Below, piece by piece: positions 1-40,083 of a DNA stretch of 40,083 nucleotides (positions within the stretch are counted from its first letter, which is position 1; each line of letters begins with the position of its first letter). The stretch spans positions 1 through 40,083 of the forward strand of contig JAIDKZ010000157.1 in assembly GCA_029051735.1 (NCBI GenBank). The letters run 5' to 3'. The position numbers and the translations under genes are program-made. The notes under the pieces are model-generated. The model worked only from the letters and a program-made list of their open reading frames with translations. It did no database searches and was not told where the DNA came from. This DNA comes from Anaeroplasmataceae bacterium (GTDB lineage Bacteria > Bacillota_I > Bacilli_A > Acholeplasmatales > Anaeroplasmataceae).

Positions 1-101
1 CATATTTTCTATGGATTTATGCTTTAAATTGACAAATAATTCTAAAAATATTTTGTATAAAAAAAAGCATTTTTTAAATAATAAAAATAGAGATGATTAT
101 A

Positions 102-1511
102 ATGAACTTAAATACCCTTTACCCTCAATTAAATTTATCAAAAGAAATATATGGAATAACTGCAAATTCAAAGTCTGTAAGGAAAAATTATATTTTTGTA
201 GCAATAAAAGGAAAACAAAACAATGGAATGAAATTTATCAATGAAGCCTTATCAAATGGAGCATGTTTTATTGTAACTGACCAAATGGTATTAAAAAACT
301 ATCCTCATATCCGTGTTCCAAATGCAAAAAAAGAATATATAAGATTATTACAGTTATTTTATCATTATCATCATGATATTTATACTGTAGGTATAACTGG
401 TACAGATGGAAAAACAACAACCGCAAGTATATTAAATCATATTTTTGAAACAGCAAATCGTTCAGCTTATATTGGTACAAACGGAATACAATATTTAGGA
501 AAAAATATCAAGATACGTCATACAACACCAACACCTGATTTACTTTATCAAGCCTATAATACATTAAAAAAACATCATATCAATGATATGATAATGGAAG
601 TATCTAGTGAAGGAATATTGGATGGTCGAGTTGAGAATCTTGCATTTGATGGAGCAATTTTTACCAATCTTAGTCATGAGCATTTAAACGCTCATAAAAC
701 AATGTATAACTATTTAAAGACAAAAGCTCAGCTTTTTTCCAAATTAAACAAAGATGGTTTAGCTATACTAAATAGCGATGATTTTTATGCACATTATTTA
801 ACAAAATATACTAAAGCTAAAATCGTAACCTATGGGATGGATAGTGGAATATATCAAGCTAAAAATATTGTTTTAGGCTTCACTGCTTCTTCATTTGATG
901 TATATTATAAGGGTTATTTTTTATCTCATTTTCATCTTCCGCTTTTTGGGAAATACAACATATACAATGCCCTTGCCGCAATAGCTTATGCACATGAGTT
1001 AGGTATTGACATAAATTATATTATAAAAGCCATTTCTACGCTTCCTAAAATTGAGGGACGATTTATGACCTTTACTTCAAAGAATAAAATCACTGGTATT
1101 ATAGATTTTGCCCATACACCAAATGCATTAGAAAATTTATTATTAAATTTAAGAGAGTTCAAAAAAGGAAATATTATCACCATACTAGGTGCACAAGGAG
1201 AAAAAGATAAAACAAAACGAACAGAGATGGGCAAAATTGCAACAACATATGCTGATATCTCGATTTTCACATCTGAAGATCCTAAAAATGAAAATCTATT
1301 TGGGATTCTTTATGACTTGACTACAGATTTAAAAAATAAAGAATATTATTTAACATTAAGTAGAAAAGAAGCAATCTGCCTTGCTGCAAAACTAGCTAAA
1401 CCAAATGATATCATTTTGATCACAGGAAAAGGCAATGAACAATATGAACAAGTTCTTTCTTTTAAATTTAGTCATAATGATTTTACTTTATTAAAAAAAG
1501 CTCTAGAGTAA
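102..1511 (+). CDS. murE: UDP-N-acetylmuramyl-tripeptide synthetase (MurE)
   Basis: Cytoplasmic ATP-dependent ligase adding the third stem-peptide residue to UDP-MurNAc-L-Ala-D-Glu in peptidoglycan synthesis. The three Mur-ligase domains are visible: an N-terminal UDP-binding region, the ATP-binding loop GITGTDGKTTT near residue 97, the MEVSSEG and HEHLNAH segments, and a C-terminal domain ending LITGKGNEQYEQ. Length (about 469 aa) is normal. Start: an ATG at 93 is also in frame, but GAGATGAT at 90-97 resembles the GAGGTGAT ribosome site and lies correctly for the ATG at 102. The usual substrate-selecting DNPR motif reads EDPK here (around residue 393), so the third residue may not be meso-DAP; L-Lys or another amino acid is possible. 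Only plus-strand gene in the first 15 kb, convergent with rnhA. Confidence 0.93.
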   Translation: MNLNTLYPQLNLSKEIYGITANSKSVRKNYIFVAIKGKQNNGMKFINEALSNGACFIVTDQMVLKNYPHIRVPNAKKEYIRLLQLFYHYHHDIYTVGITGTDGKTTTASILNHIFETANRSAYIGTNGIQYLGKNIKIRHTTPTPDLLYQAYNTLKKHHINDMIMEVSSEGILDGRVENLAFDGAIFTNLSHEHLNAHKTMYNYLKTKAQLFSKLNKDGLAILNSDDFYAHYLTKYTKAKIVTYGMDSGIYQAKNIVLGFTASSFDVYYKGYFLSHFHLPLFGKYNIYNALAAIAYAHELGIDINYIIKAISTLPKIEGRFMTFTSKNKITGIIDFAHTPNALENLLLNLREFKKGNIITILGAQGEKDKTKRTEMGKIATTYADISIFTSEDPKNENLFGILYDLTTDLKNKEYYLTLSRKEAICLAAKLAKPNDIILITGKGNEQYEQVLSFKFSHNDFTLLKKALE

Positions 1512-1526
1512 TCCTAGAGCTTTTTT
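1494..1526. terminator. Bidirectional terminator murE/rnhA
   Basis: Perfect 13-bp inverted repeat, arms 1494-1506 and 1514-1526, with a 7-nt loop. The A-run and T-run flanks are part of the stem, so it works in both directions. It lies over the last codons and the stops of both convergent genes, which overlap each other by 9 nt. Confidence 0.88.
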
Positions 1527-2084
1527 AGCTAGTTGATCGGCTTTGTCATTATATAAATTATTACTATGACTTTTTATTTTATGAAAATGTATTTTAATTT
1601 TATTTTTTACCTCTTCTTTAAATGCAACATATGCTAAAGCAATCTCAGAATTTGCTTTCCACTTTCCTGTATACCATTTTTCAATCCCTTCATAATCATA
1701 GCATATGTTTAATTCTTTTATTCCTATACGGCATGCATGCTGTATAATAAATCCTGCACCTTTTATTTCTCCTGCAACATTTCTTGCAGCAGAAAATTTA
1801 TCCTTATCAAATCGTCTAGCATATTCTTCTTTTATACCATGATGTAAAAATACACACCCAAAAGAATAAGCTTCAGAAGCAGAATCAAAAGATCCATCTA
1901 TATATGCTGTAGGTATCTTATCATCAATTTCTATACTTTGATTGCGTAAAAAGGCATTTGCCTCTTCAAGCGATAAAAAGCTTTTATGTAAAAAGCCTTT
2001 TTTCCCTGTTATATAATTCTTGCAATCCTCCCAGGAAGTAAAAATTTTAGATTCTTCCTCAGTTTTCACTGCGTAGTATTTCAT
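1503..2084 (-). CDS. rnhA: Ribonuclease HI with N-terminal viroplasmin domain
   Basis: Degrades the RNA strand of RNA/DNA hybrids in the cytoplasm. The N-terminal 50 residues (MKYYAVKTEEESKIFTSW...) form the small caulimovirus-viroplasmin-like hybrid-binding domain found in many Firmicute RNases H. The catalytic domain follows, with acidic residues visible in AYIDGSFD, NVAGEIKG, CYDYEGIEKW and YNDKADQLAKKAL, matching the D-E-D-D set. 193 aa is typical of this architecture. GGTGAT lies just ahead of the ATG. Last gene of the long minus-strand run; its stop overlaps the murE stop region. Confidence 0.92.
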   Translation of the reverse strand: MKYYAVKTEEESKIFTSWEDCKNYITGKKGFLHKSFLSLEEANAFLRNQSIEIDDKIPTAYIDGSFDSASEAYSFGCVFLHHGIKEEYARRFDKDKFSAARNVAGEIKGAGFIIQHACRIGIKELNICYDYEGIEKWYTGKWKANSEIALAYVAFKEEVKNKIKIHFHKIKSHSNNLYNDKADQLAKKALGLL

Positions 2085-2114
2085 TTTATCACCAATAAGA
2101 TACTACCAAATTTA

Positions 2115-2495
2115 TTAAACCTTTTCAATAGGAGCATTGTTTTTAAATAAAGTTTTGCACTTATCTATACTTTTTGGAACTAAATCAATTAACTTTTCTG
2201 CAATATGCGTAGACTCATCAATTGAAAGCAGTGTTACCTCTCCATTAGTGATAACTAAAAATGCAATGGGCGTAATTCCAAATCCGCCACCTGCACCACC
2301 ACCAAAAAGAACCTCTTCTTTACTTGAGTTTGGACGTATATCACTTCCACCACTCACAAAACCTAAATGTAATCTAGATACAGGTATGATAATTGTTGAT
2401 TCTTCAATAATTGGTGTACCTATAATTGTATTGGCATCAATCATTTCTTTTATTTTATTCATTGAAACATTCAATAATTCAGATATATTTCCCAT
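2115..2495 (-). CDS. ytfJ: Spore protein YtfJ / GerW family
   Basis: Homologue of B. subtilis YtfJ (GerW), a protein of the developing spore needed for normal germination; the family is a marker of endospore formers. Visible family features are the N-terminal helix MGNISELLNVSMNKIKEMID, the IIIPVSRLHLGFVSGGSD stretch, and the glycine-rich segment FGGGAGGGFGITP followed by FLVITNGEV. 126 aa is slightly short for the family. The gene directly upstream is ytfI-like with a 4-nt gap, the same order as in Bacillus, which supports the call. AAGGAAATGAG precedes the ATG. Confidence 0.88.
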   Translation of the reverse strand: MGNISELLNVSMNKIKEMIDANTIIGTPIIEESTIIIPVSRLHLGFVSGGSDIRPNSSKEEVLFGGGAGGGFGITPIAFLVITNGEVTLLSIDESTHIAEKLIDLVPKSIDKCKTLFKNNAPIEKV

Positions 2496-2499
2496 ATTC

Positions 2500-2997
2500 T
2501 CATTTCCTTATGATTATTGCGGTAAGAATGCTAATAAGATCCGTTTTAACGCTTAAGAAGTAATCAATATTTTCATAGAGTTCATCATACACTAATCTTA
2601 TCTTGCTAGTATCAACCATTTTAAAATGATTTATAAAATAAGAATTGATTTGATTGGATAAAATTAAATAGGCTCCATTTAATATAGGATTTAGATAAAG
2701 CTCATCTGATGTAAATCTAGCCATATAAAACATAGATAAACTGGAATGCTTAAATAGTCTATTTAAATATTGCCTATTTTTAAATAGCTTTTTGAAGTCA
2801 TCTTTTTTTTCATTATTCGTCTTTAACTTTTCTTTTTCTAAAGCCTTTTTTATCAATCTTTGATGAGGTACAACAAATCTTATTAGTCCAATTTTTGCAT
2901 CAACCTTTATTGTGTCATTACTGCTTTTTATATTCAGCTCTATTGACATAGATAATATGATTATACATATCAAAAAAATAAAGATGGCAATTAACAT
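2500..2997 (-). CDS. DUF2953 (YtfI-like) membrane-anchored protein
   Basis: 165 aa with one N-terminal hydrophobic segment (LIAIFIFLICIIILSMSIEL) followed by a mixed alpha/beta domain. Position immediately upstream of ytfJ and overall pattern (beta-strand IELNIKSSND.IKVDAKIGLIRF, a charged middle and a C-terminal hydrophobic helix) match the DUF2953/YtfI family, a poorly characterised group seen next to ytfJ in spore formers. Family assignment rests on synteny plus weak sequence resemblance. Biochemical role unknown; probably co-expressed with ytfJ. Confidence 0.68.
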   Translation of the reverse strand: MLIAIFIFLICIIILSMSIELNIKSSNDTIKVDAKIGLIRFVVPHQRLIKKALEKEKLKTNNEKKDDFKKLFKNRQYLNRLFKHSSLSMFYMARFTSDELYLNPILNGAYLILSNQINSYFINHFKMVDTSKIRLVYDELYENIDYFLSVKTDLISILTAIIIRK

Positions 2998-3035
2998 ATT
3001 CTCACCATCCTTATTATTCTCCTATAAAAATAAAT

Positions 3036-3719
3036 TTATTCCATATTTTTTAAAATTGCTAAACAAACAAGAGCTGAGCGTCTAGCCATCTCAGACTCAA
3101 ATGTCTTATAATCCTCTATTTGACTATCCTTACCAACAATATCAGAGATGTACCGAAGCACAACAAAATCTACACCTGATTTTACACAAACCTGAGCAAT
3201 AGATGCTCCTTCCATCTCAGCTATACAAGGAATAGAAATATCCATGTTCTTCAATAATTCCTTTCTATTCACAAATGAATCTCCTGAATAAACAACAGCT
3301 TCTTTATAGGAAAGATGTTGTTTAGATAAAATTGTTTTAATTTTCACTATATAATCTATAGAGGAATGGTATTGTACTGGCATGCCAGGTACCTGACCAT
3401 AAGCATATCCAAAAGCTTTAGCATCCACATCATAATACATCAAAGATTTAGCAATAACAATATCCTTTGTATCCACTCCCGTAATTCCACCAGCAATTCC
3501 TGTGTTCAATATAAAATCACAGCAAAAATGACTTATCATTATGGTAGCAGCAATACTAGAATTCACCTTGCCAACACCACACTGGCTTAAAACTATCTCT
3601 TGAGAATTTAGTTTTCCTAAATAAAAAGAAGTTCCACAAATAATCTCTTCCTCTTCTATTTCTAATGCCTCCTTTAAAAGAAACATTTCTTCTTCCATTG
3701 CAGCAATAATTCCTATCAT
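3036..3719 (-). CDS. mtnN: 5'-methylthioadenosine/S-adenosylhomocysteine nucleosidase
   Basis: Hydrolyses MTA and SAH to adenine plus the thiosugar, recycling by-products of SAM-dependent reactions; cytoplasmic. Family signatures are the start MIGIIAAMEEEM, NTGIAGG, VAKSLMYYDVDAKAFGYAYGQVPG and the substrate-binding EMEGASIAQVC; RYISD carries the catalytic-site Asp. 227 aa is the usual length. The start chosen is the ATG at 3719: it is preceded by AAAGGAAG at good spacing and overlaps the MATE stop as ATGA, whereas a longer reading would add seven non-conserved residues. Translationally coupled to the MATE gene. Confidence 0.93.
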   Translation of the reverse strand: MIGIIAAMEEEMFLLKEALEIEEEEIICGTSFYLGKLNSQEIVLSQCGVGKVNSSIAATIMISHFCCDFILNTGIAGGITGVDTKDIVIAKSLMYYDVDAKAFGYAYGQVPGMPVQYHSSIDYIVKIKTILSKQHLSYKEAVVYSGDSFVNRKELLKNMDISIPCIAEMEGASIAQVCVKSGVDFVVLRYISDIVGKDSQIEDYKTFESEMARRSALVCLAILKNME

Positions 3720-5062
3720 ATAATTAACTTCCTTTCCCATGCACCTGTTTTAAAACGAATCATAAATAATACAGCTCTTATACATTCATCCATTGCCATT
3801 GCAATCCAAACACCAATAAGACCTAAATTCAACCAAATATTTTTTCCACCAAACAAAAAACTTCCTAGAACCGCTACACTCCAACAAAAAATTACAGACA
3901 TAATTGTTGGGAATGCAATGTCTCCACTTGTTTGCAAAAACCTTACAAAAACAATATTAAATGCACGTCCAATTTCTAAGAAGATTTCTATTAGTAATAC
4001 CATTCGCCCTATTCTTAATAATTCAGGATCACTTATTTTAAATATACCATAAGCTATGTCACTAATAAAGAACAAAATGAGAGATATTATAATAGCAGAT
4101 ATTACACTTGCTATCAAAGTTTGATAAACCTTCTTCTTACTCTCCTTTATTTCGCCTCTTCCTAAAAGTTCACCAACAACAACCTGCATAGCTTGTGAAA
4201 TTGCTGATGTAAATAAATAAGAAACCATCGCAAACATTGATGCGTAGGATTTAATATTGACAATCCCTTTGTTTCCAAGATTATTAACAACTGCTAAAAT
4301 GATAATTTGACTTGCATTATAGGATAAAGCCTCTCCACCTGATGGACCACCAATCGATAATATTTTTTTCAAAATAGGAGCAGAAAAATTCTGAAGCGGA
4401 TGAAGAAAAATATTAATCTTAACCCGTTTTAAAAAAACGATAGAAAGAATAATTACACCTATAGCTCTTGAAACTACACTTGAAATTGCAACTCCCATTA
4501 TTCCTAAATAAGGAATTAATATAAAGTTACCACAAATATTTATCACATTTACTATCGCACTAATTATAGTAGAATCCTTCATATAGGAATTACTTTTAAG
4601 AAAAGCAGAAAGCGTCGTTGTTATTGCTTGTAAAAATATACAACCTCCCACAATTCGAATATAAGTTAATCCCTTTTCCATACAACTTTCATCTAACCCA
4701 ATCCACTGAAAAAACCATTGTGAGCAGGTTAATAAAATAATACTAATCCCCACCCCAATTAAAGTAGACAATACAAAGGATACACTATATACACTCTTTT
4801 CTCCTTCGTAGTTTTTAGCCCCCTTATAATGACTAATAAGGATAATTGCCCCCATAGAAAAAACTTGGAATGCAATAATAAAAACATTTAAAATTGTATT
4901 CGTATTTGTTATTGCAGTTACAGCATCCTGATCCTTAGAAATCATGATTTGATCAGAATATCCAACAACCATTTGTAATAATAATTCCAAAAAAATTGGC
5001 AATGTCAATATTAATAAATATTTAAAACTTGAAAGTTTTTCATAACTAGTAATCTTTTGCAT
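3716..5062 (-). CDS. MATE-family multidrug/organic-cation efflux transporter
   Basis: 448-aa integral membrane protein with about 12 hydrophobic segments in two repeats, as in MATE (multidrug and toxin extrusion) carriers, which export drugs or metabolites using a Na+ or H+ gradient. Family-like elements are the N-terminal ILTLPIFLELLLQMVVGYSDQIM and the mid-protein GGPSGGEALSYNASQII. Substrate cannot be told from sequence. The ribosome site is weak and lies inside the end of ylmH, suggesting coupled translation; the 3' end overlaps mtnN by 4 nt. Confidence 0.9.
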   Translation of the reverse strand: MQKITSYEKLSSFKYLLILTLPIFLELLLQMVVGYSDQIMISKDQDAVTAITNTNTILNVFIIAFQVFSMGAIILISHYKGAKNYEGEKSVYSVSFVLSTLIGVGISIILLTCSQWFFQWIGLDESCMEKGLTYIRIVGGCIFLQAITTTLSAFLKSNSYMKDSTIISAIVNVINICGNFILIPYLGIMGVAISSVVSRAIGVIILSIVFLKRVKINIFLHPLQNFSAPILKKILSIGGPSGGEALSYNASQIIILAVVNNLGNKGIVNIKSYASMFAMVSYLFTSAISQAMQVVVGELLGRGEIKESKKKVYQTLIASVISAIIISLILFFISDIAYGIFKISDPELLRIGRMVLLIEIFLEIGRAFNIVFVRFLQTSGDIAFPTIMSVIFCWSVAVLGSFLFGGKNIWLNLGLIGVWIAMAMDECIRAVLFMIRFKTGAWERKLII

Positions 5063-5063
5063 A

Positions 5064-5801
5064 TTAAATCAAAAAGCCTAATTTGATAATGATACGATTG
5101 CTTTTTGTCTTTCCTCCAATCTCTTCAATATATACTCTCCCCTTATGTCTTACGCTAATTACATCAGAAGTAGAAACCTGTTTGCTTCCATTTAAACATT
5201 CTATATGATTTAAGGCAACCAACCCATTTTGAATCATATCCTCCACAGCACTTCTAGATTTTTTATAAGCTGAGGCAACAATACAGTCTAAACGTAGACT
5301 AGAAACAATATGCGTTTCTATTTTAAGACTCTTCTTTATTTCAATTCTATCTTTCGTCTCTTCTAAATCAATTGGAATACCATGAATTGTCTTAAATTCA
5401 GAAACCACAAAAAAAGCTATATCAGAAGTGACTGCAAAATAAGCTCGATCCTCAATTAATACAATATCACCAATACTTTCCCTTTTAATTCCTAATCCCA
5501 TAAGACTTCCTAAAATTTTACGATGATTTAGAGTTAAATATCTCTTATTGTATTTTATCTCATAAATTAAAATTTTAAATGAAGAAATATCTACTTTAAA
5601 AGAACTAAAAATTGCACGTTTCATCTCTGCTTTTTCAAATCCACCATCTAAAAAAATTTCTACACTTGAATGAGGAATTTGTAATAAAAGAGATTGTTGT
5701 TGTTCATTTAAAAAACCTGTTAAAATTACACTACCATTTGTAGCTCTACTAATATTTGATTTCATCTGCTTCAAAAAAAATTCTACTTCTCTTGCTTCCA
5801 T
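5064..5801 (-). CDS. ylmH: S4-domain RNA-binding protein YlmH
   Basis: YlmH family: an N-terminal domain of about 165 residues followed by a C-terminal S4 RNA-binding domain (SLRLDCIVASAYKKSRSAVE... through SVRHKGRVYIEEIGG). B. subtilis YlmH lies in the division/wall ylm cluster and has been linked to ribosome-associated quality control through binding of obstructed 50S subunits. 245 aa is typical. It overlaps yggS by 19 nt, keeping part of the ylmE-ylmH association, while sepF (ylmF), ylmG and divIVA are absent here. Confidence 0.9.
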   Translation of the reverse strand: MEAREVEFFLKQMKSNISRATNGSVILTGFLNEQQQSLLLQIPHSSVEIFLDGGFEKAEMKRAIFSSFKVDISSFKILIYEIKYNKRYLTLNHRKILGSLMGLGIKRESIGDIVLIEDRAYFAVTSDIAFFVVSEFKTIHGIPIDLEETKDRIEIKKSLKIETHIVSSLRLDCIVASAYKKSRSAVEDMIQNGLVALNHIECLNGSKQVSTSDVISVRHKGRVYIEEIGGKTKSNRIIIKLGFLI

Positions 5802-6424
5802 AAAATCCTACCTAACCGAATATAAGTTGCACCTGCTTTAATAGCCTCCATATAATCATCACTCATTCCCATTGAAAGTTCTTTCATAGAAAGATGAAAA
5901 CGTTCATTCGTTCTTTGTAAAAGATAAGCTAAAGCTTTAAATTGTTTTTGTTTTTCTTCTAAAGAAGATACCTTTTTTGACATCATCATAAATCCAATAA
6001 GTTCAATATTTTTAAGTTTTAAAATTTCTTTGATATAATAATCTAATTTTTCAAATTTTATTCCATGTTTTGTTTCTTCATTATTTATATTGATTTCCAA
6101 AAAACATTTCAAAGGATTTTTACGATTTTCATTGATTATCTTTGCAAGTTCAATAGAATCCAAAGAATGAAGATATTGGATTTTATCAATGATCTTTAAA
6201 GCTTTATTCCTTTGAAGATGTCCTATAAAATGCCAACAAATTTTTTCTTCTTTTAAATCATCATACTTTTCCAAAAAAGAATCCACACGATTCTCACCAA
6301 AATGATAAATACCAAACTGAAATAGTTTTTTCATGTCAATTGAAGTAACGTATTTTGTTGCAGCAACAATTTGAATTTTCTTTGGGATTTGATTTTGTAT
6401 TTCCTTTATATTTCCAACTTCCAT
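5783..6424 (-). CDS. yggS: YggS-family PLP homeostasis protein (YlmE)
   Basis: Single-domain PLP-binding TIM-barrel protein related to the alanine-racemase N-terminal fold; it helps keep free pyridoxal phosphate balanced and has no known strong enzymatic activity. The PLP lysine is in VAATKYV (about residue 24), with HFGENRV, WHFIGHLQRNK and the C-terminal SMGMSDDYMEAIKAGATYIRLG phosphate-binding region all conserved. 213 aa is normal. AAGAGGT precedes the ATG. Pairs with ylmH as in the Bacillus ylm cluster. Confidence 0.93.
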   Translation of the reverse strand: MEVGNIKEIQNQIPKKIQIVAATKYVTSIDMKKLFQFGIYHFGENRVDSFLEKYDDLKEEKICWHFIGHLQRNKALKIIDKIQYLHSLDSIELAKIINENRKNPLKCFLEININNEETKHGIKFEKLDYYIKEILKLKNIELIGFMMMSKKVSSLEEKQKQFKALAYLLQRTNERFHLSMKELSMGMSDDYMEAIKAGATYIRLGRILWKQEK

Positions 6425-6448
6425 ATAAACCTCTTATATAAACAAATA

Positions 6449-6469
6449 AGGAGATGAATTTCATCTCCT
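6449..6469 (-). terminator. Hairpin ahead of yggS, possible weak terminator
   Basis: Inverted repeat with 10-nt arms around a single T (6449-6458 and 6460-6469), effectively an 8-bp stem with a 5-nt loop. On the minus strand it lies between the small gene at 6520-6813 and the yggS ribosome site, followed by the broken T-run TTATTTGTTT. It could terminate or attenuate transcription into yggS; the weak T-tract keeps confidence low. Confidence 0.4.
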
Positions 6470-6519
6470 CATAATTATAGTCTTATTTTTTTCTTTTTCA
6501 ATACCTATTTTTAAAATAT

Positions 6520-6813
6520 TTAATTTGTAACCTCTACTATTTCATTAAAACTATGAATTTTATGAACAAATTCATTTGATAAAAATTTGTATAGTTTTAA
6601 TAACTCTATTTTTAAAACCTCTAAACTACTTTCTTCACTAAAATCTTCACATACAAAATACAACATAATATCTTCTCTTTTTAACAAACATATCTCATTC
6701 ACAATTTGGTTATAAATAAGCTTCCTATCATTGCAATAATGATATAAACTATAAACCTTGCGAATATCTGTTAGAATTTGTGTTGTCTGACAAATCATTT
6801 CTGCTATATTCAT
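6520..6813 (-). CDS. Small unknown protein, 97 aa
   Basis: Not recognised. Soluble, mainly helical by composition: an N-terminal MNIAEMICQTTQILTDIRKV helix, a tyrosine-rich turn, and a C-terminal stretch of leucine, lysine and glutamate ending NEIVEVTN. No signal peptide, membrane segment or metal motif. It is likely real because a strong GGTGGAGG ribosome site sits 7 nt ahead of the ATG and it has its own candidate promoter upstream and a hairpin on either side. Lies between the lipid kinase and yggS. Confidence 0.6.
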   Translation of the reverse strand: MNIAEMICQTTQILTDIRKVYSLYHYCNDRKLIYNQIVNEICLLKREDIMLYFVCEDFSEESSLEVLKIELLKLYKFLSNEFVHKIHSFNEIVEVTN

Positions 6814-6841
6814 TTTTTTCCTCCACCTAGTTTAATACTTT

Positions 6842-6869
6842 ATCAAACTTATCTAGAGGAATTTGTCAA
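6842..6869 (-). promoter_or_regulatory. Candidate promoter for the 97-aa gene
   Basis: A perfect TTGACA (complement at 6864-6869) follows the lipid-kinase terminator, but the -10 is ambiguous: TTGATA at 17-nt spacing or TAAAGT at 21 nt. Only the -35 is convincing. Confidence 0.35.
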
Positions 6870-6918
6870 AAGAAAATTCAATTTAAAATTATTCAATAAT
6901 TCTAGCATAAAAATTTGT

Positions 6919-6946
6919 ACTCTATAAAAAGCTTAATTTATAGAGT
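6919..6946 (-). terminator. Terminator after lipid kinase gene
   Basis: 10-bp stem, arms 6919-6928 and 6937-6946, 8-nt loop, touching the stop codon of the gene at 6946-7785 and followed on the minus strand by ACAAATTTTTATG, an imperfect T-run. Confidence 0.6.
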
Positions 6947-7785
6947 TACCTATTAATTTCAATTTTTGAAACATCATAAGATACTTCTCCATCTTTTTGA
7001 AGGATGCTGCAACCTTTTGGTTCAATTTTAATATTTTTCCCTTTTATAAAGGTGACATTCTTCTTTCGAATTTTTGTATGCAATCCCAAAAAAACAAGAG
7101 GAAAAATAAATAAAAGTGTTCTAAGTCTAATATTGTGAACTACACAAATATCTAATACATTATCCTCTCGAACTGCCTTAGGTGTAATCTTCATTCCACC
7201 ACCAAAATAGCGTCCATTATTGCAGACAAAGAACCATACCTTGTCAAAATGATATGGTTTATCATCTACCACCATATCTAGTGTATAGGGAACAAATGTT
7301 TTGAAAACTCGCAAAGCAATTTTAAAATAAGATTCCTTTACTCCTGTATTTCCATTTCTATTTTGCTCATCACAAACACAAGAATCAACTCCCATTCCAA
7401 TTCCATTTATGAATCTATAAGAATCAATTTCATTTATTTTTAATATTGGCAACGCATTTACCAAATGAGTGATTTCAAACATTTTTTTCTTTTTATAATC
7501 TCTAGATAAATCATTTCCTCTTCCAGATGCTAAAATAAAAACACGATATTGTATTTCTAATGGGTAGATATGATTTAAAAATTGATGAATTGTTCCATCT
7601 CCACCAACCAGTACTAAAGAATCTTCTTTTGATAAAGACTTACTAAATTCCTTTTCTTTTCCAGCAAGTTCTAGTAAGTTTATTCGTTTACAAATATTTT
7701 TCTTACTTAATTTTTTTTCTAACATTATTGCCTTTTTTATAGCTTTTCCATGATTACTTTTGCTATTAAACAAAATGTAAAACAT
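6946..7785 (-). CDS. Diacylglycerol/lipid kinase family protein (DgkB/YegS-like)
   Basis: Lipid kinase of the DAGK catalytic-domain family, which phosphorylates diacylglycerol or related lipids at the membrane surface. The nucleotide-binding VGGDGTIHQFLN motif is near residue 62 and SGRGNDLSRD corresponds to the family's G.x.NDFAR region; VCNNGRYFGGGMKITP is the conserved middle motif. 279 aa is typical. Start: the ATG at 7785 follows GAAGTGGGTGG; the GTG at 7797 lies within that ribosome site and is unlikely. Downstream of alr, 35 nt apart, probably one transcript. Confidence 0.9.
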   Translation of the reverse strand: MFYILFNSKSNHGKAIKKAIMLEKKLSKKNICKRINLLELAGKEKEFSKSLSKEDSLVLVGGDGTIHQFLNHIYPLEIQYRVFILASGRGNDLSRDYKKKKMFEITHLVNALPILKINEIDSYRFINGIGMGVDSCVCDEQNRNGNTGVKESYFKIALRVFKTFVPYTLDMVVDDKPYHFDKVWFFVCNNGRYFGGGMKITPKAVREDNVLDICVVHNIRLRTLLFIFPLVFLGLHTKIRKKNVTFIKGKNIKIEPKGCSILQKDGEVSYDVSKIEINR

Positions 7786-7820
7786 ATAACCACCCACTTC
7801 AACTACAATTATACAGAATC

Positions 7821-8753
7821 TTATGGATAAAGACCAGTGTTTTGACGATTTATCCTTAAAAACATTTCATATTTAGACATTTGATTGTTTTTTATAAATT
7901 CATCTTCATTAATTTCTTTGCCAAAAAATTCTACTTCATCCCAAAGATCTACCTGATCATCAATTAAAATAAAACACTGATCCATACAGCATTTTCCAAC
8001 ACAAGAATAAAAACGATCTTGGATCCGTACTCGTCCATGATAAAACAAAGATAATCCATCTGCATAACCAACATTGCACACACCAATGCGTTTTTTTCCA
8101 GTTGCCTGATACAATCCATCATACCCTACAGTTTCTTTTTTATCTATTTCTTTAATATTAACTATTTGACCATAAAAATAAAGTGCATTTTCATATACCA
8201 TTCTTCCAACTCGAATTGTGCCTTTCGTTTTACCATAAGCTACACTTCCTCCAATATGGAATGGTTTTAAATAATTTTTAGAAAGCTGTTCAATAAATTG
8301 AATTTTATTTTTAGTTTCACTATCATAAAGATGAGTATAAACTGCTTTTACAATACTATCATTAATTATAGCTAAGAATCCACTTTTCATTCCAAAGCGA
8401 TTCATACCCGTGTCAATGGCAAGATGGGATGATAATTTTTGTTCTTTAAATAAGATATAATCATCATAATCATTTATTGTTGGAATTAAATCATATTTTT
8501 TTACATCCTCTATATCTTCTTTTTTTATTTTACCCAAAACTAAAACACTAGAATCCTTATAAATGCTCTTAACAAAAATCCCTTCTGAAATGGATTTTAC
8601 TGCAAATTTATTTACATTTAATTGTTTAGCAAGATGAATCATATAACAAATTCCAAAACCATAGGCATTGTCTTTTACAACTAAAATTATATCATTTGTT
8701 TTTTGTATTTTTTTTATATTATCTATGAGTACATCTTCTTTTATGATTCGCAT
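7821..8753 (-). CDS. alr: Alanine racemase, short form
   Basis: PLP enzyme interconverting L- and D-alanine for peptidoglycan. The Schiff-base lysine is K27 in VVKDNAYGFG; HLAIDTGMNRFG, the catalytic-tyrosine motif VGYADG (Y230) and the GKCCMDQCF segment are all present. At 310 aa it is 50-70 residues shorter than usual (about 370), with a compact N-terminal barrel (only 26 residues before the lysine) and short loops, but all catalytic motifs are intact. TAGGTGAT lies 5 nt before the ATG. Compactness seems a lineage trait rather than truncation. First gene of the minus-strand run. Confidence 0.92.
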   Translation of the reverse strand: MRIIKEDVLIDNIKKIQKTNDIILVVKDNAYGFGICYMIHLAKQLNVNKFAVKSISEGIFVKSIYKDSSVLVLGKIKKEDIEDVKKYDLIPTINDYDDYILFKEQKLSSHLAIDTGMNRFGMKSGFLAIINDSIVKAVYTHLYDSETKNKIQFIEQLSKNYLKPFHIGGSVAYGKTKGTIRVGRMVYENALYFYGQIVNIKEIDKKETVGYDGLYQATGKKRIGVCNVGYADGLSLFYHGRVRIQDRFYSCVGKCCMDQCFILIDDQVDLWDEVEFFGKEINEDEFIKNNQMSKYEMFLRINRQNTGLYP

Positions 8754-8840
8754 TTTATCACCTAACTAATTCTATGCAGAAATTATGAAAAATAAGAACA
8801 AAAACGACATTCTTATCATATAGTATTAGTGGTGATACCT

Positions 8841-8924
8841 GTGGAAGAAAAAATTATTTTGGGCCTAGTACTTTTTATCTTACTTTTCTCAATATTAAAA
8901 CTTCCATCAGCAAAAAACAAATAA
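8841..8924 (+). CDS. Candidate 27-residue single-span membrane peptide
   Basis: GTG-initiated ORF: two acidic residues and a lysine, a hydrophobic run (IILGLVLFILLFSIL) and a basic tail ending PSAKNK. This acidic-hydrophobic-basic pattern is typical of small membrane peptides, including type I toxin-like peptides, but is also easily found by chance in A+T-rich DNA. A GGTG sits 6 nt before the GTG; I found no clear plus-strand promoter. Divergent from alr. Function unknown and the gene itself uncertain. Confidence 0.33.
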   Translation: MEEKIILGLVLFILLFSILKLPSAKNK

Positions 8925-9020
8925 TTCATTCTTTTCTTTAATCTAATGATAAATCATCTATTTATCAAAAAAATCCTCAAAGGAGTATCTATTATAGAGA
9001 CTTTCTTGCGGAAAAACAAA

Positions 9021-9058
9021 TAGCCCACTCTACTTCATTAATGAAGAATGGTGGGCTA
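9021..9058 (-). terminator. Terminator after GNAT gene
   Basis: Stem of 8 bp (9021-9028 with 9051-9058) plus an inner 6-bp stem (CTTCAT/ATGAAG) separated by a small internal loop. On the minus strand it is followed by TTTGTTTTTCC. Lies 33 nt past the stop of the gene at 9092. Confidence 0.7.
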
Positions 9059-9091
9059 TACTTATTTGATGCTAGTCTGCTAAATTGCAAT

Positions 9092-9562
9092 TTATCGTTC
9101 ATAACGATAATACATAAAACCATTTTCTTTTTTAATAAACCGAAATCCAACTTTTTCAAGTACATGCTGACTACGTGTATTTTTTACAATCGTATCAGCG
9201 TTTATGGCAACCATATTCAACACCTCAAAGGCATATTGTATTGCCAACTGCTCTGCACGTGTGCCATATCCTTTACCTTTAACTGTATCATTTTGCAAGT
9301 GAATACTTAATGTACATTCCCGACTTGTACGATTAATATCCTTTAATTGCAACTCTCCAATCGGTTTTTCATCTTTCATTATTGCAAACAGAATGCGAGA
9401 TGGATTTTGTTTTGTCTCAAAATATTTATTTACGAGATTTTCATCATATTTGTATGCTGCAAATAAATTCATATCCATATAAATTGAAGAGTCGTTCTCC
9501 CAATCTAAATACAACTGATGGCATAACTCTTTTGTCATTATATGGAGAGTAACACTGTTCAT
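9092..9562 (-). CDS. GNAT-family N-acetyltransferase
   Basis: 156-aa acetyl-CoA-dependent acetyltransferase of the RimJ/RimL-like branch: a substrate-side N-terminus (LCHQLYLDWENDSSIYMDM), a central beta-strand FAIMKDEKPIGELQL, the CoA pyrophosphate loop VKGKGYGTRAEQLAI and the C-terminal VLEKVGFRFIKKENGFMYYR. Substrate unknown. Start: the ATG at 9562 is preceded by TAGAGGT; the ATG at 9589 has no ribosome site and adds nine unconserved residues. It stands between two terminators, so it is likely monocistronic. Confidence 0.85.
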   Translation of the reverse strand: MNSVTLHIMTKELCHQLYLDWENDSSIYMDMNLFAAYKYDENLVNKYFETKQNPSRILFAIMKDEKPIGELQLKDINRTSRECTLSIHLQNDTVKGKGYGTRAEQLAIQYAFEVLNMVAINADTIVKNTRSQHVLEKVGFRFIKKENGFMYYRYER

Positions 9563-9620
9563 AAATACCTCTAAATTACTGTTTATCATGGCTTCATTTT
9601 ATCAAAACAAAATAAGAAAA

Positions 9621-9642
9621 GCAAGGAATTTTTCATCCTTGC
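9621..9642 (-). terminator. Terminator after thioredoxin-like lipoprotein gene
   Basis: 7-bp stem (9621-9627 with 9636-9642), 8-nt loop, followed on the minus strand by TTTTCTTATTTTG. Lies 42 nt after the stop at 9685. Confidence 0.75.
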
Positions 9643-9684
9643 ATTTATCTCTATAAAATACTTCGTAAAAAGAATTTTTTATTT

Positions 9685-10209
9685 TTATGCTAATTCTCTA
9701 AAAATATAAGAAGCTAAGGAAGAATATTGAATCTCTCCATTAACAATAAATTTACCTGTACGAGTACTATTTTTATTCGTTGTATCTACATCAACTGCTT
9801 TTGACTTAAAAGTCATCACTGCAGGAGCACCACTAGTAGGAACATCTTGCATACCTAATGCAGTTCTTACCTCATTACGTAGTGAAGTAGATGTATACTT
9901 TGTTGAATCAATAAAATAAATTGTCTTATCTGTTGCCTCTAAGTATTCTGCTTGTGCTGCAAAAGAGGTTACAACTTTAACACTTTCTGTATTTGTTGAA
10001 GAAGCAAATAATAATGCAAATACCTCTCCATTTTTCTTTTTTGTCTCTGCCTGTTCTAAGGTAATTACTTCAAATATGTGATTCTTTTCTATATCTGCTC
10101 CTGCCTTATGCCAGTCCTTATAAAAATTATATCCTGAACAACTAGCCATTAAAATCAAAAATAATACTACAGCTGAAAATAGGCTAGTAAATTTTAAAAT
10201 TTTCTTCAT
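9685..10209 (-). CDS. Lipoprotein with thioredoxin-like domain lacking CXXC
   Basis: 174 aa. A signal peptide with lipobox LMASC predicts lipid attachment at about C23 on the outer face of the membrane. The mature part reads like a thioredoxin fold: strand EVFALLFASS at the usual active-site position, IYFIDSTKY, and a PTSGAPAVMTF strand whose Pro corresponds to the thioredoxin cis-proline, then RTGKFIVNGEI. At the place of CXXC there is ASSTNTES, so it is unlikely to be a disulfide oxidoreductase. Related folds without cysteines act as binding or chaperone proteins; role here unknown. It has its own promoter and terminator. Confidence 0.72.
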   Translation of the reverse strand: MKKILKFTSLFSAVVLFLILMASCSGYNFYKDWHKAGADIEKNHIFEVITLEQAETKKKNGEVFALLFASSTNTESVKVVTSFAAQAEYLEATDKTIYFIDSTKYTSTSLRNEVRTALGMQDVPTSGAPAVMTFKSKAVDVDTTNKNSTRTGKFIVNGEIQYSSLASYIFRELA

Positions 10210-10239
10210 GTTATTTCCTCCATAAAATGTCTAAAAAAT

Positions 10240-10268
10240 ATTATATCTTAAAATCATAATATTATCAA
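10240..10268 (-). promoter_or_regulatory. Promoter of thioredoxin-like lipoprotein gene
   Basis: TTGATA (complement 10263-10268), 17-nt spacer, TATAAT (complement 10240-10245), upstream of a TGGAGG ribosome site. It starts only 15 nt after the end of the M20 gene. Confidence 0.72.
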
Positions 10269-10282
10269 GAATTTTAACAAAA

Positions 10283-11437
10283 CTATTTCAAAAATTCTTC
10301 TTTCACTTTCTTTGAAAACTCATGATCAGTAATAAAATCATAGGCTAATTTTGCAAGACTCATTCCACCTTTTACAATTGCCTCTGTACCACAATCAGAT
10401 ATAGTAGCCATTGCCATTTCCTTAGAATGTGCTGTAACACAAGTATCAGCGATTTGTATTTGACCTTCTATTGTGGGGCATAGATAAGAAACTGCTCCAA
10501 TATCAGAAGAACCACTTGGAACCTCACAGACATCTAAAACATTTGTAATCCCAACATTTTCATAGATTTCCTTAAGTTTAGCGCATAAGGTATAATTGAT
10601 TTTTTTATCATCATAAGGACATTCATAGATTGACTCTTTCACCATTACACCAAATTGCATAGCAGCTCCTTGAGCTATTTTTAAAGCTTGATTTGCTAAA
10701 TGTTTTGCATATTTCATTTGAGGAGCACGAAAATAATATTCCATCATTGCATAGGCTGGAATTATATTTGCTGCTTCTCCACCTTTTTTTATTACACCAT
10801 GGATATATGAATTTGGTAAAGCAAATTGTCTAAGCATGGATATACCCATATAAGTCTGAACAGCAGCATCTAAAGCACTTCTTCCATCATAAGGATTAGC
10901 AGCATGAGCATTTTTACCAAAAAATTCAAAGCGTAATGGGTATAACGCATTCGTTCTTCCTCCAATACGATTCACATTTGAAGGATGCAGCATTAAAGCT
11001 AAATCAACACCATCAAATGCATGATGCTCAGCAAAAGCTATTTTTCCTCCAAAGTTTTCTTCAGCAGGAGTTCCAAATAAAATAATTTTTCCTCCTATTT
11101 CATCAATTATAGTTTTTAATGCAACAGCAGCTGCAATACTCATAGTACAAATGAGATTATGACCACACCCATGTCCTATTTCAGGCAAAGCATCGTATTC
11201 ACATAAAAATCCAATGGTTTCTCCAGGCTTTTTGGATTGATACTCTGCCTTAAATCCAGTAGGACAAAGATATGGATATTCTATATGAAAACCATATTTT
11301 TCAATTAGATGAACTAATTTTTTTGAACTTTCAAATTCTTGATTTCCAATTTCAGGATGCTCATATAAATCCAAAACAATTTGTTTATAAACATTTAAAT
11401 TTTGTTCTATATTATTTTTGAATTTTTCTAATATCAT
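10283..11437 (-). CDS. M20-family amidohydrolase (AbgB/ACY1L2-like)
   Basis: Metal-dependent amide hydrolase of the M20D group (aminoacylase or aminobenzoyl-glutamate hydrolase type), probably cytoplasmic. Visible are GFLCEYDALPEIGHGCGHNLIC (metal-binding), FGTPAEENFGGK (catalytic Glu), LMLHPS and a dimerisation domain around FFGKNAHAANPYDGRSALDA. 384 aa fits. Start: the ATG at 11437 sits 10 nt after AAAGGAG and 1 nt after the upstream stop; the ATG at 11446 is only 1 nt from the ribosome site. Last gene of the WYL-HAD-RGL11-like cluster, so its substrate may be an N-acylated sugar or amino acid from the same pathway (inference). Confidence 0.88.
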   Translation of the reverse strand: MILEKFKNNIEQNLNVYKQIVLDLYEHPEIGNQEFESSKKLVHLIEKYGFHIEYPYLCPTGFKAEYQSKKPGETIGFLCEYDALPEIGHGCGHNLICTMSIAAAVALKTIIDEIGGKIILFGTPAEENFGGKIAFAEHHAFDGVDLALMLHPSNVNRIGGRTNALYPLRFEFFGKNAHAANPYDGRSALDAAVQTYMGISMLRQFALPNSYIHGVIKKGGEAANIIPAYAMMEYYFRAPQMKYAKHLANQALKIAQGAAMQFGVMVKESIYECPYDDKKINYTLCAKLKEIYENVGITNVLDVCEVPSGSSDIGAVSYLCPTIEGQIQIADTCVTAHSKEMAMATISDCGTEAIVKGGMSLAKLAYDFITDHEFSKKVKEEFLK

Positions 11438-11438
11438 T

Positions 11439-13397
11439 TTAATCATACTCCTTTGGAATTAAAAACTCACCACGATAATTTGAAAAAGCATCATCACTAT
11501 ATTTTATATATTCTTGAGAAGGAACCCAAGATTCTGCTTTATATATCCATAATTCTTCTAAATCAAAGCAAAGAATTTCATCTATTCCATCTCCATCAAT
11601 ATCATAAACCTCTATAGATAAATTGGGATGATGATCTTGTGGGAATTTCACAACAATGTCTAATTCTTCATCCAGTAAACCACCTTCATCAGAAGCATTC
11701 AAAATTGCTAAAGAATGCTTTCCATCATAGGAAATAGGAGTAATTACATGTCCATTATCACAAAATTCTCTTTGGCATACTAAATCTCCATTACAATCAT
11801 AGATACATACAATTCCATTACTCCCCCAAAATGAAGTAGCCATGATTTGAAGGCCATCTTGGTTCATATCATATTTAGCAACACTGATTCGTTGAGCATG
11901 TCCAATTTCGTTATGTTTTGCAATTGTACCATCTAAATTAACTATATTTACTCCTTCATTTCCTGAAGCTAATATCAACTGCTTTGGTTTTTCTTTATGT
12001 AATCTTGCAAAAATAATTTCATCCGTATGGTCTGAATTCATAGGTAGGCTAAACTTGATTGTACCATCATGATCAACCATATCATACCCAACAAACATTT
12101 CATCAAATCCATCCCCATCAAAATCATAGATATAAGGAAAATGACCTGTGTTTTTATGATGGTATCTCCATAAAAAAGTCATATTATGATCATATGCCCA
12201 TACATTTTGATACCGATCTTTAATGATAAAATCTCCTTTATATCCTAATCCTGTAAAATCTGCAACACGAATCGCATCCACATTCAATCGATAAAATGGT
12301 TCGTTTTTGACTAATGGATCATTATGAATCACTGGGGTTGGCATTTTGTTTATTATTTTTCCTGTTAAAAGATCACAAATAATTACTTCAAAGTCCATAG
12401 AATATATAACTTCATATTTGCCATCATGATTGATATCTGCAATTTGAAATGGTAAATCACAAGAAATGAGTCCTGTATCCCAGCATGCATTTGCTTCTCC
12501 TTTTTGCCAAAGAATTCTTCCGTTATAATCAAAACAAGTTAAACAAGATAATCTTGCAAAAGAATCCCGAATCATTCTTTTTTGGTGCTGCGCAATTAAA
12601 AAAATAGGCTCTTTATTTACTGATCGTATGCGAAGTTGTCTGCCACTGCCAAAATTTTTTAAATTGATTTTATGTATCAACTTTAATTTGGGATATTTTT
12701 GTTGCTTTTGAGAAATTCGTTGTTCTTCTTCCTTGATTTTCAACTGATGCATTTGGTAATTCTTTTCTGTCATTGTTACAGAAAGTTCAGAATATCTACA
12801 TGCACTTTTCGCAATAAATGCAACTTTTCTACCTTCTAAAAAAGGAAGAAAGATTTCAAAAAGGTATGCATCATTTAAATATACTACAACCTTTTGATCA
12901 ATATCTATCTTAAAATGATAGGTTGCATCAATATCAAATTTAAAACTAACTTCTTTTAATATGTCAAACTCATTTTCATGACGAAAGAATAATGCAATTT
13001 TATTTTCTTTTATACCAATAAAATAATAGTTTCTAGAAGTCAAATAATGAAATCCCATTCCACAGAAATGTGCCATCTCCAAAATACGAATGTCAAATTC
13101 TAAAATATATGGGGCAAATAAAGCTGTTTTATGCACTAAACAACAATAAACATTTTCAAAAGCACCTGTAGAATTATTACCTCTATTTTGTTCCATATAT
13201 CTTTTATTTCCATCTGAGGTAACTAACCAACTTCCATCTAAACTACGCCACTGATGGGAGCGTATTGGATCATAAAAGTTTCCTGTATATCCTTCATCCT
13301 TAATAAAATGATATTCTCCTAAGGCTGTATGTCCACGATCATACGGAAATTCATTTAGTTCAAAATCTTGAAAATTTTCATATAAAACCTGTTTCAT
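11439..13397 (-). CDS. RGL11-like beta-propeller protein with lectin-like N-domain, cytoplasmic
   Basis: 652 aa with no signal peptide. Residues of about 70-240 look like a beta-sandwich (LamG/concanavalin-like: YILEFDIRILE, YHFKIDIDQKVVVYLN). A charged linker KEEEQRISQKQQKYPK follows, then a propeller of about 370 residues with calcium-type loops DINHDGKYE, DFDGDGFDE and DIDGDGIDE and motifs FIIKDRYQNVWAYD, NTGHFPYIYD and ASDEGGLLDE. This resembles VCBS/rhamnogalacturonan-lyase-11-like proteins, from memory of that family; lyase activity is not established. Start: the ATG at 13397 overlaps the HAD stop as ATGA and has GGTGA upstream; a longer frame inside the HAD gene adds 32 improbable residues. 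Confidence 0.78.
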   Translation of the reverse strand: MKQVLYENFQDFELNEFPYDRGHTALGEYHFIKDEGYTGNFYDPIRSHQWRSLDGSWLVTSDGNKRYMEQNRGNNSTGAFENVYCCLVHKTALFAPYILEFDIRILEMAHFCGMGFHYLTSRNYYFIGIKENKIALFFRHENEFDILKEVSFKFDIDATYHFKIDIDQKVVVYLNDAYLFEIFLPFLEGRKVAFIAKSACRYSELSVTMTEKNYQMHQLKIKEEEQRISQKQQKYPKLKLIHKINLKNFGSGRQLRIRSVNKEPIFLIAQHQKRMIRDSFARLSCLTCFDYNGRILWQKGEANACWDTGLISCDLPFQIADINHDGKYEVIYSMDFEVIICDLLTGKIINKMPTPVIHNDPLVKNEPFYRLNVDAIRVADFTGLGYKGDFIIKDRYQNVWAYDHNMTFLWRYHHKNTGHFPYIYDFDGDGFDEMFVGYDMVDHDGTIKFSLPMNSDHTDEIIFARLHKEKPKQLILASGNEGVNIVNLDGTIAKHNEIGHAQRISVAKYDMNQDGLQIMATSFWGSNGIVCIYDCNGDLVCQREFCDNGHVITPISYDGKHSLAILNASDEGGLLDEELDIVVKFPQDHHPNLSIEVYDIDGDGIDEILCFDLEELWIYKAESWVPSQEYIKYSDDAFSNYRGEFLIPKEYD

Positions 13398-14023
13398 AAT
13401 AAATTCACCAAGGAAGAAACACTTTCTATAATTTTCACATTTCCTTTTTTCAAAACGTCTATAGATTGATGCCCACAAGATACTAACATGCAATTTGCTC
13501 CTATTGCTTTAGCAACCTCTAAATCATGAAGAGTATCACCAACAAACAAAATATCTGCGCCATCAATGTTTTCCTTTTGTATATAATTTTTAGCAATGTG
13601 AATTTTACTTTCTGCTTGAATATTATCAATACCCAATATCGCATCAAAATATGAAGAAATTTTATAATGTTCACATTGTTCTAAAAGATTATTTTTTTCA
13701 CTTGCTGATAAAATCACTAAATGATATCCTTTTTCTTTTAAAATTTGAAATGTTTCTTTTAACCCCTCATACAATCCACATTTCATTGATTTTGGTTGAT
13801 ATTCTTTTATAAACCAATTGGCTAAATCTTCAAAGGAATCTAAAGTGAAATCCACTCCTGCTAATTCATAGTATTTACGAATAGGAAATGTAAATAAGGA
13901 TTTATACTGTTGAATAGAAACCTTAGGTTTCTTCTGTTTATCCAAAATTTGATTTAATAAATCTACACATAAATCAACATCATTAATAATTGTCCCATTA
14001 AAATCTAAAAAAATATATTTCAT
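13394..14023 (-). CDS. HAD-superfamily hydrolase, DxN variant
   Basis: 209-aa haloacid-dehalogenase-type phosphatase of the phosphoglycolate-phosphatase-like class, with an alpha-helical C1 cap (about residues 15-80). Motif I reads LDFNGTI: the nucleophile Asp is present but the second Asp (general acid/base in most phosphatases) is Asn, a variant seen in some HAD subgroups. Motif II is LVILSAS, motif III lysine is in AESKIHIAK, motif IV is DILFVGDTLHDLEVA. Coupled by 4-nt ATGA overlaps to the WYL regulator upstream and the beta-propeller gene downstream. Substrate unknown; a phosphorylated sugar is a reasonable guess. Confidence 0.87.
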   Translation of the reverse strand: MKYIFLDFNGTIINDVDLCVDLLNQILDKQKKPKVSIQQYKSLFTFPIRKYYELAGVDFTLDSFEDLANWFIKEYQPKSMKCGLYEGLKETFQILKEKGYHLVILSASEKNNLLEQCEHYKISSYFDAILGIDNIQAESKIHIAKNYIQKENIDGADILFVGDTLHDLEVAKAIGANCMLVSCGHQSIDVLKKGNVKIIESVSSLVNLL

Positions 14024-14973
14024 TGTGAAACCTCCTCTGTGTTTTTTTTAAGCATTTCCTTTATTTCTGTAGTAATTTCTTCTTTTAACCATAAAGGTTC
14101 TACTATTTTTGCTTTGCTTCCAAACCCTAAAATAAAAGATTTAATCATTTCTTTATTTTGCATACTACATTCTAAAATTGTAGTTCGTTCATCTATCCTA
14201 GTAATCTTTTGATTCTTTCCATATTTTCTTTCTGAAATCACAGTATAAAGATCTTTTAATTCTAACTTTATATCTATGTACTTTCCATTTTGCTTCATTC
14301 CATAACGATCAATATAATCAGAAGCATTAAATGTTTTTAACAATTGAAACTTATCTTTTAAAATCTGAATATCTTTTACACGATTTAATTTGAAATAACC
14401 AAAATCATTTACAGTTTCATTCCAAGCCAAAACAATCCATGATCCATTATACACAAATATTTTATATGGATGAATAATATGCATCATTATTTTATTGCGT
14501 GTTGATAGATAGCTAATCTTACATTTATGATAAGTACTTTCTGCTTGTGATAAAATTTCATAGCGCTCTTTTAGTTCCTCTTTAGGCATAAGCAAAGGAA
14601 AACGATCAATGATAGTGATAGGCTCTATTTGTGCTTGTCCATGAGTAGATAGCACTTTAGAGATTGCTTTTAAGTAGGTGGAGTAATCCAAAAAATCAGA
14701 CTGTTTTTCTAAATAGGAACAACTAGATTTAAGAACTGCAAGTTCTTCTTTTTTCAGCTGTACAACTGGTAGAAGACAATCTATATTTAAATGATATCCT
14801 CCATATACCCCCTTCATTGAAGTAATATCGTATCCACAATCTTGTAATGTCTTTATATATTCAATTATATTTCTTGGATTTGTTTCTAGCAATTCTGCCA
14901 ATTCATTTTTTGACATTTTATCTTTTGTTGATAATAATTGCAGAAGTTCTATACATAACATTGTCTTATTCAT
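14020..14973 (-). CDS. WYL-domain transcriptional regulator
   Basis: 317 aa: an N-terminal helix-turn-helix (LLSTKDKMSKNELAELLETNPRNI, about residues 11-35), then a central linker and a WYL domain (KISYLSTRNKIMMHIIHPYKIFVYNGSWIVLAWNE..FGYFKLNRV), which binds ligands or nucleic acid in this family. The C-terminal WCX part ends KSFILGFGSKAKIVEPLWLKEEI. YafY/DeoR-like architecture and normal length. First gene of the four-gene operon and likely its own regulator. AAGGTGA precedes the ATG. Confidence 0.88.
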   Translation of the reverse strand: MNKTMLCIELLQLLSTKDKMSKNELAELLETNPRNIIEYIKTLQDCGYDITSMKGVYGGYHLNIDCLLPVVQLKKEELAVLKSSCSYLEKQSDFLDYSTYLKAISKVLSTHGQAQIEPITIIDRFPLLMPKEELKERYEILSQAESTYHKCKISYLSTRNKIMMHIIHPYKIFVYNGSWIVLAWNETVNDFGYFKLNRVKDIQILKDKFQLLKTFNASDYIDRYGMKQNGKYIDIKLELKDLYTVISERKYGKNQKITRIDERTTILECSMQNKEMIKSFILGFGSKAKIVEPLWLKEEITTEIKEMLKKNTEEVSQ

Positions 14974-14989
14974 CTATTTCACCTTTACT

Positions 14990-15018
14990 ATTTTAACAAA
15001 ATATACTGATAATCGCAA
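14990..15018 (-). promoter_or_regulatory. Promoter of the WYL-HAD-RGL11-like-M20 operon
   Basis: TTGCGA (complement 15013-15018), 17-nt spacer, extended -10 TGTTAAAAT (TAAAAT complement at 14990-14995). It lies back to back with the divergent MocR promoter, the two -35 elements being 6 nt apart, so one bound regulator could affect both. Confidence 0.6.
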
Positions 15019-15024
15019 ATCTAC

Positions 15025-15053
15025 TTTAAAAAAATATACATTTCATTTATAAT
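15025..15053 (+). promoter_or_regulatory. Candidate promoter of the MocR gene
   Basis: TTTAAA (15025-15030), 17-nt spacer, perfect TATAAT (15048-15053). A TGGTA at 15064-15068 and its complement TACCA at 15103-15107 flank the leader and could form part of an operator. The AAGGAG ribosome site is at 15090-15095. Confidence 0.52.
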
Positions 15054-15107
15054 AATAGACAACTGGTACTAACAATTATGTAAAAATCTAAGGAGAAAAA
15101 GATACCA

Positions 15108-16460
15108 ATGACTAATATTACCATTGATTTTAATTTAAAAGAACCTCTATATTATCAAATCTATAAAAAATTTGTTGACTGTATCAATCAAGGTATTTTG
15201 AAACCTGAGGAAAAAATCCCATCAAAAAGAAATTTAGCTACACATTTGGGTGTCAGTATCAATACAATCATGAATGCTTATAATCAACTATTAGATGAAG
15301 GATACATTCATGCCAAAGAAAAAAAAGGCTATTATGTTACAAAACAAGAATTTGTTTCCATTGTAAAAAATGTGACAGTACCTGAAAATAGAGAAAATCA
15401 ATACTTATATGATTTAACTACACAGACAACAGAAGAAAATGAGTTTTCTTATACAAATTTTATAAAATGTGTGAAAGAGACATTAACTACAAAAGACTAT
15501 ATAAAAAAATCTCCTTTAGAGGGATTAGAATGTTTACGATGTGCTATTGCAGAACATTTAAAGCAAAATAGAGGAATCTACACTACTCCTCAGCAAATCA
15601 TCATTGGAAATGGAATTGAGATGCTAGAAAAAATATTTGATATCATACCTTGTCAGACATTTGGAATAGAGAATCCTGGTTATCATAAACTAGCACAAAT
15701 GATGTCTTCTAAAAATATTCCTATTGAATATCTAGCAGTAGATGATCAAGGTGTTATGATTCCACAAAAAAGTTCAATTCTTTATACTACATCCTTTAAT
15801 CAATTTCCAACGGGAATAAAAATGAGTATATCTAGAAAAAAAGAACTCATCAATTGGGCATTAAAAAATAATGGCTATATAATTGAAGATGATTTTGATG
15901 CGGAATATAGAATTGGAAGTGTACCAAAGACTGCCTTGTTTTCATTAAATCCCCTACGAGTTATATTTTTTTCAAGTTTCTCTTCTACAATATTTGCAGG
16001 CTTTAGAATCGCTTATATGATTTTACCAAAGGATTTATTGTCTAAGTATCAAAATGCTTTTAAAAATCATTCTAACCCTGTTTCTAGCCTTGATCAGTTA
16101 ATACTTTACCATTATATAACAAAAGGAGATTATGCTAAGCATATCAATCGTTTAAAAAATAAATATATTAAAAAAAGAAAAATCATTTTTGAAATATTAA
16201 ATAACAGTGCAATTTTTCAATTTGATCAACAAAAAAATTTTTTATCTGTTCTTGTAAATATTGATCCAAAAATATCTATCAAAGATTTGCTCCATCAATT
16301 GTTTTTAAAAAGAATTCTTATCAAAACAACAGGTCATTACTCTTACCCACTAAAAGCCAATCACACTTTAATTTTAGGATATACCAATATCAATGAGGAA
16401 GATTTAAAAAAAGTATTAAATATTCTTAAAACAGAGTTAGAACAAACAAAAAGAGACTAG
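15108..16460 (+). CDS. MocR/GntR regulator with aminotransferase-like domain lacking the PLP lysine
   Basis: 450 aa. The N-terminal GntR winged helix is clear (YYQIYKKFVDCINQG, KIPSKRNLATHLGVSINTI, YNQLLDEGYI). A fold-type-I aminotransferase domain follows, with IIGNGIEMLEKIF, NPGYHKL and YIIEDDFDAEYR. In MocR proteins the PLP lysine lies in a motif like TFSKT..PGLRLGY; here the aligned segment is SFSSTIFAGFRIAY, so S293 replaces the lysine and no internal aldimine can form. It may bind a ligand non-covalently or have lost cofactor dependence. Divergent from the WYL operon, a common place for a MocR target, though no target is proven. Confidence 0.9.
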   Translation: MTNITIDFNLKEPLYYQIYKKFVDCINQGILKPEEKIPSKRNLATHLGVSINTIMNAYNQLLDEGYIHAKEKKGYYVTKQEFVSIVKNVTVPENRENQYLYDLTTQTTEENEFSYTNFIKCVKETLTTKDYIKKSPLEGLECLRCAIAEHLKQNRGIYTTPQQIIIGNGIEMLEKIFDIIPCQTFGIENPGYHKLAQMMSSKNIPIEYLAVDDQGVMIPQKSSILYTTSFNQFPTGIKMSISRKKELINWALKNNGYIIEDDFDAEYRIGSVPKTALFSLNPLRVIFFSSFSSTIFAGFRIAYMILPKDLLSKYQNAFKNHSNPVSSLDQLILYHYITKGDYAKHINRLKNKYIKKRKIIFEILNNSAIFQFDQQKNFLSVLVNIDPKISIKDLLHQLFLKRILIKTTGHYSYPLKANHTLILGYTNINEEDLKKVLNILKTELEQTKRD

Positions 16461-16481
16461 CCTTTTAGCTAGTCTTTTTTT
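16455..16481. terminator. Bidirectional terminator between MocR gene and galU
   Basis: 7-bp stem (16455-16461 with 16468-16474), 6-nt loop, then seven T on the plus strand; on the minus strand it is followed by TCTTTTTG. It covers the last codons of both convergent genes. Confidence 0.82.
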
Positions 16482-17353
16482 ATATAACGCTGATTAATAA
16501 TATTTTGCATATCTTCTGCCAAATCTTTACGTGCAAGTGCAAAATCTACCGTTGCCTCTAAGAATCCTTTCTTAGAACCAATATCATATCTTTTCCCTTT
16601 GATTGCTAGAGAATAAACATTTTCCACTGACATTAAACGTAAAATGGAATCTGTTAATTGTATTTCTCCGCCAGCACCTTTAGTTTGATTTTTTAAGAAA
16701 TGGAAAATTGCTGGAGTTAAAATATATCTTCCTCCAATTGCCAAATTAGAAGGTGCATCCTCTTGTTTAGGTTTTTCAACAACGCTTTCTAATAACAGTA
16801 AAGATGAAGCATTGCTATTTTCAGTTGGTTTACAAATTCCATACTTGCTGACATCTGTATAAGGAACCTCTAATGTTCCTAATATTGTACATCCTGTTTG
16901 GAGATAAGCTTGAATTAACTGCGCAGTAGCAGGTATTTGTTCCCCAACATAGACATCATCTCCTAAAAGTAATGCAAAAGGTTCATCTTGAATAAAATTT
17001 TCTGCACATAATACCGCATGTCCTAACCCTAATTGTTCATGTTGGTAACAAAATTCTACTTTAATTTGCTTTGGTAATGCTTCAATGATATCTAATTCTT
17101 GTTGTTTATTTTTTTCTAGAAGAAATTTCTCTAAAACTAAATTATGACCAAAATGAGTTTTAATGCATTCTTTTTCTGTATTTAAAATAATAAGAATTTC
17201 TTCTATACCACTTTCCATTGCTTCCCTAACAATGTACTCAATAGTAGGTATATCTACTAAAGGCAACATTTCCTTTGGTACTGCCTTAGTAAAAGGGAGA
17301 AATCTTGTCCCAAATCCAGCTGCTGGAATCACAGCCTTTTTAACTTTTTTCAT
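16469..17353 (-). CDS. galU: UTP-glucose-1-phosphate uridylyltransferase
   Basis: Makes UDP-glucose from UTP and glucose-1-phosphate for cell-envelope glycans and glycolipids. The nucleotidyltransferase signature AVIPAAGFGTRFLPFTKAVPKEMLPLVD is at the N-terminus, with GLGHAVLCAE, ALLLGDDV and VEKPK motifs following; 294 aa is typical. Start: the ATG at 17353 lies 9 nt from AAAAGGAG, while the ATG at 17359 is only 3 nt from it. 15 nt downstream of the membrane protein at 17369-18856, probably co-transcribed. Confidence 0.95.
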   Translation of the reverse strand: MKKVKKAVIPAAGFGTRFLPFTKAVPKEMLPLVDIPTIEYIVREAMESGIEEILIILNTEKECIKTHFGHNLVLEKFLLEKNKQQELDIIEALPKQIKVEFCYQHEQLGLGHAVLCAENFIQDEPFALLLGDDVYVGEQIPATAQLIQAYLQTGCTILGTLEVPYTDVSKYGICKPTENSNASSLLLLESVVEKPKQEDAPSNLAIGGRYILTPAIFHFLKNQTKGAGGEIQLTDSILRLMSVENVYSLAIKGKRYDIGSKKGFLEATVDFALARKDLAEDMQNIINQRYIKKD

Positions 17354-17368
17354 AAGCATGAACTCCTT

Positions 17369-18856
17369 TTATTCTGCTGATTTTTTTTGTTCAGTAGACT
17401 TCGTTTTTGATGTGGTTGATTTTGTTGCAGTAGATTTCTTCGCAGTTGTAGTTTTAGAAGCAGCCGTAGGTGATTTCTTTACAGTTGTAGACTTTTTAGC
17501 AACAGTAGTCTTTTTCTTTGGAGCAGGTTTTGTTTCTTCTTCTAATGTTTGATTGCTAGTTTTAGAAGAATCACTATCTACTTGAGCGGGCTTGCTAATC
17601 TTCTGCTCTTCTGCTATAGGTTCTTCAACAAGCTCTTTTGTATTTTCTTCAGAAAGAGACTCTACAATAGTAGGTTCTTCTACTAGGTCATCCTCTTTAT
17701 CTTTGATCTTATGTTCTGCTTGAATCACCTCATGTGCAGTAACAATTTCTAAAGTTTCATCTACTGTTGTATCAGGTAATACCTCTGGTTCCTTTTCTTT
17801 TTCACTTACAGATTTTGGACCACGATTTTGATTAATTTTAACTTTCTTACCATTAATAATAATTTCATCCTTAGGGGTTTTATAATCTTTATAACTACTT
17901 CTAGAAAATAGTGCCTTAAGTCCTCTAAAATGGAATAATAAAATGTATAAGAATGCAATAAAAATAACATACAATGCTTCCATACCAATGGTCTTCCAAA
18001 CTAAAGAGCTAGGCAATAACTCATTGTTTGTATAGTGTATTGTATATGGAGTGTTTTTTAAATACTCTGAATAGAATGTGTTGAACTCATCTTGAGCTGC
18101 TTTCTTTTCTTCCTTCGTTTCAGCATTTGCAAAACGATTAGAACAATCAGCATATTTTTTTATTAATTCCTGATTGCTTTGATCTATAAAGAAAGGCTGG
18201 GAAAAGTCTAATGCTAAATCATTATATGAAGCCACACTGATGCCTTCACTATCTATAATGGTAAAAGATGTAATATCACCATTTATTTTGTTTGAAATAA
18301 ATTCTGACATTGACTTACTTAATGCAAAACTGTAATAACCCCAATTGTTAAAAGTTGAACTATTTCTTGTTTTATTTAAGATTGCTTCTTCTTTTGTTGT
18401 AGGAGCAGCCTTATAAAATTGAGAATTGTAATCTCCATCAACAATAAAATAATAAGTATAACTGCTTTGATCATTACTAAATGTCACACCCATATAATTT
18501 TTAGAGTTTACATCACTATATGTAAATTTTGGATTGAAAATGTAAAAATAGTAAGCCTCTTCTAATAAAGATTCATTGATTGTGTTATTCGCACTTGGAG
18601 TATAACTTATATCCTGTTGTAATAATCCTGAATAAACTTTCAATTCCATTTTATCTGTTCCATCATCTGTAATTAAAGACTCATCATTAAAACATAATGC
18701 ATCAGAAATTCTTGGAATTTCTTCATATCGTTCTTCTTTTATTGCCTTTGTCACTAAATCTGAAATATGATTCACTTGGTTAGAAATATATCCCACCAAG
18801 AATATTATAATTCCAAAAATTATTGCAATACCTATATATAAAACTTTTTTCCACAT
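17369..18856 (-). CDS. Bitopic membrane protein with histone-H1-like basic tail
   Basis: 495 aa, family not recognised. A hydrophobic helix at about residues 4-25 is followed by an extracellular domain of about 260 residues (rich in Tyr/Ser/Asn, with VTFSNDQSSYTYYFIVDGDY), and a second helix at about 290-312 (ALYVIFIAFLYILLFHF). By the positive-inside rule both ends are cytoplasmic. The C-terminal 180 residues are disordered: first acidic Glu/Pro-rich (VEEPTIVESLSEENTKEL), then about 60 residues of Lys/Ala/Thr/Ser repeats (KKKTTVAKKSTTVKK, TTTAKKSTATK), like histone H1 or bacterial Hc1/AlgP-type tails that bind nucleic acid. Same transcript as galU, own promoter upstream. Confidence 0.82.
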   Translation of the reverse strand: MWKKVLYIGIAIIFGIIIFLVGYISNQVNHISDLVTKAIKEERYEEIPRISDALCFNDESLITDDGTDKMELKVYSGLLQQDISYTPSANNTINESLLEEAYYFYIFNPKFTYSDVNSKNYMGVTFSNDQSSYTYYFIVDGDYNSQFYKAAPTTKEEAILNKTRNSSTFNNWGYYSFALSKSMSEFISNKINGDITSFTIIDSEGISVASYNDLALDFSQPFFIDQSNQELIKKYADCSNRFANAETKEEKKAAQDEFNTFYSEYLKNTPYTIHYTNNELLPSSLVWKTIGMEALYVIFIAFLYILLFHFRGLKALFSRSSYKDYKTPKDEIIINGKKVKINQNRGPKSVSEKEKEPEVLPDTTVDETLEIVTAHEVIQAEHKIKDKEDDLVEEPTIVESLSEENTKELVEEPIAEEQKISKPAQVDSDSSKTSNQTLEEETKPAPKKKTTVAKKSTTVKKSPTAASKTTTAKKSTATKSTTSKTKSTEQKKSAE

Positions 18857-18900
18857 TTTATTTATTTTCCTTTCAAGTGGTATTTTACCCTACATATGAG

Positions 18901-18929
18901 ATTTTACCTTTTTTTATAAAAAAAATCAA
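18901..18929 (-). promoter_or_regulatory. Promoter of the membrane-protein/galU operon
   Basis: TTGATT (complement 18924-18929), 17-nt spacer rich in T and A tracts, TAAAAT (complement 18901-18906). An AAAGGAAA ribosome site follows. Confidence 0.68.
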
Positions 18930-18938
18930 CCATATCTC

Positions 18939-18966
18939 TTTACAAATCAAATAAAATAAGTATAAT
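18939..18966 (+). promoter_or_regulatory. Promoter of tRNA-His
   Basis: TTTACA (18939-18944), 16-nt spacer, TATAAT (18961-18966), 29 nt before the tRNA. A perfect 16-bp palindrome (18975-18990) lies at the expected transcript start and could form a hairpin in the leader. Confidence 0.78.
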
Positions 18967-18995
18967 AATAAATGCATATTTTAAAATATGTTTAT

Positions 18996-19072
18996 GGCGC
19001 ACATGGTGAAGTGGTTAACACAGCGGATTGTGGCTCCGCCATGCGCAGGTTCGATCCCTGTTGTGCGCCCCA
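18996..19072 (+). tRNA. tRNA-His (GTG anticodon)
   Basis: Complete cloverleaf: acceptor starting at the extra G(-1) typical of tRNA-His, which pairs with C73; D arm GTGAAGTGGTTAACAC; anticodon stem GCGGA/TCCGC with loop TTGTGGC (anticodon GTG); T arm GCAGG-TTCGATC-CCTGT; CCA encoded at 19070-19072. Single-gene transcript with its own promoter and terminator. Confidence 0.97.
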
Positions 19073-19084
19073 TAATTTAAAAAC

Positions 19085-19110
19085 AAGGTCTAAGGATATC
19101 CTTAGACCTT
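19085..19110. terminator. Bidirectional terminator, tRNA-His / LRR lipoprotein
   Basis: Perfect 26-nt palindrome (13-nt arms) followed by TTTATTG on the plus strand and by TTGTTTTTAAATT on the minus strand. Confidence 0.87.
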
Positions 19111-19163
19111 TTATTGTTATAAATTAACTTGAGTATGTAAAATTTTTTTCACATCTAGAGAAT

Positions 19164-21866
19164 CTATAAATACATTTCTACCCATTCATTATTACTATTT
19201 CTTATATAAAAATGACTTGCATAATTCATTGGATTGGCAATAGAGCCATCAAATAAAATCTTATACCAATCCTCTACTGTTCCTTCATAATAGACATTTG
19301 TCAGATTAGAACAACCATAAAATGAATTAAAACCTATATTTTTTACACTTTTTGATATGGTGATACTTGTAAGACTACTGCATTTATTAAAAGCTGAATT
19401 GCCTATACTCGTTACACTTTCTGGTATGATGACACTTACAAGTCTACTGCAGTTTTCAAAAGCTGAATTGCCTATGCTTGTGATATTTTTTGGTAGGATG
19501 ACACTTATGAGTCTACTGCAGTTTTCAAAAGCTGAACTGCCTATACTTGTAACACTTTCTGGTAGAGTGATATTTGTAAGACTACTGCAATTTTTAAAAG
19601 TTGCATTTCCTATGCTTGTGACATTTTTTGGTAGGATGATATTTACAAGATTATTGCAGTTTTCAAAAGCTGAATCGCCTATGCTTGTGACACTTTCTGG
19701 TAGAGTGATATTTACAAGATTACTACACAACCAGAAAGCTGAATTGCCTATACTTATTACACTTTCTGGTATTGATAGTGTTGTGACATTCCTAAATCCT
19801 AAAAATTGATACGATCCAATTGTTGTGACTCCATCTGGTATCTTTATACTTGTTACTTCTTCCCAGTCTTTATTTGTATTTCTCATATAAAAATGACTTG
19901 CATAGTTCATCGGATTAGAAGTAGAACTACCAAATGATATGTTACACCAATCCTCTATTGTTCCCTCATAATAGACTTCTGTTAAACTAAAACATTTGTC
20001 AAAAGACCAATTTTCTATACTTGTTACACTTTCTGGTATTGATAGTGATGCAACATTCCCAAATCCCAAAAATTGATACGATCCAATTGTTGTGACTCCA
20101 TCTGGTATCTTTATACTTGTTACTTCTTCCCAGTCTTTATTTGTATTTCTCATATAAAAATGACTTGCATAGTTCATTGGATTAGAAGTATTACTGCCAA
20201 ATGATATGTTACACCAATCCTCTATTGTTCCCTCATAAAATACATTAGTTAAATTACTAGTGCCATTAAAAAGATTCCACTCCATAAATCTTACACTTTT
20301 TGGTATAACGATATTTTTTAAATTATTACAGTTTTCAAAAGCTGAATATGATAGTGATGTCACACTTTCTGGAATAATTATATTATTAATGTCTTTATCT
20401 TTAAAAACATCTCTAGCAATTTCAACTACCTCTTTATTTTCAATTAATTTAGGTATGATACATGTTTCTGAATTTCCAACATACTTAGTAATTACAATTT
20501 TTTGGTTTCTCTCTATATATTCAAAATCATCTTTTGAATTCTCAATATAATCAAAACTTCCTATAATTTCATTTTTATTTTCAAAACCAAAGCATGAATA
20601 ATCAGCTACTAAATGAATTTTAAAATTTAACATTTTATTTAAATTATTTATGATAACATTATGATAAGAATTTGACATCTTGTCAGTTAAATCTATCGTT
20701 TGAATTAGTTCATTATCCATATTTAAAATATTACATTTTAATGCTGTTAGAAAAGAATAACTATCTAATATATTATAATCAAAACTAACAACATCATTCT
20801 TAGTTGAAACATTAGTAATTGTAGCAGTAGGTTTAATCTCAAACGTATTTGTCGTAATCATATAATTCGCTAATGTTTCATTTCTAAATATACCAATTGG
20901 TGTCTTATAAGTAGCAATAACACTTAAGGTATAGAACGAATCTGGATATAAAAGACTGAATTTACACCCCTCATTTTTTCCTAATGCTAATTCATCTTCC
21001 CACTTAAGTTCTGATACAATATTCTCCTTTTTATCTATTAAAACTACTGCTAAATCAATTAAAAAATCAAATTCATCAATTAAAGTTAAATCAAATGTTA
21101 CCACATCTTTAGTCAAAAAAACATTAGAAAAACTAGCAGCAGGAAGATAAGTATAGGACCCCGTATGAAACGTCTTCTTATCTAAAGGCAACTCTTCATA
21201 TTTTTTTTCATAAAAATCTTCCTTATAGGTAAATGTTGCACATAATAATAATTCATAACTGCAATTTGGTGGAAGAGATCCAAACTCAAAGTCATAATTC
21301 GTTCCTAGATGCAATCCATCTTGCATACTTAATGAGTAAATGATTTGATTCTTTTGCTTTAAATAAATTCTTAGATCTGTCACAATTTTATTTGTATCAT
21401 CAAATGTAGCATTGAATTTGACCTTGGCTTTCTCTAAAAATAAATCAGATATATAGCCTGACACACCTGTGTTATTTTCTGTAGTCGTAAAATTGTAGGT
21501 ATATGCCAATGCGTTTTTTTTCTTGTTTGCTCCTACCCAATAATCCAAATAGAAATCTATTCTATATTTTGTTTTTGAATCTAGTGCATAAAACATAATA
21601 TTCTCTGTTATTCCAACTTTTTGAATACCATCTTCTGAAGAAAGAGTTTCTATTAATTCTGTTCCACTATAAAGATTAATAAAAACTTCCTTAATTAAAA
21701 CCTCTTCTGGTTCAACAACTTTGATATCAAATTTTATAGAAGAAAAATCTATTTCTGGACTAAATATATATATTTTTGGTTCAGTCGCTTTACTGATACA
21801 GGAAGATAAATAGCTTAAGCCAAAAATCATTACAATAAGAGAAAAAATCAATCTTAATTTTTTCAT
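19164..21866 (-). CDS. BspA-type leucine-rich-repeat lipoprotein
   Basis: 900 aa. The signal peptide ends in lipobox LSSC (about C23), so it is probably anchored on the cell surface. Residues of about 30-445 hold four repeats of about 100 residues that look Ig/Fn3-like (for example ATFSNVFLTKDVVTFDLTL and ATITNVSTKNDVVSFDYNI). From about residue 460 there are 23-residue BspA-type leucine-rich repeats (LRR_5: IPESVTSIGNSAFENCS...). Two units of 89 residues (about 542-630 and 631-719) are nearly identical, and a diverged third copy of the same block (YYEGTVEDWY...PMNYASHFYIRN) ends the protein. Such proteins are often host- or matrix-binding adhesins; ligand unknown. AAAGGAGG precedes the ATG. 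Confidence 0.88.
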   Translation of the reverse strand: MKKLRLIFSLIVMIFGLSYLSSCISKATEPKIYIFSPEIDFSSIKFDIKVVEPEEVLIKEVFINLYSGTELIETLSSEDGIQKVGITENIMFYALDSKTKYRIDFYLDYWVGANKKKNALAYTYNFTTTENNTGVSGYISDLFLEKAKVKFNATFDDTNKIVTDLRIYLKQKNQIIYSLSMQDGLHLGTNYDFEFGSLPPNCSYELLLCATFTYKEDFYEKKYEELPLDKKTFHTGSYTYLPAASFSNVFLTKDVVTFDLTLIDEFDFLIDLAVVLIDKKENIVSELKWEDELALGKNEGCKFSLLYPDSFYTLSVIATYKTPIGIFRNETLANYMITTNTFEIKPTATITNVSTKNDVVSFDYNILDSYSFLTALKCNILNMDNELIQTIDLTDKMSNSYHNVIINNLNKMLNFKIHLVADYSCFGFENKNEIIGSFDYIENSKDDFEYIERNQKIVITKYVGNSETCIIPKLIENKEVVEIARDVFKDKDINNIIIPESVTSLSYSAFENCNNLKNIVIPKSVRFMEWNLFNGTSNLTNVFYEGTIEDWCNISFGSNTSNPMNYASHFYMRNTNKDWEEVTSIKIPDGVTTIGSYQFLGFGNVASLSIPESVTSIENWSFDKCFSLTEVYYEGTIEDWCNISFGSSTSNPMNYASHFYMRNTNKDWEEVTSIKIPDGVTTIGSYQFLGFRNVTTLSIPESVISIGNSAFWLCSNLVNITLPESVTSIGDSAFENCNNLVNIILPKNVTSIGNATFKNCSSLTNITLPESVTSIGSSAFENCSRLISVILPKNITSIGNSAFENCSRLVSVIIPESVTSIGNSAFNKCSSLTSITISKSVKNIGFNSFYGCSNLTNVYYEGTVEDWYKILFDGSIANPMNYASHFYIRNSNNEWVEMYL
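19330..19800 (-). repeat. 69-bp LRR coding repeats
   Basis: About seven imperfect tandem units of 69 bp (23 codons), each containing a variant of AAGCTGAATTGCCTATGCTT on the plus strand. They encode consecutive leucine-rich repeats of the lipoprotein. Confidence 0.82.
19750..20242 (-). repeat. Tandem duplication of a 267-bp coding unit
   Basis: The stretch 19750-19975 recurs at 20017-20242 with an exact offset of 267 bp. From 19801 to about 19960 the two copies differ at only a few positions. In frame (89 codons), so it adds one WCNISFG...MNYASHFYMRN block plus one leucine-rich repeat. Confidence 0.88.
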
Positions 21867-21918
21867 GCTTTATACCTCCTTTGTTATAGTACTTTAAATG
21901 CAATTTATTCTTATCTCA

Positions 21919-21947
21919 ATTCTAACATAATTTTGTTAAAATAACAA
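21919..21947 (-). promoter_or_regulatory. Promoter of LRR lipoprotein gene
   Basis: TTGTTA (complement 21942-21947), 17-nt spacer, TAGAAT (complement 21919-21924). The leader would be about 45 nt, with AAAGGAGG just before the ATG. Confidence 0.66.
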
Positions 21948-21986
21948 TATTCCCATTCCATCAAAAAAATGTATTTAAAATTAAAA

Positions 21987-22007
21987 AGTCTAAGATTTTC
22001 TTAGACT
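21987..22007 (-). terminator. Terminator of the CBS-to-cyclophilin-like operon
   Basis: 9-bp stem (21987-21995 with 21999-22007), 3-nt loop, followed on the minus strand by TTTTTAATTTT. It lies 43 nt after the stop of the gene at 22050. Confidence 0.82.
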
Positions 22008-22049
22008 CTTCCACATTTATTTAATAGGTTTAACTAAAGTTGAATAAGC

Positions 22050-22514
22050 CTAAGTTAAACTTATCCTAACTTCCACACTGCCATTACCAGCACCAAGCAA
22101 CAAACGAAGTTCTTCTACCATATATCCTTCAATTTTACCAAGCAAAGTATATGACCAAGAATTACTACCATAGAATAACACAATTTGATTACCAGAATAT
22201 AAAACAACATCTCCTGCCTCTGTAGTTATTTGAGAATTATTTGTAGGAAGAGTATATCCTATAGATCCAACTTTTTCAAAATTTCCATAATCAGTTGCTG
22301 TAAAAATGATATCTTCCTTTTTTAAAAGTTCTATAAGGGCATCAACAGTAGAATTTTCTTCTAACGTAACTGCTAACTTATTGTCATTGATAGTAATATA
22401 CATTTTTGTAATCTCCTCATTGTTAGGTGTTTGGTTTTCAAAACGATTCATACAACTCAGTAAACATGAACAAATCGACAGTACTAAAAGTAAAACCAAG
22501 ATTTTTCTCATCAT
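22050..22514 (-). CDS. Lipoprotein with cyclophilin-like domain
   Basis: 154 aa: signal peptide with lipobox LLSC (about C21), then a beta-rich domain matching the small bacterial cyclophilin-like fold (MYITINDNKLAVTLEENSTVDALIELLK, IGYTLPTNNSQITTEAGDVVLYSGNQIVLFYG). Members often lack peptidyl-prolyl isomerase activity; function unknown. The start may be either of two adjacent ATG codons (22514 or 22511), with only a weak ribosome site (GGTAAAG). Last gene of the operon beginning with the CBS protein, 17 nt after the DUF2188 gene. Confidence 0.78.
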   Translation of the reverse strand: MMRKILVLLLVLSICSCLLSCMNRFENQTPNNEEITKMYITINDNKLAVTLEENSTVDALIELLKKEDIIFTATDYGNFEKVGSIGYTLPTNNSQITTEAGDVVLYSGNQIVLFYGSNSWSYTLLGKIEGYMVEELRLLLGAGNGSVEVRISLT

Positions 22515-22531
22515 TGCTTTACCAAAAACAT

Positions 22532-22735
22532 CTATGCCTTTCTCATCTTTCCATCTAGACCATGTAACATAACTGTCCCACCATCATTTTTATTTTTACA
22601 TAAGCTCTTTGCATAAGCGAGTGCTTCCGCTTGTGTATCAAATAATTTGATAACTCTTGTAGAGCCTTGAATAAAAACTTTCCACTCTCTTCCATTATTA
22701 TCTCGTTTAGATACATGATAAATTGTTTTAGCCAT
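22532..22735 (-). CDS. DUF2188 protein
   Basis: 67 aa. Family pattern: MAKTIYHVSKRDNNGREWKVFIQGSTRVIKLF, then DTQAEALAYAKSLCKNK and GGTVMLHGLDGKMR. DUF2188 proteins are small, basic and of unknown function. AGGAGAAACTGCAATG gives a good ribosome site. Between the GNAT and cyclophilin-like genes. Confidence 0.87.
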   Translation of the reverse strand: MAKTIYHVSKRDNNGREWKVFIQGSTRVIKLFDTQAEALAYAKSLCKNKNDGGTVMLHGLDGKMRKA

Positions 22736-22746
22736 TGCAGTTTCTC

Positions 22747-23586
22747 CTATTCCTTCATTTTAAATTGATATTGAGATTGATTGATGAAATACTGAAAGCC
22801 AATCTTTAAATATAGGTGGTTAGAAATTGGGTTTTCATTATCTACATATAAATAAGGTGTTTTATTGTTTTCTATCAAATCTTCTACCACCTTAGAAACA
22901 ACTTTTTTTGAATAACCATTCCCTCGATGACATGGAGTTGTGTAAACATGTGAGATTGCACATATATCCTCTACTTCTCTATTCTTTGAAGCCATACTTA
23001 CAATTTTACCATCAATTTTATATGCATAAAAGTTTTGTTCTCTTCCCCTTAGCATTTCTTTCATTTCTTCTAAAGATTTTTCTTTCTGAAAGCATTCCAT
23101 TTCAAATGCTTTATAACATTCTGCCAAGTCCTCTAAATCATCTGAAGAACAAACAAAAACATCACTTGTGTCTGAAGATTTATAAACATCTAACACCATA
23201 ATTGACATTGAATGAATTAACTTTATAGTTCCTGATTTTATTTTTTGGTATGATTTTAGAAAAGATTCTACTAATTTATTTTTGCCTAATATGTTATCTA
23301 CTTCTACATTTTGTTCTGCAAGAATTCTTGCAGCTTCTGCTGCTAAGTCTATATCTCCATATATTAAGGCATTATATGGAGCACATTTTAATATTAAAAG
23401 TTTTTTATCCTGGCTTGTAAATGAAAAAGCATAATTTTCCTTATCAAAGGAAAAAAAACGTTTTGCATTCAAATCAAAAAAAGCAGTTTCTATTTTTGTC
23501 ATTTTATTTTGATGAATTAGTTTTTCATTGTCTAATAAAAAATCTTCTCCATTATTATATATTTTATAGTTTCTTGATTTTTTCAT
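22747..23586 (-). CDS. Two-domain GNAT acetyltransferase
   Basis: 279 aa. The N-terminal half (to about residue 130) is divergent; the C-terminal half is a GNAT domain with a strand DGKIVSMASKN, acetyl-CoA loop VYTTPCHRGNGYSKKVVSKVV and the end LYVDNENPISNHLYLKIGFQYF. Substrate unknown. The start overlaps the CBS gene by 23 nt with a distant AAAGGGAA, suggesting translational coupling. Confidence 0.83.
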   Translation of the reverse strand: MKKSRNYKIYNNGEDFLLDNEKLIHQNKMTKIETAFFDLNAKRFFSFDKENYAFSFTSQDKKLLILKCAPYNALIYGDIDLAAEAARILAEQNVEVDNILGKNKLVESFLKSYQKIKSGTIKLIHSMSIMVLDVYKSSDTSDVFVCSSDDLEDLAECYKAFEMECFQKEKSLEEMKEMLRGREQNFYAYKIDGKIVSMASKNREVEDICAISHVYTTPCHRGNGYSKKVVSKVVEDLIENNKTPYLYVDNENPISNHLYLKIGFQYFINQSQYQFKMKE

Positions 23587-23971
23587 TTAAATATTGAATG
23601 ATTCCCTTTCTTTTAATTATTCCTATATACATTCCCCGATCATCAATCATTGGAATAAAATTTTGTTCATATAGTAACTTTATAACATCTCTAATAGAAC
23701 TACTAATATCTAGCGCTTTATAAGGTCGATATTTCTCTATTAAATCTACAGTTTGAGATTCAGCAATCTCTAAATCAAAGTTACAATTATTTTTAATGTA
23801 TCTCAAAATATCTCCTTCAGAAAGTGTTGTAACATAATGTCCTTCCTTATCTATTAAAGGTACTACTGTAAATTTATGATAATCGTATTTTTCTAATGCT
23901 TGTCTTATCGTAGCATGAGAATCTAAGAAAAAGGTCTTCTCCTTTGGAGTTAATAATGTTATGATGTTCAT
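23564..23971 (-). CDS. Paired CBS-domain protein
   Basis: 135 aa composed of two CBS domains (about residues 5-60 and 75-130) with IRQALEKYDYHKFTVVPLID and IRDVIKLLYEQNFIPMIDD; a Bateman module that usually senses adenine nucleotides or similar ligands. No catalytic domain attached. First gene of a four-gene operon. RBS AGAAAGGA. Confidence 0.86.
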   Translation of the reverse strand: MNIITLLTPKEKTFFLDSHATIRQALEKYDYHKFTVVPLIDKEGHYVTTLSEGDILRYIKNNCNFDLEIAESQTVDLIEKYRPYKALDISSSIRDVIKLLYEQNFIPMIDDRGMYIGIIKRKGIIQYLNEKIKKL

Positions 23972-24002
23972 ATTAAAAATCCTTTCTTAAATTTATATTT
24001 TT

Positions 24003-24011
24003 ATTATAACA
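24003..24011 (-). promoter_or_regulatory. Extended -10 of the CBS operon
   Basis: TGTTATAAT on the minus strand; there is no good -35 at 16-18 nt, so the extended -10 would carry recognition. It lies 32 nt upstream of the CBS start codon. Confidence 0.48.
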
Positions 24012-24080
24012 TAAAAATTTTGTAAATTAATGGATTTTTCTTACATAATTTCACATTTTTATACATTTAAAAATAAAACA

Positions 24081-24108
24081 AAAAGCCAACCAATATGGTT
24101 GACCTTTT
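24081..24108 (-). terminator. Terminator after rplS
   Basis: Stem of about 12 bp with two G-T pairs around a 5-nt loop, followed on the minus strand by a T-run (GCTTTTTGTTTTATTTTT). Ends the rplS transcript. Confidence 0.78.
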
Positions 24109-24110
24109 GA

Positions 24111-24467
24111 TTATCGACGTTCCTTAATACGAGCAGCCTTTGCTGATAAGTTACGAATATAGAATAGTCTAGCACGACGTACTTTACCTTTTCTTGTAAC
24201 TTCAATATGGTCGATGTTAGGTGAATGAACAGGGAATGTACGTTCAACACCAATTCCGTATGACATTTTTCTTACAGTGAATGTTTCACCAATGCCAGTA
24301 CCTTGACGCTTAATAACTAAACCTTCGAAAACCTGAATACGATGTGTATCCCCTTCGATGATTTTAACAAATACCTTAACAGAATCTCCAGCACGGAAAC
24401 TAGGTCTATCCTGTAAATATTGAGCTGTAATTTCTCTAATTAAGTCTTGTCCTTTTGCGTTTGCCAT
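24111..24467 (-). CDS. rplS: Ribosomal protein L19
   Basis: Component of the 50S subunit near the 30S interface. Signature sequence [32 protein letters not shown], then [62 protein letters not shown]. 118 aa is normal. Start is the ATG at 24467 with AAGGAG 9 nt ahead; a TTG at 24491 is in frame but has no ribosome site. Here it has its own promoter and terminator, without trmD/rimM neighbours. Confidence 0.97.
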
Positions 24468-24554
24468 AATTCTCAACTCCTTATCTACCAAAGCTCATAG
24501 CCAAATCATCCCATGTTGCCAGCGGAGCAATGTGCTTTACTGTCCATAAACAGC
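24468..24554 (-). ncRNA. Structured leader of rplS, likely the L19 leader
   Basis: About 87 nt between the predicted start site and the ATG. Possible helices: CTGT-TTATGG-ACAG; an enclosing helix AAAGC...GCTTT containing TTGC...GCAA; also CATAG...CTATG. L19 leader RNAs are known in low-GC Gram-positive rplS mRNAs and give autoregulation. I recognised it from position and foldability, not from a covariance match. Confidence 0.5.
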
Positions 24555-24560
24555 TCTATG

Positions 24561-24589
24561 ATTTTATCATAAACCCAATTAAATTGCAA
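24561..24589 (-). promoter_or_regulatory. Promoter of rplS
   Basis: TTGCAA (complement 24584-24589), 17-nt spacer, TAAAAT (complement 24561-24566). Located 94 nt before the rplS start codon. Confidence 0.75.
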
Positions 24590-24892
24590 CTATTTTTTTG
24601 TTTTTGTAGAACGACTTTTATATAATTGTTCATAAACTTTAAAGCATTCTTCTATGATTTGTTCATCTTCTTCTAAAATCAATTCAGCAATATCTTCTGA
24701 CTGCACAATTCTAAAAACTAAAACATCTTCTGGCAAAACATCTTCTGCAATTGGATGAAGAATAGAAAACAGTTCTTCTTCTAAATTAATTAAAGCAACT
24801 TGTTCAAATTGAAATACTTCATGATTCTGCCCTTCTATGCTAAGAATCTCATGATTATTTTCATCTAATATTTTCTGAATAATATTTTTCAT
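24590..24892 (-). CDS. DUF1292-family small acidic protein
   Basis: 100-aa acidic protein with the DUF1292 pattern: beta-strand start EILSIEGQNHEVFQFEQVALINLE and AEDVLPEDVLVFRIV, then an acidic ILEEDEQIIEECFKVYEQL and a basic tail (SRSTKTKK). B. subtilis YrzB is a member; function unknown. GAGGGTTAAG precedes the ATG. Directly downstream of the GH28 gene (1-nt gap) and therefore cotranscribed with it. Confidence 0.8.
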   Translation of the reverse strand: MKNIIQKILDENNHEILSIEGQNHEVFQFEQVALINLEEELFSILHPIAEDVLPEDVLVFRIVQSEDIAELILEEDEQIIEECFKVYEQLYKSRSTKTKK

Positions 24893-24893
24893 C

Positions 24894-26291
24894 TTAACCC
24901 TCTAATATTTCATCAATGAAACTTTCTTTTTTTCCATTGATGGTAAGATGAACATCCTTAAAATGAATATCCTTACAATCAGATAAATCTATCCCATTAT
25001 CAGATACAATATGTACATTTTCAAAATGCAAATTGTGAATTGGCAATGCCTGTAAACCATTAATTTTAATTGCAGTTTTTGCATGATTACAATAAATATT
25101 TTCTAACGTAATATCTTTAAATTCAGGAATATCCTCTTTTAATGTACTTTGCATCTCATCTGTAGCGGTAGTCTCTAAGTTTTTCAAAACATATCCCATG
25201 GTAAAAATAATAGCCTCTTCTATTATATTTTCCATTGCAATATTTCTAATTAAAATATCCTTGACAACTCCACCACGACCAATAGCAGATTTGAAACGAA
25301 TTCCAATATCAGTACCTATAAATGTGCAATCCTCTACAATCAAATTTTCAACACCTCGGCTCATTTCACTTCCCACTACAAAACCGCCATGCGCATCAAA
25401 AACCTTACAATTGTGAATCCATACATTCTTACAAGGGCCTATTAGTTTTCTTGCCTCTTTATTCTTTCCAGATTTTATACAAATTCCATCATCACCAACT
25501 TCAAAAGTAGTTCCAACAATTTCACAGTTTTGGCAAGATTCTAAATCAATCCCATCTCCATTTTGAGCAGAAAATTTATTTCGAACCTTTGCGTTTTTCA
25601 CTGTAACATTTGTACAAAACCAAGGATGAATATTCCATGCTGGAGAATTTTGTAAAGTGACTTCTTCAATTAAAACTTGATTACATTTTTTTAATGAAAC
25701 TAATACAGGTCGATATAAATCATAATACTTAGAAGCTAATTGTAATGCATTAGGATCTTCATAATTAGGCTCTCCATTTAATATTCCTTCATAAACTGTT
25801 TGGGTAGGACACCATATTCCACCTTCATTTGTTTCTATAAAATATGAACTTTTTTTCATACAACGCTCAAATTCTTTAGAAGTTAATTTAAATTTTTTAA
25901 TTCCTCTCCATAAGGCTCCATTGCCATCTATAACGCCTTTTCCAGTTATGGCAATGTTGACCTGGCTATCTGCTGAGATAGGAGAAACTGCTCTAATTCT
26001 TTTTTGTCCTTCATAGTCTGTCCAAATCAGTGGGTATTCTTCTTTAGATTTTAAAAATTGTAAGAATGCATTATCACTTAAATGTAAATTTACATTACTT
26101 TTTAATTGTATTGGTCCAGTTAAGAAATATCCATTTGGAATCAATACAATACCACCACCAGAATTGCTGCAAGTATCTATAGCATTTTGAATAGCAGACT
26201 TATTATTAAAATCTAAATTACTTTTTGCTCCAAAGTCTAAAATATTAAAAATCTTTTCACGAAAAAAAGGAACTTCTACATTAAAATTCAT
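24894..26291 (-). CDS. Glycoside hydrolase family 28 (polygalacturonase-like), cytoplasmic
   Basis: 465-aa right-handed parallel beta-helix enzyme that hydrolyses galacturonan or rhamnogalacturonan oligosaccharides. Family motifs: NILDFGAKSNLDFNN at the N-terminus, NGDGIDLESC (about residue 217), VGDDGICIKSG (catalytic Asp pair), AHGGFVVGSEMSRGV (His) and GIRFKSAIGRGG (RxK). No signal peptide, so it probably acts on imported oligogalacturonides. Start: the ATG at 26291 with GAGGTGAT upstream; the GTG at 26300 lies inside that ribosome site. Followed by the DUF1292 gene. Confidence 0.93.
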   Translation of the reverse strand: MNFNVEVPFFREKIFNILDFGAKSNLDFNNKSAIQNAIDTCSNSGGGIVLIPNGYFLTGPIQLKSNVNLHLSDNAFLQFLKSKEEYPLIWTDYEGQKRIRAVSPISADSQVNIAITGKGVIDGNGALWRGIKKFKLTSKEFERCMKKSSYFIETNEGGIWCPTQTVYEGILNGEPNYEDPNALQLASKYYDLYRPVLVSLKKCNQVLIEEVTLQNSPAWNIHPWFCTNVTVKNAKVRNKFSAQNGDGIDLESCQNCEIVGTTFEVGDDGICIKSGKNKEARKLIGPCKNVWIHNCKVFDAHGGFVVGSEMSRGVENLIVEDCTFIGTDIGIRFKSAIGRGGVVKDILIRNIAMENIIEEAIIFTMGYVLKNLETTATDEMQSTLKEDIPEFKDITLENIYCNHAKTAIKINGLQALPIHNLHFENVHIVSDNGIDLSDCKDIHFKDVHLTINGKKESFIDEILEG

Positions 26292-26314
26292 TTGTATCAC
26301 CTCATTATAAAATA

Positions 26315-26343
26315 ATTATACAATAGAAAAATAGGATGGTCAA
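26315..26343 (-). promoter_or_regulatory. Promoter of the GH28 operon
   Basis: TTGACC (complement 26338-26343), 17-nt spacer, TATAAT (complement 26315-26320). Its -35 and spacer lie inside the terminator of the upstream gene. Confidence 0.8.
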
Positions 26344-26358
26344 TAAAGACACATCCTA
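26332..26358 (-). terminator. Terminator of Wzz-like gene
   Basis: 7-bp stem (26332-26338 with 26352-26358) with an inner 3-bp GTC/GAC stem, followed by TTTTTC on the minus strand. Confidence 0.76.
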
Positions 26359-26365
26359 CATTGAT

Positions 26366-27688
26366 TTATTCTTTTGTTTCCTCTAATGGCATTTCTAAAA
26401 TTTGATTATTTTCTTTTCTCTTGCTTTTTAAATATTTAGGCATATCAATTACTAAATTAACACAACAACCTAAAATAAAGCCTAGAATTAAGAATGCAAC
26501 AACTCCAAGTAATGGATTGATACCACCATTTTCCACAATATGAGAACCATAAGAGTATACTACATAAGAATTCTTATCATAAATATCTTTAGAAAATAAA
26601 TCATAAGTATCTGTAAATTTCTTTAAATTTTCATAATGCTTTGTTAAATCAGCATCAAAATTTGAAACTTTTGTATCATAATCAGCAACTTGAGAATGAT
26701 CTGTATATTTGTTATAAACATTTTCTATTTGATACTTTATCTCTGCATTTCTAAGAGTAAGTGTAGTAATTTCATCAAACAAAGATTTTAATGCTGTATC
26801 CATAACAATACCACTTGTATTTTGAGAATAAAAAGCTTGAATTTGTTTTTCTAAAGCATTTATTTTTTCTTTATTCAAATCACTTTCACGTTCTAATTCA
26901 TCTTTTTTTCTTTCTATCTCATATAAATAATTACTATCCAGTTTTATGTAACCATTCATTTCTACTTCAGTTTTCATTGAGGATAAAGATTTATTTTTAG
27001 AAAAATATGCTTCAATTTCTAATTTTGCATTATTTAAAGTTAAATCATTTCCATCTAATACAATTGAATAACCGTTTGTATACTTATCTATTAAATAGTC
27101 ATAGCCATTTAAAAGTAACTCACGTTGTGAATTTAAGCTTTGAATTTCTGATAAATAATCACCTGCAGTAGAAGCTTGTCTAAGATTATAATAATAATCA
27201 ATTTTACTTGAAGTTTCTAATACATAATCTATAGGAAGGTTAGCTACAGTCTGTAAAAATTTAGAGGCTTGTTTGTCAGAAGAAAAATATTTTTTTAACA
27301 CTTTGATTGTATACTTACCAGTACGAACGGTTTGATTGTTTTCTACAATCTCTTTTTCAGAAATCTGTATATCATTTTTAGTAACCATTTTTTCTGTGTC
27401 TATACTTGAAAAATCTTCACTTTTTTGTTTAGCCTTAGCTAAATTTTCATATGAAACAAATTCTGAATAAATAACTTCTTTGCCATCTGGAAAAATCTTT
27501 TCCTCATAATTTGGGAATCTAAGTTCAAATTCCATTTGATAAATCTGTTTCCCTGGATTATATATGGCAACTAACAAGATAACACCCAAAAGCATAACTA
27601 CTACAGATATGCCTAACAATAACCACTTCTTTATAAATGCTACATGAATTATTTCACCTAGTGAAATTCCCTCTTCTTTTTCTTCCAT
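26366..27688 (-). CDS. Wzz/Wza-co-polymerase-like membrane protein
   Basis: 440 aa with one transmembrane helix near residues 20-43 (WLLLGISVVVMLLGVILLVAIY) and one near 395-418 (LLGVVAFLILGFILGCCVNLVI), and a large extracellular region between with a coiled-coil stretch (about 255-285: ERKKDELERESDLNKEKINALEKQI). This is the topology of polysaccharide co-polymerases (Wzz, CapA). No Walker or BY-kinase domain is fused, and no polysaccharide genes flank it. AGGAGG 5 nt before the ATG. Function inferred from architecture only. Confidence 0.7.
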   Translation of the reverse strand: MEEKEEGISLGEIIHVAFIKKWLLLGISVVVMLLGVILLVAIYNPGKQIYQMEFELRFPNYEEKIFPDGKEVIYSEFVSYENLAKAKQKSEDFSSIDTEKMVTKNDIQISEKEIVENNQTVRTGKYTIKVLKKYFSSDKQASKFLQTVANLPIDYVLETSSKIDYYYNLRQASTAGDYLSEIQSLNSQRELLLNGYDYLIDKYTNGYSIVLDGNDLTLNNAKLEIEAYFSKNKSLSSMKTEVEMNGYIKLDSNYLYEIERKKDELERESDLNKEKINALEKQIQAFYSQNTSGIVMDTALKSLFDEITTLTLRNAEIKYQIENVYNKYTDHSQVADYDTKVSNFDADLTKHYENLKKFTDTYDLFSKDIYDKNSYVVYSYGSHIVENGGINPLLGVVAFLILGFILGCCVNLVIDMPKYLKSKRKENNQILEMPLEETKE

Positions 27689-27719
27689 AAGGAACCTCCT
27701 GTAAATTAAGATATTTTTT

Positions 27720-27748
27720 ATTATACTTTATTTATATTGATAAGTCAA
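27720..27748 (-). promoter_or_regulatory. Promoter of Wzz-like gene
   Basis: TTGACT (complement 27743-27748), 17-nt spacer, TATAAT (complement 27720-27725). Immediately downstream of the dUTPase stop. Confidence 0.82.
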
Positions 27749-27754
27749 TATTTG

Positions 27755-28255
27755 TCACTTTGTAGTAGAACCAAATCCACCATTTCTTATAGTTTTTACA
27801 TCATCATCAAATGTTATACCAAATTCGACAAAAATGCCTTGCATAAAGCCCTCTCCCATTTTAATCTTTAATATTTTACCTTCATTGGAATCATTTGTAA
27901 TTTTAGCAAAAATATGTCCCTCATTATCAGAATAATAATAATCACTATCTATAATTCCTACTGTATTATTTAACTGCAAACGATATTTAAAACCAAGTCC
28001 ACTTCTAGGATATAGCTTTAAAACATAGTTTTCTTCCATCTGAACTCGTATTCCAGTTGGAATTTTTATAGTTTCACCTGGTTTTAATTCAATATCAAAA
28101 GGGGCAAAAAAATCATATCCTGCTGATCCAGAAGTTGCTCTTTTAGGCAAAAGAATTCTTTGATATATTTCTAAAGCATTTGCATACTCACATGCAGATA
28201 AATATGTCTCTTCACTTACTTTTTCAAATTTTGCAATTCTTTTAAATTCACTCAT
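27755..28255 (-). CDS. dUTPase-like nucleotidohydrolase
   Basis: 166 aa with the five trimeric-dUTPase motifs: SGSAGYDFFA, YPRSGLGFK, NNTVGIIDSDYYYSDNEG, GEGFMQGIFVEF and RNGGFGSTTK. Hydrolyses dUTP to dUMP, keeping uracil out of DNA and supplying dTMP synthesis. Motif 3 carries a small insertion (YYSDNE rather than the short YRGE), and the N-terminal 30 residues are unusual. Alone with its own promoter. Confidence 0.9.
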   Translation of the reverse strand: MSEFKRIAKFEKVSEETYLSACEYANALEIYQRILLPKRATSGSAGYDFFAPFDIELKPGETIKIPTGIRVQMEENYVLKLYPRSGLGFKYRLQLNNTVGIIDSDYYYSDNEGHIFAKITNDSNEGKILKIKMGEGFMQGIFVEFGITFDDDVKTIRNGGFGSTTK

Positions 28256-28290
28256 ATATCTTCCTACTTTTCATTTTTTTACTACATAAA

Positions 28291-28319
28291 ATTCTATCAA
28301 ATAATATACTAAATTGCAA
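28291..28319 (-). promoter_or_regulatory. Promoter of dUTPase gene
   Basis: TTGCAA (complement 28314-28319), 17-nt spacer, TAGAAT (complement 28291-28296), directly after the pgi terminator. Confidence 0.72.
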
Positions 28320-28322
28320 ATA

Positions 28323-28344
28323 AAAAGTGGATCTCTCCACTTTT
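28323..28344 (-). terminator. Terminator after pgi
   Basis: 9-bp stem (28323-28331 with 28336-28344), 4-nt loop, then TTATTTGC on the minus strand; close to the stop at 28348. Confidence 0.8.
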
Positions 28345-28347
28345 ATT

Positions 28348-29682
28348 TTATTTGTTTAATTTAGATTCTAATGTCTTTCTTAGTTCCTCATATCCAGGTT
28401 TTCCTAGTAATGCAAACATGTTCTTTTTATAAGCCTCAACTCCAGGTTGATTAAATGGATTCACACCTAATGTATAAGCAGATACTCCACAAGCAAGTTC
28501 AAAGAAGTAAACCAAATAACCAAAACTATAAGCAGATACATTTGGAATGTTTAAACATAAATTAGGAACTCCTCCATCAACATGAGCAATCATTGTTCCT
28601 TTCATTGCCATTTTATTTACATAATCCATCGTTTTACCAGATAAGAAGTTTAATCCATCCAAATTGTCTTTATCTTTTTCAATTGTGATATTTTCAATTG
28701 GCTCTTCTACATTTAAAACTGTTTCAAATATAGTTCTTTCTCCTTCTTGTATCATTTGCCCAAGAGAATGTAAATCTGTTGAAAAAGAAGCTGAAGTAAT
28801 CCAAATTCCTTTTCCATCTTTCCCTTCAGATTCACCATAAAGTTGTTTCCACCATTCAGCAAAGTAATGTAATCTAGGCTCATAATTCACAAGCATTTCT
28901 AATTTTTTTCCTTTGCGATAAAGCAAATTACGAACTAATGCATAAAGTAAAGCATCATTTTTTTCTACTTCTTCTTCCTTATAAAAATAATAAGCATCTT
29001 TTGCACCTAAAAGCATTTGATCAATATCTATCCCTGCTGCAGCAATAGGAAGCAAGCCAACTGGTGTTAGGACGGAAAATCTTCCTCCAACATCATCAGG
29101 CACAATAAATGTTTCATATCCTTCTGCATTAGATAAAGTTTTTAAAGCACCTCTTGCCTTATCTGTAGTAGCATAGATACGTTCTTTTGCCTCATTTTTG
29201 CCATAACGTTTTTCCATATATTCTTTAAAAATTCGAAAAGCAATTGCAGGCTCTGTAGTCGTTCCAGATTTTGATATGACATTGATTGAAAAATCTTTAT
29301 CCTTTAAATAATCAAGTAACTCTGATACATAAGTTGAAGAAATATGATTCCCTACAAAGATAACCTCAACTCCAGAATGATTAAAATATTTTTTTAACAT
29401 CTCTATGGCAGCTCTTGCACCCAAATAAGAACCACCAATTCCAATAGCTAATAAAACAGAAGATTGCTTTCTAATTTTATTTGCAGCATTTTTAATACGC
29501 TCTACTTCATCTTTGTCATATTCAACAGGTAAATCTAGCCATCCTAAATAATCATTTCCTGCTCCCTGCTTTGATCTTAAAACCTCATGAGCATGGATAA
29601 TTTCTTTCTTTAATTCTTCAAACTCTTTTTGTTCAAAGAAAGGCTTTGCTAAAGAAATATCCAAATTTAAATATTTTTTCAT
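28348..29682 (-). CDS. pgi: Glucose-6-phosphate isomerase
   Basis: Glycolytic/gluconeogenic enzyme interconverting glucose-6-P and fructose-6-P. Signatures: [75 protein letters not shown] and [17 protein letters not shown]. 444 aa, the compact Firmicute form. TAGGAGGAAACGTATG gives the start. Monocistronic with an extended -10 promoter and terminator. Confidence 0.97.
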
Positions 29683-29710
29683 ACGTTTCCTCCTAGTACT
29701 CTTTATACTA

Positions 29711-29739
29711 ATTATAACACTTGAAATATAACTTTACAA
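29711..29739 (-). promoter_or_regulatory. Promoter of pgi
   Basis: TTGTAA (complement 29734-29739), 17-nt spacer, extended -10 TGTTATAAT (TATAAT complement 29711-29716). Confidence 0.78.
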
Positions 29740-29749
29740 GCAAAAGAAA

Positions 29750-29766
29750 AGAGGCATTACACCTCT
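29750..29766 (-). terminator. Terminator after yuiD
   Basis: 5-bp AGAGG/CCTCT stem (29750-29754 with 29762-29766), extended by one G-T pair, followed on the minus strand by TTTCTTTTGC. Short, but abuts the stop at 29768. Confidence 0.6.
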
Positions 29767-29767
29767 A

Positions 29768-30298
29768 TCAAATAAGATTTACAAATATAAAATAACCACA
29801 TAAACCAATTACAAATCCAAATAATATTCCACCAAATACCTCTAAACCTTTATGGCCAAGCATTTCTTTTAAAGTTCCTTTTTTCCCAAAACCTAACTCT
29901 TCTTTTTCTTCCATTGGTAAATCACTTGTCATATGATTCAATATTTTCGCATGTTTAGATGCTTCTAGTCGTACTCCCATTGCATCATGAATGATAATAA
30001 TGGAAAAAATTACTGAAACTGTAAAAGACCAATCTAATTTTCCATGTAAATCATGCATTTGAAATAAAAACAAAGATGTCACTAAAGTAATACAAAGCGC
30101 TGAATGTGAACTTGGAAATCCTCCTGTAGTATACAAATATCTATAATTCATTTTCTTTTCTTTAATTGAAAAAAAGATGAATTTAAATAATTGACAAAAG
30201 AGGAGTGAAAAAAGACAAATGAATATAATTTGAAAGACTCTAGAATTTACTAATTTAAGTAATTCTTCAACCCCAAATTCATTCTCTAAAAAAATCAT
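29768..30298 (-). CDS. yuiD: Divergent PAP2-family membrane protein (YuiD)
   Basis: 176-aa membrane protein of the DUF212/YuiD family, distantly related to PAP2 phosphatases. Conserved GGFPSSHSALCITLVT (the phosphatase-like SGH-type segment) and IIIIHDAMGVRLEASKHAKILN are visible, with four to five hydrophobic helices. Substrate unknown; a lipid or isoprenoid phosphate is plausible. Overlaps the nfu gene by 4 nt. Third gene of yutD-nfu-yuiD. Confidence 0.88.
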   Translation of the reverse strand: MIFLENEFGVEELLKLVNSRVFQIIFICLFSLLFCQLFKFIFFSIKEKKMNYRYLYTTGGFPSSHSALCITLVTSLFLFQMHDLHGKLDWSFTVSVIFSIIIIHDAMGVRLEASKHAKILNHMTSDLPMEEKEELGFGKKGTLKEMLGHKGLEVFGGILFGFVIGLCGYFIFVNLI

Positions 30299-30549
30299 AC
30301 TACTTCTTCTCCTAATGCTAAATTTCGCACCTCTATTACCTCGGGTACATTTTCAACAAGTAAAGCTTCAATACCATCTTTTAAAGTTGAATCAAGTGCT
30401 CCACAATCCATGCAAGCTCCCAACATACGAATGTATACAATACCATCTTGAAATCCTATATATTCTAAATCGCCACCCTCTGAATTTAAATAAGGGCGGA
30501 TTTTTCCTAATATTTTTTTAATTTGTTCTTCTATATTTTTCGTTTCCAT
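30295..30549 (-). CDS. NifU-like iron-sulfur scaffold (Nfu/YutI)
   Basis: 84-aa NifU C-terminal-type domain that carries Fe-S clusters to apoproteins. The cluster-binding motif is CMDCG (in RMLGACMDCGALDSTLKDGIE), followed by the NVPEV turn. Single-domain form as in B. subtilis YutI. Located between yutD and yuiD, as in Bacillus-type order. Confidence 0.9.
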   Translation of the reverse strand: METKNIEEQIKKILGKIRPYLNSEGGDLEYIGFQDGIVYIRMLGACMDCGALDSTLKDGIEALLVENVPEVIEVRNLALGEEVV

Positions 30550-30554
30550 AATCT

Positions 30555-31178
30555 CTACTTCTTATTCTTCTTGTGATTTCTAAAATTTTTAAAATTATTA
30601 TTTCGATTCTGATTAGGCACAAAACCTGGGCTACTAGAAACATAGCTTTGGGTAGTTTGTGGTTTTTCTTGAGTTTTATTATTTATATCTTTACCATCTT
30701 GTTTTATTATATCCAATAAATCACTTGATAATTCTCCTTTGGGAATATCATTCATTTTAACTGGATCAATCAAAATATTAGGGACAACTGCAGGAGTTGT
30801 TTCTAATATTATATTCTCCTTATCAAAGGATTCTTTTGTAAGTGGGTGTATAATGAAACCATCTGTCTTTACAATACTTGGTTGATTCAATTCTTTTTGA
30901 TATTCATTATCAGATTGGATTCGTTTTAAAATATAATATGGGCATCCTATAGCACAAGACCCATCTAAATAATCTTCCATAAATCCAAAATAATTTTTAC
31001 TTTTAGGGTTAGTATCAAATCCCTTTAATCTTAATATTCCTGAACTTATATCTCCAACAATATAAATATATCGATCAAAGCACTCTTCTATATATTTTTC
31101 TTCAAATTCTTCCAATTTAAAAGCATCTCTATAATTACTCTCTAATTTATATCGACCTTTTCTACATTCTATTAGCAT
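30555..31178 (-). CDS. yutD: YutD-family protein (DUF1027)
   Basis: 207 aa. The first 110 residues carry the YutD domain: YIVGDISSGILRLKGF, the two-cysteine motif CAIGCPYYILKRI, and a family-typical aspartate-rich turn. The C-terminal 90 residues are low-complexity (Pro/Asn/Gln, then a basic NHKKNKK tail), much longer than the usual family tail. Function unknown. RBS GGTGG. Confidence 0.85.
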   Translation of the reverse strand: MLIECRKGRYKLESNYRDAFKLEEFEEKYIEECFDRYIYIVGDISSGILRLKGFDTNPKSKNYFGFMEDYLDGSCAIGCPYYILKRIQSDNEYQKELNQPSIVKTDGFIIHPLTKESFDKENIILETTPAVVPNILIDPVKMNDIPKGELSSDLLDIIKQDGKDINNKTQEKPQTTQSYVSSSPGFVPNQNRNNNFKNFRNHKKNKK

Positions 31179-31195
31179 AATACCACCTATAGGAT

Positions 31196-31223
31196 ATTAT
31201 ACCACAAGTTCTATATTTTACAA
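31196..31223 (-). promoter_or_regulatory. Promoter of the yutD-nfu-yuiD operon
   Basis: TTGTAA (complement 31218-31223), 16-nt spacer, extended -10 TGGTATAAT (TATAAT complement 31196-31201). Confidence 0.63.
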
Positions 31224-31229
31224 AAGATT

Positions 31230-31868
31230 TTATTTCAATATATCTCCTAAAAAATATGGAATATCATTATTCAATATTTCTAATGCAATAGGAATGCTTG
31301 TTTTAGCAACTATCATTTCAGTTTGAAAAGGAATTACACTTCTTATATTTAATGTAACATTTAAATTAATTTGTAAAATTGTTGTATTTAATCCATAGCT
31401 TTCTACTGTTTTTTCTATTTCAACTTCTTGATGCCCAATAACTTCTAAATGAATTGGAACCTTAATACCGTTGGCTAAAAAATAGTTTCTACCAAAAAAA
31501 TAACCAAGCGGTAATTCAATACTTTTGAATTTTTCCCCTTGATTAATTGTATCAATGCATCCAGCGACATATCTTGAAATATTGTTTCTTAAATAATTTA
31601 TTGTTTTGACATCTAAATAAGCATAACTCACTTTTCCATTTGTATCATAAGTCTCATTCAAAATATCTCTACCATTTAATAATTCAATTACGCCTTCTCC
31701 TACTCCATGGTCAACAACTTCATTTGCATAACTAATGATTAAAGATTCTGTATACGCTTTAACTGCTGATGAAAAATAATTTACAGAAATCTTAGAAATG
31801 AAATATATCAAAAATGCTAATATAAAAAGTAAACTAAACTTCCTTACGTATTTTTTTAAACGCTTCAT
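31230..31868 (-). CDS. yunB: Sporulation protein YunB
   Basis: 212 aa: a short basic N-terminus, one transmembrane helix (LLFILAFLIYFIS), then a domain with SYANEVVDHGVGEG, VSYAYLDVKTINYL and a beta-rich C-terminus RSVIPFQTEMIVAKTSIPIA, all family features. B. subtilis yunB is required for efficient sporulation. It overlaps yunC by 35 nt in a different frame, so the two are translationally coupled. No convincing terminator after it. Confidence 0.9.
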   Translation of the reverse strand: MKRLKKYVRKFSLLFILAFLIYFISKISVNYFSSAVKAYTESLIISYANEVVDHGVGEGVIELLNGRDILNETYDTNGKVSYAYLDVKTINYLRNNISRYVAGCIDTINQGEKFKSIELPLGYFFGRNYFLANGIKVPIHLEVIGHQEVEIEKTVESYGLNTTILQINLNVTLNIRSVIPFQTEMIVAKTSIPIALEILNNDIPYFLGDILK

Positions 31869-32136
31869 AAACTTTCATTCCTGGAACTATTCCCTTTGTT
31901 AAAGCGTAGGAACTAACATCTCTTATCTCAGCATTATATAATTCATAAATTGTTTTTACCCCTAGTGCTCTCCCACAAACAACTTCTCTTTCTTTATACA
32001 CAGTACAATCCAAGGCACCACACATAAAAAATGCACCATATCCTTCTAATAATAACAAAGTTGTTCCTTTTAGACGAATTTCCAATGAATTTAGAGTTAA
32101 TTCTTCACTTATTAATTTATTTTGTAAAACTTCCAT
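31834..32136 (-). CDS. yunC: DUF1805 protein YunC
   Basis: 100 aa, fold typical of the DUF1805/YunC family: KLISEELTLNSLEIRLKGTTLLLLEG, the GAFFMCGALDCTVY motif with two cysteines, and GRALGVKTIYELYNAEI. Biochemical function not established. GGTGATTATATGG gives the start. Pairs with yunB as in Bacillus. Confidence 0.9.
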   Translation of the reverse strand: MEVLQNKLISEELTLNSLEIRLKGTTLLLLEGYGAFFMCGALDCTVYKEREVVCGRALGVKTIYELYNAEIRDVSSYALTKGIVPGMKVYEAFKKIRKEV

Positions 32137-32272
32137 ATAATCACCATTATTTCTTATGCTTTAAACAAATAATTTATTCCAAAGAACATAAGTAAAACGC
32201 TCGTTTGAATTCCTTTATGATATAATTTGATAATTGCTACAAAATATAATTAGTTTTTTACAAAAAAATTTG

Positions 32273-33214
32273 TCATAACTTCTTTAAAAAAATTTTTAAT
32301 TCATTTAATTGTTCTTCTTCTATCAAAAAATAAATATATAGTTTTTTTGCAATTTCATTTTGCAAAATTAATTCTTCTTTTTTTGAATTTAGTACATAAA
32401 TAGCCTGAAAAATTTCTTCTTTCAAATGCATCTTTTTTAATTCTACCAAATTGACAAATAATAAATGATTCACAAGAATTTCATCTTCAAGTTTGAGATA
32501 TTCATCTGGTATATAAGTTTTTTCATATTTTGCTAAATCATAATCTTTTTTATATAGAAAGATTACTTCAATAATAATTAAACATAATAATAGGAGTAAG
32601 GGTGCTAAAACACTATACTGAACAAAATTTGTATAAAGATAACTTATTAAAAATATGATAACCCCTAGAATAAAACTAAGAATTAATACTCCAACTAAAC
32701 CTGCAATTTTAAAAAAATGTTTATCTTTATCCATAATTCCTCTTGATAAATGTTTTACAAAAAGTCTAGTATTATTTGTCATCATCGTTGTTACAGAAGG
32801 AATTACTAGATCTTTAAAGCCTTCTAGCATGATACCACCCATTATTCCAATACTCCAAATAGAAATAAAAGATAGGTCAATTTCTTTAGTTTGGTTAAAA
32901 AATAAACATGGTACCATTAAAATAAAAGACAAAGAAAGCAAAATGAATCTCAAATATTTTTCTTTTTTATATTTATGAAATATTTTGTTTAACACAATTG
33001 TAAAAAGAATCCCTAAATAAAAAGAAAAAAATGTGGATAGTCCAAACCATAGATCCTTGTAATTTGCAATGAATAAGTCATAAATTATTGCAATTAATGT
33101 ACCTGTTTGTAAAAACGCATATCTTCCTCCTCGCATATAAAAAGAATATGCATTAAAAAACCCACCAATAAAAGCTAAAATAACCATGAGAATAAATGTT
33201 CTATTTCTTTTCAT
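32273..33214 (-). CDS. DUF1275 (YoaK-like) membrane protein
   Basis: 313 aa, about six to seven transmembrane helices. Family hallmarks: LAFIGGFFNAYSFYMRGGRYAFLQTGTLIAI and SVTTMMTNNTRLFVKHLS. After the last helix (IIIEVIFLYKKD) there is a long cytoplasmic tail of about 100 residues, not seen in typical DUF1275 proteins of about 220 aa. Function unknown. Confidence 0.82.
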   Translation of the reverse strand: MKRNRTFILMVILAFIGGFFNAYSFYMRGGRYAFLQTGTLIAIIYDLFIANYKDLWFGLSTFFSFYLGILFTIVLNKIFHKYKKEKYLRFILLSLSFILMVPCLFFNQTKEIDLSFISIWSIGIMGGIMLEGFKDLVIPSVTTMMTNNTRLFVKHLSRGIMDKDKHFFKIAGLVGVLILSFILGVIIFLISYLYTNFVQYSVLAPLLLLLCLIIIEVIFLYKKDYDLAKYEKTYIPDEYLKLEDEILVNHLLFVNLVELKKMHLKEEIFQAIYVLNSKKEELILQNEIAKKLYIYFLIEEEQLNELKIFLKKL

Positions 33215-33260
33215 AATTTACGCCCCCATAATAATCATTTTACAATAAAGAAAAATAAAA

Positions 33261-33284
33261 GGGAAGAGCATTTATCTCTTCTCC
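33261..33284 (-). terminator. Terminator of the feo operon
   Basis: Hairpin GAAGAG-(7-nt loop)-CTCTTC with flanking GG/CC pairing (arms from 33261 and to 33284) covering the stop codon of the last gene; followed by CCTTTTATTTTTC on the minus strand. Confidence 0.65.
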
Positions 33285-33472
33285 TCTAATTTGCATTGTT
33301 TTTTATAAGCTTTTAATATTTTCTTTTTTGAAAATGCATTACATTGTTTTGCACTTGCACAATCTCCACATGGACTCTTTTTATAGACGAGAACTAAATG
33401 GAGAATTACCAAGGTTATTAAAAATAAAATAACTCCTACTACTGCTATATTAACGATGTTGACAGTTAACAC
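33272..33472 (-). CDS. FeoB-associated Cys-rich membrane protein
   Basis: 66 aa: one transmembrane helix (IAVVGVILFLITLVILHLVLVY) followed by a basic cytoplasmic tail with CGDCASAKQC. This is the FeoB-associated Cys-rich membrane-protein pattern, found next to feoB and thought to assist ferrous iron transport. Start is GTG (no ATG in the frame), 23 nt inside the preceding 49-residue gene. Last gene of the feo operon. Confidence 0.83.
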   Translation of the reverse strand: MLTVNIVNIAVVGVILFLITLVILHLVLVYKKSPCGDCASAKQCNAFSKKKILKAYKKQCKLEEKR

Positions 33473-33599
33473 AACCAGAGCATTCCTTTCCTTTTTTCTT
33501 TATTTTTCTGTTCATTATTTTTGGAAATATAAAGCGGAAAAATATAACAGATAAAACCAGTAATAGAACAATTATAACTACAATTACATCAACAACCAT
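33450..33599 (-). CDS. Second short Cys-rich membrane protein in the feo operon
   Basis: 49 aa, ATG at 33599, stop at 33450: one hydrophobic helix (VVDVIVVIIVLLLVLSVIFF), a basic stretch RKIKKKGKE, and CSGCVNC near the end. Same layout as the next gene and as FeoB-associated Cys-rich proteins. GGAGG lies 11 nt upstream. Position directly between feoB (14 nt) and the 66-aa gene, with a 23-nt overlap. Easily missed because of its size. Confidence 0.72.
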   Translation of the reverse strand: MVVDVIVVIIVLLLVLSVIFFRFIFPKIMNRKIKKKGKECSGCVNCQHR

Positions 33600-33613
33600 A
33601 CTTCATAAACCTC

Positions 33614-35692
33614 CTAGCAAAGTGCTCCCCAAATTCCAATTGCAGAAGCCAATACCCACGCTAATCCAGTTTCAAAAGCAATTGCTCTCCACATAGCTTT
33701 TGTAGATCCAAGCTCTCTACGCATTGCTCCTATTGCACCAAAACATGGAGCAGAGAATAAGGTAAATACCATATATCCCATTGCACTAAATCCATTAAAG
33801 AATGCAAATGTTCCATTTCCAGCAAAAACATTTTCTCCTTCTCCTACTGCAGTAATAACTTCCATAGAAGATACAACTGCCTCTTTAGCAACCAAACCTT
33901 GAATAGCAGAAACAGATGCTCCCCAAGAGAAGTTCAATCCTAACATAGGGGCAAAAATCCAAGATATAGATTTTCCAATAGATGCTAATAAGCTTTGTTC
34001 TATATCATCTGTAAATTGAAATTTATAGTCTAAATTTAATAATAGCCATACAACAATGGAACAAAGGAAAATAATCGTTCCAGCACGCTTAATAAAAGCC
34101 CATGTTTTTTCCCATACATCCTTTGCAACATAACTTGCAGATGGCGCATGATATTCTGGAAGTTCTGTAATATAACTTGTAGACTTATTTTTAACAAAGA
34201 ATTTGTTTAATAAAAAGCCTGCTAAAATTATAACAACAATAGCTAATATATACATTAAGAAAGTAATTAACCAAGTCAAACCTCCACCCATCATAGGAGC
34301 AAAGATTCCTCCTATAAAGCAAGTTATAATTGGAAGTTTTGCACTACAAGGCATAAATGGAGTTAACGTTACAGTCATTTGATGCTCATTACGATCCTCT
34401 AATGTTCTTGCCCCCATTATTGCTGGTACACTACATCCAGTTCCAACAATAAATGGAATTAAGGATTTTCCACTCATACCTAGTTTTTTAAATGCTCTAT
34501 CAAATAGAAATGTTACACGTGACATATAACCACATGTTTCTAATAAACTAATTAATAAGAATAAAATTGCAATTTGAGGAACAAAGTTTAATACTGCTCC
34601 TACTCCAGCAACTGCTCCATCAGCAACTAAAGATGCTGCCCATTCTGAACCACCAGCATTTGTAATGACTTGAGCTAACCATGGTCCAAGTCCCATAAGT
34701 CCTTCTCCCTCAGGAGCAAACTCAACGACTATTGGGTCTATAAAAGGTAATGGGAATTCTATAGCATTTCCTCCATTAAACAACATATCAACAATTCCAA
34801 CAGTAGCTCCACCAACTAATCCTACACTTAATAGATAAACCATAATCATGACGACAAGGAAAATTGGAATAGATGCCCATTTATTCATTAAAACCTTGTC
34901 AACTTTTTGAGTGAGTGAGGCAACTTGTTTCTTCTCAACAGTAGCATTTCGAATTTCTTCAATATAATCATATCTTAAAGAAGCAATCAATTGTTCAGAA
35001 TCAGTATCAAAATTTTTTTCCAATTTTGAAATTTTATCTTCAAATTCTTCTTTATAATATTTAGAATAATATCTAGTATCTCTTTCTAGAACTTTAACAG
35101 CAGCAAATCGCTTTTCTGATACTTCTTCATCTAATCTAGTGATTATATCTTCAATTAAGCCTTCTACTTCTTTTGGATAGATTGGCTTTTCCATATTTGT
35201 AGAAACAAGTCGATCACATTCATCTATTGTTGAGATAAGTTCTTTGATTCCTGTCTTCTTTAATGCAGAGATAGATACAACTGTGGTACCTAATTTTTCA
35301 CTTAACTTCTTTATATCAATCTTATATCCTTTTTTCTCTAAGATATCCTCCATATTTAAAACAACTAATACTTTTTTATTTAATTCTAATAGTTGTGTAG
35401 TTAAATATAGAGCTCTTTCTATAGAAGTTGCATCAATAATATTAATTATTAAATCTGGATTTTCCTCTACTACAAATCTTCTACTAACTTCTTCTTCTGA
35501 GGTATAAGGACTTAAAGAATATATACCTGGTAAATCTGTAAGTTCTACATCTGTCCCCTTAATAATTCCATCCTTACGTTCAACAGTAACACCTGGCCAG
35601 TTTCCTACTTTTTGATTCATACCAGTTAAAACATTAAATAACAATGTCTTTCCAGAGTTTTGATTTCCGACTAATGCACAACGCTTTGCCAT
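33614..35692 (-). CDS. feoB: Ferrous iron transporter FeoB
   Basis: 692 aa. N-terminal GTPase domain: G1 GNQNSGKT, G2 region PGVTVERK, G3 DLPGIYSL, G4 NMED, then a helical GDI region to about residue 270. The C-terminal membrane part has about eight to ten helices with the Gate motif GCSVPAIMGARTLED and the second repeat's conserved FSAPCFGAIGAMRRE. Imports Fe(II) across the cytoplasmic membrane. Length fits the Gram-positive form. TAATG overlap with feoA. Confidence 0.97.
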   Translation of the reverse strand: MAKRCALVGNQNSGKTLLFNVLTGMNQKVGNWPGVTVERKDGIIKGTDVELTDLPGIYSLSPYTSEEEVSRRFVVEENPDLIINIIDATSIERALYLTTQLLELNKKVLVVLNMEDILEKKGYKIDIKKLSEKLGTTVVSISALKKTGIKELISTIDECDRLVSTNMEKPIYPKEVEGLIEDIITRLDEEVSEKRFAAVKVLERDTRYYSKYYKEEFEDKISKLEKNFDTDSEQLIASLRYDYIEEIRNATVEKKQVASLTQKVDKVLMNKWASIPIFLVVMIMVYLLSVGLVGGATVGIVDMLFNGGNAIEFPLPFIDPIVVEFAPEGEGLMGLGPWLAQVITNAGGSEWAASLVADGAVAGVGAVLNFVPQIAILFLLISLLETCGYMSRVTFLFDRAFKKLGMSGKSLIPFIVGTGCSVPAIMGARTLEDRNEHQMTVTLTPFMPCSAKLPIITCFIGGIFAPMMGGGLTWLITFLMYILAIVVIILAGFLLNKFFVKNKSTSYITELPEYHAPSASYVAKDVWEKTWAFIKRAGTIIFLCSIVVWLLLNLDYKFQFTDDIEQSLLASIGKSISWIFAPMLGLNFSWGASVSAIQGLVAKEAVVSSMEVITAVGEGENVFAGNGTFAFFNGFSAMGYMVFTLFSAPCFGAIGAMRRELGSTKAMWRAIAFETGLAWVLASAIGIWGALC

Positions 35693-35994
35693 TATTCTTT
35701 ATCTCCTTTCTCTATTTTCTTACCTTCGTATGACTTTGTAACCTTTACAATGATTTGTTCCATGTCCTCTTTCCGCATACACAATTGGTATCCTCTAAGA
35801 CCAATACTCACAGGATCACCTAATGGACTCACCATTATAATGTCTATTAAAACATTTTTAGTAAGTCCCATGTCCAATAGTCTTCTACGTAATGCCTTAT
35901 TATCATTATCAAAGGATATTAAAGTACCAGCTTGCCCAACCATTAATTCGCTTAATTTACATTGTTCTCCAATTTGATAAATTTTATTGTCCAT
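35692..35994 (-). CDS. feoA: FeoA, iron transport accessory protein
   Basis: 100-aa SH3-like small protein that supports FeoB: ALRRRLLDMGLTKNVLIDIIMVSPLGDPVSIGLRGYQLCMRKEDMEQI. An extra N-terminal stretch of about 15 residues and a basic C-terminal tail are present. Ribosome site AAAGGGTGAG ahead of the ATG. First gene of the operon, just after the operator-like repeat. Confidence 0.95.
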   Translation of the reverse strand: MDNKIYQIGEQCKLSELMVGQAGTLISFDNDNKALRRRLLDMGLTKNVLIDIIMVSPLGDPVSIGLRGYQLCMRKEDMEQIIVKVTKSYEGKKIEKGDKE

Positions 35995-36009
35995 TTTCTC
36001 ACCCTTTCA

Positions 36010-36027
36010 TAAGTTAGCCTAAACTAA
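36010..36027 (-). promoter_or_regulatory. DtxR/IdeR-like iron operator at feoA
   Basis: Minus strand TTAGTTTAGGCTAACTTA fits the DtxR/IdeR-type iron-box consensus at about 16 of 19 positions. It lies just downstream of the -10, over the predicted start site, where a bound repressor would block transcription when iron is plentiful. A DtxR-family regulator is not encoded in this window. Confidence 0.68.
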
Positions 36028-36035
36028 CCAAATGT

Positions 36036-36064
36036 ATTATACTCAAATAAATAGTTTGTGTCAA
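36036..36064 (-). promoter_or_regulatory. Consensus promoter of the feo operon
   Basis: TTGACA (complement 36059-36064), 17-nt spacer, TATAAT (complement 36036-36041): both hexamers perfect. Confidence 0.88.
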
Positions 36065-36084
36065 CTAATTTTTGGAAAATAATA

Positions 36085-36113
36085 AAAAAACTAGTCGATT
36101 AAACCAGTTTTTT
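36085..36113. terminator. Terminator after LMW phosphatase gene
   Basis: 11-bp stem with one G-T pair, loop 7 nt; A-run and T-run flanks make it usable from both sides. The phosphatase stop codon (36099) lies inside it. Confidence 0.72.
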
Positions 36114-36560
36114 CATAGATAACTCCCTATAGAATCCTTCTATTCCTTCCATTATATCCTTATAGGTTTGTTCAAAATCACCTGTATACCAAGGATCACT
36201 AATATCTCTTGGATATGGTGTAAAATCCAATAATAAGTGAACTTTTTCCATTCTTCCCTCAAAAATTTTATTTATATTCCTTAAATTATATGCATCCATA
36301 CCCAAAATATAGTCATAGAAATCATAATCTTGTTTTTTTAATTGTTCTGCTTGTTTTAAAGAACAATCAATGTGAAGTCTATTTAATATTTTTTTTGTTC
36401 CATAATGGACTCCATTACCAATTTCTTCTTTGGATGTTGCTTTTGAATCAATAATAAAGTATTCCTCTTTTTTCTTTTCTTTCACATATTTTTTAAATAG
36501 AAACTCAGCCATAGGACTCCTACATATATTTCCATGACAAACAAATAATACTTTAATCAT
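36099..36560 (-). CDS. Low-molecular-weight protein tyrosine phosphatase
   Basis: 153 aa. P-loop VCHGNICRSPMAE (catalytic Cys8, Arg14) at the N-terminus and the DPWYTGDFEQTY acid-loop (general-acid Asp) near residue 118. Dephosphorylates protein tyrosine or arginine (some relatives are arginine phosphatases). AGGAGG upstream. Its own transcript with terminators on both sides; could be a regulator of capsule or stress, not determinable here. Confidence 0.93.
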   Translation of the reverse strand: MIKVLFVCHGNICRSPMAEFLFKKYVKEKKKEEYFIIDSKATSKEEIGNGVHYGTKKILNRLHIDCSLKQAEQLKKQDYDFYDYILGMDAYNLRNINKIFEGRMEKVHLLLDFTPYPRDISDPWYTGDFEQTYKDIMEGIEGFYRELSMKKLV

Positions 36561-36583
36561 ATTTCCTCCTAAAATAAAAAAGA

Positions 36584-36610
36584 TATAAACTTACTAAATT
36601 ATAGTTTATA
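36584..36610 (-). terminator. Terminator after 75-aa gene
   Basis: 8-bp stem (36584-36591 with 36603-36610), 11-nt loop, followed on the minus strand by CTTTTTTATTTT. Confidence 0.62.
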
Positions 36611-36631
36611 CCTCTAATTAAAATAAATGGA

Positions 36632-36859
36632 TTAGTCACAGAAAATAAGATGCTTAAATAATAAACACCAAATCATATCTAGCCAGCCGATGAATAAACC
36701 AAAGAAAGTAACAATAATAGCTATTAAAAATTTAACTAAGCTTCCCTTTCTTAATGCATGACTCCAACGTACAAGTACTTCTACTACCCAGTTTACAACT
36801 GGAATAAATAATAATAGAATTTGTACTAAACGAGATTGTTTTTCAAACCATTTTTCCAT
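36632..36859 (-). CDS. Small membrane protein, 75 aa
   Basis: Not recognised. Two hydrophobic helices (VQILLLFIPVVNWVVEVLV and FLIAIIVTFFGLFIGWLDMIWCLLF) joined by a basic turn (RWSHALRKGSLVK), with an acidic C-terminal residue. AAGGAGGAATAAAAAATG is a strong ribosome site. It shares spacing, helix pattern and a C-terminal Asp with the 77-aa protein next door, so the two may be paralogues. Confidence 0.68.
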   Translation of the reverse strand: MEKWFEKQSRLVQILLLFIPVVNWVVEVLVRWSHALRKGSLVKFLIAIIVTFFGLFIGWLDMIWCLLFKHLIFCD

Positions 36860-36888
36860 TTTTTTATTCCTCCTTAATTGATAGAATA

Positions 36889-36916
36889 ATTATAGCATAA
36901 ATTGGTAGTTTGTTAA
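36889..36916 (-). promoter_or_regulatory. Promoter of the 75-aa membrane protein gene
   Basis: TTAACA (complement 36911-36916), 16-nt spacer, extended -10 TGCTATAAT (TATAAT complement 36889-36894). Starts a new transcript after the 77-aa gene. Confidence 0.66.
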
Positions 36917-36933
36917 ATAGTTTTTATACAAAA

Positions 36934-37167
36934 TTAATCAATCCACCAAACATTGCCATTTAATATCACTGTGATGATATCAATTATCCAAATAAAGAAT
37001 GCTCCAGGTATAATCGTTAATATACCTAAAACCACACCTAAAATATTACTTTTATCTGCTGATTTACATATTTTATATATACTCCAAACAATATCTAAAC
37101 ATGGGATACATAATATTATTTTAATAATTAATGGTAAATCATCAAATGCTTTAATAAGTTCTTTCAT
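36934..37167 (-). CDS. Small membrane protein, 77 aa
   Basis: Not recognised. Two or three hydrophobic segments (PLIIKIILCIPCLDIVWSIY and ILGVVLGILTIIPGAFFIWIIDIITVIL) with a short basic/polar turn CKSADKSN between, ending WWID. TAGGAGAAAAAAGAAAATG gives the start. Resembles the 75-aa protein in layout (helix-turn-helix, IPxxDIxW/GWxD). Downstream of ispF with a 45-nt gap. Confidence 0.65.
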   Translation of the reverse strand: MKELIKAFDDLPLIIKIILCIPCLDIVWSIYKICKSADKSNILGVVLGILTIIPGAFFIWIIDIITVILNGNVWWID

Positions 37168-37212
37168 TTTCTTTTTTCTCCTATCTATATAATCATATGT
37201 TATATATTCTAA

Positions 37213-37695
37213 TTATAAATCTTTTTTTTGAATTAGACAAACACATTCAGCCGCTATAGCTTCTCCTCTTCCAATAAATCCCATAGATTCCCATGTTGTT
37301 GCTTTCAAACTTATTTGATGCAATTCAACGTTCAATAAGTGAGCTATAGATTTTCTAATTAACTCTCTCTTAGGAGATATCTTAATATGCTCAGAATAAA
37401 TAGTTACATCTAAATTATTTAAAGTATAGCCTTCTTGTAAAACTTTTTGATAACATTCTTTCAAAATAATTTTACTATCCATATCTTTTGTTTTTTCCTG
37501 ATGATCTGGATAAAACGTTCCTAAGTCACCTAATGCTAAACTACCTAAAAAAGATTCTGCAATTGCGTGTAAAACCACATCTGCATCTGAATGTCCTAAG
37601 AGTCCTACTGGACTATCAAACTCTATGCCTCCTAAAATCAGTTTTCTATTTTTCACTAGTGGATGTGTATCCCATGCATGACCAATTCTAAACAT
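37213..37695 (-). CDS. ispF: 2-C-methyl-D-erythritol 2,4-cyclodiphosphate synthase
   Basis: MEP-pathway enzyme of isoprenoid synthesis. Metal ligands in RIGHAWDTHPL, LLGHSDADVVLHAIAESFLG and DLGTFYPD; ending with the ATTWESMGFIGRGEAIAAE loop. 160 aa is normal. Overlaps ispD by 8 nt. Makes the precursor for undecaprenyl phosphate and quinones. Confidence 0.95.
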   Translation of the reverse strand: MFRIGHAWDTHPLVKNRKLILGGIEFDSPVGLLGHSDADVVLHAIAESFLGSLALGDLGTFYPDHQEKTKDMDSKIILKECYQKVLQEGYTLNNLDVTIYSEHIKISPKRELIRKSIAHLLNVELHQISLKATTWESMGFIGRGEAIAAECVCLIQKKDL

Positions 37696-38329
37696 TCTTC
37701 ACTAACTCCTTAGCTATTATATAATCCATTTGCGTGGTAATTTTAAAATTTAAATCATTTCCTTCAATAATTTTTATAGCAGAATCACTGTACTTTAATA
37801 CTAATGACATATCATCTGTTCCTACATATTGTTCTTTTAAAGCTTGTTCATGACATTTTAGAAGAATAGCCTTATTTCCTCCCTGAGGAGTTTGTGCCAA
37901 TATGAGTTCTTCTCTTTTTAAAGTTCTCAATGGATTTTTTTGATATACTGTATCTTTGCATGGTGCTACTACCAAACAACAATTATCTTCCTTTAAAGAT
38001 GCAATACATTGTTGTATGATATCTTTTGTGATGAAAGGTCTTGCAGCATCATGAATGAGAATATATTTTCCTGTTGCTTCTTTTATTCCGTTTAAGACAC
38101 TTTCCTGTCGAGTGCTTCCTCCAATTACAATTTTGACTTTAGAAGTATAAGCATCTAAATAAGAACGATCTTCAGTGCGAATAACACATATCACTTCTAG
38201 TCCCAATTCTAAAAACTTAACCAAAGAATGTTCATAAACCATTTGATTTCCTAAAGGCATATAAACTTTATTTTCTTTTTGTTTCATTCGTGTAGCAGAT
38301 CCTGCCATCAATAATACAACACTTATCAT
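37688..38329 (-). CDS. ispD: 2-C-methyl-D-erythritol 4-phosphate cytidylyltransferase
   Basis: CDP-forming step of the MEP pathway, producing the IspE substrate. N-terminal nucleotide-binding SVVLLMAGSATRMKQKENKVYMPLGN, then VIGGSTRQESVLNGI, LIHDAARPFI and ILAQTPQGG. 213 aa, a compact form. Overlaps ispF. No ispE in the window. Confidence 0.94.
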   Translation of the reverse strand: MISVVLLMAGSATRMKQKENKVYMPLGNQMVYEHSLVKFLELGLEVICVIRTEDRSYLDAYTSKVKIVIGGSTRQESVLNGIKEATGKYILIHDAARPFITKDIIQQCIASLKEDNCCLVVAPCKDTVYQKNPLRTLKREELILAQTPQGGNKAILLKCHEQALKEQYVGTDDMSLVLKYSDSAIKIIEGNDLNFKITTQMDYIIAKELVKNV

Positions 38330-38333
38330 AAGA

Positions 38334-38843
38334 TCATTCCTTAATCAATAAATCTAATTTAATATCGTATTCTTCCATTTCAATTTTCATATTTTGAAAA
38401 ATTGAAGGACAAATTCCAACTTTAATACCTTGATAATCTTTTAACGCTTTATCATAATATCCTTTCCCATATCCTAACCGTTGTTTTGTATCACTAATAG
38501 CTACACATGGAATAAAGATAATATCAATCATGTCCAAGGGAACAGACTTTGTGTTTGGCTCTTTTGTATGAAAAGGTCCATCCACAAATGATTCAAATCC
38601 CTTAAATTCTCTAAACTCTAATTGATGTTTTATTGCAGGAAAATAAAATTTTTTATTTGGATAGTGATTGATTAATTCTAAAAGATTGATTTCCCATTGT
38701 AAAGGATAATAAATTGCTATATTGTTTTTAGAATTTATAATTCCACTATCTATAATTTGTTTAATTCCTAGTTTTGAAATAAGTGTATAATCTAATAATT
38801 TACGCTGTTCATATACTATTTTGCGAGCTTCATGTTTTGTCAT
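38334..38843 (-). CDS. 5-formyltetrahydrofolate cyclo-ligase
   Basis: 169 aa. Converts 5-formyl-THF to 5,10-methenyl-THF using ATP. The family features are NIAIYYPLQWEINLL and the LGYGKGYYDKAL loop. Last steps CPSIFQNMKIEMEEYDIKLDLLI also fit. Start overlaps the PAS-GGDEF stop by 4 nt. Next in line is ispD (4-nt gap). Confidence 0.92.
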   Translation of the reverse strand: MTKHEARKIVYEQRKLLDYTLISKLGIKQIIDSGIINSKNNIAIYYPLQWEINLLELINHYPNKKFYFPAIKHQLEFREFKGFESFVDGPFHTKEPNTKSVPLDMIDIIFIPCVAISDTKQRLGYGKGYYDKALKDYQGIKVGICPSIFQNMKIEMEEYDIKLDLLIKE

Positions 38844-40083
38844 CGGATATCTCTATAGTAGGCATAGTTAGAATTAAATTGTGGATTTGTACAAAATCTC
38901 AATGCTTCTTTTGTACGCTTAGTTACATCTTTAGCATCTTTAGCATCAGAAGAGTAACAAATTCCCATATTTGTATGAATTTGTACTTTCTTAGTACTAT
39001 AATCTAATGTAACATGTAAAACTCTTTCTTTATTATATAAATCATTATGAAGATGTTGCATTTTTCGGACATCTGTTATAACAGCAATAAATTCTAATCC
39101 TGAAATACGGTATATCAAATTTGAATCAACATAGCGTTTTTTGATAAGCTTCACATATTCTGATAAAACCATATTCCCAATGCCTCTGCCAAATTCTTTA
39201 TTGATTTCCTCAAGATTAGACATATGAATTTGTACGACTTGAAACTCTTTTCCTTCATGATATAATCGATTAATTCCAGCAAGCATTTCTGCCTCTCCTA
39301 AAATAGAATCTAAATCAGATTGTGTTTTCTCATAATGATAGTTTTCAAGCATTCGTATCATACCACATAATTCTACAACTTTTCCATTTGTAATTCTTGT
39401 TCCTTCTTCTTTTACATAGGCATATTTTGAACCAACATGAAAGCGATAAGATACAGAATATCGAGGATTGATATTATTTACCATACTTAATTTAGTCTTA
39501 TACATAGCTAAATCGTCAGGATGAATATAATCTAAAAATTGCTGAATGGATAAAGTACTATCATTCAAACATAAATTTTTTGTTAAAACATCATTCACCC
39601 AAATTGTTTTATTAGTTAAATCAGCAAAAAAAATACCTTCTGTAGTTTTCTCTAATATGGACATAAATCTTGATTTAATAATATCTAATTCTGCTGCTGA
39701 GACTGCTAGATTTTTTTCCATTCCAACTAATTCTTCAGAATTTTTTTTGTCACCAACAAACATCCTTCCACGAATTGCTCCTAAAAAAAGAATTGGTGTT
39801 TCATTAAAATAATACGCTACTACATCCCCTTGATCATCATGCAATTCTAAATTCATTTGAGCCGTTTTTATTTCTGAGTTGCTATAATAAATGTTCAAAT
39901 CTGTCTTGTCTGCGTCTGTTCCATTTACTTTAAATATTCTATATTTCATTTCAATTACATCAAAAAGATTTTTTTTATAAACATCATTCTCATTAAGACC
40001 TAAATCTTCTAAAAACAAACTTGAAATCTCTTTTATTCTATTCTTCTTATCTACCAATACATAATATTTAGATTGATCTAAAG
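38840..40083 (-). CDS. PAS-GGDEF protein with degenerate active site, 5' end outside window
   Basis: The reading frame stays open to the right edge, so the true start lies beyond 40083; a TTG at 40057 is not a convincing start. Visible part: an N-terminal sensor-like region, a PAS domain (ILEKTTEGIFFADLTNKTIWVND..IHPDDLAMYKTKL, about residues 115-225 of the visible part), then a GGDEF domain (about 250-395). The catalytic half-site reads RISGLEFIAV in place of GG(D/E)EF, and upstream Asp residues are also divergent, so it is unlikely to make cyclic di-GMP; it may be an effector or a scaffold. Confidence 0.83.
   Translation of the reverse strand, partial: LDQSKYYVLVDKKNRIKEISSLFLEDLGLNENDVYKKNLFDVIEMKYRIFKVNGTDADKTDLNIYYSNSEIKTAQMNLELHDDQGDVVAYYFNETPILFLGAIRGRMFVGDKKNSEELVGMEKNLAVSAAELDIIKSRFMSILEKTTEGIFFADLTNKTIWVNDVLTKNLCLNDSTLSIQQFLDYIHPDDLAMYKTKLSMVNNINPRYSVSYRFHVGSKYAYVKEEGTRITNGKVVELCGMIRMLENYHYEKTQSDLDSILGEAEMLAGINRLYHEGKEFQVVQIHMSNLEEINKEFGRGIGNMVLSEYVKLIKKRYVDSNLIYRISGLEFIAVITDVRKMQHLHNDLYNKERVLHVTLDYSTKKVQIHTNMGICYSSDAKDAKDVTKRTKEALRFCTNPQFNSNYAYYRDIR

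Follow-up and report, generated by a model that had tools for sequence, protein, structure and literature searches.

A lysine-rich, histone H1-like tail as an accessory and recurrent low-complexity module on a two-pass membrane protein of the Anaeroplasmataceae

A membrane protein that carries a histone H1-like tail next to galU raises the question of whether such a tail is a defining part of the protein, and of what it might bind. The window, i.e., the whole stretch of 40,083 nucleotides that was analysed here, comes from a bacterium of the family Anaeroplasmataceae and contains one such gene, the parts of which are as follows:

17369..18856, minus strand: whole open reading frame, 495 aa, two-TM membrane protein (open frame; single copy in the genome)
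18785..18844, minus strand: TM helix 1, residues 5-24, N terminus predicted inside (hydropathy; AlphaFold helix 2-40)
18008..18784, minus strand: extracellular domain, residues 25-283, about 260 residues (confident model; without known structural match)
17930..18007, minus strand: TM helix 2, residues 284-309 (hydropathy and AlphaFold model)
17801..17929, minus strand: juxtamembrane basic segment, residues 310-352, with a conserved FSR..YK motif (sequence and homologue comparison)
17726..17779, minus strand: conserved cytosolic motif LPDTTVDETLEIVTAHEV, residues 360-377, PDTxxDxxLExVTA (homologue comparison)
17537..17800, minus strand: acidic disordered block, residues 353-440, net charge -18 (composition; disorder from the model)
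17372..17536, minus strand: Lys/Thr/Ser/Ala basic tail, residues 441-495, net charge +13, predicted disordered (composition and model)

Two TM segments are found in all 19 aligned homologues, in agreement with the original prediction of a membrane protein, and the target, a two-pass protein encoded in one copy, belongs to an undescribed family centred on the Anaeroplasmataceae. The members of this family share a layout in which a conserved outer domain of about 260 residues is flanked by two TM helices. A homologue is present in each of the genus members that were searched (11 of 11) and in the majority of genomes from the taxonomic family, outside of which the target gives weak matches only. 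In a scan of the genome collection with the genus alignment, the homologues from named genomes belonged to the Anaeroplasmataceae and to uncultured Mollicutes, including Anaeroplasma bactoclasticum ATCC 27112. With respect to known families, neither Pfam nor NCBIfam gave a match above the cut-off, nor did a PDB sequence-profile search. The outer domain and TM helices are modelled by AlphaFold with a mean pLDDT of 88 (from 15 sequences), and a fold search of the outer domain against PDB and viral structures yielded no match at E<=0.001.

As also predicted, the target gene adjoins galU, and this gene order is conserved. Its surroundings comprise the following elements:

16469..17359, minus strand: galU, UTP-glucose-1-phosphate uridylyltransferase (PF00483), 9 bp downstream of the target stop
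18997-19072, plus strand: tRNA-His (GTG), between the LRR gene and the target
19164-21866, minus strand: BspA-type leucine-rich-repeat (LRR) protein (PF13306), 900 aa, with a lipoprotein-like N terminus, just upstream

In 11 of 11 genus members, and also in some members of other genera, galU is the next gene after the target; in ten named relatives the spacing ranges from -14 to +18 bases, and the two genes are probably co-transcribed. In several members of genus g4 its place after the target homologue is taken by a gene for a small multi-TM protein, presumably a component of an ECF-type transporter. Upstream, the tRNA-His gene on the other strand and a terminator-like hairpin lie between the LRR gene and the target, which therefore probably starts its own transcript; with this terminator-like site and tRNA-His intervening, the LRR gene was set aside as part of the finding. 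On the opposite strand, a 129-aa antisense frame (17163-17552, plus strand) lies over the tail and is apparently a shadow ORF of its K/T codons; such frames are also present in relatives.

The Lys/Ala/Thr/Ser-rich C-terminal end that had been predicted is real, as 44 of the last 52 residues are K, A, T or S (binomial p about 1e-25, an approximate value since the ORF background includes shadow ORFs). The 55 residues of the tail comprise 16 Lys, 23 Thr/Ser, 7 Ala and 3 acidic residues but not a single Arg. The 88 residues that precede it had been called Glu/Pro-rich, and this description holds only in part: with 27 Asp/Glu the stretch is acidic and rich in Glu, but it has few Pro, the acidic block of the relatives being richer in E/P/V than that of the target. 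The segregation of charges into blocks is non-random (p 5e-5 for the acidic and p 0.03 for the basic block), although the whole cytosolic part (residues 309-495) is nearly neutral, with a net charge of +2. Residues 321-495 are mostly below pLDDT 50 in the full-length model. Moreover, Tandem Repeats Finder detected no tandem repeat in the tail DNA, and the regularity thus lies at the protein level.

Concerning its orientation, K+R residues are concentrated on the N-terminal side of TM1 (mean 1.8) and after TM2 (4.3), as opposed to 0.6 and 1.6 on the outer flanks, in the 19 aligned homologues. Because of this bias, both the N and the C terminus of the target are probably cytosolic, and the earlier placement of the tail inside the cell by the positive-inside rule is supported as a prediction resting on a trend. 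The alternative idea of an inverted topology with binding of teichoic acids is, in turn, unlikely, given that the tail is predicted inside and that the clade belongs to the Mollicutes, which are wall-less.

Comparison between relatives reveals that the basic tail is constrained in composition, with a dN/dS of 0.15-0.43 as compared with 0.06-0.18 in the outer domain and the TM helices and a value of 0.10 for the acidic block of one saturated pair, all of these estimates being rough for pairs with dS near or above 1. While positional identity of the tails falls to about 50% in some pairs, the nine tails keep a Lys fraction of 26-32% and a net charge of +8 to +15 and contain one Arg in all. Such a retention of composition in the face of drifting residue order is what would be expected of an electrostatic rather than a sequence-specific function.

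The tail is, however, not a hallmark of the family. It is present in nine of the 11 genus members, G003 and G008 being without it, and in none of the 17 homologues read from outside the genus. The N-terminal part thus occurs without a basic tail in two genus members and in 17 of 17 outside homologues, an outcome that had been named beforehand as speaking against the original interpretation. The PDTxxDxxLExVTA motif follows the same distribution, as it can be found in all nine tail-bearing homologues but in neither of the two tail-less genus members, and no other protein within the 1.29 Mb of DNA searched contains it. This co-occurrence suggests that motif and tail may have been gained or lost together. 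In the genus tree, the nodes bearing on one gain with two losses versus two gains of the tail have a support of 50-52%. The best explanation is that the outer domain, together with the pair of TM helices, carries the core function and that the basic block is accessory.

Nor is the tail peculiar to the target, since trigger factor, ribosomal protein S2, MscL, MscS and a DUF1508 membrane protein of relatives bear similar stretches. Trigger factor ends in a K/A/T/S tail in seven of the ten genus members with a readable gene and also in G015 from another genus, whereas this tail is absent in G000, G003 and G008. The trigger factor of the target's own species is without it. In G017 (L110) and G011 (L112), the K/A-rich stretch of trigger factor is followed at the end by TVAELKAIAAEKGIKVPAGAKKADILELLK, which resembles a putative SAP or Rho_N-type nucleic-acid-binding motif. 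K/A/T/S endings are further found on S2 and MscL in the genus and on MscS in another genus. MscL and MscS have cytosolic C termini by established topology, and the stretches on these two proteins, S2 and trigger factor are all cytosolic, which independently favours a cytosolic tail in the target. In a one-TM DUF1508 protein, present in the own genome, in the genus and in G021 of another genus, the K/A/T/S stretch instead forms part of the linker that connects the TM helix to the DUF1508 repeats; in G011, G012, G013 and G015 this linker is purely acidic. The copy from the own genome is:

L067:4302-5732 (own genome, contig C31), plus strand: one-TM protein with an acidic, then K/A/T linker and DUF1508 (YegP-like) repeats

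The order of acidic followed by basic residues is also seen in a 1-TM protein in L024 and at the end of an apparently unrelated membrane protein in L041, from another family of the order.

In about 631 kb of the own genome, one other of the 586 ORF frames of at least 150 aa matches the density of the tail and a third comes near, so that there are three such stretches, all on proteins with predicted TM segments, in a survey that covered about 41% by composition and the remainder by codon patterns only. Because of its low complexity, the tail is nearly blind as a protein query in genome searches; degenerate codon patterns perform better, with background matches in short or non-coding frames. A further protein of the own genome, encoded at L196:11572-12879 (plus strand, contig C54), belongs to the S_4TM (SMODS-associating 4TM effector) type, has a K/S/T-rich C-terminal tail and is possibly a defence gene. 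Recent recombination between tails was considered but is unsupported, as blastn of the tail against the own-genome stretches gave other matches of only 15-16 bases, which are insignificant. Taken together, the K/A/T/S pattern is patchy and family-wide rather than genus-specific, and the basic tail is an accessory, recurrent low-complexity module which, given its presence on several unrelated proteins, looks like a reusable electrostatic element and not a special feature of the target.

Several described systems offer comparisons. Tethered to the membrane through a TM helix at its C terminus, the nucleoid protein Rv3852 ('H-NS') of Mycobacterium tuberculosis contains KAAK/PAAK repeats and retains DNA binding (PMC8233713). 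Like Rv3852, the target has a Lys-rich, H1-like segment by composition and a TM anchor with the basic part cytoplasmic by prediction. However, in Rv3852 the TM helix is C-terminal, while the tail of the target lies behind a pair of TM helices and a large outer domain, with an acidic block in between; moreover, this tail is rich in Thr/Ser instead of being built from KAAK/PAAK repeats, and the likeness is one of composition, without a claim of homology. The KPAA tails of AlgP and PhaF bind DNA, and that of AlgP spaces granules (PMC9239181); these C-terminal domains, for which a role in connecting a cellular body with the nucleoid is assumed, resemble the target in being disordered Lys-rich tails on an otherwise unrelated domain, but they belong to granule systems and have regular KPAA repeats, in contrast to a membrane protein with an irregular K/T/S/A composition. 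A positively charged C-terminal tail that faces the ribosome-containing compartment is known from the membrane proteins YidC2 and Oxa1 (PMC10572626), and the target has a basic cytosolic C-terminal tail of this type by predicted topology. In contrast to YidC2/Oxa1, it contains a long acidic block and only two TM segments, and no match to the insertase core was found in Pfam or NCBIfam. Finally, the chlamydial histone H1-like HC2 (PF07382) shares the K/A/T-rich composition, and the trigger-factor tail in L033 and the 1-TM protein in L024 match this profile weakly, below the cut-off; HC2 is, however, a soluble DNA-binding protein, and its profile gave no match to the target at E<=1. Each part of a reading of the tail has a precedent in Rv3852, AlgP/PhaF, Oxa1/YidC2 or K-rich low-complexity regions in general, none of them shown to be homologous to the target.

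From the architecture, topology bias, predicted disorder, distribution, constraint and recurrence established by computation, we infer polyanion binding, tethering and a role for the acidic block. The target would be oriented with its N terminus inside, the domain of about 260 residues outside and its C terminus inside, and the cytosolic tail would form a disordered charged diblock. By non-specific electrostatic attraction, the Lys-rich end of this diblock may tether polyanions of the cell interior such as ribosomes/RNA, DNA or polyphosphate, and the membrane protein would thereby be loosely linked to, or clustered with, the anionic cytoplasm, while the acidic block might be both a spacer and a competitor that keeps binding weak. 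There is precedent in the literature: low-complexity regions rich in Lys show an enrichment among the DNA-binding proteins of prokaryotes, and RNA, too, is bound by poly-Lys (PMC6821194). We give about an even chance to this reading, in which the tail is a generic Lys-rich polyanion tether at the cytosolic face of the membrane and the acidic block serves as a spacer or competitor. Against it can be held that, at a net charge of +2 over the cytosolic part, the two blocks could neutralise each other, and that, since two genus members as well as other genera lack the tail, its role would have to be dispensable or lineage-specific.

More specific partners appear less likely. If the tail were a dedicated nucleoid anchor, binding chromosomal DNA like histone H1 and fixing the nucleoid to the membrane, as has been proposed for Rv3852, its H1-like composition, with Lys but almost no Arg, would fit, and Rv3852, as a membrane-tethered protein with such repeats that still binds DNA, would provide a precedent (PMC8233713); yet trigger factor and S2, whose place of action is the ribosome, have equivalent tails, and the lack of an HC2 match at E<=1 also counts against this option, which we regard as rather unlikely. 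The tails of trigger factor and S2 in the genus would, in turn, be in favour of a tether by which translating ribosomes would be recruited to the membrane, in the way in which the C-terminal extensions of Oxa1/YidC2 bind ribosomes (PMC10572626). This proposal is of similarly low probability, as the trigger factor of the own species is without a tail, the core of the target has no insertase match in Pfam, and similar ends are borne by MscL and MscS, which have no known ribosome role.

Two further readings dispense with nucleic acids altogether, and both seem very unlikely. The acidic and basic blocks might pair, within or between molecules or between different tailed proteins, and thereby lead to clustering or condensates; this would fit the segregation of charges and the recurrence of the acidic-then-basic order in DUF1508 proteins, MscL, the 1-TM protein in L024 and the protein in L041, but the basic tail of trigger factor lacks a comparably long acidic block. 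Likewise, a near-neutral low-complexity extension without any specific role, be it a solubility spacer or the result of compositional drift, would account for the variation of the tail in length and order, its absence in some relatives and the patchy presence of such stretches on unrelated proteins, but is hard to reconcile with a dN/dS below 1, a steady Lys fraction and charge, the near absence of Arg and the lack of a DNA repeat tract. A wider, speculative and probably incorrect reading would be that, in these wall-less bacteria, unrelated membrane proteins and ribosome-associated proteins have repeatedly acquired Lys-rich inner tails, in many cases preceded by an acidic block, and that these tails form a shared electrostatic network coupling membrane, ribosomes and nucleoid in cells that have no wall.

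Independent of the tail, the outer domain, with its confidently modelled fold that has no solved relative, belongs to a protein which is conserved and single-copy, and it therefore points to an envelope function yet to be characterised. For annotation, the recurrence of such tails is a warning that an H1-like tail is not evidence of a histone-like protein. If the tail does bind polyanions, it would represent a simple, repeatedly evolved coupling of membrane proteins to cytoplasmic nucleic acids in wall-less bacteria.
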